Part shown: one piece after another, positions 1 through 64,000 of the stretch
How the letters are laid out: each line of letters starts with the position of its first letter
Numbering within the stretch: the first letter of the stretch is position 1
NCBI RefSeq assembly: GCF_001891125.1
Contig: NZ_CP015247.1
Location: forward strand, 328,501 to 392,500
Source: Leuconostoc suionicum
Lineage (GTDB): Bacteria > Bacillota > Bacilli > Lactobacillales > Lactobacillaceae
Direction: 5' to 3'
DNA length: 64,000 nucleotides
The notes under the pieces: model-generated
What the model was told of the DNA's origin: nothing
The model's input: the letters and a program-made list of their open reading frames with translations, nothing else
Database searches by the model: none
Program-made: the position numbers and the translations under genes

Positions 1-507
1 GGATACTCACTAGGATTCTTTGATGAAAATTATTTGCAGCGTAGTCCAATAGCCGTACTTGAAAAAGAAGGGCAAATTGAAGCGTTTGCAACGTTAGTGA
101 CTTCATATACAGAACAACAAATGTCAGTTGACTTAATGAGATTCACGCATGCTGCACCGAATGGTGTCATGGATGTTTTATTCGTCAACGTATTTGATTA
201 TGCTAAACAACGGCATTTTAAAATATTTAATTTAGGTATGTCACCTTTGGCTAATGTTGGCCAGCATCGTCAAAGTTTTGGACGTGAGCGCTTGGCTAAT
301 TTAGTCTATCAATTTGGCTCAAAGGTTTATTCTTTTGAAGGATTGCATCATTATAAAAATAAATTTACCAAAGTTTGGCAACCTATGTACATTGGCTACT
401 CAAGGAAAAGCAGCATTATTGCCGTTATGTTTGGATTGCTGAAAATAGACAACAAAGGAGTGAAACATGCACCAAAAAGCGATATGAGATATACTAGAAG
501 CAATTAA
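1..507 (+). CDS. mprF: MprF-type phosphatidylglycerol aminoacyltransferase, C-terminal part (5'-truncated)
   Basis: The reading frame is open from base 1, so the gene starts before the window; about 168 C-terminal residues are present. The piece looks like the DUF2156/acyltransferase-like domain that transfers lysine (or alanine) from aminoacyl-tRNA to phosphatidylglycerol, with family-like stretches such as FNLGMSPLANVG and a C-terminal YKNKF..W.P.Y pattern. In the family this cytoplasmic domain follows a large multi-spanning flippase domain, which would lie to the left. MprF makes the membrane less negative and protects against cationic peptides. The stop is 3 nt before an AGGAGG that serves the next gene. 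The family call rests on pattern memory; the substrate amino acid cannot be told. Confidence 0.75.
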   Translation, partial: GYSLGFFDENYLQRSPIAVLEKEGQIEAFATLVTSYTEQQMSVDLMRFTHAAPNGVMDVLFVNVFDYAKQRHFKIFNLGMSPLANVGQHRQSFGRERLANLVYQFGSKVYSFEGLHHYKNKFTKVWQPMYIGYSRKSSIIAVMFGLLKIDNKGVKHAPKSDMRYTRSN

Positions 508-510
508 AAT

Positions 511-564
511 AGGAGGAAAAACATTTAGAATTGCGTTACAATTTGCTAAATGTTCTGATAGTTA
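511..564 (+). promoter_or_regulatory. Hairpin-bridged ribosome binding site
   Basis: AGGAGG at 511-516 lies 48 nt before the only in-frame ATG (565); the frame has a stop (TAG) at 559. Between them 520-528 (AACATTTAG) pairs perfectly with 546-554 (CTAAATGTT), and inside it 529-533 (AATTG) pairs with 539-543 (CAATT), loop CGTTA. Folding removes 35 nt and leaves 3 + 10 nt between the Shine-Dalgarno and ATG. The same layout precedes ltaS. Confidence 0.6.
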
Positions 565-1218
565 ATGGCAATGCATCAATATTTCATGGGAATGAGTCAG
601 CTTGAACTCATTAACCGAGCTCCAGGATTTTTTAAATACCAGCCCCACAATGTAGCGGCACACTCATGGAAAGTAACTCAAATTGCTCAGTTTTTAGCTG
701 ATGTTGAAGAACAAAATGGTGCTCAAATTAATTGGAAATCAGTTTATGAAAAAGCTTTAAATCACGATTATACAGAAAGATTTATCGGTGACATTAAAAC
801 GCCAGTGAAATATGCGACGTCGACATTACGTTCAATGTTAGCTGATGTTGAAGAATCAATGACTGAAAACTTTATTAAAACAGAAATTCCTGAACAATTT
901 CAAGCCGCGTATACACGGCGTCTAGGGGAAGGAAAAGATGATACGATTGAAGGCAAAATTTTATCCATTTCTGATAAAATTGATCTTCTCTATGAAGCAT
1001 ACGGTGAATTAGAAAAGTTTAACCCTGAACCCGTTTTTGTAAATATTTTTCAAAGTAGTTTGGAAGCACTCGCCGAATTCAAAGATATGGCCAGTGTGAA
1101 GTATTTGGCAAAAGAAATATTACCGGAAGTTTTTAAAGAAGACTTCATTCATAAGGATTTATTGTTTGATTTAGCTAAAAGTTTGTTACCTGATTTTGCC
1201 GAGGTGGTTAATAATTAA
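565..1218 (+). CDS. HD-domain phosphohydrolase, YfbR-like
   Basis: This 217-residue protein resembles the YfbR-like HD hydrolases (5'-deoxynucleotidase relatives) of lactic acid bacteria. Metal-ligand candidates are visible: H33 in AAHS, H67-D68 in LNHDYTE, and D137 in ISDKID, which is the usual H...HD...D order. A helical protein with no signal peptide, so cytoplasmic. The exact nucleotide substrate is not known from sequence. ATG 565 is the first possible start, since the frame is closed at 559; ATG 571 is an alternative and fits relatives equally well. No Shine-Dalgarno sits close; the AGGAGG is 48 nt upstream across a hairpin. It lies between mprF and a Nudix gene, probably in one transcript. 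Confidence 0.75.
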   Translation: MAMHQYFMGMSQLELINRAPGFFKYQPHNVAAHSWKVTQIAQFLADVEEQNGAQINWKSVYEKALNHDYTERFIGDIKTPVKYATSTLRSMLADVEESMTENFIKTEIPEQFQAAYTRRLGEGKDDTIEGKILSISDKIDLLYEAYGELEKFNPEPVFVNIFQSSLEALAEFKDMASVKYLAKEILPEVFKEDFIHKDLLFDLAKSLLPDFAEVVNN

Positions 1219-1219
1219 T

Positions 1220-1714
1220 ATGGAAAAAAATTATATTGCGCGTATGCGCGAAAAAGTTGGGCACGATGGAATGATATTTGTATCGGCATTTGGTGTATTG
1301 TGGAATGATGCACATGATGCAATATTATTAGAGAAACGTTGGGACTCTGATGAAAGATGGGGATTCCCTGGGGGTTATCTTGAGTATGGCGACTCACCAA
1401 TGCAGGCTGTTAAACGAGAATTTAAAGAAGAAACAAACCTTGATGTCAAAGTCACTCGTATGTTAGGGATTGCCACAAATGAGGTTAAAAAAAATTCTTG
1501 GGGTGATGCACAAGAAACCATTGGAATTGGTTTTGAAGTTGAGCATGTTGGTGGTCAGATGTTAAAGGATGGCACTGAAACGCTTGATTTACAATTCGTG
1601 CCAGTTCATCCAGAACCTAAAATGTTCGTTCCACAAGCGCAAAAAACAATGCATCTTATATTGACACAAAACGAGATTAGTGAACAACCTTGGATGAGGG
1701 AGAAAAACGAATGA
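1220..1714 (+). CDS. Nudix hydrolase
   Basis: 164 residues with a clear Nudix box at residues 52-74 (GYLEYGDSP...KREFKEET). The REFKEE core is intact, but the first glutamate of the consensus GX5E is an aspartate (D58) and the final G is N73. Nudix proteins cleave nucleoside diphosphates linked to another group; the substrate here is not predictable. Start chosen at ATG 1220 because GAGGTG (1201-1206) sits upstream; the longer frame from TTG 1196 has no ribosome site. The stop overlaps the next start as ATGA (1711-1714), which indicates translational coupling with the histidine phosphatase. Confidence 0.85.
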   Translation: MEKNYIARMREKVGHDGMIFVSAFGVLWNDAHDAILLEKRWDSDERWGFPGGYLEYGDSPMQAVKREFKEETNLDVKVTRMLGIATNEVKKNSWGDAQETIGIGFEVEHVGGQMLKDGTETLDLQFVPVHPEPKMFVPQAQKTMHLILTQNEISEQPWMREKNE

Positions 1715-2367
1715 AACTTTATGTTGTACGTCACGGTCAGACAATATTTAATACATTAAATAAAGTGCAGGGATGGGCTGATACACCGCTAACCAAGAAA
1801 GGTGAAAAAGATGGTCAGGAAGCTGGTAAAAGATTAAAAAACGTCGCTTTTGACGTAGCCTTTTCTTCTGATACTTCACGTGCTATGCATACCGCAGAAT
1901 ATATCCTGGCTGAAAATATCCACGAGCATACTAAGCTACAAATTACACCAGAATGGCGTGAATATTTTTTTGGTAGCTTTGAGGGTGGTAGTAATGATGT
2001 GATGTGGGGTGCTGTGGCTAAAGAATTTGGCGTTGCTAAAGGTACACCAGATGCTATTGCTGCAGAAGTTCAAGACATGACAGCGATTATGAATAAGATT
2101 TACGAAGTGGATCCACAGCATTTAGGTGAGAACGCAACACATTTTTGGCAAAGAATAGACGCTGCATTGGAAAAACTCCTCATGACACAAAAAGCCGATG
2201 CGAATGTCTTATTAGTTACGCACGGTCAGCTCATTGGTAATTTAGCACAGCACTATGGCCATTTTATCGGGGCTGAAAGACCAAAAAATGGTGCTGTGGC
2301 AGTTTTCAATCTTGATGGCGACGGTTTGCAAGTGGAACTTTTTAATGATGTTGACACCGTATTTTGA
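1711..2367 (+). CDS. Histidine phosphatase (phosphoglycerate mutase-like)
   Basis: 218 residues. The N-terminal YVVRHGQT carries the phospho-accepting H8 of the histidine phosphatase superfamily, and a second catalytic histidine is seen in LLVTHGQLIGN near residue 170. Such proteins are annotated phosphoglycerate mutase, but in lactic acid bacteria most are broad phosphatases of unknown substrate. Start ATG 1711 has GAGGGAG 10 nt upstream; an in-frame ATG at 1690 lies inside the Nudix gene without a ribosome site. Its coupling to Nudix and the nearby HD gene suggests a small nucleotide/phosphate-metabolite clean-up operon, which is inference. Confidence 0.85.
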   Translation: MKLYVVRHGQTIFNTLNKVQGWADTPLTKKGEKDGQEAGKRLKNVAFDVAFSSDTSRAMHTAEYILAENIHEHTKLQITPEWREYFFGSFEGGSNDVMWGAVAKEFGVAKGTPDAIAAEVQDMTAIMNKIYEVDPQHLGENATHFWQRIDAALEKLLMTQKADANVLLVTHGQLIGNLAQHYGHFIGAERPKNGAVAVFNLDGDGLQVELFNDVDTVF

Positions 2368-2396
2368 TAAAATACGGTTAATACTTTATATTTTTT
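2357..2396 (+). terminator. Rho-independent terminator after the histidine phosphatase
   Basis: CCGTATTTT (2357-2365) pairs with AAAATACGG (2369-2377), loop GAT, followed after a few bases by a run of T (2390-2397). The stem overlaps the stop codon. Confidence 0.7.
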
Positions 2397-2483
2397 TAAG
2401 GATTAAATTTATCTAAACAAATCGTTTAGTGATAATGTTTTCATTGATGTTTCAGAAAACGCACTCGTTATTTTCTTCACAAA

Positions 2484-2548
2484 AATCGTATTAAACGATT
2501 GACATTTTATGGTGGAACCGGTTACAATATTATGGTAAGCGATTATCA
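2484..2548 (+). promoter_or_regulatory. Promoter with LacI-type operators upstream of MFS-gtfA
   Basis: TTGACA (2499-2504), 18 nt, TACAAT (2523-2528) form a strong promoter. Two palindromes overlap it: AATCGT-ATTAA-ACGATT (2484-2500) against the -35, and a palindrome with core AACCGGTT (2516-2523) inside the spacer and -10. Both have the CG-centred look of LacI-family operators. A weaker cre-like stretch, GGTAAGCGATTATC (2534-2547), follows. The regulator is not in the window. Confidence 0.65.
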
Positions 2549-2565
2549 TAATTGAAGGAGATAAT

Positions 2566-3756
2566 ATGGTTAAACAAGATAGCCTGCTCACTAAAATTGC
2601 TTTTTTGGGCATTTCATTTGTCTTGACAAGTGCATACGCTATTAACGGCGCATTGCCACAAATGACAGAGGCGTTGCATATTTCATCCACCGAAGCACAA
2701 GTGTTGGCTACTACACCTTCTATTACTGTGACTATTTTTGTTCTTTTGAGTAGTTTTATAGCTGCTAAATTAGGTGATAAAAATACAATCATTTTAGGAG
2801 TAACATTGGTCGGAATTGCTGGAATGATACCATTTTTTACCGATTCATATGTGATCATTTTAGTATCACGAACAGTGTTGGGTGCTGGATTTGGTATTTT
2901 TAACTCACTGGCAGTGTCCATGATTGCTGTGATGTACAATGGAAAAACACGTTCTTCGATGCTTGGATACCGTGCAGCTGCTGAACAAGTTGGACAAGCT
3001 GTATTAACATTGTTAGCAGGATTGTTGTTGGCGTTTGGTTGGCACGCAACATTTTTGGTATATCTAATTGCATTTCCAATTTTGTTCTTGTTCATTAAGC
3101 GGGTTCCTGATACATCAGAAATGACACCACTTAAGACGGAAACGACAGACAGCAAACAGGTAGAAGAGGTAACTCGTATTAGTCCATTAGTATTGGTACT
3201 GACGCTCTTTGCTGCTTTCCTTGTGATTGATTATATGGCCATTCAACTTAGCTTTCCATTTATGGCGGCTGACCTGAAGGGAGACGGATACAATACCTCG
3301 CCAATATTGTCAGCTATGCTGATTGCAGCAACAATTGGTGGTGTAACATATGGTTGGTTCATGGCAAAGTTTGGTCGTTTCACACTACAAATTGGATTAG
3401 TATTAATGGCGATTTCAAATTTCTTGGTTGCATTTTCAAATGGTAACTTTGGTATGTTAATTTTAGGGGTTTTGTTAATAGGATTCCCACTACAATTAAT
3501 TTCACCATTCATTTTTAATCAATTACCAAAGTTGGCACCACTTGCACGTCAGTCATTAGTGACATCAATCATATTAATCGGATTTAACGTTGGTGTATTC
3601 ATTGAACCGATTGTAGTTGCAGCTTTTGCAAAGCTGATTGGTCATGGTGGTGGTAGCGCTGCTTCTTCAGCATATGCTACCATTCCATATTTGGGTTCGG
3701 TACTTCTTATTATCGCAATTATTACAGTTATAACTAACAGAAAACAGGAGAAATAA
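2566..3756 (+). CDS. MFS transporter, possible sucrose/sugar importer
   Basis: 396 residues with about 12 hydrophobic segments and a central hydrophilic loop near residues 180-205, the usual MFS shape. It resembles DHA1-type (drug:proton) MFS proteins more than the LacY or GPH sugar carriers. However, it ends 2 nt before sucrose phosphorylase and shares its promoter and operators, so the likely job is sugar (sucrose) entry without phosphorylation, which a phosphorylase needs. This role is inferred from context only. The start has GAAGGAG 6 nt upstream. An alternative is export of a sugar or glycoside product of the phosphorylase. Confidence 0.75.
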
Positions 3757-3758
3757 CT

Positions 3759-5237
3759 ATGGAAATTCAAAATAAAGCAATGCTTATCACATACGCTGAT
3801 TCATTAGGTAAAAACTTAAAGGATGTTCGTAAAGTTTTGAAGGAAGACATTGGTGATGCAATTGGTGGTGTTCACTTGTTGCCGTTCTTCCCATCAACAG
3901 GAGACCGTGGTTTTGCACCTTCTGATTACACACGTGTTGATTCAGCATTTGGTGACTGGAGTGATGTAGAAGCATTGGGTGAAGAATACTACTTGATGTT
4001 TGATTTCATGATTAACCACATTTCACGTGAATCTGTTATGTATCAAGATTTCAAGAAAAATCATGATGAATCAAAGTATAAAGATTTCTTCATTCGTTGG
4101 GAAAAGTTCTGGGCCAAGGCTGGTGAAAACCGTCCAACACAAGCCGATGTTGACTTGATTTACAAGCGTAAGGATAAGGCACCAACTCAAGAAATTACTT
4201 TTGATGATGGTACAACTGAAAATTTGTGGAACACATTTGGTGATGAACAAATTGATATCGATGTAAACTCAGCTATCGCTAAAGAATTTATCAAGACAAC
4301 TCTTGAAGACATGGTGAAGCATGGAGCTAACTTGATTCGTTTGGATGCCTTTGCATACGCTGTTAAAAAAGTTGATACAAATGACTTCTTCGTTGAGCCT
4401 GAAATCTGGGACACATTGAACGAGGTTCGTGAAATTTTGACACCTTTGAAGGCCGAAATTTTGCCAGAAATCCATGAACACTATTCAATTCCTAAGAAGA
4501 TTAATGATCATGGTTACTTCACATATGATTTTGCTTTGCCAATGACAACACTTTACACACTTTATTCAGGTAAGACAAATCAATTAGCTAAGTGGTTGAA
4601 GATGTCACCAATGAAGCAATTTACTACTTTGGATACACACGATGGTATTGGTGTTGTCGATGCGCGTGACGTCTTGACTGATGAAGAAATTGATTATGCA
4701 TCTGAAGAATTATACAAAGTTGGTGCTAACGTGAAGAAGACTTACTCTTCTGCTTCATACAACAACTTGGATATCTACCAAATCAACTCAACATACTACT
4801 CAGCTTTGGGAAATGATGATGCTGCATACTTGCTGAGTCGTGTATTCCAAGTCTTTGCTCCTGGTATCCCACAAATCTATTACGTTGGTTTGTTGGCCGG
4901 TGAAAATGATATTGAATTGCTTGAATCTTCAAAAGAAGGACGTAACATTAACCGTCACTACTACTCAGTTGATGAAGTTAAGGAAGAAGTTAAGCGCCCA
5001 GTTGTTGCTAATTTATTGAAACTTTTGTCATGGCGTAACAACTTTGCGGCATTTGATTTGGATGGATCAATTGATGTTGAAACACCATCTGACACAACTA
5101 TCAAGATTACTCGTAAGGATAAGTCTGGTGAAAATGTTGCAGTTTTGGTTGCTAACGCTGCTGACAAGACATTTACTATTACTGCAAATGGCGAAGAAGT
5201 TTTAGCTAACTCAGAGGCTGATAAGCAACAATTGTAA
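3759..5237 (+). CDS. gtfA: Sucrose phosphorylase
   Basis: 492 residues, GH13 family, near-identical in the recognised parts to Leuconostoc sucrose phosphorylases. It converts sucrose and phosphate into glucose-1-phosphate and fructose in the cytoplasm, saving one ATP compared with hydrolysis. The nucleophile D196 (IRLDAFAYA), acid/base E237 (ILPEIHEH) and stabiliser D295 (DTHDGIG) are in place. The last 60 residues differ from the L. mesenteroides enzymes I remember, suggesting another species or strain group. Codon use is biased to a few codons (TTG, AAG, GTT), as in highly expressed genes. Ribosome site ACAGGAG lies 9 nt upstream. Co-transcribed with the preceding MFS gene. Confidence 0.97.
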
Positions 5238-5261
5238 TTTAAAAGTTTTATTATTAGTTGG

Positions 5262-5294
5262 AAAGTCAGTGCTATAAGCACCGGCTTTTTTTTA
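5262..5294 (+). terminator. Terminator of the sucrose phosphorylase operon
   Basis: AAAGTC-A-GTGCT (5262-5273) pairs with AGCAC-C-GGCTTT, loop ATA, then a run of eight T. Confidence 0.85.
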
Positions 5295-5328
5295 GAATTA
5301 TCAAACTAGTTTTGTGCACTTTTTTACA

Positions 5329-5379
5329 TTGACACACAAAGTAATATCTCTTATACTAATCTCGTGTTGACTAGTTGAC
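5329..5379 (+). promoter_or_regulatory. Promoter and operator-like repeat of the ABC exporter pair
   Basis: TTGACA (5329-5334), 17 nt, TATACT (5352-5357). At the expected transcription start lies GTTGAC-TA-GTTGAC (5366-5379), a direct repeat that is also an imperfect palindrome around ACTAGT. It resembles the MarR-type sites often found before LmrCD-like exporters. No regulator gene is adjacent. Confidence 0.7.
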
Positions 5380-5433
5380 AAATTACAACCAGCAGAGTAA
5401 AATATCTCTCACTGTCTTAAAAAGGGGAACGAG

Positions 5434-7152
5434 ATGCAAATTTTAAAAGAACATGCAAAGCCATATATTCGTGATATTTCATTTTCAATTATTGCGGTAA
5501 TTATTATGGCTCTTGCTTCATTATGGCAACCACGTTTATTGCAACAAGTAATGAAAGCAATTATTGCTGATAATCAAAATCAGGTCGTTTCCTATGGTGT
5601 GCAGTTGCTAGCATTAGCTGTAATAGGACTCATTGCCGGTGTTATTAACACTATTTTTGCTGCTAAGGTATCCCAATCGATTGCAGCAGATATACGTGCT
5701 CATGAATATGAAAAAATCCAGTCGTTTTCATTTGGAAACATTGAAAAATTTTCTGCAGGAAATTTAGTTGTTCGTATGACAAATGATGTTAACCAAGTGC
5801 AACAATTAATTATGATGATTTTGCAATCGTTAACTCGAATTCCAGTCTTGTTTGTTGGGGCTTTTATTTTAGCCTTGATTACGTTGCCACGTTTATGGTG
5901 GATTGTAATTTTGATGGTTGTTTTAATTTTTTTAGCATCCCAAGTCGTTTTCAAGCAAATGGGGAAATTTTTCTTTAAAATCCAAAAACTCATTGATAAA
6001 ACAAACACGCTAGCTAAGGAGAATCTGCAAGGGGTTCGCGTCGTCAAATCTTTTAATCAAGAAAAAAATGAGACCAAGCGCTTTACTGACAATTCAAATG
6101 AATTAACGCAAGTTAATACAACAGTTGGTTACTTGTTCTCAACAATGATGCCAATGTTCATGTTAATTTCGTACATTGCGATTGGCACAGCTATCTTATT
6201 TGTTGGTCGTGACGCTGTTAAACATCCTAATGACCTAGTGGCCATTACATCTTTTGTATCATACTTAATGCAAATATTTTTTGCTATCATGATTGGTGGC
6301 ATGATGGCTACCTTTGCGTCACGTGGCTTTGTTTCTCTAAGACGTATCAAAGAAATTTTAGATACGACGCCAGACCTAACGTACGCACAGGATGCGCCTG
6401 ATCATGATTTGAATGGAGATATTTCATTCAAAAATGTTTCTTTCACTTATCCTGGAGATACTAAACCAGCTTTGAAAAACGTATCGTTTGATATTGAAGC
6501 AGGTGAGATGATTGGTATCGTTGGTGCAACTGGATCAGGTAAAACAACACTTGCCCAATTAATCCCAAGATTATATGATCCTACGGAAGGTATGGTATCT
6601 GTTGGTGGTGTAGATCTCAAAAAAGTAAACGAAAAGTCGCTGCGAGCTGCGGTTTCGTTTGTTCTACAAAAGGCCATATTGTTCAGTGGTACGATTGCAT
6701 CAAATTTGCGTCAAGGTAAAAAAGACGCTAATGAAGAGAATTTTCAAAAAGCTGTTGAAATAGCACAGGCTGCGGAGTTTGTTAATCGTTATGAAGATAA
6801 TTTTGACCACATTGTTGAAGAGCGTTCGTCCAATTTTTCCGGTGGTCAAAAACAACGTCTTTCTATAGCAAGAGGAGTTGTTGGTAGTCCTAAAATATTG
6901 ATTTTAGATGATTCAACATCGGCTTTAGATGCCCGATCCGAAAAGCTGGTTCAAGAAGCACTTGACCAGGAATTAAAAGGAACGACAACAATTGTAATTG
7001 CGGAAAAAATCAGTTCAGTTATTCATGCTAACCGCATTTTAGTAATGGACGAGGGTAGGGTAGTTGGCATTGGCACACATCAAGAGTTGCTTGAAACTTC
7101 ACCGGTCTACGCTGAAATTTATCAAACACAAAAAGCGAAAGGGGCAGAATAA
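5434..7152 (+). CDS. lmrC: Heterodimeric ABC exporter, degenerate-site subunit (LmrC-like)
   Basis: 572 residues: six-helix transmembrane domain (about 1-320) and an ABC ATPase domain. Walker A GATGSGKT is near residue 364 and signature FSGGQ near 469. Walker B reads ILILDDST, with Asp instead of the catalytic Glu, and the H-loop reads VIAEKIS, with Glu instead of His. These are the hallmarks of the non-catalytic half of heterodimeric exporters such as LmrCD, BmrCD and TM287/288. The pair likely exports drugs, bile salts or lipids. The stop codon overlaps the next start (TAATG at 7150-7154). Ribosome site AAAGGGG is 6 nt upstream of the ATG. Confidence 0.88.
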
Positions 7153-8933
7153 TGGCAGATATTCAACACGCAATTAAATATTTCGCAAAGTATCTTAAGC
7201 GTTATTGGTTAGCGTTGTCTTTCGTAGCTATTGTGACAATAGCCTCAACTTACTTCCAAGTTAAAGCGCCAGTGTATATGGGAAAGGCAATTACAGAATT
7301 GTCGACTTATTTAAGTCAATACTTGAATCCTCAAACGCATGCTATTGCTAGCAAAACACCTTTCTATCATGCGCTGGAAGCGATGATGATTTTCTTTACG
7401 TTAACCGCAGCAACAATGTTCATTTCTAGTTTTATATCTAGTCGTATTAGTTCAGAGGCATCAGGACGAATGAGAATTGGTCTATTTGCTAAATTGCAAC
7501 GGATGACGATTAAATATTTTGATACTCATCAAGATGGTGAAATTTTATCTTTGTTTACGTCTGATTTAGATAATATTTTTAACGCGATGAACCAAGCCAT
7601 TTTCCAACTTTTATCACAATTCGCTCTGTTTGTTGGCATCATTATTATGATGTTTCAGCAGAACGTCAAATTAGCATGGGTGACTATGGCGTCGACACCA
7701 GTTGCTATTATCGTCGCTTGGTTTGTGATTAGTCGTGCTAGAAAATATATTGACACGCAGCAAGATGAAACTGGCCGTATGAATGGTTATATTAATGAGC
7801 AAATCAATGGTGAGAAGATTATTATTACGCAAGGATTGCAACAAGAATCAATCGCTAACTTTGGTCCGTATAATGAACGTGTGAAGCAGGCTACTTTTAA
7901 AGGACAGATGTATTCTGGTATGCTGTTTCCTTTAATGCAAGGCTTGTCACTGTTGAACTTGGCCATTGTGATTTTCTTTGGGTCATGGTTAATTGTTCAT
8001 GACGGTATGGATAAGTCGGTTGGTTTAGGATTAATTGTGGTATTTGTTAACTATTCACAGCAGTATTACCAACCAATCACACAAATTACATCTATTTATA
8101 ATATGTTGCAATTAGCTGTTACTGGTGCAAGACGCTTGAGCGATGTCCATGAACAAGCTGAAGAAGTTAACCCCGAAAGTGGCCAGAAATTAACTAATTT
8201 AAAGTCGGGTGTCACCTTAGAAAATATTCACTTTGGATACAATGATGACAAAGAAATTCTTCATGGTGTTTCAATTGACGTTAAAAAAGGGGAAATGATA
8301 GCCCTTGTTGGTCCTACTGGATCAGGAAAAACAACGGTTATGAACTTATTGAATCGATTTTATGATGTGACTGAAGGATCTGTAAAGTTTGATGGCATCG
8401 ACGTTCGTCAGTTAGACTTGAAATCATTACGTGATCATGTTGGCATTGTGTTGCAGGAATCAGTATTATTTAGTGGTACTGTCGCGGACAACATTAAGTT
8501 TGGTGAGCCAAATGCTACCAAAGAAGAAATGATTGATGCTGCTAAGCAGGCGAACATCCATGACTTTATTATGACGCTGCCAGAAGGCTATCAGACCAAA
8601 GTAGATGACGAAAATTCGGTCTTCTCAACAGGTCAAAAACAATTATTATCAATCGCCCGCACAATTTTAACTAATCCGGATTTCTTAATATTAGATGAAG
8701 CAACATCTAATGTGGATACGGTGACAGAGGCAAAAATTCAAGCGGCGATGGATAATGTTATTGCTGGACGCACGAGTTTTGTTATTGCTCACCGATTGAA
8801 AACAATACTGGGTGCTGATAAAATTGTTGTTCTTAAAGATGGTCGAGTTATTGAAAAGGGTTCTCATCAGGAATTAGTTGCTGAAGGCGGATTTTATTCA
8901 GAATTGTACCATAACCAAATGGTATTTGATTAA
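7152..8933 (+). CDS. lmrD: Heterodimeric ABC exporter, catalytic subunit (LmrD-like)
   Basis: 593 residues with the same transmembrane plus ABC layout. Walker A GPTGSGKT lies near residue 388. Walker [10 protein letters not shown] carries the catalytic Glu and the H-loop VIAHRL carries the His, but the signature is FSTGQ instead of SGGQ. It therefore complements its partner: the competent site uses this Walker A/B with the partner's intact signature, and the other site is degenerate. GAAAGGGG lies 8 nt before the ATG. The extra loop between the first two helices (residues about 45-70) is typical of LmrD. The substrate is unknown. Confidence 0.9.
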
Positions 8934-8945
8934 CATAGTAAAAAT

Positions 8946-9003
8946 CAACAAATAGTTTGAAGTCCTGTGTTATAAAGGATGGAAAATGATTTGTTGTTTT
9001 TTT
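8946..9003 (+). terminator. Terminator after the ABC exporter
   Basis: CAACAAAT (8946-8953) pairs with ATTTGTTG (8989-8996), with an inner TCCT/AGGA helix, followed by seven or more T. Confidence 0.75.
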
Positions 9004-9027
9004 ATGTGGAGAACAATTGCATCAGTA

Positions 9028-9057
9028 TTCGACCATTTTTACGTAAAATGTTATAAT
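9028..9057 (+). promoter_or_regulatory. Promoter of the glycolipid/LTA gene cluster
   Basis: TTCGAC (9028-9033), 18 nt, TATAAT (9052-9057), about 50 nt upstream of the first glycosyltransferase. Confidence 0.6.
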
Positions 9058-9109
9058 AGCAGTATTGCTTTTATAGAAATTTGTATATTTTTGAACATTG
9101 GAGAAAACA

Positions 9110-10336
9110 ATGAACATTGGTTTGTTTACGGACACGTACTTTCCACAAGTCAGTGGAGTTGCGACTTCGATTAAGACACTTAAGGAAGCACTTGAAGGTC
9201 AGGGGCACGAAGTTTATATTTTTACATCTACTGATCCTAAGGTACCTAAAAATAAATTTGAATCGCATATTTATCGTTTTTCAAGCCTACCATATCTTGG
9301 ATTTAAAGATCGTCGACTGGCATTTCGTGGATTGATTCAAGCTGTTGAAATTGCCAAATCTGTACAACTCGACATTGTACATACCCAAACAGAATTCTCT
9401 TTAGGTTTAATGGGCAAATTTGTGGCGCGACAGTTAAAAATTCCTGCTGTTCACACTTATCATACGATGTATGAAGACTACACCCATTATTTTGCTAAGG
9501 GGATGTTGATTGGGCCACATGGTGTGGGACGTATTATGAAGGGATATATGGCTAGTATGGCAGGTGTCATCGCGCCGTCAAATCTCGTTCAAGATACACT
9601 CCGTCGTTACGGTGTGACCGCACCTATGAGAGTTATTCCTACAGGTGTTTGTTTACCAGAGCATGGCACGAAACAAACTAACTTACGAGAAAAGTATCAC
9701 TTTTCTGAATTGCAACCTATTGTTCTGTCGCTGGGACGCTTAGCGTTTGAAAAAAATATTAGTGTGACAATTTCTGTTTTTTCTGAAGTATTACAGACAA
9801 TACCCGAAGCACGTTTAGTTATTGCTGGTGATGGTCCAGCACGTAAATCTTTAGAAGAACAGGTTGAAGAACTAGCCCTTGAAGACAAAATAATATTTAC
9901 AGGAATGGTCAATCATGATGACATCTTTGATTATTATAAGATGGCGAATGTTTTTGTAAGTTCTTCAGATACTGAAACTCAAGGATTAACATTTATTGAG
10001 GCGATGGCAGCAGATAGACCATTTGTGGCTATACATTCACCTTACTTAGATAATTTGGTCGATAATGAAGCTATTGGTACGTTGGTTAGTGATTATGATG
10101 AACTACTAGCAGGCATCACAAAATATCTGAAACGACCAAATACAGAAGAAGATATTGCCTATCGGCATAAAAAAATGAAAGACGTGGATGCAAACACCTT
10201 TGCAACACGTGTTTTAGCATTTTATGATGATATTTTGGCTAGTTATCATGCTAGCGACGTGGAAAATGAATATCCCAATGATGAAGAGGTGGGATATATG
10301 AAACGTATTTTACGTAATCCATTCAGGAGAAATTAA
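9110..10336 (+). CDS. GT4 glycosyltransferase, diacylglycerol glucosyltransferase-like (LafA/BgsB type)
   Basis: 408 residues with the two-Rossmann GT-B fold of family GT4. The N-terminus (IGLFTDTYFPQVSGV) is the one seen in Gram-positive 1,2-diacylglycerol 3-glucosyltransferases, and the C-terminal donor-binding motif DTETQGLTFIEAMA is present. It probably puts the first glucose on diacylglycerol on the cytoplasmic membrane face, making the lipid anchor of lipoteichoic acid. The start is ATG 9110 with GGAG 7 nt upstream; TTG 9098 lies before the ribosome site. The next glycosyltransferase starts directly after the stop, as in enterococcal bgsB-bgsA and listerial laf operons. The sugar specificity is inferred. 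Confidence 0.82.
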   Translation: MNIGLFTDTYFPQVSGVATSIKTLKEALEGQGHEVYIFTSTDPKVPKNKFESHIYRFSSLPYLGFKDRRLAFRGLIQAVEIAKSVQLDIVHTQTEFSLGLMGKFVARQLKIPAVHTYHTMYEDYTHYFAKGMLIGPHGVGRIMKGYMASMAGVIAPSNLVQDTLRRYGVTAPMRVIPTGVCLPEHGTKQTNLREKYHFSELQPIVLSLGRLAFEKNISVTISVFSEVLQTIPEARLVIAGDGPARKSLEEQVEELALEDKIIFTGMVNHDDIFDYYKMANVFVSSSDTETQGLTFIEAMAADRPFVAIHSPYLDNLVDNEAIGTLVSDYDELLAGITKYLKRPNTEEDIAYRHKKMKDVDANTFATRVLAFYDDILASYHASDVENEYPNDEEVGYMKRILRNPFRRN

Positions 10337-11344
10337 TTGAAAGTTTTACTTTATTTTGAAAATCAAAATTTAATAGCTAAATCTGGTATTGGACGTGCGT
10401 TAAAGTTGCAAAAAGAAGCATTATCTTACACGGATGTTGAAGTAACTACTGATGCCAAGTCCCTTGATTACGATGTACTGCATATTAATACATACGGTGT
10501 GAATAGCCATCATATGGTCAATAAGGCACACAAATTGGGTAAAAAAGTTGTTTACCATGGTCATTCAACTTATGAAGATTTTCGAAATTCTTTTACTGGT
10601 TCTAATACCATTGCCCCGTTATTTAAAAGATACTTAGTATCACTTTATAGTAAGTCTGATGCGATTATTACGCCAACGCCTTATTCGAAGCAGTTGCTGC
10701 GCGGATACCGTTTAAATCAACCGATTGTTCCTATTTCTAATGGTATTCCACTAGAAAAATATCAGCATGATGATGATAAAATAAAAAAATTTCGTGAGTA
10801 CTTTGATTTGGCAGATGATCAAAAAGTGGTTATGAGCGTGGGGTTGTTCTTTGAGCGAAAAGGTATTTTAGACTTTGTTGAACTAGCAAAAAGGCATCCT
10901 GAGCATATTTTTATTTGGTTTGGCTACACTGATTTACGACTAGTACCTAATAAAATAAGTCGTTTAATAAAAGGAAATCATCCACGAAATTTAATTTTTC
11001 CTGGATATATTACTGGAGATGTCATTCGTGGTGCTTTTCAAGGTGCAGATCTATTTTTGTATCCTTCTTACGAAGAAACGGAAGGTATTGTGGTACTAGA
11101 AGCCTTAGCTTCAAAGCAAAAGGTTTTGGTGCGTGACATTCCAGTATATAAAAAATGGTTACAGGATGGGGTAAATAGCTATAAAGCCTGTGATTTGGAT
11201 GAGTTTGAAACCAAGATGCAAAAAATTTTAACTGGGGAGTCACCAAATTTAAGTGAAGCAGGCTATAAATTAGCTCAAACACGTGACCTACCTGAAATTG
11301 GGAAACAATTACAGGCGGTATATAAAATGGTGTTAGAAGGGTGA
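10337..11344 (+). CDS. GT4 glycosyltransferase, second glycolipid sugar (LafB/BgsA/CpoA type)
   Basis: 335 residues, GT-B fold. The N-terminus VLLYFENQNLIAKSGIGRA and the motif EETEGIVVLEALA fit the LafB/CpoA/BgsA enzymes that add the second hexose to glucosyl-diacylglycerol. The start is TTG 10337, directly after the TAA of the preceding gene, with AGGAGAAA 9 nt upstream. No hydrophobic helix is obvious; such enzymes bind the membrane by basic surface patches. Together with the first enzyme it should give a diglycosyl-diacylglycerol for LTA and the membrane. Glucose or galactose cannot be told from sequence. Confidence 0.82.
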   Translation: MKVLLYFENQNLIAKSGIGRALKLQKEALSYTDVEVTTDAKSLDYDVLHINTYGVNSHHMVNKAHKLGKKVVYHGHSTYEDFRNSFTGSNTIAPLFKRYLVSLYSKSDAIITPTPYSKQLLRGYRLNQPIVPISNGIPLEKYQHDDDKIKKFREYFDLADDQKVVMSVGLFFERKGILDFVELAKRHPEHIFIWFGYTDLRLVPNKISRLIKGNHPRNLIFPGYITGDVIRGAFQGADLFLYPSYEETEGIVVLEALASKQKVLVRDIPVYKKWLQDGVNSYKACDLDEFETKMQKILTGESPNLSEAGYKLAQTRDLPEIGKQLQAVYKMVLEG

Positions 11345-11353
11345 GTAATCTCG

Positions 11354-12391
11354 ATGTTCAGACGTGATAGAGTATCAATGATTATCGTTGTTGTTCTGAC
11401 GGCTATTGTCGTTTATTTTTTAACAAAAGAATTAAGTGGTAAAGGACACCAACTGTCCGTAGCGTTGGAAAATCTGGATTGGCATTGGTTACTGTTTGGC
11501 CTGTTCGCGATGATTATATCAATTTTCCTTGAGGCGGCAGCCACAAGGGCATTATTGAGCAAAGAAGATCGGCGCCACACCTCGGTATTGTCCTTATTAA
11601 GAGTTCCGCTACTAAATTTATTGGGAACAGGAGTCACACCATTTGCTACTGGCGGCCAGCCGGCACAGTTATACGGTTTATCGAAATCTGGAGTAGAAAC
11701 TGGTCGGGCGATGTCTGTTATTCTCATGAAGTTTTTAGTCTATCAAATTGTTGTTGTGGTATTCTTTATAATAGGTTATGTTTCTGCCGAACACTTTATT
11801 TATCAACAGGTTAATCCTACTTTCGCAACATTCATCCCCTTTGCCATAGCGATTCATGCTGTAGTGATTATTGGTATCATATTAGTTATGTTTTGGCCAT
11901 CGTTAACATTACGCCTGGTCGATTTAGTGGCAATAGTTGTAAAAAAAATGATGCGTCGCGAGCGTTTTGAGCGATTAATTGCGAATGTTAAGCAAAAGAT
12001 TGATAATTTTCATACCGAATCACGTCGTGTAATTAGCAGTTGGCAATCATTAGTCGGCGCCACTTTTTTTACGTCATTACAACTAATGACGTTCTATATG
12101 ATACCTTATTTTGTCATACGTGCTTTCGGTTATCAGTCTGTCAATCCATGGCTGATAGTAACGATGAATATTATGATTGTTATGGTGATTTCTTTGTTCC
12201 CAATCCCAGGTGGTGTTGGTGGTGCAGAACTTAGCTTTCAATTATTGTTCTCACCTTTTGTTAAAAATCCAGCAACATTGATTCTCGTTATCTTACTTTG
12301 GCGATTTATTACTTATTATTTTGGTATCTTTGCAGGAATAATTGCTTACATTATTCCTGCTCACCATGATAGGAGGAGTGACAATGCTTGA
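11354..12391 (+). CDS. UPF0104/YbhN-family membrane protein, possible glycolipid flippase
   Basis: 345 residues, about 8 membrane helices. The two family motifs are present: TPFATGGQPAQ near residue 95 and PIPGGVGGAE near residue 285. The family is related to the flippase domain of MprF. Position right after the two glycolipid glycosyltransferases and before ltaS suggests it moves the glycolipid to the outer leaflet (a role that LtaA plays in Staphylococcus) or helps LTA assembly; this is inference. GGGTGAG lies upstream of the ATG. Its last 8 bases overlap the next gene's start. Confidence 0.8.
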   Translation: MFRRDRVSMIIVVVLTAIVVYFLTKELSGKGHQLSVALENLDWHWLLFGLFAMIISIFLEAAATRALLSKEDRRHTSVLSLLRVPLLNLLGTGVTPFATGGQPAQLYGLSKSGVETGRAMSVILMKFLVYQIVVVVFFIIGYVSAEHFIYQQVNPTFATFIPFAIAIHAVVIIGIILVMFWPSLTLRLVDLVAIVVKKMMRRERFERLIANVKQKIDNFHTESRRVISSWQSLVGATFFTSLQLMTFYMIPYFVIRAFGYQSVNPWLIVTMNIMIVMVISLFPIPGGVGGAELSFQLLFSPFVKNPATLILVILLWRFITYYFGIFAGIIAYIIPAHHDRRSDNA

Positions 12392-12647
12392 CAACAAGTA
12401 CAATACGAGTGATTTGAAACAAATTTTAAATCGGTTACGTGCTATGATGGATTCAACAGATAATAGTGTTCAAACTCGTCGCTTTGACGCTTTTGGCATA
12501 GAAGCACTACAGGTCTCTTATGATCAATTAACCAAAATTTGGACAGTCCAAGAACACCGAGAAATTCGACAGTTTCAATTTGATGATATTGATTTGGTTG
12601 CAATTGAAATCTATGATGTTTTACATGATTTCAAACTAATTTATTAG
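12384..12647 (+). CDS. ykuJ: YkuJ-like DUF1797 protein
   Basis: 87 residues. The C-terminal pattern FQFDDIDLVAIEIYDVL matches the end of Bacillus YkuJ (FDNIDMVSIEIFELL), and the length is close to the family's 79. A small cytoplasmic alpha/beta protein of unknown function. Start ATG 12384 has a perfect AGGAGG (12371-12376) 7 nt upstream; the longer frame from 12342 would lack a site. It overlaps the UPF0104 gene by 8 nt, so both are translated from one mRNA. Its TAG stop is part of the AGGAGG that serves ltaS. Confidence 0.82.
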   Translation: MLDNKYNTSDLKQILNRLRAMMDSTDNSVQTRRFDAFGIEALQVSYDQLTKIWTVQEHREIRQFQFDDIDLVAIEIYDVLHDFKLIY

Positions 12648-12698
12648 GAGGGTGCTTAACACATTGTATTAAGATGTTATCAAGCACGTTTATAACAA
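12646..12698 (+). promoter_or_regulatory. Hairpin-bridged ribosome binding site of ltaS
   Basis: AGGAGGG (12646-12652) overlaps the ykuJ stop and lies 47 nt before ATG 12699. GTGCTT (12652-12657) pairs with AAGCAC (12682-12687), and inside it AACA (12658-12661) pairs with TGTT (12675-12678). Folding removes 36 nt and leaves GTTTATAACAA (11 nt) before the ATG. The frame has a TAA at 12693, so no earlier start exists, and no other Shine-Dalgarno is near. Confidence 0.6.
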
Positions 12699-14837
12699 AT
12701 GATAGGTTTATTAAAACGAATCTCAAACCCCAAAAATCTCTGGCGACAAATTAAAAGAACCATGGATACATCGGCACCGATAGTTTGGTTTTTCATATTA
12801 AACGTTGTCCTCGTTTGGTTGAAGACATATGCCGAATATCATATGAATTTTAATTTGGGTGTGGAAGGGTCAACGCAACAATTTTTGTTGTTTTTGAATC
12901 CCATCCCAACGGCTATTATATTTTTAAGTATTTCCTTGTATTTTCGTGGCGTAACCAGTTATTGGTTGGCAATCATTTTTAATTTGATTCAGTCAATATG
13001 GTTATTTGCAAATATGCTATACTACAGAGAATTTTCAGATTTCCTATCAATGGGTATTTTGGGTTCGGGTAGTTCAACTGGAACAAATCTTGGTAAATCG
13101 ATTGCGGCAATTATTCATTGGACGGATTATCTTGTCTTTATTGATATTGTGATTTTAATTTTTCTAGTGGTTTTCAAGCAATTAACGATTGATCATAAAG
13201 GCGTTCAAAAAAAGTTTGCTATTTTAACGACGCTTTTTGGTATCATCTTGATGTTAGTAGATTACGGTATCGCATCAACGGATCGTTCAGGTTTGTTGAC
13301 TCGTTCGTTTGATAATAATTACATTGTTAAATATTTAGGATTGAATGAATATGCTGTATTTAACGCGGTACAAACTTATAATCAAACCGAAAGCCGGAAG
13401 CGAGCAAAGCCATCCGATTTAGCTAAAGTAAAAAAGTTTGTTGCTACGCAAAAACTGCCTGCCAATATTCAATATTATGGTACGCAAAAAGGTAAGAACG
13501 TCTTTATGATTCATTTGGAATCATTTCAGCAGTTCTTAATAGATTATAAAGTTGATGGGCAAGAAGTCACACCCAACTTGAACAAATTCTATCATGACCA
13601 AAACACACTAAGTTTTGATAATTTCTATAACCAAGTTGGTCAGGGGAAGACATCTGATGCGGAGATGATGCAAGAAAACTCCCTATATGGTTTGGCTACA
13701 GGTTCTGCCATGGTCAAGTATGGTACGAGTAATACGTTTGAGTCATTACCAGCTATCTTAGGACAAAGAGGCTATACGACCGCTGCCTTTCACGGAGATG
13801 TTGCAAGTTTTTGGAATCGTGATAATACCTATAAATCGTTTGGCTATAATTACTTTTTCTCTAAAGCTTATTATGCTAATGCAAACAAAGCAAACTATAA
13901 CATTGGTTATGGGATGAAAGATAAAATTTTTCTGCGAGATAGTGCGAAGTATATTGAACAGCTCCCACAACCATTTTATGCGAAGTTAATCACCGTAACA
14001 AATCATTATCCATATGATTTGGATAAACAAAATATCAGCTTCCCGGCAACAAAAACTGGAGACAAAACTGTTGATGGTTATGTTCAAACAGCTCACTATT
14101 TGGATCAGGCATTCGCTGAGCTGATGAGTTATCTCAAAAAAGCAGGGTTGTATGACAATTCTGTATTTGTGCTGTATGGTGATCACTATGGAATTTCTGA
14201 AAACCATCAGGATGCTATTGCGCAGTTACTTGGTAAAGATAAAATTACTAATAATGATTTAGCTACTTTCCAAAAAGTGCCGTTCATGATTCATGCGACA
14301 GGGCTAAAAGGTGGTATCGACCATACATATGGTGGTGAAATTGATATGTTGCCAACTTTAATGGATGTGCTTGGAATCCCAGATAATAATATGACTATGT
14401 TTGGCCAAGATATGCTGTCCTCGAAGTACGATGGTAAAGTGGTTTTCCGTGATGGTGATTGGATAACGCCAACGTATACGAAATACAATAACCAGTATTT
14501 TAATACTAAAACTGGTGATCAAGTTACGCTTAAATCAGATAAAAAGTTGCAAAAAGTTGCAAAACAAATGTCCGCTTATGCAACAAAAGTTTTGGGTTAC
14601 TCCGATGCAGTTATTACAGGCGACTTATTGCGCTTTGATACTTCAAATTCTGATTTTAATCTTATTAACAAAAAGAATTATAATTATAAAAAAACTGAGG
14701 GACTGGCTTCGCTTAAAAAAGCACTCAAGTCTAATCCTTCGAGTGTATTAGCCAAAAATAAAGGCAAATCAACGCTTAGCGACTATGTCACAGATGCACC
14801 GGAATTAAAAACAGATTCTGACGACGATGACAAGTAA
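12699..14837 (+). CDS. ltaS: Lipoteichoic acid synthase
   Basis: 712 residues: five N-terminal membrane helices (about 25-210) and an extracellular alkaline-phosphatase-like sulfatase domain. LtaS takes glycerol-phosphate from phosphatidylglycerol and polymerises it on the glycolipid anchor outside the cell. The metal and nucleophile residues are visible: Glu in IHLESFQ (about 274), catalytic Thr in QGKTSDAE (about 318), and Asp-His in YGDHYG (about 494). The tail is acidic (DSDDDDK). Only ATG 12699 is possible before the first helix except M22, which has no ribosome site. It closes a cluster that starts with anchor glycosyltransferases. Initiation seems to depend on a hairpin-spaced Shine-Dalgarno. 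Confidence 0.92.
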   Translation: MIGLLKRISNPKNLWRQIKRTMDTSAPIVWFFILNVVLVWLKTYAEYHMNFNLGVEGSTQQFLLFLNPIPTAIIFLSISLYFRGVTSYWLAIIFNLIQSIWLFANMLYYREFSDFLSMGILGSGSSTGTNLGKSIAAIIHWTDYLVFIDIVILIFLVVFKQLTIDHKGVQKKFAILTTLFGIILMLVDYGIASTDRSGLLTRSFDNNYIVKYLGLNEYAVFNAVQTYNQTESRKRAKPSDLAKVKKFVATQKLPANIQYYGTQKGKNVFMIHLESFQQFLIDYKVDGQEVTPNLNKFYHDQNTLSFDNFYNQVGQGKTSDAEMMQENSLYGLATGSAMVKYGTSNTFESLPAILGQRGYTTAAFHGDVASFWNRDNTYKSFGYNYFFSKAYYANANKANYNIGYGMKDKIFLRDSAKYIEQLPQPFYAKLITVTNHYPYDLDKQNISFPATKTGDKTVDGYVQTAHYLDQAFAELMSYLKKAGLYDNSVFVLYGDHYGISENHQDAIAQLLGKDKITNNDLATFQKVPFMIHATGLKGGIDHTYGGEIDMLPTLMDVLGIPDNNMTMFGQDMLSSKYDGKVVFRDGDWITPTYTKYNNQYFNTKTGDQVTLKSDKKLQKVAKQMSAYATKVLGYSDAVITGDLLRFDTSNSDFNLINKKNYNYKKTEGLASLKKALKSNPSSVLAKNKGKSTLSDYVTDAPELKTDSDDDDK

Positions 14838-14839
14838 TA

Positions 14840-14887
14840 ACAAAAAACGAACAAAACGCTCATGTAGAACGTTTGTTCGTTTTTTGT
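14840..14887 (+). terminator. Terminator after ltaS
   Basis: ACAAAAAACGAAC with AAAACG (from 14840) pairs with CGTTTGTTCGTTTTTTGT (14870-14887), with one bulge. The T-rich arm runs straight into TATAAT (14888-14893), a likely -10 for uvrB. Confidence 0.8.
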
Positions 14888-14953
14888 TATAATGGGATGA
14901 TAACGTACTAAGTGTGAAATAATACTGAGCAGATTTATGAAAAGAGAACGTCA

Positions 14954-16963
14954 ATGATAGAGCGACAGATAGAACATGAATTTGAAATTAAGTCTAAATA
15001 TGAACCAACCGGTGATCAGCCACAAGCTATTGAAAAATTAGTTGGTGGAATCAACAATCATGTTAAAGAACAGATACTACTCGGAGCTACGGGAACAGGT
15101 AAAACATTTACCATTTCAAATGTAATTAAGGAAGTAAAAAAGCCGACTTTAGTTTTAAGTCATAATAAGACTTTAGCTGGACAGTTATATGGTGAGTTAA
15201 AAGAATTCTTTCCTAACAATGCAGTAGAATATTTTGTCTCTTACTATGATTATTATCAGCCGGAAGCTTACGTCCCAAGCTCTGATACGTTTATTGAAAA
15301 AGATTCAGCTGTGAATGATGAAATAGATAAACTCCGAAACTCCGCGACTAGTTCGTTACTTGAACGTAATGATGTCATTGTGGTTGCTTCCGTCAGTTCT
15401 ATTTTTGGTTTAGGAGATCCGCACCAGTATAAGGATCATGTTATCAGTTTGCGTGTTGGATATGAATATGAGCGGGATCAATTAATGCGTGATTTGATTG
15501 ATGTGCAGTTTACTCGTAATGACATTGATTTTCATCGTGGAACGTTCCGTGTTCGTGGTGACGTGATTGAAATTTTTCCTGCTTCCCAAGATGAAATGGC
15601 TTTGCGAATTGAGTTTTTTGGTGATGAAATTGATCGCATCCGAGAAATTAATTCATTGACAGGAGAAACAATAGCAGAACGTGATCATGTAGCTATTTTT
15701 CCAGCAAAACATTTTATGACCGATGATGACCAAATGCAGGTGGCATTGGACGGTATCCGTCAAGAAATGAACGCTCAAGTTGAGCTGTTCAAAAAAGAAG
15801 GTAAGTTATTAGAGGCGCAGCGTATTAAACAACGTACAGAATATGATTTGGCGATGCTTGAAGAAATGGGATTTGTTGGTGGCATTGAAAACTATTCACG
15901 TTGGATGGATGGCCGTCAAGCGGGTGAGCCCCCATTTACTTTGATTGACTTTTTCCCAGATGATTTTTTGATTGTTATTGATGAAAGTCATGTCACGATG
16001 CCACAAATTCGCGGTATGTTTAATGGGGACAAAGCTAGAAAAGAAACGTTGGTTAACTATGGCTTTCGTTTGCCAAGTGCATTAGATAATCGGCCATTAA
16101 AACTTCCTGAATTCGAAAAACACGTTAACCAGATTATTTATATGTCAGCGACACCTGGAGATTATGAAAATGAGCGTGTCGATTCAAAACACATTATTCA
16201 ACAAATTATTCGACCAACGGGGTTGCTTGATCCAGAAGTTGAAGTGCGACCAGTCATGGGACAAATTGATGACTTGGTCGGGGAAATAACGAAGCGATCA
16301 GAGCGTGATGAACGTGTGTTTATCACAACGTTAACCAAACGTATGGCTGAGGATCTAACTGATTATTTGAAAGATTTGGGAATAAAAGTAGCTTATTTGC
16401 ATGCGGATATCAAAACACTTGAACGTACGGAAATTATTCGTGATTTACGCTTGGGTAAATATGATGTTTTAATTGGTATTAACCTATTGCGTGAGGGTAT
16501 TGATGTTCCTGAAGTATCCTTAGTAGCTATATTGGATGCTGATAAAGAAGGATTTTTGCGTAATCCACGTTCGTTAATCCAAACTATTGGTCGTGCCGCA
16601 CGTAATGAAAATGGACACGTTATCATGTATGCAGATAAGGTGACTAAATCCATGCGTGAAGCTATTGATGAAACAGCCCGCAGGCGAGATATTCAGATGC
16701 AATATAATGCGCAACATGGTATTACACCGAAAACAATTAAGAAAGATATTCGTGACCTGATATCTGTCACACATGCTGCTACTGAAGAAAAAGTTGTTGA
16801 TTTGACAAAGGTGGCGTTTAACGACTTGCCTAAAGATGAGCAACAGTCTATTGTTGATAATATGACCAGTCAAATGAAGGCGGCAGCTAAGGCACTGGAC
16901 TTTGAAGAGGCAGCTCAATTGCGCGATACGGTAATGGAATTAAAAACACGTGCTAATCTTTAA
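14954..16963 (+). CDS. uvrB: Excinuclease ABC subunit B
   Basis: 669 residues, full length. Walker A GATGTGKT lies near residue 43, the DESH box (IDESHVT) near 345, helicase motif VI (QTIGRAARN) near 544, and a UVR domain at the C-terminus for UvrC contact. With UvrA it recognises and opens damaged DNA for nucleotide excision repair. The beta-hairpin region ([12 protein letters not shown]) is intact. A -10 (TATAAT, 14888-14893) sits in the tail of the ltaS terminator; no convincing -35. GAAAAGAGAA lies before the ATG. uvrA follows after 31 nt, presumably in the same transcript. Confidence 0.97.
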
Positions 16964-16994
16964 TTGAACTGATATAAACGAAAAAGAGAAAATA

Positions 16995-19853
16995 ATGGCA
17001 AAAGATCATATCGAAATACGCGGTGCTCGCGCTCATAATTTAAAAAATATTGATGTAAATATTCCTAAAAATCAACTCACAGTCGTTACTGGTCTATCTG
17101 GATCAGGTAAATCATCATTAGCTTTTGATACCCTATACGCAGAGGGGCAAAGGCGCTACGTGGAAAGTTTAAGTTCTTATGCACGCCAATTTTTAGGTCA
17201 AATGGACAAACCAGATGTCGATTCTATTGATGGTTTATCACCTGCTATCTCTATTGATCAAAAAACAACATCTAATAATCCACGCTCAACCGTTGGTACG
17301 GTGACTGAAATCAATGATTACTTCCGTTTACTATACGCACGTGTTGGGCGACCAGATGATCCAAAAGATGGTACAAAAATCATGTATACAATCGATCAAA
17401 TGGTTGAATATACATTGAATAACCTACCTGAGGGTACAAGATTACAAGTGTTTGCACCAATTATTAGAGGAAAACGCGGATCGCATGAAACAGCATTTGA
17501 CCATATGCGCAAACAGGGATATATTCGAGCTCGTGTAGATGGAGATATTATTGAGATTGATTCACAGCAGTTGAGTCTTAATAAAAACAAGGCTCACGAC
17601 ATTGACGTTATGATAGATCGCATTGTTTTACGTGGCAATTCTCGGTCACGTCTATTTGACTCGATTGAAGCAGCTGTTCGTTTGAATGACGGGCAAGTGG
17701 AGCTTGATGTGGTAACTCGTGATGATGAAAAGCCAACTGCACCATTAAAGTTTTCCGACCATTATTTTGGAGAGTTGAAGAATTTTCGTGCAGGGCGATT
17801 AGAACCGCGTTTGTTTAGTTTTAATGCACCATTAGGAGCTTGTGAGTTTTGTCAGGGTTTGGGGGTCACGCGCGAAGTGGATATTGATTTAGTAATTCCG
17901 AACGATACGAAAACCTTGAATGAGGGAGCTATTCAGCCATGGAACCCAATATCATCCAACTATTATCCGGAAATGTTGCGTCAATTTGCTGAGCAATTTG
18001 CTATTGACATGGACACACCATTTAATAAACTTCCTAAAAAACAACAAGATTTAATTCTGAATGGTTCTGATGAAAAGGATTTTCATTTCCACTATAAAAA
18101 TGATTTTGGCGGGGTTCGTGATGTTGATATCCCTTTTGAGGGGGTAATAAATAACATCGCTCGCCGTTTCACGGAAACAAATTCAGATTTCACGCGAGAG
18201 CAAATGACTCATTATATGACAGAATTAAAGTGTAAAGCCTGTGGCGGTTATCGCCTAAACAAGGCCGCTCTTTCAGTTAAAATTAATGGCAAACATATTG
18301 GTGAGGTATCGGAGTTACCGGTTGATCAAGAATTGGCATTTTTTAATAGTGTATCCTTGGGACAACAGGATAGTGAAATTGCCTCGCCTATTATCAAAGA
18401 AATTAAAGATCGTCTTGGCTTCTTACAAAGCGTAGGTCTAAAGTATTTAACACTTTCTCGTTCAGCACGAACGCTTTCTGGTGGAGAATCTCAGCGAATT
18501 CGTCTAGCTACTCAGATTGGATCTAATTTATCAGGAGTTCTGTATGTTTTAGATGAGCCATCCATTGGTTTGCACCAGCGGGACAATGATATGCTGCTAG
18601 AGTCAATGCATCGTATGCGTGACTTAGGAAATACCTTAGTTGTTGTCGAACATGATGAAGATACAATGCGCGCGGCTGATTATTTGATAGATGTTGGCCC
18701 TGGTGCTGGTGCTTTGGGTGGTACTATTGTGGCTAGTGGTACGCCAGCTGAAGTTGAAGCCAATAAAAGCTCATTAACTGGACAATATTTATCTGGGAAA
18801 AAATTTATTGCAATACCTGACAAGCGTCGAAAAGGAAATGGCAACTGGATTACAGTAAAAGGCGCCAAAGAAAATAATCTAAAAAACATTACTGCAAAGA
18901 TACCTCTAGGAAAGTTTGTTGCGGTAACAGGTGTTTCAGGTTCTGGTAAATCAACATTAATCAATACAGTGTTGAAGCGAGCTTTGAAACAAAAACTAAA
19001 TAATAACTCTGAAAAACCAGGTGCGTATCGATCGATTGAAGGCACGGAAAATCTTGAACAAATAGTTGATATTGATCAATCACCAATCGGACGTACACCA
19101 CGTTCTAATCCTGCGACCTATACAGGTGTATTCGATGATATTCGTGATTTGTTTTCACAAACAAATGAAGCTAAAATGCGTGGATACAACAAAGGACGAT
19201 TTTCATTTAACACAAAAGGTGGTCGTTGTGAGAATTGTCGTGGCGATGGTGTGATCAAAATAGAAATGAATTTCTTGCCTGACGTGTATGTAGCCTGTGA
19301 AGTTTGCGGTGGAACTCGTTATAATTCAGAAACGCTGGAAGTTACCTATAAAGGCAAAAATATATCACAAGTTTTAGACATGACTGCTTCAGAAGCACTT
19401 GAATTCTTCACGCCTATTCCAAAAATTGCTAAAAAACTACAAACGATTAATGATGTCGGTTTGGGGTATGTGAAACTAGGCCAATCTGCAACGACCTTGT
19501 CAGGTGGTGAAGCCCAACGTATGAAATTAGCATCGGAACTTCATCGACGCACCAATGGTAAAACAATTTATATTCTGGATGAACCGACTACAGGCCTACA
19601 CACTGACGACATTGCCCGCTTGCTAGAAGTGCTGGAACGACTAGTGGATGCTGGTAACACTATTGTAGTGATTGAGCATAACTTGGATGTGATTAAGTCG
19701 GCTGATTGGATAATTGACATGGGCCCAGAAGGCGGTGCTGGTGGAGGAAAAGTTTTGGTCGCCGGTACGCCTGAAAAGGTTATGAAAACGGTAGGATCTT
19801 ATACCGGTAAGTACTTAAAAGAAGTAATTGAGCGTGATTTGTCACGAGCTTAA
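16995..19853 (+). CDS. uvrA: Excinuclease ABC subunit A
   Basis: 952 residues with two ABC ATPase halves: Walker A GLSGSGKSS near residue 31 and GVSGSGKST near 647; signatures LSGGESQR and LSGGEAQR. Zinc-finger cysteines are kept in both halves (CEFCQG/CKACGG and CENCRG/CEVCGG). UvrA forms the damage-scanning dimer that loads UvrB. Ribosome site AAAGAG is 7 nt upstream. The kept cysteines matter as a contrast to the cysteine-free Hsp33 of the same window. The gene ends at a strong terminator, separating it from yvcK. Confidence 0.97.
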   Translation: MAKDHIEIRGARAHNLKNIDVNIPKNQLTVVTGLSGSGKSSLAFDTLYAEGQRRYVESLSSYARQFLGQMDKPDVDSIDGLSPAISIDQKTTSNNPRSTVGTVTEINDYFRLLYARVGRPDDPKDGTKIMYTIDQMVEYTLNNLPEGTRLQVFAPIIRGKRGSHETAFDHMRKQGYIRARVDGDIIEIDSQQLSLNKNKAHDIDVMIDRIVLRGNSRSRLFDSIEAAVRLNDGQVELDVVTRDDEKPTAPLKFSDHYFGELKNFRAGRLEPRLFSFNAPLGACEFCQGLGVTREVDIDLVIPNDTKTLNEGAIQPWNPISSNYYPEMLRQFAEQFAIDMDTPFNKLPKKQQDLILNGSDEKDFHFHYKNDFGGVRDVDIPFEGVINNIARRFTETNSDFTREQMTHYMTELKCKACGGYRLNKAALSVKINGKHIGEVSELPVDQELAFFNSVSLGQQDSEIASPIIKEIKDRLGFLQSVGLKYLTLSRSARTLSGGESQRIRLATQIGSNLSGVLYVLDEPSIGLHQRDNDMLLESMHRMRDLGNTLVVVEHDEDTMRAADYLIDVGPGAGALGGTIVASGTPAEVEANKSSLTGQYLSGKKFIAIPDKRRKGNGNWITVKGAKENNLKNITAKIPLGKFVAVTGVSGSGKSTLINTVLKRALKQKLNNNSEKPGAYRSIEGTENLEQIVDIDQSPIGRTPRSNPATYTGVFDDIRDLFSQTNEAKMRGYNKGRFSFNTKGGRCENCRGDGVIKIEMNFLPDVYVACEVCGGTRYNSETLEVTYKGKNISQVLDMTASEALEFFTPIPKIAKKLQTINDVGLGYVKLGQSATTLSGGEAQRMKLASELHRRTNGKTIYILDEPTTGLHTDDIARLLEVLERLVDAGNTIVVIEHNLDVIKSADWIIDMGPEGGAGGGKVLVAGTPEKVMKTVGSYTGKYLKEVIERDLSRA

Positions 19854-19881
19854 ACAAGAAATCTCTTAAGCAACGACTAAA

Positions 19882-19910
19882 GCCACCTAACAATTTGTTA
19901 GGTGGTTTTG
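19882..19910 (+). terminator. Terminator after uvrA
   Basis: CCACCTAACAA (19883-19893) pairs with TTGTTAGGTGG (19895-19905), followed by TTTTG. The T-run is short but the stem is perfect. Confidence 0.8.
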
Positions 19911-19950
19911 TGTTAAAATGAATGTAAGTATATGGAAGGTTAACTATTAT

Positions 19951-20919
19951 ATGAAACCCAAAATCGTCATTATTGGTGGTGGTTCTGGTCTACCTGTAAT
20001 TATCAAGCCGCTTGTGAAACAAGAAGTTGATTTATCAGCAATTGTGACAGTGGCTGATGATGGTGGATCAAGCGGACTACTACGAAACTACATTAATATA
20101 GTACCTCCTGGAGATATTAGAAATATCCTCGTAGCAATGGCAGATACGGACGCTGAATTTTTAAAGGTTATGCAGTATCGTTTTGATGCAAAAGATGATT
20201 TTTTTGCTAAGCACGCTGTTGGAAATCTAATTATCGCTGCGATGACTGAAATGCATGGGAATATTTTTGATGCGGTTCAATATCTAGCTAATTTTATGCA
20301 TGTTCAAGGGCATATTTTTCCTGTTTCTAACGAACCTCTGGTGCTACATGCTGAATTTAAGAATGGCAACACAGTTGCTGGAGAAGCTGAAATAACACAT
20401 GCACATCAAACAATAGATCATGTTTGGGTAACAGGTGATGAACCAGGTGAAGAACCTAAAGCTGCTCCAGAAGTTGTTGAAGCGATTTTGAGTGCGGACT
20501 TAATTGTCTATGGTCCTGGAAGTCTGTTTACATCAATTTTACCTAACGTGGTTGTGCCTGAAGTCCGTGAGGCACTACAACTCACTAAGGCCAAGCAAGT
20601 TTACATTGCCAACATTATGACCCAAAAGGGCGAAACTGATGCTTATACAGATGCACAACATCTCCTTGCTTTAAATGCACACATTGGCATGCAAGCAATT
20701 GACTATGTCATTTCAAATAGTGAAAAGGTTCCTGATGATTTTGTCGACTTTCAAAAGTGGAATGAGGTTTCTAATCAGGTAAAGCTTGACGAGCAGGCAG
20801 TTGTGGTTCAAGGAGCAACTCAAATTTCAGGTGATTTTTTGCAGTTACGTGACGCTGGTGCATTTCATGATGGACAAAAAATTACTGAAGAATTATTGAA
20901 AATTTTGGAGCAGTGCTAA
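19951..20919 (+). CDS. yvcK: YvcK-family gluconeogenesis factor / CofD-like protein
   Basis: 322 residues, related to CofD (2-phospho-L-lactate transferase fold). The nucleotide-binding N-terminus IVIIGGGSGLPVI and the VADDGGSSG motif are intact. In Bacillus YvcK is needed for growth on gluconeogenic carbon and for cell shape, and binds UDP-sugars. Start ATG 19951 has GGAAGG upstream and fits relatives; ATG 19918 would add 11 residues without support. whiA begins directly at the stop. In most relatives rapZ precedes yvcK; here only the uvrA terminator lies upstream. Confidence 0.9.
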   Translation: MKPKIVIIGGGSGLPVIIKPLVKQEVDLSAIVTVADDGGSSGLLRNYINIVPPGDIRNILVAMADTDAEFLKVMQYRFDAKDDFFAKHAVGNLIIAAMTEMHGNIFDAVQYLANFMHVQGHIFPVSNEPLVLHAEFKNGNTVAGEAEITHAHQTIDHVWVTGDEPGEEPKAAPEVVEAILSADLIVYGPGSLFTSILPNVVVPEVREALQLTKAKQVYIANIMTQKGETDAYTDAQHLLALNAHIGMQAIDYVISNSEKVPDDFVDFQKWNEVSNQVKLDEQAVVVQGATQISGDFLQLRDAGAFHDGQKITEELLKILEQC

Positions 20920-21864
20920 ATGTCATATGCAGCAGATGTAAAAAAAGAGCTGACTGGTTTGATCGTTCATGCCGGAAATGCAAAAGCTGAGTTGGCAGCT
21001 TTAATGAGAATGAACGGGGTTAGTACCCTTGGGTTTGATCAAACAATTCGGGTACAAACTGAAAACGCAGCTATTGCCCGTCGAATTTATACACTCTTAA
21101 AAGAAACTTACGTTGAAGTTGAAGTGGAAGTCAGCGTAACAGATAATAATCATTTATCACAGCACAAATCTTATGGGGTATTACTAAAAACTAAGATTGA
21201 TGAGGTACTGGATGATTTAGGTATTGATCCATTTGGCTTACATCCAGAGGTACCACCGCGTATGCTAAATCAAGTTGACAAACGGCGTTCTTTTTTACGC
21301 GGCGCTTTTTTGGCTGCTGGATCAGTTAATTCACCAGAACGAGCTAACTATCATCTGGAAATTTATACGACTCACGAAGAACTGGCTGAGCAATTGATGA
21401 TAATGATGCAAGAATTTGATTTGCCATCAAAAATTTCTGAGCGAGGTAATGGTTTTATTGTCTATTTAAAACGCGCAGAAAAAATTGTGGATTTTTTGCA
21501 GACAATTGGTGCGACTCAATCTATGCTCAAGTTTGAGGATATTCGTATGATGCGTGATATGCGTAATTCGGTCAATCGCCTGGTCAATGCTGAAACAGCA
21601 AACATGCAAAAAACAGCAATCGCAGCTAATAAACAAGTTAGTCAGATTAATTTAATTATTGATACGTTAGGTAGTCTAGACATATTACCAAAAAAACTGG
21701 GTGACATCGCGAAGGCAAGATTAGAATATCCTGATGAAACGTTGGCAGAATTAGGTGAAGTACTAGATATTAGTAAATCAGGTGCTAATCATCGCATGCG
21801 TAAATTAACACAACTGGCAACAATGATTGAGGAAGGTATAGACTATGATTTAACAAAGTTGTAA
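20920..21864 (+). CDS. whiA: WhiA-family DNA-binding protein
   Basis: 314 residues: an N-terminal LAGLIDADG-homing-endonuclease-like fold and a C-terminal helix-turn-helix ([21 protein letters not shown]). In Bacillus WhiA acts on cell division and chromosome segregation; in actinobacteria it is a sporulation regulator. It starts at the base after the yvcK stop, with GGAG 10 nt upstream. The pairing with yvcK is conserved across Gram-positives. Confidence 0.95.
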
Positions 21865-21870
21865 AACTTT

Positions 21871-21897
21871 TTAGCACTCTCGTCTCTAATGTGCTAA
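21871..21897 (+). promoter_or_regulatory. CIRCE element (HrcA operator) upstream of clpP
   Basis: TTAGCACTC (21871-21879), nine bases, ATGTGCTAA (21889-21897). The consensus is TTAGCACTC-N9-GAGTGCTAA, so the left arm is perfect and the right arm matches 7 of 9. It lies 55-80 nt before the clpP start. No CtsR-type heptad repeat is seen. Confidence 0.8.
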
Positions 21898-21951
21898 AAT
21901 ATATATAAGTTAATTATTTAATTAACCACTCTAAGATATGAGGTAAAATAT

Positions 21952-22554
21952 ATGTGGCCAGGAGTTATTGAACAAACTGCCAACGGACGTGAAAATTATG
22001 ATTTACCATCACGTTTGTTAAAAGATCGTATTATTTTGGTACAGGGCGAAATTGAAGATAGTATGGCAACATCAATCGTTGCGCAACTGTTATTCTTAGA
22101 AGCTCAAGATCCAACAAAAGAAATTTCTATGTATATCAATTCGCCCGGAGGATCAGTGACAGCTGGATTATCAATCACTGATACAATGAATTTCATTAAG
22201 GCGCCAGTGACAACTATTGTAATGGGCCTAGCGGCATCAATGGGAACAATCATTGCTGCATCCGGTGAAAAAGGGCATCGTTTTATGTTACCAAACGCTG
22301 AGTACCTCATCCACCAACCAATGGGCGGTGCTGCCGGTGGAACACAGCAAACTGACATGGCAATCATTGCAGAACAGTTGACGAAGACACGTGCCAAGTT
22401 GAACAAAATTTTAGCTGATGCTTCAGGTAAGGATTTGAAGACAATTGGTCGCGACACTGAACGTGATAATTGGATGAGTGCTGAGGAAACATTGGAATAT
22501 GGTTTCATTGATGGTATTTTAACTAAATCAGGTGAAAAACCAGCAACAAAATAA
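21952..22554 (+). CDS. clpP: ATP-dependent Clp protease proteolytic subunit
   Basis: 200 residues with the serine protease triad S96 (GLAASMGTI), H121 (LIHQPMGG) and D172. ClpP forms the 14-mer chamber that degrades proteins fed by ClpX/ClpC/ClpE. The N-terminus starts MWPGVIEQT, while most ClpPs have MNLVPTVIEQ; the propeptide is therefore a few residues shorter or changed. Ribosome site GAGG is 9 nt upstream. A CIRCE element precedes it, so heat induction through HrcA is predicted. Confidence 0.96.
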
Positions 22555-22567
22555 TACGCAATGCATG

Positions 22568-22612
22568 AAAAAACACCATACCAAGGGTTTATTACCTTGG
22601 TGCGGTGTTTTT
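22568..22612. terminator. Bidirectional terminator between clpP and the CBS gene
   Basis: AAAAACACC (22569-22577) pairs with GGTGTTTTT (22604-22612), with inner CCAAGG/CCTTGG. A/T tracts on both sides serve the two convergent genes. Confidence 0.88.
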
Positions 22613-22624
22613 GTATACTACTCA

Positions 22625-23269
22625 TTATTTAAAACGATCTAAATTTTCGACGCTTGAAACATGATAACCTTTCTTTTCTAAGCGTTTAATAAGTTTGTCT
22701 AATTGTTCGCTATCTTCTTGCAAGGGAAGCGTGAAGAGAACAGTTAAGGGTTTAAGGTCAGATTGAATGGTAAGTAGTGATTCAATATTTGAATAGCGTG
22801 TGATGATTTTAGAAATTTTGCTCAAATCCCCTTGAGTGTTATGCGTTGAAATAGCTATGGCAACACCCCCAGAACGGACTGACCAACTTTGTGACAATAA
22901 GTCCATTAAAGCATCATGCGTAAAAATACCATAAAACTGATGATTTTCATCTAAGACAGCAATAAATGGTAAATCTCTAATCGCAAAAAAAACTTCATAA
23001 AATTTACTATTCGTGTAAATAAATTTTGTTGAGTTGCGCATAATGGCTGTTGCAGGAAGGTTCATATTTCCGTTTTTTGCAACGTGTTCAAAAACGTGTT
23101 GTTTATAGACATTACCACGAAAAAGCTTGCCTGATTCGTCAAGAATAGGCATGGTGCGTGTGTGTGCGTTTTCTGGGTCATTAAAAATATCGTACACTTC
23201 TTGAATTGTTGCATTTTCGGTTACGGTTGTTAACTCCGATTTAGGGATTACCAAAGATTTTTGAAACAT
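22625..23269 (-). CDS. CBS-domain protein with C-terminal ACT-like domain (AcuB-like)
   Basis: 214 residues, the length of Bacillus AcuB. Two CBS motifs cover about residues 1-125 (second one ends LDENHQFYGIFTHDALMDLL), and an ACT-like domain follows from about 137. CBS pairs bind adenine nucleotides; some lactic-acid-bacterial ones bind cyclic di-AMP. No partner gene is linked: it stands alone, convergent with clpP and divergent from pth. AGGACAGGA lies 3 nt before the ATG. Function unknown; nucleotide-sensing regulator is the best description. Confidence 0.8.
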   Translation of the reverse strand: MFQKSLVIPKSELTTVTENATIQEVYDIFNDPENAHTRTMPILDESGKLFRGNVYKQHVFEHVAKNGNMNLPATAIMRNSTKFIYTNSKFYEVFFAIRDLPFIAVLDENHQFYGIFTHDALMDLLSQSWSVRSGGVAIAISTHNTQGDLSKISKIITRYSNIESLLTIQSDLKPLTVLFTLPLQEDSEQLDKLIKRLEKKGYHVSSVENLDRFK

Positions 23270-23394
23270 TATCCTGTCCTAATCTAATTTTTTTATCATT
23301 AAATAGCCATACAATATGATAACACAAAATTGTAGTGTGTGCGTGGTATACTGGAGGTTAGATTATTTTAGAATGCTTTATGAGGAATAGAAAC

Positions 23395-23961
23395 GTGAAA
23401 TTTATATTTGGACTTGGAAATATTGGTGCAGAATATGACCAAACACGCCACAACATTGGCTTTATGGCTGTTGATGCTTTTGCGACAGCGAATCATATGT
23501 CATTTTCTCCAAGTAAGCAATTTGCTTTGGTTGCTAAGACAATCATAGGCGGAGAATCAGTCATGCTGGTTAAGCCAACAACATACATGAACGATTCTGG
23601 TAAAGCCGTTCGAGCCATTCTGGACTATTACGACGGAGATATTGATGATGTATTAGTATTGGTGGATGATATGGACCTACCATTTGGTAAAATGCGTTTT
23701 CGTGCGAAAGGATCGGCGGGTGGTCATAATGGCTTAAAAAGCATCATGACGCATACTGGTTCCCAGACATTTCTGCGTTTGAAATTTGGACTAGGGCATC
23801 CTGTTCATGAGCAAAATGTAGTTGTTAATTATGTTTTAGGAAAATTTACTGCAACAGAAAAGCCAGACATAGACGCAATGTTGGACCGCAGTACGCAAGC
23901 AATAGCGGATTGGATTCAAGGTGCCACAGCACCTGAACTAAGTAATCGATATAATGGATAA
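23395..23961 (+). CDS. pth: Peptidyl-tRNA hydrolase
   Basis: 188 residues. GTG 23395 is chosen as start because it gives the family N-terminus KFIFGLGNIGAEYDQTRHN and has AGGA 9 nt upstream; ATG 23380 would add five residues that do not fit. Catalytic H20 follows TR, and N-x-K and the GGHNGLKS loop are intact. It frees peptides from tRNA dropped by ribosomes. The stop TAA is directly followed by the mfd start, so the two are translationally coupled. Confidence 0.95.
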   Translation: MKFIFGLGNIGAEYDQTRHNIGFMAVDAFATANHMSFSPSKQFALVAKTIIGGESVMLVKPTTYMNDSGKAVRAILDYYDGDIDDVLVLVDDMDLPFGKMRFRAKGSAGGHNGLKSIMTHTGSQTFLRLKFGLGHPVHEQNVVVNYVLGKFTATEKPDIDAMLDRSTQAIADWIQGATAPELSNRYNG

Positions 23962-26900
23962 ATGACATTAATAGACTTTTTAAGTGACACAGTAACAATT
24001 AAAAAACTTAACGAACAGGCAACTGAGGGCTCAGCACAGTTGCTTTTAGGTGTGAATGGAACCGCCCGTGCGGCTAGTATTGCTGCCTTATACCGTAAAA
24101 ATCCGCGACCAATGTTGGTTATATCTGACACGCAAGTGCACGCTGATCAATTTTTTGATGACCTGTCATCTTTGCTTGAAGATCTGGTCTATAACTTTCC
24201 AGCGGAAGAGTCTATTGCCACAGAAATGGCAATTAGTTCCTCTGAATTACGACTACAACGCATACAAACATTACTTGCCCTAAAAACAGAAAAACCTATT
24301 ATTGTGGTTACAAGTTTGGCAGGTGTAGAACGTTTGGTACCTAAAAAGCAGTCACTGGAACAAGCACATTTACATGTTAAAGTTGGGGATGCTTACAATT
24401 TAAATGTCATCAAAAACACTTTAATGATGATGGGATATACGCCGACTAAATTAGTTCAAACACCAGGTGAATTCGCACATCGAGGATCAATTGTTGATGT
24501 TTATCCGATTACCTTTGATGATCCTATTCGACTTGACTTCTTTGATGACGAATTGGACCAATTAAAGAGCTTTGATGTTGCGACTCAAAAAAGTACCACT
24601 AGTTTTGACGAAATCAATATTGACCCGGCGACAGATTTTATCGTATCAGAGGATCAGTATGACCAAGCCAAGTTAGCGCTTGAAACCACTTTTAGCGAGT
24701 ACCGTACCAATTTAAGCGGAATTGATAAAAAGCATGCCACGGATGGGTTTGCTCCTACACAGTATATGTTGAACGAACGAGAAAGAGGTAGTGCGTTAGT
24801 GCCATATGCTCCATTTTTCTTTAATGGCCAGACAACCCTACTTGACTATTTTCCAACTGATTCGTTAATAATCCTTGATGAATACACACGGTTAATGGAA
24901 ACGCGACTTCAGCAAATGACACGTGATCAGGAATGGATTGAGCAGCAAATTGAAGCGTATCAGTTATTACCAAAACAAACTTGGCGAACTGAAATCACAG
25001 ATTTATTAGCAAGTAATCAACGTCCGATAATTTATTTAGCTAATTTTCAACGTGGACTCAACCGAATTAAGTTTACCAATGTTGAAGAAGTGACAACGCG
25101 CCCAGCAAATCAGTATTATGGACAAATTCCTGCCTTGAAAAACGATTTAATATATGCGCAGGAATCTGGTATTACGATGGTGTTATTAATTCCTGACGCT
25201 AAACGACGGGTTAATTTTTCTCGTAGTTTGTCTGAATTAGAAATGCCGGTCCCTGAGACGCGAGATGTAGTGAAAAACCAAGTACAAATTATGCCAGGTG
25301 AGCTATCAGCTGGATTTGAATGGCCAAAATTACATTTGACCGTACTAACTACACATGAACTATTTACACAAGCAAAGCATTCCGCACCGCGAACCCGCAA
25401 AATTGCTAACTCAGAGCGTTTGAAATCTTATAACGAATTAAATGTGGGTGATTATGTTGTTCATATTAATCATGGTATTGGTCGTTACGAAGGTTTGCAA
25501 ACCATTGAAGCTGACGGTGGAAAACAGGATTATCTAACAATTGCTTATCAGCAAAATGCGAAAATATTTATTCCTGTCACACAACTTAATCTTATTCAGA
25601 AATATGTTGGTGCATCTGATGTTGCTAAGAAACCTAAGTTAAACAAATTAGGTGGTAGTGAGTGGGCTAAAACCAAAAGACAAGTTGCGGCGAAAATTGA
25701 AGATATTGCTGATGATTTATTAGAATTATACGCAAAACGCGAAGCTCAGCAAGGGTATGTTTTTCCACCGGATGATCATGCTCAAATTAAGTTTGATGAT
25801 TCTTTTGGTTATCCAGAAACACCTGATCAAATTCGCAGTATTGAAGAAATTAAAGTTGATATGCAAAAACTGCGGCCAATGGATCGGTTACTTGTGGGAG
25901 ACGTTGGCTTTGGAAAAACCGAGGTTGCCTTACGTGCTGTTTTTAAAGCTGCTCATGCCGGTAAACAAGTCGCCTTTCTAGCGCCAACTACGATTTTAGT
26001 TCAACAACATTATGAAACAATGTTGGCTAGATTTAGTGATTTTCCAGAAATTAAAATTGGCGTATTAAGTCGTTTTCAAACACCAACCCAGAACAAAATG
26101 ATCATTGAGCAGCTTCAAAATCACGAAATCGATGTAGTTGTTGGTACGCATCGTTTGTTGAGCAAAGATGTGGACTTTGCAGATCTTGGGTTACTAATCA
26201 TTGATGAGGAGCAGCGGTTTGGTGTTAAACATAAAGAAAGACTAAAACAGTTACGAACAAGTGTTGATGTCCTAACATTGACTGCGACGCCAATTCCACG
26301 TACGCTTAATATGGCCATGGTGGGCGCCCGCGATTTATCTGTTATTGAAACACCACCTGCAAACCGATATCCAATTCAAACTTATGTTTTGGCAATGGAT
26401 TGGAAAATAGTTCGTGATGCGATTGAAAAAGAAATTGCACGTAACGGTCAAGTTTTTTATCTACACAATCGCGTTGCTGACTTAGACCGTATTGTTAGTC
26501 AAATAGAAGAATTAATTCCTTCGGCGCGTGTAGCTGCAATTCATGGGCAGATGTCAGAAACACAGCTTGAAAGTATTCTGTATGACTTTTTGAATGGACA
26601 ATATGATGTTTTAGTAACAACTACAATTATTGAAACGGGTGTTGACATCCCTAATGCAAATACTTTAATTGTCGAAAATGCTGATCATATGGGGTTGGCA
26701 CAGCTTTATCAATTGCGTGGTCGTGTTGGGCGTTCGACACGCTTAGCATATGCATATTTTACTTATCCATTTACACGTACACCTTCAGAAGAGGCCGAGA
26801 AAAGACTTGAGGCCATACGTGATTTCACGGAACTGGGATCAGGTTTCAGAATAGCTATGCGTGATTTAAGTATTCGTGGTGCAGGTGATTTGCTCGGCAA

Positions 26901-27501
26901 ACAACAACACGGATTTATTGATTCAGTGGGTTATGACATGTATACTCAAATGTTGAAAGATACTGTGGCACAAAAACAGGGGAAACAAGTTACGACGACC
27001 CAACCAGAAACGGATGCAGAATTAATTTTAGGTGTACTAGCTTATTTGCCAGATGAGTACGTTAGTGATAATGCACAAAAAATTGAATTATATTCTCGCA
27101 TCCGTCAGGCTAGAACGGATGCAGAATTTGAAGACATTGAGTCTGATATGCTTGACCGCTTTGGTGAAATGCCAGATGAGGTAGCTCGATTATTGCTCGT
27201 AGGTCAAATTAAGCAGTTAGCTGATCAGTCACAAATTACGAATATACGACGTCAAAGAAAACAATTAATTATGACATTTAATGAAACAGCTACGAAAAAC
27301 TTAGCCGGAGAAGCCATATTTGAGACAATGGTTGATGTGCCGTTAAAAGCAGCTGTGCGAACAGAAGAAGGTAATTTACAAGTGATCTTCACTGTGAACG
27401 ATGTCGCAGAAAGTAGTATCTGGCTCAATATTTTACGGAACTTTTTGTTAGTGATTATTGATAAATTATCAGCAAAAACATTAAATGAACTTCATCATTA
27501 A
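23962..27501 (+). CDS. mfd: Transcription-repair coupling factor
   Basis: 1179 residues with the full domain order: UvrB-homology region (1-350), RNA-polymerase interaction domain (around 490-560, [18 protein letters not shown]), RecG-like translocase with Walker [10 protein letters not shown] near 650 and DEEQRFG near 750, and the TRCF domain at the end. It removes stalled RNA polymerase and recruits UvrA. The start follows the pth stop without a gap and without a Shine-Dalgarno of its own, so it relies on coupling. The spoVB-type polysaccharide transporter often found after mfd is not here. Confidence 0.96.
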
Positions 27502-27515
27502 ATATAGGAGAAGAA

Positions 27516-27797
27516 ATGCGTTTAGATAAATATCTTAAAATTTCGCGGTTAATTAAGCGTCGGACGGTCGCCAAAGAGATTGCTGACCAAGGACGAATCT
27601 CAATTAACGGTAAAGTTGCTAAATCATCATCAGATGTGTCCACAAATGATGAATTAGAAGTACGTTTTGGAAACAAAACGCTGACAGTTAAAGTACTCAA
27701 AATTGTTGAAACAACCAAAAAAGAAGAATCTGCTGACATGTATGAAGTTATTAGTGAGAAATTTCAGCAAGATTTTCGTAAAATTGGTGACGAATAA
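27516..27797 (+). CDS. rqcP: S4-domain RNA-binding protein RqcP (YabO-like)
   Basis: 93 residues, almost entirely an S4 domain ([19 protein letters not shown]...[11 protein letters not shown]). In Bacillus this protein (YabO/RqcP) works with RqcH in adding alanine tails to peptides on stalled 50S subunits. AGGAG lies 6 nt before the ATG. It keeps the usual neighbourhood between mfd and divIC. Confidence 0.9.
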
Positions 27798-27878
27798 CAG
27801 CCAAAATGTTTAAGTTAGTTTAAATATTGTTGTAAAATGATAAAGAACGTGACAAAATTACAATAGGTAGAATTCACT

Positions 27879-28277
27879 ATGGCGGGTAATTTTAAAAGAA
27901 GACAATCAAATATTACACCGTTAAACCCAGCGATAGCACGTGAAATTAAAAAATCAGAACGTGCTAACTTGGAAGCGGCAAAACATTATCGCAAGGCGCA
28001 CGCGCGACGGGAGAAAAAAATTCTTCTTTTTGGCGGGTTGATAGCGATGATTTTTGTTGTGCAACTCTTGATAGGCCAAGTGAAGCTGCATGCGGCTAAT
28101 CAAGAACTAACGAATACGCAAGATCGTTTGGAAAAAGTTCAAAAGACCAATACTGATTTAACTGCTGATACAAAACGTTTAAAAGATGCAACGTACTTAC
28201 AGCAACTACTACGAGACAAATATGGTTATTCAAAGCAAGGAGAACTTGTTTATAATTTACCATCCGATAATAATTAA
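27879..28277 (+). CDS. divIC: Septum formation initiator, DivIC/FtsB-like
   Basis: 132 residues: a basic cytoplasmic N-terminus, one membrane helix at about 49-66 (KILLFGGLIAMIFVVQLL), a coiled coil at about 70-110 and a short outer tail. This is the DivIC/FtsB layout of the divisome. AGGTAG lies upstream of the ATG. The S1-domain gene (yabR) that often follows is missing, and tilS comes directly after. The TAA stop is part of the AAGGAAG used by tilS. Confidence 0.9.
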   Translation: MAGNFKRRQSNITPLNPAIAREIKKSERANLEAAKHYRKAHARREKKILLFGGLIAMIFVVQLLIGQVKLHAANQELTNTQDRLEKVQKTNTDLTADTKRLKDATYLQQLLRDKYGYSKQGELVYNLPSDNN

Positions 28278-28307
28278 GGAAGCGCCCTAGGGGTGCCTTT
28301 TTCGTAT
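28276..28307 (+). promoter_or_regulatory. Hairpin between Shine-Dalgarno and tilS start
   Basis: AAGGAAG (28276-28282) lies about 26 nt before ATG 28308. GCGCCC (28282-28287) pairs with GGGTGC (28291-28296), leaving CTTTTTCGTAT (11 nt) before the ATG. The structure also looks like a weak terminator for divIC, because five T follow. Both readings are possible. Confidence 0.5.
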
Positions 28308-29600
28308 ATGACAGAAAAAATTTTGCAAACTATACAACAGTATAATTGGCCAGAGACAGTTATCGTTGCAGTTTCTGGTGGCGTTGACTCCGTAGTTCTA
28401 GTTCATGCGTTGTCAAAAACTAAGGCCAACCTTGTTATTGCACACGTGAATTACAGGTTACGTGAGGAAAGTGATGATGATGCTGCATTCGTTCGGGAGC
28501 TTGCGACTCAAACTGGTGCTATATTTGAAGAACAGGTCTGGCAACATATTCCTGACCATGCAGTGGAAAAAGCTGCTCGTCAATTTCGTTATGATTTTTT
28601 TGAGGATTTAGCTCAAAAGTATCATACAAGCACAATCGCTGTTGCCCATCACGCAGACGATCAAGCAGAAACAGTTCTTCTTAAGATGATACGCGGAGGG
28701 CAACTGCAACAAATGGGTGGCATGCAAACAAAGAATCATAAAGTGATTAGACCATTTTTGTCGATAACTAAGCAAGAACTAATTACTTATGCACAGGATA
28801 ATCAGTTGGGGTGGCGCCAAGATAAAACGAACTTTGACGTTAATTATACGCCGAGAAATTTATTGCGTAACGATGTTTTACCAAAATTGACAACTATTAA
28901 TCAACGAGCCGTCAGACATATTAATGATATGGCCGCACAAATTGTACAACAACAGCAGTTAATTGATAATCAGGCTAAAATATACGCTAAGAATATTCAA
29001 GACTGGCAGAAAATTCCTACACTTTGGCAGCTACCAACACTGAAATATTGGCTCCAAGAAAATAATCTATTTAACATTAAAGAAAATCAATTGCAACAAA
29101 TGATTCAATTGCTGAGCAATACCCATAAACCGAACGGAAAAATTGCTCTGGCAGATAATTTTGAGTTCATAAAAAACTATCAAAAAATTAGTATACAAAA
29201 ACAACAAAATATGGCACAAGTTTTGACGCCAGTTATGTTAAAATTGAATCAATGGCATTCTTTTGCAAAAACAACGTTCATATGGACTGATAATGTCCCT
29301 ATGAACGGCCAATCATTTATCAAGTTTCAGCTTACTCGTTCATTAGCATACCTAAGCTTGCGCCCAGCAAAAGCGAGTGATAAAATTGCTCTCATAAACG
29401 GCCATAAAAATTTACGACGTTTAGCGATTGATGAGAAACTAACGCCGCAAGAACGTACAATGATGTGGGTTCTTGCGACAGCCGATGATGAAGTAATTGC
29501 AGTGCATTTACGCAGTAATCAGTGGCGTGTAAATGCGGATTTTGCTGTTAAAGAAAATACACAGCCATATTGGCTCGTATGTCAAATTGAGGAAACCTAA
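28308..29600 (+). CDS. tilS: tRNA(Ile)-lysidine synthase
   Basis: 430 residues. The PP-loop SGGVDS is at residues 23-28 (VAVSGGVDSVV), followed by the N-type ATP pyrophosphatase domain and TilS C-terminal domains. It changes C34 of the CAU-anticodon isoleucine tRNA to lysidine, which is essential for AUA decoding. ATG 28308 is preferred; GTG 28293 lies in the hairpin and has no site. The Shine-Dalgarno is AAGGAAG across a hairpin. hpt follows with no gap, the conserved tilS-hpt-ftsH order. Confidence 0.93.
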   Translation: MTEKILQTIQQYNWPETVIVAVSGGVDSVVLVHALSKTKANLVIAHVNYRLREESDDDAAFVRELATQTGAIFEEQVWQHIPDHAVEKAARQFRYDFFEDLAQKYHTSTIAVAHHADDQAETVLLKMIRGGQLQQMGGMQTKNHKVIRPFLSITKQELITYAQDNQLGWRQDKTNFDVNYTPRNLLRNDVLPKLTTINQRAVRHINDMAAQIVQQQQLIDNQAKIYAKNIQDWQKIPTLWQLPTLKYWLQENNLFNIKENQLQQMIQLLSNTHKPNGKIALADNFEFIKNYQKISIQKQQNMAQVLTPVMLKLNQWHSFAKTTFIWTDNVPMNGQSFIKFQLTRSLAYLSLRPAKASDKIALINGHKNLRRLAIDEKLTPQERTMMWVLATADDEVIAVHLRSNQWRVNADFAVKENTQPYWLVCQIEET

Positions 29601-30140
29601 GTGGATAACGATATACAGGAAGTGTTGTATGACCAAGAAAGTATTCAAAAAGCGGCAGAGCGTTTGGGGAAACAAATTACCCAAGATTATGCGGGTTCAA
29701 CGCCTTTGTTTTTATCAGTTCTGAAAGGCGCCTACCTTTGGACAGCTGATTTACTGCGAGAAGTAGATTTATACGCTGAACTAGAATTTATCAAAATCTC
29801 TAGTTATCATGGTGGTGTCTCAAGTTCTGATGAAATAACGCTCGTAACAGACGTTCGCTCAGATGTTCGAGGACGAGATGTTATTATTTTAGAAGACATT
29901 GTCGATACTGGCCAGTCATTACTTTTTTTGAAAGAATTACTTGCGAAACGTGGTGCAAAATCAATTAAAGTAGCGACCTTACTTGATAAGATTGAAGGTC
30001 GAAAAGTCGAAGTTGATGCTGACTATGCAGGATTCAATGTTCGTAATGAATTCGTGGTTGGTTACGGTCTTGACTATGAAGAGCACTACCGCAATTTACC
30101 TTATGTCGGTATTTTGAAAAAAGAAGTATACACTAAATAA
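29601..30140 (+). CDS. hpt: Hypoxanthine phosphoribosyltransferase
   Basis: 179 residues. The PRPP-binding motif is VIILEDIVDTGQSL near residues 93-106. It converts hypoxanthine and guanine to IMP and GMP with PRPP. Start is GTG 29601 right after the tilS stop, with GAGGAAA 7 nt upstream. It fits with the purine permease and nucleoside-binding protein elsewhere in the window. Confidence 0.95.
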   Translation: MDNDIQEVLYDQESIQKAAERLGKQITQDYAGSTPLFLSVLKGAYLWTADLLREVDLYAELEFIKISSYHGGVSSSDEITLVTDVRSDVRGRDVIILEDIVDTGQSLLFLKELLAKRGAKSIKVATLLDKIEGRKVEVDADYAGFNVRNEFVVGYGLDYEEHYRNLPYVGILKKEVYTK

Positions 30141-30167
30141 ACTTCGAACAAGAATTGAGGAAATACA

Positions 30168-32270
30168 ATGAACAATAATAAAGGTGGCTTCTTACGAAGC
30201 AGTGTATTCTATATTTTCATATTTCTTGCTGTTGTAGGAATGGTTTATGGCTTGTTTGGTAACGATAAGACAACCACGAAAACTATTACATCAAGTGAAT
30301 TTATTAAAGCACTGAATGATAAAGAGTTGAAGTCAGTTACAGTACAGCCTGGTAACAGCATCTATAATGTTACTGGAACGTATAAGAAGGCACAAACAGC
30401 ATCCAAGGATAAAGGGCTTAGTTTATTCCAACCTACACAAAAGGTAACTAAGTTTACGTCAACTTTGCTACCCAATGATGCGTCGTTAAAGTCAGTCACA
30501 GACGCTGCTACAAAGACAAAAACAGAATTAGTGACTAAACAAGCTGAAAATTCTGGATTTTGGTTAAACTTGTTAGTTTCCTTAGTACCCGTTTTGTTGA
30601 TTGTTGCGGTATTTTATCTGATGATGAACCAAGCTGGCGGCGGAAAAGGTGGACAAGGTGGTATGATGAGCTTTGGTAAATCCAAAGCCAAGCCTTCAGA
30701 TCCTAAGGATAATAAAGTACGTTTTGCTGATGTTGCTGGTGCCGAAGAAGAAAAGCAAGAACTGGTTGAAGTTGTTGAATTCCTAAAAGCACCAAAGAAG
30801 TTTGTGAACTTAGGAGCCCGCATACCAAAGGGTGTATTGCTAGAGGGCCCTCCCGGAACAGGTAAAACACTTTTGGCCAAAGCCGTTGCTGGTGAAGCTA
30901 GCGTACCATTTTTCTCAATGTCAGGATCAGATTTCGTAGAAATGTTCGTTGGTGTTGGTGCATCCCGTGTTCGTGACTTATTTGAAAATGCTAAGAAATC
31001 TGCGCCAGCCATTATCTTCATTGATGAGATTGATGCAGTTGGGCGTCGTAGAGGAACAGGCATGGGCGGTGGTAATGATGAGCGTGAGCAGACCTTGAAC
31101 CAAATTTTGATAGAAATGGACGGTTTCGAAGGTTCTGAAGGTGTTATTATTTTAGCATCTACCAACCGTTCTGATGTCTTAGATCCAGCGTTGCTTCGTT
31201 CAGGTCGTTTCGATCGTAAGATTTTAGTTGGAGCGCCGGATGTTAAAGGTCGTGAAGCAATTTTAAACGTTCATGCAAAGAACAAGCCATTGGCAGACAA
31301 CGTCGATTTGAAAGCTATTGCCCAGCAAACTCCTGGGTATGTTGGAGCAGATTTGGAAAACTTGTTAAACGAAGCTGCATTACTTGCTGCCCGTCGAAAC
31401 AAGTCCAAGGTTGATGCTGCAGATATTGATGAAGCTGAAGATCGTATTTTCCAAGGTCCAGCCAAAACAAACCATAACATGTCTGAATCAGAGCGTCGTA
31501 CAACTGCCTATCATGAAGCTGGTCATGCGTTAGTAGGATTAGTTCGTTCAGAAGCTTCAGTCGTTCGAAAAGTTACTATTGTTCCGCGTGGTCGTATTGG
31601 TGGTTATGCCTTAATGACGCCTAAGAATGATCGATATAACTTGAAATATTCGGAGGCTAAGGAACAATTGGCTGGTTTGATGGGCGGTCGTGCCTCAGAA
31701 ATATTTATGTTTAATGAAGCTAGCTCAGGCGCGTCAAACGATTTCCAACAAGCAACTGGTTTGGCTCGTCAAATGGTTACGGCTTTCGGAATGTCTGATA
31801 AGTTAGGCATGGTTCAACTTGAAGGTAATGCTAGTGTTGGCTATGCTGATCAAGCTGGTAATCGTGCATACTCTGAAGAAACAGCCCGTTTGATTGACGA
31901 GGAAGTACGTCGTTTGGCACGTGAAGCGTTTGATGATGCTATGGCTATATTGCGTGACAATAAAGACAAATTGACAGCAATTGCTGAGGCTCTACTTGAA
32001 GTTGAAACATTAGACGAAAAGCAAATCAAGGATATTTATCTAACAGGAACCTTTACTCGTAAGGACATCCAAGATGATACAGAACTTGCAAAAGCAAAGT
32101 CGTTTGAAGAAGCAAAAGCTGCTGCTGATGCCAAGGATTCACAAGCTGAACAACGCTTTGAAAAACAAGATGAAGAAAAGTCATCTGACGATCACTCAGA
32201 GTCACAAAATGAGGATACTGATTCAACAGAAAAGTCAGAAACAGATGACAATAATACAGAAAATAAGTAA
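30168..32270 (+). CDS. ftsH: Membrane-bound ATP-dependent zinc metalloprotease FtsH
   Basis: 700 residues: two membrane helices (about 12-28 and 125-148) around an outer domain, the AAA module with Walker A GPPGTGKT near 227 and IDEIDAVG, and the protease with zinc motif HEAGH near 449. The tail is long and highly acidic (Glu/Asp/Ser-rich, last 40 residues). It degrades misplaced membrane and regulatory proteins. GAGGAAA lies 6 nt before the ATG. Confidence 0.97.
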
Positions 32271-32275
32271 AATAG

Positions 32276-32305
32276 AAGTTGACGGTGACGTCGACTTTTT
32301 ATTTT
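32276..32305 (+). terminator. Terminator after ftsH
   Basis: AAGTTGACG (32276-32284) pairs with CGTCGACTT (32289-32297), loop GTGA, followed by TTTATTTT. Confidence 0.85.
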
Positions 32306-32378
32306 GTCATGTGTTTAGCAAATACAAAAGCAATAAACTGTTAAATATAAAAACAATAAATTAAACATAGGGAAAATT

Positions 32379-33272
32379 ATGGCAGATCAATTTATCAAAG
32401 CAATTACCAAAAACAAGTATTTTCGTACTTTTGCCGTAAATGGGACCAACCTCGTCCATCAGGCAGCGCAAGTACACGAAACATCGCGTATGGCTGCTGT
32501 TGTTCTTGGGCGCGGTTTGTTGGCTACAACCTTGACAGCTCAGGCTGTTTTGAAAGGTGAAGAAACCTTATCAACAAAAATTAATGGACGCGGACCAATT
32601 GGCAATGTTGTAGTAGAATCTGATGCTAAAGGAAGTGTGCGTGGCTACGTAACTAATCCTAACCTTGAGACACTAATAAATGAAGCAGGACAGCTTGATG
32701 TAGCTAAAGCCGTTGGAAAAAATGGCTTTCTACAGGTTACAAAGTTTGCTCCCTATTCTGATCCTTACATAGGTCAGAGTCAATTGGTTAGCGGAGAAAT
32801 TGGGGATGATTTTACATATTATTTAGCACAATCAGAGCAAACACCTTCAGTTATAGGTGTTTCCGTTTATATGAACAGTGATGATACGGTTGCTGGAGCA
32901 GGTGGCTTTCTTGTTCAAGCGCTACCTGATGCTACTGATGAAGCAATTGATCAACTGGAGGGAGCTCTAAAAAATATGAGACCACTTTCTGAAATGATTC
33001 AAGAAGGCTACACACCATTAGAAGTGCTTGAAGAGATTTTTGGGAGAGGTGAAGTTGAGATTCTTCAAACAGCTGGCATCGGTTTGGCCGCAGAGCCATC
33101 CAAAGATGCTTATGCTAAAATGTTGCTCACACTTCCAGCATCTGAAATTCAGGCGATGATCAAAGAAGACCATGGCGCTGAAATTGTGGGAAAGTTCTCC
33201 GGAAAGCGTTACTTTTTCACAGAGGAACAATTATCCGAAATTTTGAAACAGATTGAAAAAAATAACGAGTAA
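32379..33272 (+). CDS. hslO: Hsp33 family chaperone HslO without cysteines
   Basis: 297 residues, alignable to Hsp33 over its whole length, including EIQAMIKEDHGAEI at the C-terminal domain. In the family four cysteines (C-x-C and C-x2-C) bind zinc and act as the redox switch. Here the first pair is replaced (GLAAEPSKDA, about 234-243) and the second reads VGKFSGKRY (about 270-278); the protein has no cysteine anywhere. So it cannot work as the known oxidation-activated holdase, but may be always on, heat-activated or doing something else. AGGGAAA lies upstream. The dusB gene that often follows is missing. Confidence 0.93.
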   Translation: MADQFIKAITKNKYFRTFAVNGTNLVHQAAQVHETSRMAAVVLGRGLLATTLTAQAVLKGEETLSTKINGRGPIGNVVVESDAKGSVRGYVTNPNLETLINEAGQLDVAKAVGKNGFLQVTKFAPYSDPYIGQSQLVSGEIGDDFTYYLAQSEQTPSVIGVSVYMNSDDTVAGAGGFLVQALPDATDEAIDQLEGALKNMRPLSEMIQEGYTPLEVLEEIFGRGEVEILQTAGIGLAAEPSKDAYAKMLLTLPASEIQAMIKEDHGAEIVGKFSGKRYFFTEEQLSEILKQIEKNNE

Positions 33273-33274
33273 CT

Positions 33275-34847
<1,573 letters not shown>

Positions 34848-34854
34848 TAAACCA

Positions 34855-34884
34855 TTGACAAGTCGTTACACAATTAGTTATAAT
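34855..34884 (+). promoter_or_regulatory. Promoter of the first tRNA-Asn
   Basis: TTGACA (34855-34860), 18 nt, TATAAT (34879-34884). The stretch after it, TAATATAGTTGTGTTAGC, is repeated before the second tRNA-Asn. Confidence 0.85.
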
Positions 34885-34909
34885 AATATAGTTGTGTTAG
34901 CGACATTAT

Positions 34910-34982
34910 TCCGACTTAGCTCAGTTGGTAGAGCACCTGACTGTTAATCAGGTTGTCGTCGGTTCGAGCCCGACAGTCGGAG
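34910..34982 (+). tRNA. tRNA-Asn (GTT)
   Basis: Acceptor arms TCCGACT and AGTCGGA with discriminator G. The anticodon loop in CTGACTGTTAATCAG gives GTT. The T-arm stem is GTCGG/CCGAC. CCA is not encoded. Its own promoter and terminator flank it. Confidence 0.97.
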
Positions 34983-34989
34983 TTTTATG

Positions 34990-35022
34990 AGAAGCAAATC
35001 GTTCTGGTTTGCTTCTTTTTTT
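34990..35022 (+). terminator. Terminator of the first tRNA-Asn
   Basis: AGAAGCAAA (34990-34998) pairs with TTTGCTTCT (35008-35016), followed by a T run. Confidence 0.9.
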
Positions 35023-35035
35023 ATGTGATAAACTG

Positions 35036-35064
35036 TTGACATATTTTCCATCACATGGCATAAT
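35036..35064 (+). promoter_or_regulatory. Promoter of tRNA-Asn/tRNA-Thr
   Basis: TTGACA (35036-35041), 17 nt, CATAAT (35059-35064), followed by the same downstream block as in the first tRNA-Asn promoter. Confidence 0.82.
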
Positions 35065-35093
35065 AATATAGTTGTGTTAGCAACGAAAGTCAT

Positions 35094-35166
35094 TCCGACT
35101 TAGCTCAGTTGGTAGAGCACCTGACTGTTAATCAGGTTGTCGCCGGTTCGAGCCCGGCAGTCGGAG
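35094..35166 (+). tRNA. tRNA-Asn (GTT), second copy
   Basis: Same as the first copy except for the T-stem, GCCGG/CCGGC instead of GTCGG/CCGAC: both partners of one base pair changed. tRNA-Thr follows 4 nt later in the same transcript. Confidence 0.97.
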
Positions 35167-35170
35167 TTTC

Positions 35171-35243
35171 GCCGACGTAGCTCAGTTGGTAGAGCACGGG
35201 TATCGTAAACCTGGGGTCGGAGGTTCGATTCCTCTCGTCGGCA
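35171..35243 (+). tRNA. tRNA-Thr (CGT)
   Basis: Acceptor arms GCCGACG and CGTCGGC, discriminator A. The anticodon stem CGGGT/ACCTG encloses loop ATCGTAA with anticodon CGT, reading ACG. CCA is not encoded. Confidence 0.95.
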
Positions 35244-35273
35244 CTATTACTTATATAATACTTATATAATGAA

Positions 35274-35305
35274 AAGCAAATCATCTGCGGTTTGCTTATT
35301 TTTTT
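35274..35305 (+). terminator. Terminator after tRNA-Thr
   Basis: AAGCAAA (35274-35280) pairs with TTTGCTT (35291-35297), then ATTTTTTTAT. Confidence 0.88.
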
Positions 35306-35330
35306 ATAATGAAAAGGACGCAATTAAAAA

Positions 35331-35864
35331 ATGATTGTACTATTCAATAAACCGTACAATGTTTTAACAAAATTTACAGACAGCGAAGGGCGTGCAACTT
35401 TAGCTGACTACATTGATATTCCTCGAGTATATGCTGCTGGTCGCTTAGATATGGATAGTGAAGGTTTATTATTATTAACTGATAGTGGTAAGTTAAACCA
35501 TGAATTGACTGATCCAGAAAATAAGGCTTATAAAACATATGTTGTTCAAGTTGACGGAGTCCCGACAAAGTCGCAACTAAAGCAACTTGAACAAGGTGTG
35601 GCATTAAAAGACGGTATAACTTTACCAGCTAAAGTTAAACGTATTCCTTATCCGAAATGGCTGTGGGATCGTGAAAAACCAATCAGAGTCCGAAAAAATC
35701 AACCAACAAGCTTTATTCAGTTGAAAATTAAAGAGGGTCGTAATAGGCAAGTGCGTCGTATGACGGCTGCTGTTGGTATACCAACATTACGCTTGATTCG
35801 GACACATATTGGCAACTATCATATTGCTGATTTAAAACCAGGACAATATCGAGTTGTGAAGTAA
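35331..35864 (+). CDS. rluE: 23S rRNA pseudouridine synthase, RluE-like
   Basis: 177 residues, a pseudouridine synthase of the RsuA/RluB/E/F family without an N-terminal S4 domain. It matches RluE closely: NKPYNVLTKFTD at the start, AGRLDMDSEGLLLLT with the catalytic Asp (about D39), and EGRNRQVRRMTAAVG. RluE modifies U2457 of 23S rRNA in E. coli. AAAGGACG lies upstream of the ATG, with slightly long spacing. It lies between the tRNA cluster and yebC. Confidence 0.9.
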   Translation: MIVLFNKPYNVLTKFTDSEGRATLADYIDIPRVYAAGRLDMDSEGLLLLTDSGKLNHELTDPENKAYKTYVVQVDGVPTKSQLKQLEQGVALKDGITLPAKVKRIPYPKWLWDREKPIRVRKNQPTSFIQLKIKEGRNRQVRRMTAAVGIPTLRLIRTHIGNYHIADLKPGQYRVVK

Positions 35865-35934
35865 TGATTTTGTGGCGCAAAAGCACCATAAACGTTTATA
35901 ATAATAAAAGATGTAAATTAAAAGAGGTGACCTC

Positions 35935-36651
35935 ATGGGACGTAAATGGGAAAACATTAAAATGAAAAAGGCGCAGACTGATGGTGCTGCCGCCAAAGTT
36001 AACAGTAAGTATGGTATTGAAATTTATGCTGCTGCTAAGCAAGGCGGAAGCCCAGACCCTGAAGCTAATTCAACATTAAAGTTTGTTATTGAGCGTGCTA
36101 AGCAAGCACAAGTACCAAAGCATGTTATCGAACGTGCCATTGAAAAGGCAAAAGGTTCAGGGGATGAGACCTTTATCGAAGGACGCTACGAAGGATTTGG
36201 TCCAAATGGTTCGTTGATTATTGTTGATACGTTGACATCAAATGTTAATCGTACAGCTACAAACGTACGCACAGCCTTTAACAAAAATGGTGGAACTTAC
36301 GGTGCTGCTGGTTCTGTTAGTTATTTATTTGATGAAACAGGAGTGATTGTTTTTGAGGGTGAAGATGCTGACGCTACGTTGGAAACACTGCTAGATGCTG
36401 AAGTTGATGTTCGTGATGCCGAACAACAAGATGATCATACCGTTGTTTATACAGAACCAACTGCTTTGCATCAAGCAATTGCTGCTTTACGTGACAATGG
36501 TGTAACTGATTTCTCAACTACAGAAATTAGCATGTTGCCACAATCAGAAATGTCATTAGCCGGTGAAGATTTAGAAACTTTTGAAAAGTTAATTGATGCG
36601 TTAGAATCTGATGATGATGTTCAAAAGGTCTATCATAACGTTGAATTATAA
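35935..36651 (+). CDS. yebC: YebC/PmpR-family protein (TACO1 family)
   Basis: 238 residues, full length, starting with the family signature [18 protein letters not shown]. YebC proteins were long annotated as transcription regulators, and some act as translation factors that help ribosomes through proline stretches. GAGGTGA lies 4-5 nt before the ATG. Followed by a bidirectional terminator. Confidence 0.95.
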
Positions 36652-36652
36652 T

Positions 36653-36682
36653 AAAAAAGCAATGATACTCATTGCTTTTTTT
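36653..36682. terminator. Bidirectional terminator between yebC and hemH
   Basis: AAAAAAGCAATGA (36653-36665) pairs with TCATTGCTTTTTT (36669-36681), loop TAC. Confidence 0.92.
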
Positions 36683-36693
36683 GTGTATTAATT

Positions 36694-37635
36694 TTATTCA
36701 AAATGTCGGTTAGCAAGAGAAACAATATAGTTAGAAAAATCAATATGATCATTAAAGGGGTGCACAACATCAAAGACTTCACCACCTGACTGTTTAAAAA
36801 TATCGTGATTTTCAACGTGAATTTCTTCGATTGTTTCCAAGCAGTCGGCTACGAATGCGGGAGTTGCTACTAGAACACGTTTAACACCCTGATTTGGTAG
36901 TGACATGAGTGTGTCACTTAAGTATGGTTTAACCCACTCAGTTGGCCCAAATCGTGATTGGAAAACCTGGTGAGTATTATTAGGTGTTAACGGTCCAACA
37001 CGCTCTAAAACGCCTTGTGTGGTTGCTGTACAGTGGTCAACATAAGGGTCACCACGACGAACGTATGATTCGGGAACACCATGATAACTAATGATTAAAC
37101 GATCGTAATCGTTCTTAGCCCATGCTTCGCGAATGTCTTTAGCTAATAAATCTAAATAGGCTTCATCGTCGTAAAATGATTTAACAACTTTAATGCTTTT
37201 GTCAGCCTTACGGACTTGATCAATGACTGATTGTGTTGACGTAACAGAATATTGTGGAAACAGTGGTAATACGACAATGTCATCAGCGCCTGCTAAACGC
37301 ATTTCTTTGAGTGTCTCTGCAATGTTAGGTTTACGATACGTCATTGCATAACGAACAATCCAATTCGGTTGTAATTGTTGCACTTGCTCAGCTTGTTTCT
37401 TTGCATAGACCATCAATGGCGAACCATCTTCTCGCCAAATTTTTTGATAAAGTTCTGCTGACTTGATTGATCTTTTTGGTAAAATTTTACCTCTTAAAAT
37501 GGGTTGCCAGAGTAATTTTGGCATTTGAATGACGTTGGTATCTGATAGAAATTCTTTTAAATATACTTTCACATCATCTGGGTGAGGGGAGTCAGGGGTA
37601 CCTAGGTTGACTAATAATAGACCTTTTTTTTGCAT
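36694..37635 (-). CDS. hemH: Ferrochelatase
   Basis: 313 residues. Active-site H185 ([10 protein letters not shown]) and E267 ([11 protein letters not shown]) are in place. The N-terminal pattern [10 protein letters not shown]...YLKEFLSD..V...[10 protein letters not shown]...EDGSPL looks like the proteobacterial protoporphyrin ferrochelatases, not the Gram-positive coproporphyrin type. No Fe-S cysteines. No other heme gene is near; Leuconostoc are known heme-auxotrophs, so it probably inserts iron into porphyrin taken up from outside. AAGGATC lies 9 nt before the ATG. The 37636-37860 stretch upstream holds no gene I can see. Confidence 0.93.
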
Positions 37636-37862
37636 AAGTAAGTGATCCTTATCTGATTTAATATGTAATACTATAACCTAATTTTTAATCAAAATGTATG
37701 TCGAAAAGCAAAAAATTGTGATAAGGATAACTATTGTCCTTTTATGTAGTAATTATTTTTACTTACAAAATTACTTCGAATTTGCTAATAAATACAATAT
37801 TTTTCTAGTTAATAACCTTAATTTTATAAAAATTAAAATTTGCTGATTTTAAGGAGACATAA

Positions 37863-37890
37863 TAAAAAGCCGCAACCTAAGTTGCGACTT
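37863..37890 (-). terminator. Terminator of tRNA-Glu
   Basis: On the reverse strand AAGTCGCAA pairs with TTGCGGCTT (plus-strand 37867-37875 and 37882-37890), followed by TTTATT. Confidence 0.85.
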
Positions 37891-37894
37891 GATA

Positions 37895-37966
37895 TAGCTC
37901 GTGAGAGAATCGAACTCTCGATTCCGCCGTGAAAGGGCAGCGTCTTAGCCACTTGACCAACGAGCC
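37895..37966 (-). tRNA. tRNA-Glu (TTC)
   Basis: On the reverse strand the gene starts GGCTCGT and ends ACGAGCT plus discriminator A. The anticodon arm GCCCTTTCACGGC gives TTC. D-arm TGGTCAAGTGGCTAAGA is typical for Glu. CCA is not encoded. Confidence 0.95.
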
Positions 37967-38086
37967 ATGGTCAATAATGTCTATCTGTATCAGATGACTA
38001 TAATATAATATCAATTTTTGTGATAATCGTCAAGCTATTTATGACTATTTTTCAATAATAAATTATTAGTAATTAAGTTCAAACGC

Positions 38087-38115
38087 TTGTTATCTTTGAA
38101 TATCAATGCTAGACT
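38087..38115 (+). promoter_or_regulatory. Promoter of the purine permease
   Basis: TTGTTA (38087-38092), 17 nt, TAGACT (38110-38115). The expected start lies about 13 nt before the riboswitch aptamer. Confidence 0.6.
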
Positions 38116-38134
38116 ATTCTATGTGAAATTTAGC

Positions 38135-38193
38135 TGATATAGTATCGAATAATGGTCGATTGTTTCTAGCCAGCACCTATGCTGGAACTATCA
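38135..38193 (+). ncRNA. Purine riboswitch (guanine/hypoxanthine type)
   Basis: P1 is TGATA/TATCA, P2 ATCGA/TCGAT around loop ATAATGG, then the conserved TGTTTCTA joint. P3 is CCAGC/GCTGG around ACCTAT, followed by ACTAT. These match the xpt-type aptamer in order and spacing. The base in the ACT joint that decides specificity is C (guanine/hypoxanthine) and not U (adenine). A terminator follows. P1 is short (5 bp). Confidence 0.88.
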
Positions 38194-38207
38194 TAGACAC
38201 TTTATTG

Positions 38208-38237
38208 AATTGATAGCCATTAGTGCGTCAATTTTTT
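38208..38237 (+). terminator. Riboswitch-controlled terminator
   Basis: AATTGA (38208-38213) pairs with TCAATT (38228-38233), followed by TTTT, upstream of the permease. Ligand binding is expected to favour it. Confidence 0.75.
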
Positions 38238-38299
38238 ATTTTCCATTAATAATTCATACAGACAGGCTAACAAGTTACATCATTGTATAGGAGAAAATA

Positions 38300-39748
38300 A
38301 TGGAGAAATTATTTCAATTAAAAGAGAATAAAACGACTGTACGTCGTGAAATTGTTGCAGGAATTACAACGTTTGTATCAATGGCATATATTTTCTTTTT
38401 AAATCCACAAATCTTGGGACAAACAGGTATACCTACACAAGCTGTGTTTTTAGCAGCTATTATTGTGGCGGTTTTTGGTACATTATTTATGGGTTTATTT
38501 GCTAATGTACCGTTTGCATTAGCACCAGGTATTGGTATGCAAGCCTACTTTACATATACCATCGTATTTGGTTTTGGATTTACTTGGCAACAAGCATTGG
38601 CTATTGTGTTTTTAGTTGGTTTAGTAGATATTGTGATTACGTTGACACATGGCCGTCGCGCCATCGTTAAGGGTATTCCAACGGAACTAAAAGCAGCTAT
38701 TGGTGGTGGTATTGGGTTGTTTGTTACTTATATTGGCTTGAAAAATGCCGGTTTTATCAACTTTATTGTTGATCCAGGTAACATCATAACGTTAAATGAC
38801 AAGCCTTTCACAGGTGAAGTACATGGTGCATTAAATAGTATCTTGGCTAATGGTAGTGTGACACCAGAGTTAACAAAGTTCAATAGTGCTAGTACTGTAT
38901 TAGCATTAATTGGTTTGATTATCTTGATTGTATTAGTTATGCGAAAGATACCAGGTGCTTTTCTGATATCATTGATAGTGACCACTTTAATTGGTATTCC
39001 GATGGGCGTAACTAATATTCATATTGGTGCTGGAACATCTGTGAGTCATGCATTTGGCGAATTAGGGCATGTTTTTGGTCAGTCATTAGGCGCACAGGGG
39101 ATGGGAAGTTTATTTAATAACTGGCATAATGCCTCATTGTCGTTAATTACGATTTTTGCTATGGGCCTTACGGGATTATTTGATGCTATTGGTACTTTAA
39201 TTGGTATTGGTAATCAAACTGGTATCTTTTCAAAGCAAGACCAAAAGACATTTGAATCTAGTGATGGCTTTAATTCCAAGATGGATCGAGCATTGGTTGT
39301 TGATACATTTACAACTGCTTTCGCTGGTATCGTTGGTACTTCAAATACAACAACTTTTATTGAATCAGCATCTGGTGTTGCTGCCGGAGCTAGGACTGGT
39401 TTGGCAAACATTGTAACAGCGATTGGATTTGCTTTAATGATATTATTTGCACCGTTGGTTGGTGTTGTACCAACAGCCGCTACATCACCATTACTTATTT
39501 TAGTGGGTATTATGATGATGGGCGAGTTTAAGAAAATTTCATGGGAATCGTTAGAAGTTGCCATTCCTGCATTCTTTACCTCAGTATTTATGGCTTTCAG
39601 TTATTCAATTTCTTATGGTATTGCTGCCGGTTTCATCTTCTTTATCGTCGTAAAATTTGCCTTAGGTAAGTTTAAGGAAGTATCACCAGTATTGTTAATC
39701 GTGTCAGCTTTCTTTTTAATTAATTTTATTGTATTGGCATTTATATAA
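38300..39748 (+). CDS. pbuG: NCS2-family guanine/hypoxanthine permease (PbuG/AzgA-like)
   Basis: 482 residues, about 12-13 membrane helices. The start (TTVRREIVAGITTFVSMAYI) and the ALAPGIGMQAYFTY stretch are typical of the AzgA/PbuG branch of nucleobase:cation symporters, which import guanine, hypoxanthine and sometimes adenine. Control by a guanine-type purine riboswitch supports the substrate. AGGAG is 7 nt upstream of the ATG. Works upstream of hpt. Confidence 0.9.
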   Translation: MEKLFQLKENKTTVRREIVAGITTFVSMAYIFFLNPQILGQTGIPTQAVFLAAIIVAVFGTLFMGLFANVPFALAPGIGMQAYFTYTIVFGFGFTWQQALAIVFLVGLVDIVITLTHGRRAIVKGIPTELKAAIGGGIGLFVTYIGLKNAGFINFIVDPGNIITLNDKPFTGEVHGALNSILANGSVTPELTKFNSASTVLALIGLIILIVLVMRKIPGAFLISLIVTTLIGIPMGVTNIHIGAGTSVSHAFGELGHVFGQSLGAQGMGSLFNNWHNASLSLITIFAMGLTGLFDAIGTLIGIGNQTGIFSKQDQKTFESSDGFNSKMDRALVVDTFTTAFAGIVGTSNTTTFIESASGVAAGARTGLANIVTAIGFALMILFAPLVGVVPTAATSPLLILVGIMMMGEFKKISWESLEVAIPAFFTSVFMAFSYSISYGIAAGFIFFIVVKFALGKFKEVSPVLLIVSAFFLINFIVLAFI

Positions 39749-39786
39749 GTAAAAATAGCCACAATGTTTTTTCAATACTCATATTC

Positions 39787-39816
39787 AACCGCTTATCACA
39801 AAAGCGGTTTTTTTAT
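39787..39816 (+). terminator. Terminator after the purine permease
   Basis: AACCGCTT (39787-39794) pairs with AAGCGGTT (39802-39809), followed by TTTTT. Confidence 0.9.
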
Positions 39817-39862
39817 GTCCTACATTGCTACAATAAAGCCAATATTAGGAGGGTGATAATAT

Positions 39863-40663
39863 ATGTTAAACATAAAAAATTTAAGCGTATCTTATGGCAG
39901 AAAAGTTGCCTTGACAGTGCCAAAACTATCCATCAATAAGGGTGAGATTATAGGGGTAATGGGTAAATCTGGGTCAGGGAAATCGACGTTAGTTAATAGC
40001 TGTCTCGGGTTAATTCCTTTTAAGGGGCAGGTGAGAATTGATACCAATGATGTTGGTATCTTAATGCAAGGGCAGCACTATGTTGATACGATGACAAATC
40101 AAAAAATGATAGAAGGTATGCTGAACACGCGTATTAAGCGAGATAAAAAATTAGCTGAGTTAATTGATTTTTTTGATTTTAGTTCCCAACTATCACTTCA
40201 TTTTAAAAACTTATCTGGTGGACAAAAACAGCGAATGAGCTTGATTATGGTACTTTATCAAGAACCAGAATTATTATTTTTAGATGAAATGACGACGGGA
40301 CTTGATTTTGAAAGTCGACAAGCACTAATTAGTCAATTGAAAATCTATTTTAAGCAACATCAAACAACCGTTTTGATGGTCACGCATTACGCACAAGAAA
40401 TTGAAGCGTTAGCTGATAAACTTCTAGTTATTCATGATGGCCAAGTGAAAGCTTTTGATGAGCCCCAAAATTTGTTTAAGCAGTATATCGGGTATTCGGC
40501 TTTTATAGTAGACAATCGTACTGAAAAAAGCATCAAAGTCCAACAACCAGAAGATGAATACAAGGTCGCACGTCGACTGATTGATAACGGGGATGACTTT
40601 AGGCGGACACAAAGCGATATTGAATTAGTTTATACGGAAGTTATGAAGGGGCAGCGGTCATGA
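39863..40663 (+). CDS. ABC transporter ATP-binding protein
   Basis: 266 residues. Walker A GKSGSGKST near residue 34, signature LSGGQKQR near 116, Walker B LLFLDEMTTGLD near 137, and the H-loop VTHYAQE near 175. It pairs with the ABC-2 type permease whose start overlaps its stop (ATGA). A C-terminal stretch of about 50 residues follows the nucleotide-binding core. AGGAGGGTGA is the ribosome site. Exporter type; the substrate (peptide, lantibiotic, lipid or other) is not known. Confidence 0.88.
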   Translation: MLNIKNLSVSYGRKVALTVPKLSINKGEIIGVMGKSGSGKSTLVNSCLGLIPFKGQVRIDTNDVGILMQGQHYVDTMTNQKMIEGMLNTRIKRDKKLAELIDFFDFSSQLSLHFKNLSGGQKQRMSLIMVLYQEPELLFLDEMTTGLDFESRQALISQLKIYFKQHQTTVLMVTHYAQEIEALADKLLVIHDGQVKAFDEPQNLFKQYIGYSAFIVDNRTEKSIKVQQPEDEYKVARRLIDNGDDFRRTQSDIELVYTEVMKGQRS

Positions 40664-41388
40664 TTAAAAAAAGGAAGTTAGTCTTTGAATTTCAAAATTT
40701 ATTAGGCAATATCATTACGTTATTTTTTGGATTTGCATTTGCACCAATGATGGCATTAGTGTTTGGCAATAGCTATGCTAACGTACCGCAAGCTTTGAAC
40801 CAAATTTACTTGAGCTTCTTTTGTACGATACCGCTTTCGATGGTATTTGTTGGTTTTAGTTCATTATTTTCACAAGAAGTCGAGCAAGGCTTTACATTGC
40901 GTGCCGAACTTTTCGGTTACTCACGTGTTTCACAAGCCTTACACAAATTTATAGCATTAACGGTGTTTGTTCTATTATCAAGCATTATCTACTCGTGGAT
41001 TTTTCTATTACATTTTAATTTGCCTCTGCCAAATGCAGTAATCATAGGTCAAATGGCAATATTTCAAATATTAAATACAGCTGTATATTTCATCATTGTT
41101 TTTATCCTGACAACGACTTTAAAGAAATTTTCCCGTGTCTATGGTATTTCCATGATTAGCTATTTTGCTATCATGATTATTTCGGGAATTATGGGTAATA
41201 TGGATGTTGGTAAGTTAGGAGATTATTTGCCAATCAAATTATTTGTCACCAATTATACTAATCATCTTAATGACACTGATTATATATCTGGTAAAATAGG
41301 TCTATACCTACTTATTTTATTAGGTATTCTGGGTGTGATTTTGAAAGTGATTGTGAGAAATAAAAATGGAAATAAGCATCAATATTGA
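40660..41388 (+). CDS. ABC-2 type transporter permease
   Basis: 242 residues with six hydrophobic segments, the shape of small ABC-2 export permeases such as those in bacteriocin-immunity or LytTR-linked operons. ATGA overlap with the ATPase, and its 3' end overlaps the LytTR gene by 23 nt, so the four genes 39863-42230 form one tight operon. No recognisable substrate signature. Confidence 0.82.
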   Translation: MIKKRKLVFEFQNLLGNIITLFFGFAFAPMMALVFGNSYANVPQALNQIYLSFFCTIPLSMVFVGFSSLFSQEVEQGFTLRAELFGYSRVSQALHKFIALTVFVLLSSIIYSWIFLLHFNLPLPNAVIIGQMAIFQILNTAVYFIIVFILTTTLKKFSRVYGISMISYFAIMIISGIMGNMDVGKLGDYLPIKLFVTNYTNHLNDTDYISGKIGLYLLILLGILGVILKVIVRNKNGNKHQY

Positions 41389-41833
41389 TGATAAATTGAA
41401 AGATATTCAAGTTGTTATTTCAGGTAGTGATATTGAGCAATTAGCTGATATTGCGCAGTATCTTAAATCTAGAAACACACCTTCACGGCAAATTGCTATC
41501 AAAACAGCTGACAATATTCGTGTTGTAGATAAAGAAGATATTATTTTAGTTGAAAGTTATGGAAATGATTTAACTTTTACACTCAAAAACAATCACAAAA
41601 TCACAACCAGAAAAACGTTGAAAAGGTTTTTGGAAGAAAATCAAAAATCTGATTTCGTGCAAATTTCCAAATCAGAAGTAATGAACTTATCTTATTTGTC
41701 GAAGATGGAATCTGCGTTTTCTGGTAATTATTACGCTTTTTTGACCAATCAGTCTCGAGTAACCGTATCAAGACGGTTTATCAAAGGCATTCTAACAAGA
41801 TTAGAAGGGAGCGCAGAAGATGAAGCATTTTAA
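41366..41833 (+). CDS. LytTR-domain DNA-binding regulator
   Basis: 155 residues. The N-terminal 45 residues have no receiver domain; a LytTR DNA-binding domain follows (about 50-148, VQISKSEVMNLSYLSKMESAFSGN). Such stand-alone LytTR proteins, together with a small membrane protein encoded next to them, form LytTR regulatory systems in streptococci and lactococci (for example HdrRM and BrsRM), where the membrane partner holds back the regulator. Here the partner is the DUF3021 gene overlapping its stop. Targets probably include its own operon; inference. Confidence 0.88.
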   Translation: MEISINIDDKLKDIQVVISGSDIEQLADIAQYLKSRNTPSRQIAIKTADNIRVVDKEDIILVESYGNDLTFTLKNNHKITTRKTLKRFLEENQKSDFVQISKSEVMNLSYLSKMESAFSGNYYAFLTNQSRVTVSRRFIKGILTRLEGSAEDEAF

Positions 41834-42230
41834 AGAAGCAATTGTATATCTATTTATTGGTATTGGCATTGGATCATTTATCTCCCTATTATCGTTTACC
41901 TTAAATCATGGAACACCATCAATGAGACAATTCAGCTTGTTAATGACCATGAGTGCGATTATGGGCTTATTATCCCTGATCTTTGAATATGATAAGATAA
42001 CTTTTATTACACAGCTCATTAGCCATTTCATATTGGAAATGTTGACATATGGCTTTTTCATTTGGTTAACGTTTGGAAGTGCAGTGATTACGTTTACTAA
42101 TATACCAACATTTGTGATTACTTATGTCATTATTTTTATCTACTTCAGGAAACAAGGCAGAGATAATGCGCGCCGTATTAATGAACAATTGCAAAAAAAT
42201 AAGCCGAAAAAAAGTGATTCAACAAATTAA
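41820..42230 (+). CDS. DUF3021 membrane protein, probable LytTR partner
   Basis: 136 residues, four membrane helices, with a basic C-terminal tail (about 110-136). DUF3021 proteins are regularly encoded after LytTR regulators and are thought to inhibit them at the membrane. The start ATG lies inside the end of the LytTR gene, with GGGAG upstream. The gene closes with a terminator overlapping its stop. Confidence 0.85.
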   Translation: MKHFKEAIVYLFIGIGIGSFISLLSFTLNHGTPSMRQFSLLMTMSAIMGLLSLIFEYDKITFITQLISHFILEMLTYGFFIWLTFGSAVITFTNIPTFVITYVIIFIYFRKQGRDNARRINEQLQKNKPKKSDSTN

Positions 42231-42252
42231 TGAGATGTTGAATTACTTTTTA
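42211..42252 (+). terminator. Terminator after the LytTR-DUF3021 operon
   Basis: AGTGATTCAACA (42213-42224) pairs with TGTTGAATTACT (42236-42247), followed by TTTT. It covers the stop codon of DUF3021. Confidence 0.82.
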
Positions 42253-42364
42253 TATTGGCTATACATTCATGGTTTAATTTTCTAGTTGACCGTCTTCGCG
42301 GATTAACTTGTAATCTGTTAAAATAGAATAAATCAACTTTAAGAAAGATTAAAAAACATTACTT

Positions 42365-44455
42365 ATGCCAAACTACCTCATTTTAACTGAAAAGCCTTCA
42401 GCGGCAGCTAACTTTACAAAAGCGCTAGGTGGAAAAACAGGAGTTTTTGGTGATTTTACATATAAAATTACAAATTTACGTGGTCATGTTATGACCTTAA
42501 AAGATCCTGAAGAGATGGTGGCTGAAGATTTAAAAAAGCAATATAAATCTTGGTTGGTCAAACATTTACCATGGAACTTAGAAGATTTTTCTTGGGCACG
42601 GACTTATATTCGTCAACGTAACATGCGCACTGGAAAGATTGAGTCAACCAAAAAACTGATTGATGAATTGAAAAAAGAATCTAAAATAGGGTATGATGCG
42701 ATTGTGATTGCAACAGATACTGACCCGTCCGGAGAAGGGGAACTACTCGCTTGGGAAGCATTAGATGCAATCGGCTGGCGTGGTCAAGTATTACGTGCCA
42801 ATTTTATGGATGAATCATCATCAGGCATTCAAAAAGCCATGCACCAATTACGAAATGTTTCCGATAAAATGGCGGATGGGGAGTATGTCAAAGGTGAAAG
42901 TCGTAACCGCTGGGATTTTGCGTCCATGCAACTTACGCGAATTGCAACTACTGCTGCTAAAAAAGCAGGTTTTAAAGTTGTTGCACGTGAGGGTCGGTTG
43001 AAATCTGTTATTGTTTGGCGTATTTATCAACAACTGGAAGCTATTAAGAATTATGTTAAAACGCCCTATTTTGAAGTGAAGTTTAAAGATCCTGCGGAGC
43101 ATATTTTTGGACGAGTTACACCGCAGGGAGAGGTAGTTCCTTGGCGTTTTGCAACAAAAGAACAAGCAAAATTCGATTTCAACAATTATCATGAAACTGA
43201 AGTTATTAATGAAAAACACCAAACACGTACACAAGCACCCGGTAAGTTGTTAGATTTGGCAGGATTGGCTTCTATATTGGCGCCTCGTGGTTTTTCCTCT
43301 AAAGAAGTATTAAGTACCTATCAAAAAATGTACGAAGCACAAATCGTGTCTTATCCGCGTACAGAAGATAAGACAGTAACACCAGAACAATTTAATGAGT
43401 TATTGCCATTAATTGATCAGATTGCGAGCGTTGTTGGTGTCGATAAAAATTTACTAACCCACCGTTCACCACGAAAAACGCATGTTAAGTCACAAGGGGC
43501 GCACGGTGCCAATCGTCCAGGTGAGAATGTGCCACAAACTATGCAGGCTTTAGCAAAATTTGGCCCTAGTGGACCAGCAATTTATGAAGTTTTGGCTAAA
43601 AACTATTTGGCGATGTTAGCAGAAGATTACGTTTATGACCATGTTACAGCTAATTTGAAAGATTATCCGGAATTTAAGACAGCCTTCAACATACCAATTA
43701 AGCTAAACTTTAAGTTAGTCTATGACTCACAAAAAGCCATTAAGGTGGAAGCAGGGGAAGAGGAGGAGTCAACTGATGGTCAATTGGGTCCGCAAGCAAC
43801 GCCATATTTACATGAAGGTGCGAATCCAAAGCCACAAGCACCAACAACCAAATGGATTATGGCTTTTTTAGAAAAGCATAACGTTGGTACTGGTGCAACG
43901 CGCGTGTCAACACTGTCTGAAATGTCCCGTGGCACCAAAGCCATGTTAACTGAAAAGCGTGGCAAACTAGGTTTGACAGAAACGGGGAATGTATCTGCTA
44001 TCATGGTAAAAGATACATGGATTGCTTCGCCAAAAATCACAAAGCGTTTATTTGAAATGATGGATCAGGTTGGTCGCTTTGAAATGACGATGTCGCAAGT
44101 ACTAGATTCAGTGACGAAAGTAGTTGAACACGATATGCCGATTATGTTAGACAATGCGCAAGCGCTTGAAACATTACTTGGCAAACCTAACCCAAGCGTA
44201 AAAAAGCCACGTAAAATATCTGAAAAGATGACCGGTATGTGGCGAGGACAGGAAATTACCTTTGCTCGCGAATGGAGTGGACACATTTTTACAGATGAAG
44301 AATTGCAAAAACTACTAGCTGGGGCAGAAGTCAGTTTTCCAGCCAAGTCTAAACGTGGCAAATCCTACACGGCTGTTGGAAAAATGGCGAAACAAACTTT
44401 TAAGGGGAACACTTTTTATGGTTTTAAGTTGAACCCAAAAACAAAAAAAGCATAG
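42365..44455 (+). CDS. topB: DNA topoisomerase III (type IA)
   Basis: 696 residues, type IA topoisomerase. TOPRIM is at the N-terminus (LILTEKPSAAANF) with acidic motif DTDPSGEGELLAWE near residue 118, where most enzymes have DxDREGE. The active tyrosine is in VSYPRTEDK near residue 330. No zinc fingers at the end. It resembles the topoisomerase III-like enzymes often carried by plasmids and conjugative elements of lactic acid bacteria, but no transfer genes are near. No Shine-Dalgarno lies before the ATG; a possible promoter is TTGACC (42285), 17 nt, TGTAAT. Confidence 0.88.
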   Translation: MPNYLILTEKPSAAANFTKALGGKTGVFGDFTYKITNLRGHVMTLKDPEEMVAEDLKKQYKSWLVKHLPWNLEDFSWARTYIRQRNMRTGKIESTKKLIDELKKESKIGYDAIVIATDTDPSGEGELLAWEALDAIGWRGQVLRANFMDESSSGIQKAMHQLRNVSDKMADGEYVKGESRNRWDFASMQLTRIATTAAKKAGFKVVAREGRLKSVIVWRIYQQLEAIKNYVKTPYFEVKFKDPAEHIFGRVTPQGEVVPWRFATKEQAKFDFNNYHETEVINEKHQTRTQAPGKLLDLAGLASILAPRGFSSKEVLSTYQKMYEAQIVSYPRTEDKTVTPEQFNELLPLIDQIASVVGVDKNLLTHRSPRKTHVKSQGAHGANRPGENVPQTMQALAKFGPSGPAIYEVLAKNYLAMLAEDYVYDHVTANLKDYPEFKTAFNIPIKLNFKLVYDSQKAIKVEAGEEEESTDGQLGPQATPYLHEGANPKPQAPTTKWIMAFLEKHNVGTGATRVSTLSEMSRGTKAMLTEKRGKLGLTETGNVSAIMVKDTWIASPKITKRLFEMMDQVGRFEMTMSQVLDSVTKVVEHDMPIMLDNAQALETLLGKPNPSVKKPRKISEKMTGMWRGQEITFAREWSGHIFTDEELQKLLAGAEVSFPAKSKRGKSYTAVGKMAKQTFKGNTFYGFKLNPKTKKA

Positions 44456-44483
44456 TCACCGTAGTGTTGATTATGCTTTTTTG
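44446..44483 (+). terminator. Terminator after topB
   Basis: AAAAGCATA (44446-44454) pairs with TATGCTTTT (44472-44480), then more T. The stem overlaps the TAG stop. Confidence 0.85.
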
Positions 44484-44505
44484 TTTTCAATATGTTTTCT
44501 TTTGA

Positions 44506-44682
44506 CGTTTATCTGACAACAAAGCGATAGGAGAGCAAAGTAGTAATAAGAAAGCGCATACAACAAGGTATGGGGTTGGCGGCTTGTGGAACGTATACGG
44601 GGAATGGCTTGAATTTGATCGTGAAAAGATTGAAATAACGGAAGTTGCCAACATACTAATTCAATCGTTCAGTTCCTTATAA
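44506..44682 (+). pseudogene. Remnant of a TetR-family regulator (C-terminal end)
   Basis: In the 338-nt gap between topB and alr one frame stays open for 58 codons up to TAA (44680-44682), without a start codon. Its product contains YGVGGLWNVYGEWLEF followed by ITEVANILIQSF, a pattern typical for the last helices of TetR-family regulators (GG-W-...EWL...E-A-IL). No HTH part remains nearby. The rest of the gap holds an inverted repeat (GTTCCT/AGGAAC near 44672-44694) and the alr promoter region. Confidence 0.45.
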
Positions 44683-44793
44683 AAAATTAGGAACGAACAT
44701 GTATCAACATACAGTTTTATAAAATTCTTGTGTTATTGTATAATTAAAAGAATTACATGAGAAATTATTTATAAAATGAAAGTGTGAAAATGA

Positions 44794-45915
44794 ATGAACT
44801 ATAATGCACCACATCGACATGCTGTAATTGAGTTGTCTCAATCAGCAGTTGTGCATAATTTAAAAGTGATTAAAGAGAACGCGCATGCCAAAGAGATCAT
44901 GGCTGTATTGAAAGCTAATGCTTTTTCGCATGGATTGCCCGAGATGGCCGCTTTGAGTATTACAGCTGGGGCTACCCGTTTTGGCATGGCCATGCTCGAT
45001 GAAGCTTTGACATTACGTGATTTGGGGTATGTGCAACCAATTGATGTACTCGGATTAACAGATTCACGCTATGCGCGATTGGCTGCTGAACGTAATATTA
45101 CGTTAGCTTTTAGTACCAAAGAATCAATAAAAGCAGCAGCCGAACAGTTAGTTGGTACAGGATTAACATTAAAGGTATCTTTACCCGTTGACACAGGCTT
45201 AAACCGTATTGGTTTCAAAAGTCGTGAAGATTTAGTAGCAGCAATTCAAGAGTTATCAGCGCAAGATACACTCATTTTTCAAAGTATGTGGACACATTTT
45301 GCTACTGCAGATACACCAAATGTTGACTATGTGGATTTTCAAATTTCTGAATGGCAGCGCTTGACACATGATTTACCAGCAGAACCAATTGAAAAGCATT
45401 TTGCGAATACAGGTATTGCTACTTGGTATCCCGAAAAAATTAATACGGATATTGTTCGTTTGGGTATTGGATTATTTGGCATTAACGGTTCTGTGCCAAT
45501 AATGTCGATGCCATTCGAGTTGATACCAGCTTTATCATTGAAAGCTAAGGTTGTTAACAGCAAGCCGCTAAAAAAGGGTGATGCGGTTGGGTATGGGGCA
45601 GAATATCATGCACCAAATGATGGGTATTTGATTACTATTCCAATTGGACATTCTGACGGTTATCCATTCAATGGGAGTGGCATGCGTGCTCTGGTTGCGG
45701 ATGGACAAATTGGTCATATTGTTGGGGGCGTAGCCATGGATCAGTCAATGATTTTTGTTGCTAATCCAGTTGCAGTTGGCACTACGGTGACCTTAATTGG
45801 GCGTGTTGGTGACCAAAGTATCACGATGCAGGATTTGGCTGAGCATACACAAAGTAGTATTGTGGCGTTAATGAATGATTTTGCACCGAGACTGCAACGA
45901 ATCATTGTTTCATAA
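44794..45915 (+). CDS. alr: Alanine racemase
   Basis: 373 residues. PLP-binding K40 is in AVLKANAFSHG; the family usually has AYGH, so F44 and S45 replace Tyr and Gly. The second catalytic tyrosine is in VGYGAEYHAPNDGY. It makes D-alanine for peptidoglycan and for teichoic acid D-alanylation, which ties it to ltaS. ATG 44794 has no strong Shine-Dalgarno (AGTGTGA upstream). An ATG four bases earlier is out of frame. A -10 TATAAT lies near 44739. The usual acpS neighbour is missing. Confidence 0.93.
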   Translation: MNYNAPHRHAVIELSQSAVVHNLKVIKENAHAKEIMAVLKANAFSHGLPEMAALSITAGATRFGMAMLDEALTLRDLGYVQPIDVLGLTDSRYARLAAERNITLAFSTKESIKAAAEQLVGTGLTLKVSLPVDTGLNRIGFKSREDLVAAIQELSAQDTLIFQSMWTHFATADTPNVDYVDFQISEWQRLTHDLPAEPIEKHFANTGIATWYPEKINTDIVRLGIGLFGINGSVPIMSMPFELIPALSLKAKVVNSKPLKKGDAVGYGAEYHAPNDGYLITIPIGHSDGYPFNGSGMRALVADGQIGHIVGGVAMDQSMIFVANPVAVGTTVTLIGRVGDQSITMQDLAEHTQSSIVALMNDFAPRLQRIIVS

Positions 45916-45918
45916 AAG

Positions 45919-45953
45919 AAAAAAGGTGAACGACATTAAGTCGTTCACCTTTT
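45919..45953. terminator. Bidirectional terminator between alr and tRNA-Gln
   Basis: AAAAGGTGAACGAC (45921-45934) pairs perfectly with GTCGTTCACCTTTT (45940-45953), loop ATTAA. Confidence 0.95.
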
Positions 45954-45960
45954 AAAATTA

Positions 45961-46032
45961 TTGCCCCTGCTGGATTCGAACCAGCGCGTAGTGGCACCAG
46001 AAGCCACCGCCTTACCGCTTGGCCAAGGGGCA
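45961..46032 (-). tRNA. tRNA-Gln (CTG)
   Basis: On the reverse strand acceptor TGCCCCT pairs with AGGGGCA, discriminator A. The anticodon arm GTGGC-TTCTGGT-GCCAC gives CTG, reading CAG. D-arm GCCAAGCGGTAAGGC is typical for Gln. CTG-anticodon Gln tRNAs are less common in Gram-positives, which often use only TTG. Confidence 0.93.
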
Positions 46033-46044
46033 ATTACTTTATAT

Positions 46045-46073
46045 ATTTTACAGAATTTGTTATCAATTTGCAA
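46045..46073 (-). promoter_or_regulatory. Promoter of tRNA-Gln
   Basis: Reverse strand: TTGCAA (46068-46073), 17 nt, TAAAAT (46045-46050). The start would be about 5 nt before the mature tRNA end. Confidence 0.75.
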
Positions 46074-46130
46074 GTGGAAATTAGGAGATAAATTCGTTAT
46101 ACTGGTTAAAATACTTTAAGGGGGAATACT

Positions 46131-46655
46131 ATGCAATATGCAACATATGAAAACACAGTCGCAAAGTTGGCTGCGCATCATATTACGATTTCAGATATCG
46201 CGCGAATAGCCTTCAACAATGAGCAATCGTATGTCGAAGGATTAACAATTGAACAAGTAGAAGATGCAGTTGAAAGCATCTTACATAAGCGAGTTGTTCA
46301 GCACCAGGTGTGGGTTGGTTTAGAACTTGATCGTTTGGCGGAAGCTCATTTGCTGGAAGCTCCATTGCAAGATTTGGTTGAAAATGATGATGGGCTTTTT
46401 GGCGTTGATGAGACTATCGGTACAGCAATTGCAATGTCCTTTGATACAATTGGTGTCACAAACTATGGTTATATTGATAAAACAAAAGTTGGCCTTGTTG
46501 GCGAATTAGATCGTAAAGGAAAAACTTCTGAAGCGGTCACGACGTTTGCAGATGATATTGTGGGCGCACTGGCCGCAGCTGCAGCATCTAAGGTTGCGCA
46601 CAAGTATGCGACCGGTAGAGTTGATTCTGTTCTACCAAACCAAGATAACGCTTAG
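46131..46655 (+). CDS. PgpA/YutG-family phosphatidylglycerophosphatase A-like protein
   Basis: 174 residues. The C-terminal half has the family motifs: DETIGTAIA, TNYGYIDK and FADDIVGALAAAAASKVAH with the metal-binding Asp pair. The N-terminal 60 residues resemble the extra alpha-helical part of YutG proteins. It may dephosphorylate phosphatidylglycerol phosphate, the last step to phosphatidylglycerol, which feeds LtaS and MprF; in Bacillus YutG this is not firmly shown. GGGGGAA lies 6 nt before the ATG. Confidence 0.8.
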   Translation: MQYATYENTVAKLAAHHITISDIARIAFNNEQSYVEGLTIEQVEDAVESILHKRVVQHQVWVGLELDRLAEAHLLEAPLQDLVENDDGLFGVDETIGTAIAMSFDTIGVTNYGYIDKTKVGLVGELDRKGKTSEAVTTFADDIVGALAAAAASKVAHKYATGRVDSVLPNQDNA

Positions 46656-46668
46656 GCGTTATTTTTTT
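46645..46668 (+). terminator. Terminator after the PgpA-like gene
   Basis: ATAACGC (46645-46651) pairs with GCGTTAT (46656-46662), then TTTTTT. Confidence 0.9.
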
Positions 46669-46678
46669 GTAGTTAAAT

Positions 46679-46707
46679 TTGCATAATAGGTCTAGACCAA
46701 TTATACT
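46679..46707 (+). promoter_or_regulatory. nagA promoter with NagR/DasR-type operator
   Basis: TTGCAT (46679-46684), 17 nt, TATACT (46702-46707). The spacer contains the palindrome GGTCTAGACC (46689-46698), the core of the site bound by the GntR/HutC regulators NagR (YvoA) and DasR. A NagR-like gene follows nagA, so repression and self-regulation are predicted. Confidence 0.8.
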
Positions 46708-46749
46708 GTAATTATAGACTTCATTATTATCGTTGTAGAGGCAAGATTT

Positions 46750-46795
46750 AGGAGGAATGTGCTGCGAGGTGACTTCGCTTCGCGTACGAAATATT
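46750..46795 (+). promoter_or_regulatory. Structured spacer between Shine-Dalgarno and nagA start
   Basis: AGGAGG (46750-46755) is 40 nt before ATG 46796. Between them GCGAGG (46764-46769) pairs with CTTCGC (46773-46778), and TTCG (46779-46782) pairs with CGAA (46787-46790). Looping out both leaves about 13 nt. An in-frame ATG at 46757 is only 1 nt from the AGGAGG, too close for normal use. Confidence 0.5.
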
Positions 46796-47932
46796 ATGGC
46801 AAAACTAATTAAAAATATTGATCTTTACACAGGGTATCAACATATGGAAGATGCCTTCATGCGTTTTACAGATACGGTTGAGGAAGTCGGTTACATGATT
46901 GACTTCAGGGAAAAAGCTGATGACGAATTGCTAAATGAGGCCTCAGGAAAGATAATTGTTCCAGGGTTCATTGATGTTCATAAACATGGCGGTTATGGAT
47001 TAGACACGATGGATGGTGATCCCGAAAAGTTAAACATCATGATTAATACGATGGTTACGGAAGGAATTACATCATTATTCCCAACAACAATTACACAATC
47101 ACCAGAAAATATTGAACGTGCTTTGAAAACCATTGATCAAGTTGCCAAAACTAATCCGGTTATTCAGGGAATTCATCTAGAAGGGCCTTTTATTAACAAA
47201 GCCTTTATGGGTGCACAACCAGAAGAATATATTATTGATCCCAACACAGAACTTTTGAAAAAATGGTATGCACTTTCTGGCGAACGTATTCGGTTAGTGA
47301 CCTATGCGCCAGAAAACGGTGGTATTCCTGATTTCGAAGAATTTATGCTACAGCATAACATTATTCCATCAATTGGACATTCTAACGCGACACGAGCACA
47401 ATTGGTACACTCGCGTGCAACACATATTACTCATTTGTATAATGCCCAAAGGCCATTACAACATCGTGAACCTGGCGTCACGGGACATGGTATGCTAGAG
47501 GGCGCAATTACTGGTGAATTAATCGCCGATGGTTTTCATATTGTACCTGACATGTTACAATTAGCTTTTAGAATCAAAGGTGCTCACAAATTAGAATTAG
47601 TAACTGATTCAATGAGAGCTGAAGGATTAGGAAATGGTATATCTGAACTTGGCGGACAAAAAGTTACTGTTAAAGATAAGCAAGCGCGCTTAGATAATGG
47701 TCACTTGGCTGGTTCTGTACTGGCTTATGATGATGCGTTCACCAACATCCAAAAATTCACAAGTGCTGATATTAATGATGCAGTGCAAATGAGTTCAGTT
47801 AACCAAGCACGTGAGTTTGGGCTAACCCAAAAAGGCAACTTATCCGAAGGTAAGGATGCTGACTTTAACATTTTTAACAAGGAATTGCATTTAGAGGCGA
47901 CGTATTCACTTGGTCGCCGTTTTGCACGGTAA
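46796..47932 (+). CDS. nagA: N-acetylglucosamine-6-phosphate deacetylase
   Basis: 378 residues, amidohydrolase fold. Motifs: FIDVHKHGGYG (metal H-x-H), GIHLEGPF (metal Glu), SIGHSNAT, THLYNAQRP and LVTDSM with the catalytic Asp. It splits GlcNAc-6-P into glucosamine-6-P and acetate, feeding amino sugars from cell wall or medium into glycolysis. ATG 46796 gives the family N-terminus; the longer frame from 46757 adds 13 residues from the hairpin region. nagB is not in the window. The GntR gene follows 4 nt after the stop. Confidence 0.93.
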   Translation: MAKLIKNIDLYTGYQHMEDAFMRFTDTVEEVGYMIDFREKADDELLNEASGKIIVPGFIDVHKHGGYGLDTMDGDPEKLNIMINTMVTEGITSLFPTTITQSPENIERALKTIDQVAKTNPVIQGIHLEGPFINKAFMGAQPEEYIIDPNTELLKKWYALSGERIRLVTYAPENGGIPDFEEFMLQHNIIPSIGHSNATRAQLVHSRATHITHLYNAQRPLQHREPGVTGHGMLEGAITGELIADGFHIVPDMLQLAFRIKGAHKLELVTDSMRAEGLGNGISELGGQKVTVKDKQARLDNGHLAGSVLAYDDAFTNIQKFTSADINDAVQMSSVNQAREFGLTQKGNLSEGKDADFNIFNKELHLEATYSLGRRFAR

Positions 47933-47936
47933 AACA

Positions 47937-48635
47937 ATGGCTAAACCTCGATATATTGAAATTCATAATCAAATACTGTCACGTATCGAAGCTGGTGAGT
48001 GGCAATCACAAGAACGTTTACCTGCTGAAAGAGATTTGGCACTTGAATTTAACGTGTCGCGTATGACATTACGCCAAGCAGTTCAAACATTGGTTGACGA
48101 AGGCATATTAGAACGTAAAGTCGGATCAGGCACTTACGTCGCTGAACAGAAGGTCTCTGAACGTGCCCTGGGTGTTACTAGTTTTACAGAATTAATGGCA
48201 GCTACAGGTCGAACGCCACATACGGTGACGGTTAGCTATAAGACTACGACACCATCCGCTTCAGAAATTGAGCATTTGCAACTGGACAGCACAGATAAAG
48301 TATTGATCATGGAGCGTTTACGTTTGGGGGATGATGAACCTATTTTACTAGAACGTACAACTTTGCCAGTCCAATTAATTGAGTCATTCACTCGTGGCGC
48401 ATTGACAGAATCATTGTACGCCACCTTAGCATCAGCGGGGGTATACCCTGGACATGCTGAACAAACAATTACGGCCACGTTAGCAAATGAAAGATTGTCG
48501 GAATTATTACAGATAAAAAGAGGTGATCCAATTTTATCTGTAAGACAGGTCTCATATGATCAACATGATACGCCGTTTGAATATGTACGATCATATTATG
48601 TGGGTGAGCGTTTCGAATTTACTTTAACAAGATAA
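47937..48635 (+). CDS. nagR: GntR/HutC-family regulator, NagR (YvoA)-like
   Basis: 232 residues: winged helix-turn-helix (about 1-70, LPAERDLALEFNVSRMTLRQAV) and a UTRA ligand domain (about 85-230). Relatives bind glucosamine-6-P or GlcNAc-6-P and repress nag genes at TGGTCTAGACCA-like sites; such a site overlaps the nagA promoter. Start ATG 47937 is 4 nt after the nagA stop without a good Shine-Dalgarno, so coupling is likely. An in-frame ATG 47910 lies inside nagA. Confidence 0.92.
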   Translation: MAKPRYIEIHNQILSRIEAGEWQSQERLPAERDLALEFNVSRMTLRQAVQTLVDEGILERKVGSGTYVAEQKVSERALGVTSFTELMAATGRTPHTVTVSYKTTTPSASEIEHLQLDSTDKVLIMERLRLGDDEPILLERTTLPVQLIESFTRGALTESLYATLASAGVYPGHAEQTITATLANERLSELLQIKRGDPILSVRQVSYDQHDTPFEYVRSYYVGERFEFTLTR

Positions 48636-48668
48636 AAAGATGGTTGATCATAGATCAACCATCTTTTT
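48634..48668. terminator. Bidirectional terminator between nagR and metI
   Basis: AAAAAGATGGTTGATC (48634-48649) pairs perfectly with the arm 48653-48668, loop ATA. Confidence 0.95.
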
Positions 48669-49363
48669 TATTTATGATTAAACTTCTTAGCCAAGAAGTC
48701 ACCGGTAACTTGGACAGTTAACACCAAGATTAAGACAAGTAGTGTAGCCACCAAAGTTGTGTCGGTTGCAAAACGATTGTATCCGTATGAGATGGCCATA
48801 TTACCTAAACCACCAGCACCGATGGCACCAGCCATGGCAGTCAAACCAATCAGACTAATTAAGGTCACAGTTGATACACGAATGATTTCCGAAAGGCCTT
48901 CCCGTAAATAAACGCCAAAGACAATATCCCAAAAGGACGAACCCACCGACTGCGCAGCTTCAACAATTCCACTGTCAACTTCGCTCAAGGCTACCTGTAT
49001 TTGACGAGCATAGAAAGGGAATACACCCAATGATAATGGCACTAAAGCAGCTGTGGTACCAATTTGGGTACCAATGAGGAGCTTTGTAAATGGTGCGATA
49101 AAGGCCAGCAAAATAATAAATGGAATAGCACGGAAAAGGGACACAACCTTATCAAAAATCCAAAATGAAGCTTTGTTCGGTGCAATACCGCTGGGTGCAG
49201 TAATAATTAATCCTAGACCAAAAATTAGACCAAGAATACCACCAAAGATAGCTGACCAGAATGTCATGTAGATTGTTTGAACAATAGATGTCCACCAACC
49301 AGTATCGCCGCTCCAACCTTGATAAACAACGTTAGGAAATGTATTTGTAAACCATTGGCTCAT
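48668..49363 (-). CDS. metI: Methionine ABC transporter permease
   Basis: 231 residues, five membrane helices. The permease coupling motif EAAQSVGSSFWDIVFGVYLREGLSEI contacts the ATPase. It fits MetI of the MetNIQ importer for L/D-methionine. AAAGGAGG lies 9 nt before the ATG, and metN ends 2 nt upstream. Last gene of the T-box operon. Confidence 0.93.
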   Translation of the reverse strand: MSQWFTNTFPNVVYQGWSGDTGWWTSIVQTIYMTFWSAIFGGILGLIFGLGLIITAPSGIAPNKASFWIFDKVVSLFRAIPFIILLAFIAPFTKLLIGTQIGTTAALVPLSLGVFPFYARQIQVALSEVDSGIVEAAQSVGSSFWDIVFGVYLREGLSEIIRVSTVTLISLIGLTAMAGAIGAGGLGNMAISYGYNRFATDTTLVATLLVLILVLTVQVTGDFLAKKFNHK

Positions 49364-49365
49364 AA

Positions 49366-50445
49366 TTAGTTGCCTCCTTTAAGAATTGTGACTTCAACAT
49401 GATGATCATGTAATGTAGATAGGGCTGTTTGCACTTGCGTTGGTTCACCTGACAAAATAACTAGCAAAGATCCAACTGGTGTATCCTGCAAGACTTCGAT
49501 ATTACCATACAGAATGTTTGCCGTAACATTGAAATCACGGAACAAGCTAGCAATTAATGGTTCATCAGTTGTTTCACCAACATATGATAAACGAGCAAAA
49601 ATTTCGCCTTCTTTTAACTCATTCACTAGCGGTTCGTGCCTAATTGTTTCAATGGCCTTATCAATATTTGTAGCTGTTTCAATGAATTCTCGTGTCAACT
49701 GTTGCTTTGGCTGGGCAAATATCTCCAGAAGTGAGCCACGTTCAATAATTTCGCCATTTTGCATCACAGCTACTTTATTTGCAATTTCCTTGACGGCTTG
49801 CATCTCGTGTGTGATCAATACAATTGTTAAACCAAATTCCTGGTTTAGCTTTTTTAATAGGGCCAAAATTTGGTTCGTTGTTCTAGGATCCAATGCGGAA
49901 GTTGCTTCATCAGAAATTAAAATTTCGGGATCATTGGCTAACGCACGAGCGATAGCAACACGTTGTTTTTGACCACCAGAAAGTTGTGAAGGGTATTGTT
50001 CTGCACGATCAGATAGATCAACTAATTCGAGTAGCTCAGCTACTTTAGCATTCTTTTCATCGTCTTTTAATTTACTGTGTTGCAATGCGAAGGCAACATT
50101 TTCTGTGACTGTTCGTTCATTTAATAAGTTGAAATGTTGGAAAATCATTCCAATCTTTCGACGGCGAACACGTAAGTCGTTTGTGCCAATGCGTGTTTTT
50201 TTAGCATCCTGACTATCAGCCTGAAAAAAAGTTTCTCCATTAACGGTTACGGAACCACTAGTTGGTTCTTGTAGCAAGTTAATCACGCGTACAAGTGTTG
50301 ACTTTCCAGCACCAGAATAGCCCACGATACCGTAAACATCACCACGTTCAATATTGATGGAAACATTTTTGACAGCTTCTATGGTGCGCTTTTTTTGATG
50401 GAAAGTGACATCGATATTTTTTAGTTCAATGATTGATTCTGTCAT
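49366..50445 (-). CDS. metN: Methionine ABC transporter ATP-binding protein
   Basis: 359 residues. Walker [10 protein letters not shown] near residue 42, signature LSGGQKQR near 145, Walker [13 protein letters not shown] near 166, and a C-terminal NIL domain (about 270-345), which in MetN binds methionine and inhibits the pump. Starts with an ATGA overlap on the stop of the M20 gene; TTAGGAG lies upstream. Confidence 0.95.
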
Positions 50446-51779
50446 TTTTCATAACTCCTAATTAGTTCTTTGATTACAGCAATATGTTGATTATAATCTG
50501 TTAATCGGATATTTTCATTGGGTGCATGGTCTAATGTATGAGCATATCCTACACCCAAGCTAGCTATGGGTGCGTTCAATGCTTCGTGAATGTAATACAT
50601 TGGGCCAGTACCTGGAGACGTTGGCATAATAACTGGATGCTGATGATAATACTTTTCAGTGATATCAATAACACGCAAAATTTCTGGATCCGACATGTCA
50701 CTACGATATCCTGGTTGACCTAACGTCTTGGTTACCACGATATCAGAAAATCCTTCATTTTGGAAATGCTGTTTAATTTGTTGCAGGGTTTTGTCAGGAT
50801 CCATATTAGGAACTAAACGTGCTTCAAGTTTAGCAGAGGCAACAGCAGGCAAAACGGTTTTGACACCTTCACCTAAATAACCACTCTGAATACCTTCTAT
50901 ATTTAATGTTGGTTGAAAATATAATGTTTCTTTTAGGTCATCGCCAGTTTTATCACTTAAAAGTGGCGAAGTTAGACCATGTTGTTGAATCAATGTGTCT
51001 CTTGTTGTAGGAAGATTTCTAACCAGGTCTTTTTCGCGTTGATTAGGGGTGGCCACATCGTCATAAAATCCTGGGACAGCAATGTGACCTTCGCTATCAA
51101 ATAGGGTTGCTAAAGCTTGGGTCAAACGCCAAGCAGCAGAATCTACGACACCAGCTAAAGATGAATGAAGATCGCTCTTTGCTGTTTGTACATCAATATT
51201 GAATGTTACGATACCTTTGTTACCACCAAAAATTTCCACCACATCATGCACGTTTTTTCCGCCTGATTCCCAAATAACTAAATCTGCGAATAATTGATCT
51301 TGATACTTACTTAAGTATTCATCCAAGTGCTGAGAGGATGATTCTTCAGAACCTTCAATAATAAAAGTGATATTTACTGGTAAGTGACCTTCGTGTTCAG
51401 CTAAGTATTCTTCGATAGCTGTCAAGCGGGCAGTGATATTTCCTTTGTCATCATCAGTTCCGCGTCCATATAATTTACCGTCATGTTCAGAAAGTGTCCA
51501 AGGATCTGTTTGCCACAATGATATTGGTTCTACTGGCTGCACATCATAGTGATTATAGATAACTAGCGTCTGAGCATCAGGGACACTGCTCCTAAATTGA
51601 GCTAATACGAATGGTGCAAAATAGGTATCATCATAGGTTACTTGAGCACCTAATTCACGAAAAGTTGTCGCCAAAAGTTGAGCTGCTTCGGGTAAACAGC
51701 GATGAGTTGCCGAAACACTGGGTAGTGCAACTAAATCGCGGAGTAACTTTAAATATTTTTGATTAGAGCTCATGTTCAT
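50442..51779 (-). CDS. M20-family metallopeptidase (dipeptidase-like) in the methionine operon
   Basis: 445 residues. The M20 zinc-site motifs are NHYDVQP (about 75), GRGTDDDKG (about 105) and IEGSEES (about 140), with a dimerisation domain in the middle. It belongs to the dipeptidase/deacylase group. Found between metQ and metN, as in several lactic acid bacteria, it probably frees methionine from dipeptides or N-acyl-methionine; the substrate is inferred from context. GGAAGG lies 6 nt before the ATG; a second ATG two codons on is possible. Confidence 0.85.
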
Positions 51780-51824
51780 TTATTACCTTCCACAGAAATT
51801 ATGTACGCGCCGAAGCGCATGCCC

Positions 51825-52667
51825 TTACTTGTTATAATCCCAAACTGTAACTTCCGCTGAACCGTAATATTTTTTAACTAGTTTCTTTGTCTTATCAGTT
51901 TGCAATGACTTCACGACCTTTTTGTAAGTCTCGTTGTCTTTGTCTTTCTTATTAGCAGCGATGAAGTTGAAGTATTGTTCTGTTTGCTTATTCAAACCTT
52001 CAACGTAAATGGCTGAATTGACATCTAAGTTAGCTGATACGGCGTAGTTAGTGTTCACCACGGCACCAGCAACTTTTGAATCATTTAATGATTTAGCGGT
52101 TTGCGAAGCATCAACCGGCGTAATCGTCAAGTTTTTAGGATTTGATGTGATATCTTTTGGTGTAGCAGTGTCAGTATCCTTAATCTTAATTAGTCCTGCT
52201 TCAGCCAAAAGATGAATACCACGATTTTCGTTAGTGACATCGTTGGCTACCAAAATTTGGTCACCAGATTTAAATTCAGAGATTTTCTTATATGATGTTG
52301 AGTATATACGAAGTGGAGTTGTCCAAGTATCTCCAATAGAAACAATGTTAGTCTTGTAAGTCTTGTTCCAGTTCTTCAAAAAAGGATAGTTTTGGAAAGC
52401 ATTCAGATCAATGTCACCATCTGCTAAGGCTTTGTTTGGTTGTGAATAGTCAGTGAATTTCTTTGTTTTCAAAGTAATGCCGTACTTATCTTTGGCAGTT
52501 TTAATAGTGGAAGCCCAGATTTCATCTTCCGCTTTTGACCCAGCCATTACACCAATAGTAACGGTCTTAGATTCTGTTTTTCCTTGTCCACCAAATGATA
52601 GGTAGGCGGCACCAGCGATAACGACAACGGCAACACCAGCGATAATATAGTTCTTTTTCTTACTCAT
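51825..52667 (-). CDS. metQ: Methionine-binding protein MetQ-like (second copy), no lipobox
   Basis: 280 residues, NlpA/MetQ fold: TVTIGVMAGSK at the mature start, DYSQPNKALADGDIDLNAFQNYPFL, and VANDVTNENRG. The N-terminus is MSKKKN plus a hydrophobic helix (about 8-24), but no cysteine follows: the lipoprotein box is missing, and the whole protein has no Cys. It is therefore probably held by an uncleaved helix or released. 27 nt downstream of the paralogue, same operon. The two differ enough to have different ligands (Met, Met-derivative or cysteine-like). Confidence 0.9.
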   Translation of the reverse strand: MSKKKNYIIAGVAVVVIAGAAYLSFGGQGKTESKTVTIGVMAGSKAEDEIWASTIKTAKDKYGITLKTKKFTDYSQPNKALADGDIDLNAFQNYPFLKNWNKTYKTNIVSIGDTWTTPLRIYSTSYKKISEFKSGDQILVANDVTNENRGIHLLAEAGLIKIKDTDTATPKDITSNPKNLTITPVDASQTAKSLNDSKVAGAVVNTNYAVSANLDVNSAIYVEGLNKQTEQYFNFIAANKKDKDNETYKKVVKSLQTDKTKKLVKKYYGSAEVTVWDYNK

Positions 52668-52694
52668 AATAAAGTCTCCCTTAGTATCTCATTA

Positions 52695-53540
52695 TTATTT
52701 TGAAAAATCTTTATCCCAAGCAGGTAGTTCAACACCATCGTATTGCTTATTAATGGCTTTCTTAACGGCATCTGTTTGGTAAGCCTTCACAACTTGCTTG
52801 TAAATTTTATTGTCTTTATCTTTGCTGTTTGCGGCAATAATATTAACCCATTGATGTGAATTCTTGTTAATTGGTTCAACGAAAATGGCTTTTTTATAGT
52901 CTAATTTAGCTGAATCTGCATAAGTACCGTTGATTACTGCGCCTTGGATGTCAGATAAGGTACGAGCTGTTTGATCGGCAGCTAATTCTTTAATTTTCAA
53001 ATTTTTAGGATTTTTTGTGATGTCTTTAACTGTTGCAGTCGTTAGACCATTTTTTAAATCAATTAATCCAGCAGCCTTTAAAACATACAGTGACCGGCTT
53101 TCATTTGATGGGTCATTTGGTACGGCGATTGTGTCGCCACTTTTGAACTGAGAAACCTTGGTGTATGTTTTAGAATACAATCGGATAGGTGAAATAACCG
53201 TGTCGCCGATTGAAACAATTTTATTACCGGTTGCTTTATTTGACGCCTTTAAGAATGCATAATGCTGGAAGGCGTTAAGATCAATATCGCCTGCAGCCAA
53301 AGCTTTGTTCGGTTGTGAATAATCTGTAAATTCTTTGAATTTAATTGTAATGCCATATTTATCTTTAGCAGTTTTCTTAACAGTGTTCCAAATGGCTTGG
53401 TCTTGTTTTGAGCCAGACATTATACCGATGGTTACTGTTTTGGACGATGCTTTTGAGTGTTGCCCAAAGCTGGCGTAAGCGGCGCCAGCAATTATAATTA
53501 CTGCAGCACCACCAATAAGCCATTTGGATTTTTTGCTCAT
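52695..53540 (-). CDS. metQ: Methionine-binding protein MetQ-like (first copy), no lipobox
   Basis: 281 residues, clear paralogue of the next gene (same FTDYSQPNKALA..DIDLNAFQ..FLK core). Start ATG 53540 has GAGGAG 10 nt upstream; an upstream in-frame ATG (53567) lies before the ribosome site. The N-terminus MSKKSKW plus hydrophobic helix lacks a lipobox cysteine, and no Cys occurs in the protein. It is the first gene behind the Met T-box, so expression rises when tRNA-Met is uncharged. Confidence 0.9.
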   Translation of the reverse strand: MSKKSKWLIGGAAVIIIAGAAYASFGQHSKASSKTVTIGIMSGSKQDQAIWNTVKKTAKDKYGITIKFKEFTDYSQPNKALAAGDIDLNAFQHYAFLKASNKATGNKIVSIGDTVISPIRLYSKTYTKVSQFKSGDTIAVPNDPSNESRSLYVLKAAGLIDLKNGLTTATVKDITKNPKNLKIKELAADQTARTLSDIQGAVINGTYADSAKLDYKKAIFVEPINKNSHQWVNIIAANSKDKDNKIYKQVVKAYQTDAVKKAINKQYDGVELPAWDKDFSK

Positions 53541-53625
53541 AATATATATTCTCCTCAATATTCCCAAATAACGTGCAAAACAGATTTTTAAAACAAAAAA
53601 CAGAACAAAACAGTTTTGATGAGTT

Positions 53626-53670
53626 CAAAAAAGCCGTTTCCATATCATAGTCATAGATACAGAAACGGCT
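53626..53670 (-). terminator. T-box terminator
   Basis: Reverse strand: AGCCGTTTC (53662-53670) pairs with GAAACGGCT (53632-53640), followed by TTTTTT. It ends the leader transcript when tRNA-Met is charged. Confidence 0.88.
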
Positions 53671-53940
53671 AAAAATAGCGTGTTACCATTCTGAGTTGTA
53701 GATATTTGTTACCAAATATTTGCTCACTAACCATCAGGCATCGGGAGATGATCCTAGCCGAATGGTGTGCCCGGTAACGGGGGCCAAGTCGTTGTATGCT
53801 TAACGGTAAACCGATTCGCATACACCAATCACAGGTCATTTTCACAATCGCACTCACGCTGGCTCTCATCAACCGTCAGCTTTCTTAGCTTCGATAAATT
53901 GCTACTTTTCTGTTCAATTTGTTTTCGTTTTAAAAATCGT
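53671..53940 (-). ncRNA. T-box leader, probably tRNA-Met specific
   Basis: The leader of about 300 nt (reverse strand) has the parts of a T-box in order. A GATGAGAG motif (53863-53870) lies in stem I, and a candidate ATG specifier with following A sits at 53837-53839. Hairpins TGTATGC/GCATACA and ATATTTG/CAAATAT come next, then a T-box core TCAGAATGGTAACACG whose TGGT (53685-53688) can pair with the ACCA end of tRNA-Met, and a terminator. The core is diverged from AGGGTGGNACCGCG. Control of a methionine operon supports Met. Confidence 0.82.
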
Positions 53941-53948
53941 TATAGCCT

Positions 53949-53977
53949 ATAATAACTAGATTATAATTATTTGTCAA
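53949..53977 (-). promoter_or_regulatory. Promoter of the Met T-box operon
   Basis: Reverse strand: TTGACA (53972-53977), 17 nt, TATTAT (53949-53954). Confidence 0.8.
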
Positions 53978-53986
53978 ATGTTTTAT

Positions 53987-54646
53987 TTAATTTTTGAATA
54001 ATAACAAGAAAACAACAAACATAATTATGCTGGAACCAAGTAGTGCGAAAGTGCCAAAGATACCAGAAAGAACGGCAGAAGAGAACGCGCCAACCATGAA
54101 AAAGACAACTAGTATTGAAAAGACCCATGCATTATGTAGAAAAATATGGTCACGGCTAATAAAGTATTTTACGAGATTGGTGCCCGCATTACGTAAGTTT
54201 CCGGTTGACATAACGCTTGTGAAAGGTAGACCACGTAATTTCGGAAACGAGTCCAACTGCATTGCTAATAGAAAGGACAGTGCCGATATGATGACCGTAC
54301 TAGCTAGATGATAATTAAAGATACCAATAATAGCAATACCAATAAATTCGATCAAAATACTATGCTGTTGTAAAGATAATTTGCCAGCTGGAACAAAATG
54401 ATTTAATACGGTATTAAATGCAGCCCCAAGCACGAAGAAAATGATTGGAATAACAAAAAATAATGTTGTTTCCCAGTGCCCTTGAGCGAGGTGGAATCCT
54501 GCTTGGATAATATTTCCAGTTTGCAAGCTAGCAAATCGTTCGTGGTGGTATTCAAATGTGTACGAGTCGATAAAACCCGAGTTCATGACGAGCAGTAGAC
54601 CAATACGCAATCGTTCTTGCATTGGATTTTTATTCTTCAATATCAT
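53987..54646 (-). CDS. DUF1275 (YoaK-like) membrane protein
   Basis: 219 residues, six hydrophobic segments. The family patterns GFIDSYTFEYHHERFASLQTGNII and MSTGNLRNAG are present. Function of the family is unknown. AGGAGA is 5 nt before the ATG. Its stop lies just beyond the T-box promoter and no terminator is seen, so read-through into the T-box leader is possible. Confidence 0.85.
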   Translation of the reverse strand: MILKNKNPMQERLRIGLLLVMNSGFIDSYTFEYHHERFASLQTGNIIQAGFHLAQGHWETTLFFVIPIIFFVLGAAFNTVLNHFVPAGKLSLQQHSILIEFIGIAIIGIFNYHLASTVIISALSFLLAMQLDSFPKLRGLPFTSVMSTGNLRNAGTNLVKYFISRDHIFLHNAWVFSILVVFFMVGAFSSAVLSGIFGTFALLGSSIIMFVVFLLLFKN

Positions 54647-54683
54647 AACATCTCCTAAAAAATATTATTTTAACACGCCTGAT

Positions 54684-54713
54684 TTGCTAATACTAGTAAA
54701 AAATAGATATACT
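54684..54713 (+). promoter_or_regulatory. Promoter of the DUF2207 gene
   Basis: TTGCTA (54684-54689), 18 nt, TATACT (54708-54713). Confidence 0.6.
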
Positions 54714-54742
54714 GATATTACCATTAAGAGAGGGGAAGTTTA

Positions 54743-56584
54743 TTGTTAAAATTGAAGATAGTGGTATTTACATTTTTATTTGCCATGATGGGTGTTTTAA
54801 CGGTTTCCGCAGATGGCGATTATCGTATTACTGATTTGAATGTGGTTGTACGAATTGATGCCAATGGGGATGCGAATATTACTAAAAAGGTAACTTATCA
54901 TTTTGATGATGAGATGAACGGTGTTTATTTTAAAGAATCACTTAAAAAAGGAACTGATTCACAGTCGTTACAGTGGGGAGGGTTAACTTCAATTGAGGTT
55001 AGCCATAACAACGGGGAAAAGCAGACTATTTTACCTCGTCAGGGTGACAGTAGTTATGGCTATGTTGAAACAAAGACCAGTCAGCAGGTTCAAGAAAAAA
55101 TATATTATCCAGTTCAAGAGAATGATCAGTTGACAATGTTTTATCATTACACTTTAAAAGGTGTCGTGGTAAATTGGGATGATATTGCCGAGATAAACTG
55201 GCTACCAATAGGAACTAGGGATGTTGCCATCGAAAAATTACGTTTGGAATTTGTACTGCCTAATCAACCAGCATCAACTTTAAAAGCTTGGGTACATGGT
55301 CGGTCGGTGGGAAATGTTCTTGTGAATAAGAAACAGGCAAACCTAATAGTTAATAGCGGGAAAATTGGTCCCGATGATACCGTCGAAGTCCATACTTATT
55401 TTGATACTAGTCAGACGCCGTTGAATACGAATAAGCAGTCAGGTAACCGTGCTGCCTATATTCAAAAGCAAGAAAAAGCGATTGTGTTAAAAAATAAGAA
55501 AACCCTACAGATAAAGAAAGTAATTGGATTTATTGTTTCTCCAATTGTTATTTTGATACTCGTATTTATTATTATTCTAAAGACTATCCAACGACGAAAG
55601 CTATTACAAAGCGCGCGGGAAAAGAGCGGTGTAACTGGTGACATTGTCCATATCTTTGATATACCAAATGATATTGGACCGGCTCTGGTCAGTGAACGAA
55701 TTGCTAAATCAGTTACCAATGCGAAACTTATCATTGCAACACTGCTCGATTTGATTGCTCGTCGCAAAATTGCAATGACATATGACGATATTCAAAAGCA
55801 AGATGGCATAACGTATTCAGTTTTGGATGAAACGAATTTACAGCCATTTGAATTAGTTTTCATCAATATGATTTTTGGTAAGTATCGTAGACCGGTTGTA
55901 CATGCCGAATTTAAGCAGCCAGAATCAGGAGTGTCAAATCGGATTAAAAAAGATATCAGTTCTTTTACAAAAGCACTTAAGGAAGCTGAAAAGCAGGCTT
56001 CAATAATCGACCACGTATTGACTAACAAAATAAAAAACCAGCAATTTTTTCTAACGCTAGCCCTAATTATTAGCACCATCATATCGACCTTTTTGTTAGC
56101 AATTTTTGCTTATAGTACACAAGTATGGTCCATGTGGTATGTTAGTTTTACGGAAATTATTGTTGTCATATTAGTTCTTATTTTTAGTATTAAACCAGCA
56201 ATATTTTATAAGGTTCCTAATGGTTTTCAGGAAAAATGGCAGTGGGATGGATTTGCCAAAATGCTACATGATATTGCTCATTTAGAGAATAAAACGGTTT
56301 TGGACGTACAACTTTGGGATAAGTTATTGGCCTATGCTGTCATATTTGGCGAGGCAAAAAATGTCGCAAAACAAATGAAAGTTTGGTCACAAAAGGTTGA
56401 TACAGATGACTCTATAATCTTTGTGCCAATCATGCTATATGGCGATAACTGGAGCGAGAACTTGATTTATAATATTGAAAATGATGGTGCTTTTCACGTC
56501 GATAATAATGTGAATGGCGACGGTGGGGGATTTTCCACCGGCTCATCAGGAGGTGCTGGCGTCGGCAGTGATGGTGCTTTCTAA
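54743..56584 (+). CDS. DUF2207 membrane protein
   Basis: 613 residues. Signal peptide at 1-23 (cut after VSA), an outer domain to about 250 (VVVRIDANGDANITKKVTYHF is typical for DUF2207), a membrane helix at about 258-280, a cytoplasmic part, and two more helices at about 432-475. The C-terminus is Gly/Ser-rich and ends GGAGVGSDGAF, as usual in this family. Function unknown. Start TTG 54743 with GAGGGGAAG 5 nt upstream; no suitable ATG before the signal peptide. Confidence 0.85.
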   Translation: MLKLKIVVFTFLFAMMGVLTVSADGDYRITDLNVVVRIDANGDANITKKVTYHFDDEMNGVYFKESLKKGTDSQSLQWGGLTSIEVSHNNGEKQTILPRQGDSSYGYVETKTSQQVQEKIYYPVQENDQLTMFYHYTLKGVVVNWDDIAEINWLPIGTRDVAIEKLRLEFVLPNQPASTLKAWVHGRSVGNVLVNKKQANLIVNSGKIGPDDTVEVHTYFDTSQTPLNTNKQSGNRAAYIQKQEKAIVLKNKKTLQIKKVIGFIVSPIVILILVFIIILKTIQRRKLLQSAREKSGVTGDIVHIFDIPNDIGPALVSERIAKSVTNAKLIIATLLDLIARRKIAMTYDDIQKQDGITYSVLDETNLQPFELVFINMIFGKYRRPVVHAEFKQPESGVSNRIKKDISSFTKALKEAEKQASIIDHVLTNKIKNQQFFLTLALIISTIISTFLLAIFAYSTQVWSMWYVSFTEIIVVILVLIFSIKPAIFYKVPNGFQEKWQWDGFAKMLHDIAHLENKTVLDVQLWDKLLAYAVIFGEAKNVAKQMKVWSQKVDTDDSIIFVPIMLYGDNWSENLIYNIENDGAFHVDNNVNGDGGGFSTGSSGGAGVGSDGAF

Positions 56585-56607
56585 AATAATAAAACTTCCA
56601 AACAAAA

Positions 56608-56638
56608 ATGACACGTACTTAGAAAAATTTGTTATACT
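56608..56638 (+). promoter_or_regulatory. Promoter of the P-type ATPase leader
   Basis: TATACT (56633-56638) is a good -10. The best -35 is ATGACA (56608-56613) with a long 19-nt spacer. Confidence 0.45.
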
Positions 56639-56654
56639 ATAAACATAAGTTAAT

Positions 56655-56766
56655 TTCTGAGGGAGTAACTGACGGAATGATCGTGGCTGAATCGTCAAAG
56701 CAAAACAGCAATGTTTTATATCGCGCTTTATCGCGCCGGTTTAGCATTAAACAGTGAGACTCATGT
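56655..56766 (+). ncRNA. mntR-independent leader: yybP-ykoY (manganese) riboswitch
   Basis: Closing stem TGAG (56658-56661) with CTCA (56760-56763). Conserved elements in order: GAGGGAGTAAC, CGTCAAAGC, GCGCCGGTTTAGC and AGTGAGACTCA. These match the yybP-ykoY aptamer that binds Mn2+. A terminator follows, and the gene behind it is a cation P-type ATPase, the commonest partner of this riboswitch in lactic acid bacteria. Confidence 0.88.
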
Positions 56767-56808
56767 AAACACACTTTTATTTGTGTTTACATGGGTTTTT
56801 TCTTTTTT
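56763..56808 (+). terminator. Terminator controlled by the Mn riboswitch
   Basis: ATGTAAACACA (56763-56773) pairs with TGTGTTTACAT (56782-56792), then GGGTTTTTTC. The 5' arm overlaps the aptamer's closing stem, so ligand binding should free the gene. Confidence 0.9.
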
Positions 56809-56856
56809 GTTAGTAATCATTCGGAAATTTATTTGAAATATAAGGAGATATTCCAC

Positions 56857-59520
56857 ATGGCAGATAAGCCACTCTATAACCAAGATAGCGCAAAAGTGTT
56901 ATCTCACCTGCAGACCGATGAAAAAAAGGGGCTTTCGAGTTCTGAAGCTAATAAACGTCTTGAGCAAAATGGCGCTAATCAATTGAATGAAGCTAAGTCA
57001 ACGAATTTAGTCCAAAAATTTATCAATCAATTTAAGGACTTGATGATTGCTATTCTGTTGGTCGCCGCTATTATTGCCGCATTTACTGGAGAAGTGGTTG
57101 ATGCAATTTTCATTTTAGCTATTGTTATTATCAACGCCATTTTTGGCGTTTTTCAAGAAGCCAAAGCTGAAGATGCGATTAATGCCCTAAAAGAAATGTC
57201 GACGCCAAATGCTAGTGTAATTCGTGACGGTAAAGAAACTTCAATTAAGTCCACAGAATTAGTAGTCGGTGATATTGTTCGTTTGGAAGCTGGAGACATT
57301 GTGCCAGCCGATGTGCGTTTGATTGAATCTGCGTCCTTACAAATTGAAGAGGCATCGCTGACCGGTGAATCTGTGCCAATTAATAAGGGTGCGGAAACAC
57401 TGGCAGAGACAGATTTGCCACTTGGTGATCGTACAAACTTGGGATTCATGAACACCAATGTGACTTATGGTCGTGGTGTTGGTGTCGTCATAGGTACTGG
57501 TATGCAAACTGAGATTGGTCATATTGCTGGCATGTTAGAAGCAACTGATGAAACTAAAACACCATTGCAAGCAAACTTGGCTAAGTTGGGACAAGTATTA
57601 ACTTATTTGATTCTCGGTATTGCTGTGGTTACTTTCATTGTTGGCCTGGCACGTGGTAAGGAAACAATTATTGACATGTTGTTGACTTCCATTTCTCTTG
57701 CTGTTGCAGCAATTCCAGAAGGGTTGCCTGCTATTGTGACAATTACCTTAGCATTAGGAACAACGCGTATGGCCGCTCGTCATGCACTAGTTCGTAAGCT
57801 GCCCGCTGTAGAAACTTTGGGATCTACAGATATTATCGGATCTGATAAAACGGGTACCTTGACACAAAACAAAATGACTGTGGAAAAATTAGTCGTCAAT
57901 ACTGAAATCTCTGATGCTGCTACTACTGAAGAATTGACAGGAACCTACGCACGCTTAGCAGATATTCTGGCTTTAAATAACGATACAAAGCGAACTGAAA
58001 ATGGTTTTATCGGTGATCCTACAGAAACAGCTTTGATTGCTTTTAATGAAAATCATGGACGTGATTTAGATAAGCTGTTTACAGAAATGCCACGTGTGGC
58101 TGAAATTCCATTCGATTCAGAACGTAAGTTAATGTCAACTGTTCATCCGGCACCTACTGGGTACATCGTAACTGTCAAAGGCGCACCTGATGAATTACTT
58201 AAGCGTGCGACACGAATTGAGATTAATGGTGAAATTAAGCCATTATCCGATGATATTCGAGCAAAGCTTTTGTCGATTAACTCAGAGCTAGCAACACAAG
58301 CTCTTCGCGTACTTGGTTTCGCTTATAAGACAGTTGATCAAATACCTGGCAATATGAATACAGAAACGGTTGAACAGGAACTAGTATTTACCGGATTTGT
58401 TGGCATGATTGATCCGGAACGTCCTGAAGTCGCACAAGCCGTTGCAGAAGCTAAAGCAGCTGGTATTCGCCCAATGATGATTACTGGTGATCATCGAGAT
58501 ACAGCAGCAGCTATTGCTATTCGATTGGGTATATTAGATGAAGCGGATAAAGAAACAGCTGTTATTTCAGGATCTGATTTAGATGCAATGAGTGAAGAGC
58601 AATTTGCACAAAATGTTGATAAATATAATGTTTATGCACGAGTAGCGCCTGAGCATAAGGTTAAAATTGTTAATGCTTGGCAAAAGAAGGGCAAAGTCGT
58701 CGCCATGACAGGAGACGGTGTTAATGATGCCCCAGCCTTGAAGACAGCCGATATTGGTATTGCCATGGGTATCACTGGTACAGAAGTATCTAAGGGTGCT
58801 TCTGACATGGTTTTGGCTGATGATAACTTTGCTACAATCGTTCATGCCGTTGAAGAAGGACGTAAGGTCTTTGCTAACATACAAAAGGCTTTGCAATACT
58901 TATTGGCCTCAAACTTAGCTGAAGTTATTGCGATTTTCGTTATGACATTGTTAGGCTGGAATATATTGGCACCAATCATGATTTTATGGATTAACTTAGT
59001 AACGGATACTTTGCCAGCTATTGCATTAGGTATTGAACCGGCTGAAAAGGGTATTATGAAGAATACACCTAGAGGTCGTGGCGCTAGCTTCTTATCAGGT
59101 GGTGTGGGACCAGCAATTATTTGGCAAGGTATTTTGCAAGCTGTGATTGTGTTAAGTGTTTATGGGTTTGCGTTAGCAGCTCCCGTTCATCCAGAAGTAC
59201 ATTTGGCACACCAAGATGCTTTGACAATGGCCTTTATGACGCTTGGTTTAATGCAAATGTTTAATGCCATAAACGTAAAATCTGTCTATGGTTCAATGAT
59301 AGGGCCGCAAGCTTTCCAAAACAAAATGTTTAACTGGGCATTGTTAGGATCTGTCATAGTAATGGCTGCAGTTGTTGTTATTCCAGGTTTGAACCCACTT
59401 TTCCACGTATCACACTTAGACGGTTACCAATGGGCTATTGTGTTAGTGGCTGGAATGAGTATCATTGTCATCGTAGAACTGGTAAAATTGATACAGAGAT
59501 CAATTTTCAAAAAAGGATAA
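56857..59520 (+). CDS. P2A-type cation ATPase, probable Mn2+/Ca2+ exporter
   Basis: 887 residues with all P-type ATPase motifs: TGES near 169, PEGLP in helix 4 near 287, phosphorylated Asp in SDKTGTLTQ near 330, MITGDH near 547, GDGVND near 618, and ten helices. It is closest to calcium ATPases. The Mn riboswitch in front and known relatives (lactococcal YoaB, pneumococcal MgaP) point to export of excess manganese. Start ATG 56857 has AAGGAG upstream and fits the family; an ATG at 56791 lies inside the terminator. Confidence 0.93.
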   Translation: MADKPLYNQDSAKVLSHLQTDEKKGLSSSEANKRLEQNGANQLNEAKSTNLVQKFINQFKDLMIAILLVAAIIAAFTGEVVDAIFILAIVIINAIFGVFQEAKAEDAINALKEMSTPNASVIRDGKETSIKSTELVVGDIVRLEAGDIVPADVRLIESASLQIEEASLTGESVPINKGAETLAETDLPLGDRTNLGFMNTNVTYGRGVGVVIGTGMQTEIGHIAGMLEATDETKTPLQANLAKLGQVLTYLILGIAVVTFIVGLARGKETIIDMLLTSISLAVAAIPEGLPAIVTITLALGTTRMAARHALVRKLPAVETLGSTDIIGSDKTGTLTQNKMTVEKLVVNTEISDAATTEELTGTYARLADILALNNDTKRTENGFIGDPTETALIAFNENHGRDLDKLFTEMPRVAEIPFDSERKLMSTVHPAPTGYIVTVKGAPDELLKRATRIEINGEIKPLSDDIRAKLLSINSELATQALRVLGFAYKTVDQIPGNMNTETVEQELVFTGFVGMIDPERPEVAQAVAEAKAAGIRPMMITGDHRDTAAAIAIRLGILDEADKETAVISGSDLDAMSEEQFAQNVDKYNVYARVAPEHKVKIVNAWQKKGKVVAMTGDGVNDAPALKTADIGIAMGITGTEVSKGASDMVLADDNFATIVHAVEEGRKVFANIQKALQYLLASNLAEVIAIFVMTLLGWNILAPIMILWINLVTDTLPAIALGIEPAEKGIMKNTPRGRGASFLSGGVGPAIIWQGILQAVIVLSVYGFALAAPVHPEVHLAHQDALTMAFMTLGLMQMFNAINVKSVYGSMIGPQAFQNKMFNWALLGSVIVMAAVVVIPGLNPLFHVSHLDGYQWAIVLVAGMSIIVIVELVKLIQRSIFKKG

Positions 59521-59526
59521 ACAACA

Positions 59527-59973
59527 TTGGCAAAATTTAACCCCAAACAAGCACAAGTTTACGTACAAACATTGCAAGAAGTATTAACAATAACCCAAGA
59601 CACTGCTGATCGTGTGGCACCATTCTTTACAAAGTTAGATGATGCAAAGGAAACGAATGCTGTTGCGGATATTCCTGCAGCAGAGTTTGCTGAAATCAAA
59701 GCAGAATTTGAAGATGCTGTAGCGGCATATCAAAAAAATGCTCAAATTTTAAATACGGTTCAAGCCCCTGTTCGTTTGTTGGGTCTGCATAAGTCATTGG
59801 CTAAAAATTATAGTGCCTATGCTGAAGCAACCAATATGATGAGCGATGCATTAAATGTTACCGATCAGACAGTAGATGATGCATTATACGTTAAATCAGA
59901 GGAAGACCAGGAACTTTATCTTGGTAAAATACAAGCAAATGTTTCAAAAATTATGATGGGTGCCGGTCGTTAA
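59527..59973 (+). CDS. Small helical protein of unknown function
   Basis: 148 residues, no match I recognise. It looks fully alpha-helical, acidic, without signal peptide, membrane helix or cysteine; Gln/Ala-rich helices at 5-40, 50-85 and 90-145. Start is TTG 59527 with AAGGA 9 nt upstream, 6 nt after the ATPase stop, so it shares the Mn-riboswitch transcript. It might act in metal homeostasis or regulate the ATPase; that is only inferred from position. A strong terminator follows. Confidence 0.7.
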   Translation: MAKFNPKQAQVYVQTLQEVLTITQDTADRVAPFFTKLDDAKETNAVADIPAAEFAEIKAEFEDAVAAYQKNAQILNTVQAPVRLLGLHKSLAKNYSAYAEATNMMSDALNVTDQTVDDALYVKSEEDQELYLGKIQANVSKIMMGAGR

Positions 59974-60003
59974 AGAACGGTAACCTATTACAGATGAGGT
60001 TTG

Positions 60004-60042
60004 AAAAAACGAGTAACTTACTCAGTAAGTTACTCGTTTTTT
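60004..60042. terminator. Bidirectional terminator
   Basis: Perfect inverted repeat around 60023: AAAAAACGAGTAACTTA (60004-60020) pairs with TAAGTTACTCGTTTTTT (60026-60042). Confidence 0.95.
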
Positions 60043-60043
60043 A

Positions 60044-61021
60044 TTACATTAATTTTGCTAGTGTTTGCTGTGTGAAATAACCATTTTCTAGCTGTTTGGC
60101 CAAAGGAATGATGTTTTTTTGCCAATTAGCATATTGTTTTTCCGATATCGAAGAAACTCTCTCAAGCTCAGACAAGGAGTCAATAACAAAACCCAGATTG
60201 TATTGAAGGATTAAATGACCAATTGCACTTTGACTCCAAGCAATTAACGGCAAACCAGCGCGTAAATATAAGCTAGCTTTGTGTGGTGCATTGAATCGTG
60301 TGTAGGTTTGGTATGTCTTACCCTCAAAATCATTATCCCATAATAAGCCAAAGCCATCATGAAAAGCATCTAAAATACTGGTAGGGTCGAAGTTTCCACG
60401 ATAGTTAATGCTTGACGGAAAGGTTACGTCAGCCCAACGCTTTGGCCTTGAACCAAAAAGATCTATTCTGGGACCATTATAATGTTTAAGCCACGGAGAT
60501 TTTTGAAAAGTACCCGCAAAGTTAATTTTGTGACTAAAAGTAGCTTTTTTAGTGATGTCACCTAAATAATCAAAAAAAGGTTGAATAATGGCAGGTACGT
60601 GAATACCTAATTTCTTAAGCTCATCATACATTGCTTGCGAATGAACGATAATGGTATCGTAGCTATTTAACACATTTAGTTCCCAAGGCGCTGTTTTAAT
60701 CAAGCGTAAGGGCTCAATATCATGAATCAATATAGCGCTCCGCGCCTGATGTTTACTCAAGGACGTGATAAATTCAAGTTCAAAATCAGCGCTCATATAA
60801 GTTGGAAACTGGTGTATGACCTGATCACCCGGATCTACCATATTTAGCCATGCTTGAATCTTTTGTTGACGTGTTTTGCTGTCAAAACGTCCATCGTTAT
60901 AGCGTTCTAAAGGTAAAATTTTCCAACCAGTTGCAGCGGCAATTGCTGCGTAGTCCGCTTTAGCTTTTAAAGCACCTGGTGGCATCCAAGGTTCTATTGT
61001 ATGAGTTATAAAGTTTGTCAT
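60044..61021 (-). CDS. Gtf3-like glycosyltransferase
   Basis: 325 residues, resembling the Gtf3/galactofuranosyltransferase-like proteins of lactic acid bacteria (NAPHKASLYLRAGLPLIAWS...AIGHLI...LGFVIDSLSEL). In streptococci Gtf3 adds the second sugar to Ser-rich glycoproteins; others act in cell-wall polysaccharide or EPS. Stand-alone here, so the acceptor is unknown. There is no Shine-Dalgarno: TATAAT ends 6 nt before the ATG, so the mRNA should start at or next to the A of ATG (leaderless). Confidence 0.82.
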   Translation of the reverse strand: MTNFITHTIEPWMPPGALKAKADYAAIAAATGWKILPLERYNDGRFDSKTRQQKIQAWLNMVDPGDQVIHQFPTYMSADFELEFITSLSKHQARSAILIHDIEPLRLIKTAPWELNVLNSYDTIIVHSQAMYDELKKLGIHVPAIIQPFFDYLGDITKKATFSHKINFAGTFQKSPWLKHYNGPRIDLFGSRPKRWADVTFPSSINYRGNFDPTSILDAFHDGFGLLWDNDFEGKTYQTYTRFNAPHKASLYLRAGLPLIAWSQSAIGHLILQYNLGFVIDSLSELERVSSISEKQYANWQKNIIPLAKQLENGYFTQQTLAKLM

Positions 61022-61027
61022 AGTACG

Positions 61028-61033
61028 ATTATA
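61028..61033 (-). promoter_or_regulatory. -10 box giving a leaderless mRNA
   Basis: Reverse-strand TATAAT lies 6 nt before ATG 61021. A -35 at proper spacing is weak. A PurBox-like site (61037-61049) lies just upstream. Confidence 0.55.
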
Positions 61034-61036
61034 TCA

Positions 61037-61110
61037 AAATCCGAACGTTTTTAAATGTTTTCTGTCAAAAAACGAACTATAAAATAACAAGACATTGAAT
61101 ATTCGGATAT
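61037..61110 (+). promoter_or_regulatory. PurBox sites (PurR) upstream of the nucleoside-binding protein
   Basis: Three sites match AWWWCCGAACWWT in 12 of 13 positions. Site 1 at 61037-61049 (plus) has core CCGAAC. Site 2 at 61068-61080 (plus) has ACGAAC. Site 3 at 61098-61110 (minus) has CCGAAT. Sites 2 and 3 are inverted and separated by 17 nt, the spacing known for PurR of Bacillus. Control of purine-nucleoside uptake fits. Confidence 0.7.
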
Positions 61111-61194
61111 AAAACAGACTTTTAATCAAATTCTAAGAAAAAAGCTGCTTAAAAAACGGATAATAAGAGCATAAAGAATATTTGGAGAAAAGAT

Positions 61195-62250
61195 ATGCAA
61201 CGTTCAGCAAAAATTGGTATTGGTGTAGCAGCAGTAGTCGTTATTGGTGGTGGTATTTATGCCACAACGCAAAAGTCTTCTACTAAAAGTACAGGATACG
61301 CTGTAGCTTTGGTTACTGATGGCGGTGGTATTGACGACCGATCATTTAACCAATCAGCATGGGAGGGATTGAAAGCCTATGGAAAGGCTAACAACCTCGA
61401 ACAAGGGAAAGGTGGCTATAACTATTTCTTAAGTTCAGATACTTCGGATATAAAAACTAATTTGCAAACTGCTGTTAAGGGTGGTTATAAATTAGTATAT
61501 GGTGTGGGATTCGCAGCCGCCCCTGCCATTACTAGTGTTTCCAAGGCTAATTCTAAGACTAATTTTGCGATTATTGATTCAGTCGTAAACAACAAAAACG
61601 TAGCCTCATTGCTCTTCAAGTCAGAACAATCATCTTATTTGGCGGGTGTCGCTGCGGCAAAGCAAACTAAGTCAAAGACCGTTGGTTTCGTCGGTGGTAT
61701 TCACAGTGACACAATCGACACTTTTGAAGCTGGCTTTAAAGCGGGTGTAAAAGACACAGACAGCAGCATCAAGGTCATTACGCAATATACAGATTCATTT
61801 ACAGATGCGGCCAAAGGAAAGACAATTGCGGCTTCAATGGTTGCGAATGGTGCTGACGTAATTTTCCAAGCTGCCGGTGGTGCAGGTAATGGTGTGTTTG
61901 CCGAAGCAAAGGCAGAAAACCAAAAGTTAGCTGCAAATGCAGATAAAAAAGTTTGGGTCATCGGTGTCGATCGTGACCAAAAAACTGATGGTAACTATAA
62001 AGACAAAGACGGTAAAACTTCTAACTTTACTTTAGTATCTGCAGTTAAGCGCGTTGACAGTGCGGTTGAAGATGTTGCAAACAAGGCGAAAAACGATAAG
62101 TTCCCTGGCGGAAAGACCATTACATATGGACTGAAGCAAAAAGGGGTAAGCTTATCAAAGGATTCAGCTTCAGATGATGTTTGGTCAGCAGTTCAGACGG
62201 CACAAAAGAAGATTATTAGTGGGAAAATCACTGTGCCAGTGCATCCTTAA
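61195..62250 (+). CDS. BMP/PnrA-family nucleoside-binding protein, no lipobox
   Basis: 351 residues, BmpA/PnrA fold: ALVTDGGGIDDRSFNQSAWEGL is the family signature, followed by SDTSDIKTNLQTAVKGGYKLVYGVGFA. Such proteins deliver (purine) nucleosides to an ABC importer. The N-terminus MQRSAK plus hydrophobic helix has no cysteine; the lipobox is missing, and no Cys occurs in the protein. The ABC partner genes are not next to it. GGAGAAAAG lies 3-8 nt before the ATG. PurBoxes lie 85-160 nt upstream. Confidence 0.9.
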   Translation: MQRSAKIGIGVAAVVVIGGGIYATTQKSSTKSTGYAVALVTDGGGIDDRSFNQSAWEGLKAYGKANNLEQGKGGYNYFLSSDTSDIKTNLQTAVKGGYKLVYGVGFAAAPAITSVSKANSKTNFAIIDSVVNNKNVASLLFKSEQSSYLAGVAAAKQTKSKTVGFVGGIHSDTIDTFEAGFKAGVKDTDSSIKVITQYTDSFTDAAKGKTIAASMVANGADVIFQAAGGAGNGVFAEAKAENQKLAANADKKVWVIGVDRDQKTDGNYKDKDGKTSNFTLVSAVKRVDSAVEDVANKAKNDKFPGGKTITYGLKQKGVSLSKDSASDDVWSAVQTAQKKIISGKITVPVHP

Positions 62251-62268
62251 AAACGAACAACTAAGTAA

Positions 62269-62303
62269 AAAAATTATCGAGTGATAAGTCGATAATTTTT
62301 TTT
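62269..62303 (+). terminator. Terminator after the nucleoside-binding protein
   Basis: AAAAATTATCGA (62269-62280) pairs with TCGATAATTTTT (62289-62300), followed by TTT. Confidence 0.9.
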
Positions 62304-62421
62304 ATGTAATATTGAACTCAAAAATAAAGTGGCCAGTTTCTGCTATAATTTATATGCTTTTAGATTAAAATCTAACATTATCTGGTCTAACCAATCGATT
62401 TTTTGTTATACTAAATATACT

Positions 62422-63864
62422 ATGAAAAAAATATGGATAATTCTCACAACGCTTGCAGTTAGTTTCATTGCAATGGCGTCTGTAACGACAGTCAGCGCAG
62501 CAAAGCCAAACTACATCATCACAACGGATGCAACATATCCGCCGTTTGATTTTCAAGATAGCAATAATCAATATACAGGTATTGATCAAGAAATCTTGAA
62601 AACTATCGCAAAACGTGAAGGATTCACGTACACATTAAAGCCTATGAGCTTCAATGCGGCAACACAATCTGTCACATCAGGTCAAGCTGATGGGATCATC
62701 GCTGGTATGTCAATTACTGACGAACGAAAAGAAGTGTTTGACTTTGGAACACCTTATTATAAATCTGGTATTGCATGGGCAGTAAAAAAAGGATCTAATA
62801 TCAAATCGTTAAGCGATTTAAAAGGAAAAACCGTTGCCTTAAAGACGGGAACTGCGGGTGCTGATTACGCACTTTCAATTCAAAAGCAGTATGGCTTCAA
62901 GGTTACCTATTTTAATGATTCAGATACGCTATACAATGATGTTGTGAATGATAATGCACAGGCAACATTTGGTGATTTACCAGTGTTGCAATACAGTATT
63001 AAAAATGGCACAAAGTTGAAAGTTATGAACGCGAATTCACCATATGAATCAGGATGGTATGGATTCGCCGTTAAAAAGGGTCAAAACAAACAACTTTTAG
63101 CTTCCTTTAACAAGGGATATGCATCAATTAAAAAAGACGGTACATATGACAAAATTATCAAAAAATATCTTGGTGCACCAGCATCGGATTTCACTGGTAA
63201 AAAGTCGGATAACAACTCAGTATTGGGTATTTTAAAAGCTAACAATGGGGCGTTCATGCGTGGCTTGTGGCAAACATTGTTGTTAACGATTCTGGGTATT
63301 ATCTTAGCCTCAATTTGGGGTGTAATTCTAGGTGTCATGGGTGTTAGTCAAAACAGTGCACTTCGTGGCTTGTCAACAACACTGATTTATATTTTCCGTG
63401 GGTTGCCATTGATGGTATTAGCATTTTTCATTTATATTGGTTTGCCAGGAGTTATTGGAACAAAGATACCCGCCTTTACAGCAGGACTAATTACCTTAAT
63501 CTTAAATGAAGGTGCTTATACAGGGGCCTTTGTGCGTGGTGGCTTTGAAGCCGTTGATAAAGGTCAGATGGAAGCAGCACGAAGCTTGGGATTCACTTAT
63601 AATCGTTCGATGCGTAAGGTCATCATGCCACAAGGATTGAAGATTATGGTGCCAAGTTTCATTAACCAATTTATCATCACGTTGAAGGATACTTCAATCT
63701 TGTCAGCTATCGGTATTTTAGAGTTAACACAAACTGGAACCTTAATCGTGTCACGTAATTCACAAGGTTTCCGTGTGTGGGCTATTGTGGCTGTGATATA
63801 CTTAGTCGTTATTACATTACTCACGTGGTTGAGTAATTGGGTAGAAAAGAGGACACGTGCATGA
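62422..63864 (+). CDS. glnP: Amino-acid ABC transporter, fused substrate-binding protein and permease (GlnPH-like)
   Basis: 480 residues: signal peptide/anchor (1-27, ending VSAAKP), one substrate-binding domain (about 30-260, DATYPPFDFQDSN...YTGIDQEIL), and an integral permease (about 275-478) with the EAARSLGFTYNRSMRKVIMPQ coupling loop. It imports polar amino acids such as glutamine or glutamate; the ligand is not settled by sequence. ATG 62422 fits the signal peptide, while an in-frame ATG at 62329 lacks support. No Shine-Dalgarno; TATACT (62407-62412) lies 9 nt before the ATG, so the leader would be only 2-3 nt. Confidence 0.9.
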   Translation: MKKIWIILTTLAVSFIAMASVTTVSAAKPNYIITTDATYPPFDFQDSNNQYTGIDQEILKTIAKREGFTYTLKPMSFNAATQSVTSGQADGIIAGMSITDERKEVFDFGTPYYKSGIAWAVKKGSNIKSLSDLKGKTVALKTGTAGADYALSIQKQYGFKVTYFNDSDTLYNDVVNDNAQATFGDLPVLQYSIKNGTKLKVMNANSPYESGWYGFAVKKGQNKQLLASFNKGYASIKKDGTYDKIIKKYLGAPASDFTGKKSDNNSVLGILKANNGAFMRGLWQTLLLTILGIILASIWGVILGVMGVSQNSALRGLSTTLIYIFRGLPLMVLAFFIYIGLPGVIGTKIPAFTAGLITLILNEGAYTGAFVRGGFEAVDKGQMEAARSLGFTYNRSMRKVIMPQGLKIMVPSFINQFIITLKDTSILSAIGILELTQTGTLIVSRNSQGFRVWAIVAVIYLVVITLLTWLSNWVEKRTRA

Positions 63865-64000
63865 GTGAAGCACAAACTAAAGTTAAAGTACATGTCGATA
63901 AAGTTAATAAATCATACGGTTCGAACCATGTTTTGCGTGATATTTCCTTAGATATCAATGAAAATGAAGTTGTTGTAATGATTGGGCCATCTGGTTCAGG
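63861..64000 (+). CDS. glnQ: Amino-acid ABC transporter ATP-binding protein (3'-truncated by window)
   Basis: 46 residues are present before the window ends inside Walker A (MIGPSGSG). Start ATG overlaps the permease stop (ATGA) with AGAGGA upstream. It is the GlnQ-type ATPase of the preceding fused binding protein-permease. Confidence 0.9.
   Translation, partial: MSEAQTKVKVHVDKVNKSYGSNHVLRDISLDINENEVVVMIGPSGS

What the first reader, a model, noticed from the sequence alone, without database searches (positions are those of the whole stretch)
12646..12701. ltaS: Shine-Dalgarno and start codon separated by 47 nt and bridged by a hairpin
The only good Shine-Dalgarno of ltaS, AGGAGGG, overlaps the ykuJ stop. 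A stop codon at 12693 rules out an earlier start. GTGCTT/AAGCAC plus AACA/TGTT (12652-12687) fold the gap away and leave 11 nt. If translation needs the fold, it is an 'on when folded' switch for lipoteichoic acid synthesis, opposite to usual RNA thermometers. Similar layouts occur at three more genes in this window (511-564, 28276-28307, 46750-46795). Hairpin-bridged ribosome sites are known singly (T4 gene 38) but I know of no bacterium using them as a set.
Basis: partly seen in the sequence, partly recalled or inferred. Interest (0 to 1): 0.76.

Follow-up and report, generated by a model that had tools for sequence, protein, structure and literature searches.

The report
Hairpin-bridged ribosome sites in Leuconostoc
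In the food bacterium Leuconostoc a number of genes keep their ribosome-docking signal too far from the start codon and appear to use a folded RNA hairpin to bring the two together, a layout known from two genes of a virus but seen here as a set, with stems kept by matching base changes.

Summary
In detail: at ltaS, AGGAGG lies 47 nt from ATG 12699, and a hairpin (12652-12687) leaves 11 nt. No nearer SD exists, and an in-frame TAA bars an earlier start. The layout is kept in 4 of 19 Leuconostoc genomes, with two stem pairs changed on both sides.

It belongs to a set. In samples of about 400 kb from five Leuconostoc genomes, 35 of 117 genes with a distant but no local SD show SD, 0-4 nt, hairpin, 8-13 nt, ATG. 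Permuted SD motifs give 94 of 3766; two other genera plus E. coli give 0 of 24. Genes that also have a local SD give 0 of 41.

The best cases are gntP (17 of 17 genomes read) and yfbR (window 511-567; 11 of 13). Their stems differ between species but fit their own partner half best (0 of 20,000 permutations each).

I read these as ribosome sites bridged by a hairpin, as in T4 genes 25 and 38. Translation was not tested.

The parts
12646..12651 (+). distant Shine-Dalgarno AGGAGG of ltaS, overlapping the ykuJ stop codon (12645-12647)
   Evidence: sequence; kept in G000, G016, G001, G015; 16S tail GGATCACCTCCTTTCT found at 3 places in the genome
12652..12687 (+). bridging hairpin of ltaS; outer arms 12652-12657 and 12682-12687
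   Evidence: arms GTGCTT/AAGCAC, GTGCCC/GGGCAC, GTGCCC/AGGCAC, GTGTTT/AAGCAC in G000, G016, G001, G015: two pairs changed on both sides, one wobble (G015), one pair broken (G001)
12688..12698 (+). 3' linker GTTTATAACAA, identical in the four genomes that have the layout
12699..14837 (+). ltaS, lipoteichoic acid synthase type protein (712 aa), start ATG 12699
   Evidence: Pfam Sulfatase; NCBIfam LtaS model 766.9 bits, below its cut-off of 970; start aligned with ATG in relatives
511..516 (+). distant Shine-Dalgarno AGGAGG of the yfbR-like gene
520..554 (+). bridging hairpin of the yfbR-like gene (AACATTTAG..CTAAATGTT)
   Evidence: replaced by other complementary stems in other Leuconostoc species
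565..1218 (+). yfbR-like gene (5'-deoxynucleotidase family, HD domain), start ATG 565, in-frame TAG at 559
   Evidence: Pfam PF12917, 153 bits, cut-off 25.9; NCBIfam 5'-deoxynucleotidase model 72.6 bits, below its cut-off of 122
46750..46755 (+). distant Shine-Dalgarno AGGAGG of nagA
46759..46787 (+). bridging hairpin of nagA; G015 (L. litchii) has a different hairpin and a 4-nt shorter gap with the same effective spacing of 11
46796..47932 (+). nagA, N-acetylglucosamine-6-phosphate deacetylase, start ATG 46796
   Evidence: NCBIfam TIGR00221, 299.3 bits, cut-off 225.65

Best explanation
ltaS, yfbR, nagA and, outside the window, gntP, proV/opuAA, cydD, pepF and others have split ribosome-binding sites. 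A strong SD is followed at once (0-4 nt) by a stable hairpin, then by an unpaired, mostly A/U-rich linker of 8-13 nt and the start codon. The hairpin stays folded and stands out from the 30S platform beside the SD/anti-SD helix, so the ribosome meets SD and start codon about 8-15 nt apart whatever the linear distance (27-83 nt in the cases found). Shown here: the layout, the lack of a local SD, the covariation at gntP, yfbR and opuAA, the constant effective spacing in several genes, and the link between hairpin and missing local SD. Inferred: that the hairpin is folded on the ribosome and needed for initiation, and where it sits on the 30S. Stem sequence changes freely and the layout is gained and lost between species, so its basic role looks like spacing rather than sensing.
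For: (1) Covariation: gntP, 14 distinct sequences, own halves -9.12 against other species' halves -5.86 kcal/mol on average, 0 of 20,000 permutations as low; yfbR, 11 distinct, -13.89 against -6.73, 0 of 20,000; opuAA, 6 distinct, 61 of 20,000. gntP first 7 pairs 85.7% paired, 69% after re-pairing, 0 of 20,000. (2) Same effective spacing with different linear gaps in G000/G001/G015: yfbR 48/47/37 nt, effective 13/13/13; nagA 40/40/36, 11/11/11; opuAA 76/75/74, 12/12/12; cydD less exact, 58/59/53, 10/12/12; ltaS, gntP and pepF constant in both. (3) Enrichment: 35 of 117 against 94 of 3766 with permuted SD motifs; 0 of 24 in controls. (4) Only genes without a local SD have it: 34 of 117 against 0 of 41. 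(5) Without a linker filter, 3' linkers cluster at 8-13 nt (34 of 42 hairpins). (6) Natural deletion: yfbR of G014 and G017 lacks the hairpin and has its SD 11 nt from ATG. (7) Precedent: T4 gene 25, 27 to 11 nt, with mutational and DMS support (PMC3014915, passages).
Against: No translation data. ltaS, the given site, has few relatives: swap test 3378 of 20,000 with 4 distinct sequences, and outer pair 6 is broken in G001. Folded with its context, much of the ltaS SD and of its ATG is predicted paired. A first, looser scan was not convincing: 9 of 16 genes against a permuted mean of 5.5 of 19.6, maximum 15. The 8-13 nt limits were set after seeing data; orthologues in related genomes are not independent, so its p-values overstate. 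At least one of the 35 hits (G001, MEKNYIARMREK) has a gap that I read as the coding end of yfbR, and another is tilS in G015. The control of 0 of 24 is small and mostly one genome (16 G031, 6 G035, 2 E. coli); with the looser filter G031 had 2 of 16. One Leuconostoc phage shows none among 49 genes, 10 of them without a 5-match local SD. Some gntP and yfbR members fail my filters (full report). In the swap matrices some foreign halves fit as well or better, mostly from close relatives.
Confidence: 0.86

Rival explanations
1. The distant SD and hairpin serve mRNA stability or processing (like the STAB-SD of Bacillus cry3A, recalled) and translation starts at the ATG without an SD, through its A/U-rich linker.
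For: The linker before ATG is A/U-rich and, at ltaS, identical in four species.
Against: Genes that also have a local SD did not show the layout (0 of 41); 3' linker length is narrow (34 of 42 at 8-13 nt); effective spacing is held where linear spacing changes. A stabiliser would need none of these.
Confidence: 0.07
2. The hairpin is a regulatory switch (temperature, ligand, protein or ykuJ translation) that turns ltaS on when folded. This could be an extra layer on top of bridging.
For: A hairpin between SD and start could be used that way; at ltaS a ribosome ending ykuJ would cover the SD and part of the 5' arm (inference).
Against: Outer stem more than 0.95 formed at 10-45 C in 11 of 11 gaps (prediction); no shared stem sequence; no Rfam family at the window sites; no evident shared pathway among the genes; at nagA the SD lies 94 nt past the preceding ORF, so ykuJ-type coupling is not general.
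Confidence: 0.12
3. Chance hairpins, wrong start codons or small coding frames between SD and gene.
For: Four Weissella hits read, by eye, as a small frame running into the next start; one G001 hit is coding.
Against: In-frame stops just before ATG at ltaS and yfbR; yfbR gap lengths of 37 to 65 nt differ by other than multiples of three; swap tests 0 of 20,000; permuted-SD and local-SD controls.
Confidence: 0.02

Closest known systems
Bacteriophage T4 genes 25 and 38: accommodated ('split') ribosome-binding site
   Same: SD too far from AUG; an intervening structure shortens 27 to 11 nt (gene 25) or 22 to 5 nt (gene 38); kept in close relatives and absent in distant ones for gene 25 (PMC3014915, passages seen; the primary papers, Nivinskas 1999 and Malys and Nivinskas 2009, were not seen).
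   Different: There single phage genes; here a set of chromosomal genes in a bacterial genus, hairpins up to about 73 nt (uvrA in G007), full turnover of stem sequence, and gain and loss between species.
RNA thermometers
   Same: hairpin at a ribosome-binding site
   Different: thermometers hide the SD and melt with heat (recalled); here the SD is outside the bridging stem and no melting is predicted at 10-45 C.
Structured standby sites (PMC3936740, passages seen)
   Same: hairpin accommodated by the 30S platform rather than fully unfolded
   Different: standby hairpins lie upstream of the SD, these lie between SD and start.

Membership tests
Accommodated/split ribosome-binding site (T4 gene 25 type) | SD beyond normal spacing and no nearer SD | tested here: met
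   ltaS 47 nt, no match of 4 or more at 3-13 nt; set
Accommodated/split ribosome-binding site (T4 gene 25 type) | hairpin between SD and start that gives a usable effective spacing | tested here: met
   effective 8-15 nt in the hits; T4 gene 25 is 11, gene 38 is 5; normal SD spacing medians in the five samples are 6-8 nt, so these are somewhat long
Accommodated/split ribosome-binding site (T4 gene 25 type) | hairpin conserved by base pairing | tested here: met
   gntP, yfbR, opuAA swap tests; at ltaS the test is inconclusive (4 sequences), two double-sided changes by eye
Accommodated/split ribosome-binding site (T4 gene 25 type) | disrupting the hairpin lowers initiation | not testable with these tools
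   needs reporters or toeprinting
RNA thermometer or reverse thermometer | structure melts within growth temperatures | tested here: not met
   best outer pair more than 0.95 formed at 10-45 C in 11 of 11 gaps, prediction only
Riboswitch or known cis-regulatory RNA family | match to a described RNA family | tested here: not met
   window: 5 matches at gathering scores, all tRNA; three gntP loci: no match reached a gathering score
Intrinsic terminator | stem followed by a T run | tested here: not met
   by eye no T run after the stems of ltaS, yfbR, nagA, gntP; present at tilS 28276

The most novel reading that the evidence does not exclude
Hairpin-bridged initiation is a routine translation layout of the genus Leuconostoc, used by some tens of genes per genome including housekeeping genes (by species: ltaS, pgi, fabZ, uvrA, recR), gained and lost repeatedly, with the ribosome reading spatial rather than linear SD-start distance; the genus may have a translation machinery unusually tolerant of folded spacers.
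Probability: 0.65. Interest if true: 0.88.

Novelty: new variant of a known kind. Interest (0 to 1): 0.82.

Why it matters
Gene finders and translation models expect an SD a few nt before the start and count structure in the spacer as a cost. A bacterial genus that uses folded spacers as a set would be a natural library for measuring what the 30S accepts between SD and start codon, would correct start calls and expression predictions in a food-fermentation genus, and shows an evolutionary route by which spacing is kept while sequence is free.

Tried and rejected
Rejected: thermal switch; known RNA family; terminator, except at 28276; a mini-frame between SD and ATG (yfbR gap lengths vary out of frame); a mobile repeat (a 201-base query over the ltaS site has 1 match in the genome at E 0.001, and stems differ between sites). 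A Leuconostoc phage has no such site among 49 genes. The 80 named loci around ltaS gave little power: Leuconostoc 1 of 4 tested genes, Fructobacillus 0 of 1, Convivina 0 tested, one unclassified Lactobacillaceae record 0 of 1, other genera 5 of 11, of which 4 are one Weissella gene with a coding-looking gap and 1 is from Lactiplantibacillus. Alignments A1 and A2 put the 3' arms out of register, so pairs were counted by position in a script. One search printed 'none' rows, most likely from a wrong program option; replaced. A longer 16S-tail pattern found nothing; the shorter one found 3 places.

Literature, open-access library only: searches (two returned no paper) listed no title or abstract that reports such a set in a bacterium; I saw listings, plus passages of PMC3014915, PMC5217627 (its Leuconostoc motif lies inside an ABC transporter gene), PMC3936740, PMC5434544 and PMC4631060 (both cite the T4 gene 25 work in general terms). 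Subscription papers could not be searched, so a report elsewhere is possible.

Full report
What is there. The ltaS leader is as described: ykuJ stop TAG 12645-12647, AGGAGG 12646-12651, hairpin 12652-12687, linker 12688-12698, ATG 12699, in-frame TAA 12693. The ATG aligns with the starts of relatives. No call names the species of the window's own genome.

ltaS across the genus. All 19 genus genomes that the tool holds were read. Four (G000, G016, G001, G015) have AGGAGG at the ykuJ stop, a hairpin and an identical 11-nt linker. Twelve have a 5-match local SD 5 nt from ATG. Two (G014, G017) have AAGGAG 12 nt from ATG by my measure and no bridging fold better than chance (0.255 and 0.225). One (G010) has neither. 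Among the four, outer pair 5 is T-A, C-G, C-G, T-A and pair 6 is T-A, C-G, C x A, T-A (order G000, G016, G001, G015); pair 4 is a wobble in G015. So two pairs changed on both sides and one is broken. The swap test has little power with four sequences (3378 of 20,000).

511-567 (yfbR-like, Pfam PF12917) and 46750-46798 (nagA) hold. At nagA an in-frame ATG lies 1 nt after the SD in G000; in G015 the matching ATG is out of frame with the gene, so it is not the conserved start. The tilS site at 28276 has a stem followed by TTTTT, and G001 has lost its SD; I do not count it.

A set in the genome. I sampled 400 kb around the window in G000 and matching regions in G001 (400 kb) and G015 (396 kb). Among 385 ORFs with a homologue, a scan gave further cases: gntP (C1:512083), cydD (523417), proV/opuAA (308126), pepF (395748) (names). 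A loose count was not convincing: 9 of 16 genes against a mean of 5.5 of 19.6 for permuted SD motifs, maximum 15. With fold significance and conservation it is: of 16 genes tested, 7 have P at or below 0.05 and 6 are conserved in both relatives, against 105 and 24 of 1193 over 60 permutations. Two more Leuconostoc samples (G012, G007) show it too: the five genomes together 30 of 80 against 208 of 2010, or 41 of 117 against 361 of 3087 with a length-based ORF caller. In one search two genomes of other genera of the same family gave 0 of 6 and 2 of 16 (permuted 26 of 251 and 26 of 330).

Canonical architecture. With SD of at least 6 matches, 0-4 nt, one hairpin domain (dG at most -3.5, shuffle P at most 0.1), 8-13 nt, ATG and no local SD of 5 or more: G000 6 of 27, G001 9 of 24, G015 8 of 17, G012 5 of 24, G007 7 of 25, total 35 of 117; permuted motifs 94 of 3766; controls G035 0 of 6, G031 0 of 16, E. 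coli 0 of 2 (permuted 16 of 987). The linker limits were set after looking, and orthologues recur, so the printed p-values overstate. At least one hit (G001, MEKNYIARMREK) is the coding end of yfbR by my reading, and one is tilS in G015. Two checks do not rest on the linker limits alone: without them, 3' linkers of single-domain hairpins that begin within 4 nt of the SD cluster at 8-13 nt (34 of 42; the rest 3, 16-19 and 37), and genes that have a local SD plus a distant one show the layout in 0 of 41 cases against 34 of 117 without a local SD (34 and not 35 because the shuffles are drawn anew). From 6 in 400 kb of a 2.05-Mb genome I infer about 30 per genome.

Covariation. gntP was read in 17 of 19 genomes (G008 and G013 had only short matches). 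All 17 have a stem between AGGAG and the start codon (GTG in G002, ATG in the rest), 14 with P at or below 0.05; G004 has 0.14, G014 0.075, and G010 fails the energy limit at -3.6. Stems are TAACGGTC/GACCGTTA, AACGTGTT/AACACGTT, AACGCGT/ACGCGTT, GCGCGT/ACGCGC, AACGTAT/ATACGTT, AGGCG/CGCCT and others. yfbR was read in 13 of 19 genomes: 11 have the layout, and G014 and G017 a plain SD 11 nt from ATG. Eight of the 11 pass the filters; G006 and G012 have effective spacing 17 and 15, and for G016 the minimum-energy fold of the gap is another one although its arms are intact. G003 also has a 5-match GTGAT in its linker, which my measure counts as a local SD. Swap tests: gntP and yfbR 0 of 20,000, opuAA 61 of 20,000; single foreign halves, mostly of close relatives, can fit as well as the own half. 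opuAA was counted in 13 genomes, 6 bridged and 7 with a local SD; five further rows (G003, G005, G006, G008, G013) were printed but missed by the start pattern and left out of the count; all five have GGAGG close before ATG by eye.

Gain and loss. In G000, G001 and G015 pgi, fabZ and a BMP-type lipoprotein gene have local SD matches of 5, 6 and 4; in G012 all three are bridged and in G007 pgi and fabZ are, with BMP bridged by eye in G007. fabZ and BMP stems differ between G012 and G007. ltaS and opuAA show the reverse distribution.

Mechanism. Effective spacing per gene is constant, or nearly so for cydD (10/12/12), when gap length changes. It is 8-15 nt in the hits, against medians of 6-8 nt for ordinary SDs; the extra few nt fit a linker that must pass the foot of a helix (inference). 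The anti-SD is canonical. T4 gene 25 shows the same geometry, 27 to 11 nt, with mutational and DMS support (PMC3014915, passages). The best of the four outermost pairs is above 0.95 at 10-45 C in 11 of 11 gaps, so nothing points to a thermal switch. In context, folding of the naked strand pairs much of the ltaS SD and ATG; whether the 30S overcomes this is untested.

Verdict. The switch is not supported. The kind of device is known from a phage; its use as a set of bacterial genes with full stem turnover did not appear in the searches made.

Noticed in passing
28276-28310: Hairpin plus TTTTT immediately before tilS, present in four genomes while its SD is lost in G001: a terminator or attenuator overlapping a start region; the tilS start (GTG 28293 or ATG 28308) is unsettled.
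   Followed up: partly
12674-12676: An out-of-frame ATG lies inside the ltaS hairpin, paired in the predicted inner helix; the hairpin may also hide this decoy start.
   Followed up: no
L006, L007 upstream of ltaS (G014, G017): A TTG 9 nt before the ltaS ATG is in frame and 4 nt from AAGGAG; the start may differ in that group.
   Followed up: no
G000:C1:34020-36083 (outside the window): A second LtaS-like protein, 45% identical, in this genome and in the 18 other genus genomes searched, in pieces in G018.
   Followed up: no
L061, L063, L064, L065 (Weissella): A conserved small open frame after AGGAGG that runs into the next gene's start (by eye); looks like an unannotated small protein with translational coupling.
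   Followed up: partly
34910-35243, 37895-37966, 45961-46032: Five tRNA genes (Rfam), three of them clustered.
   Followed up: no
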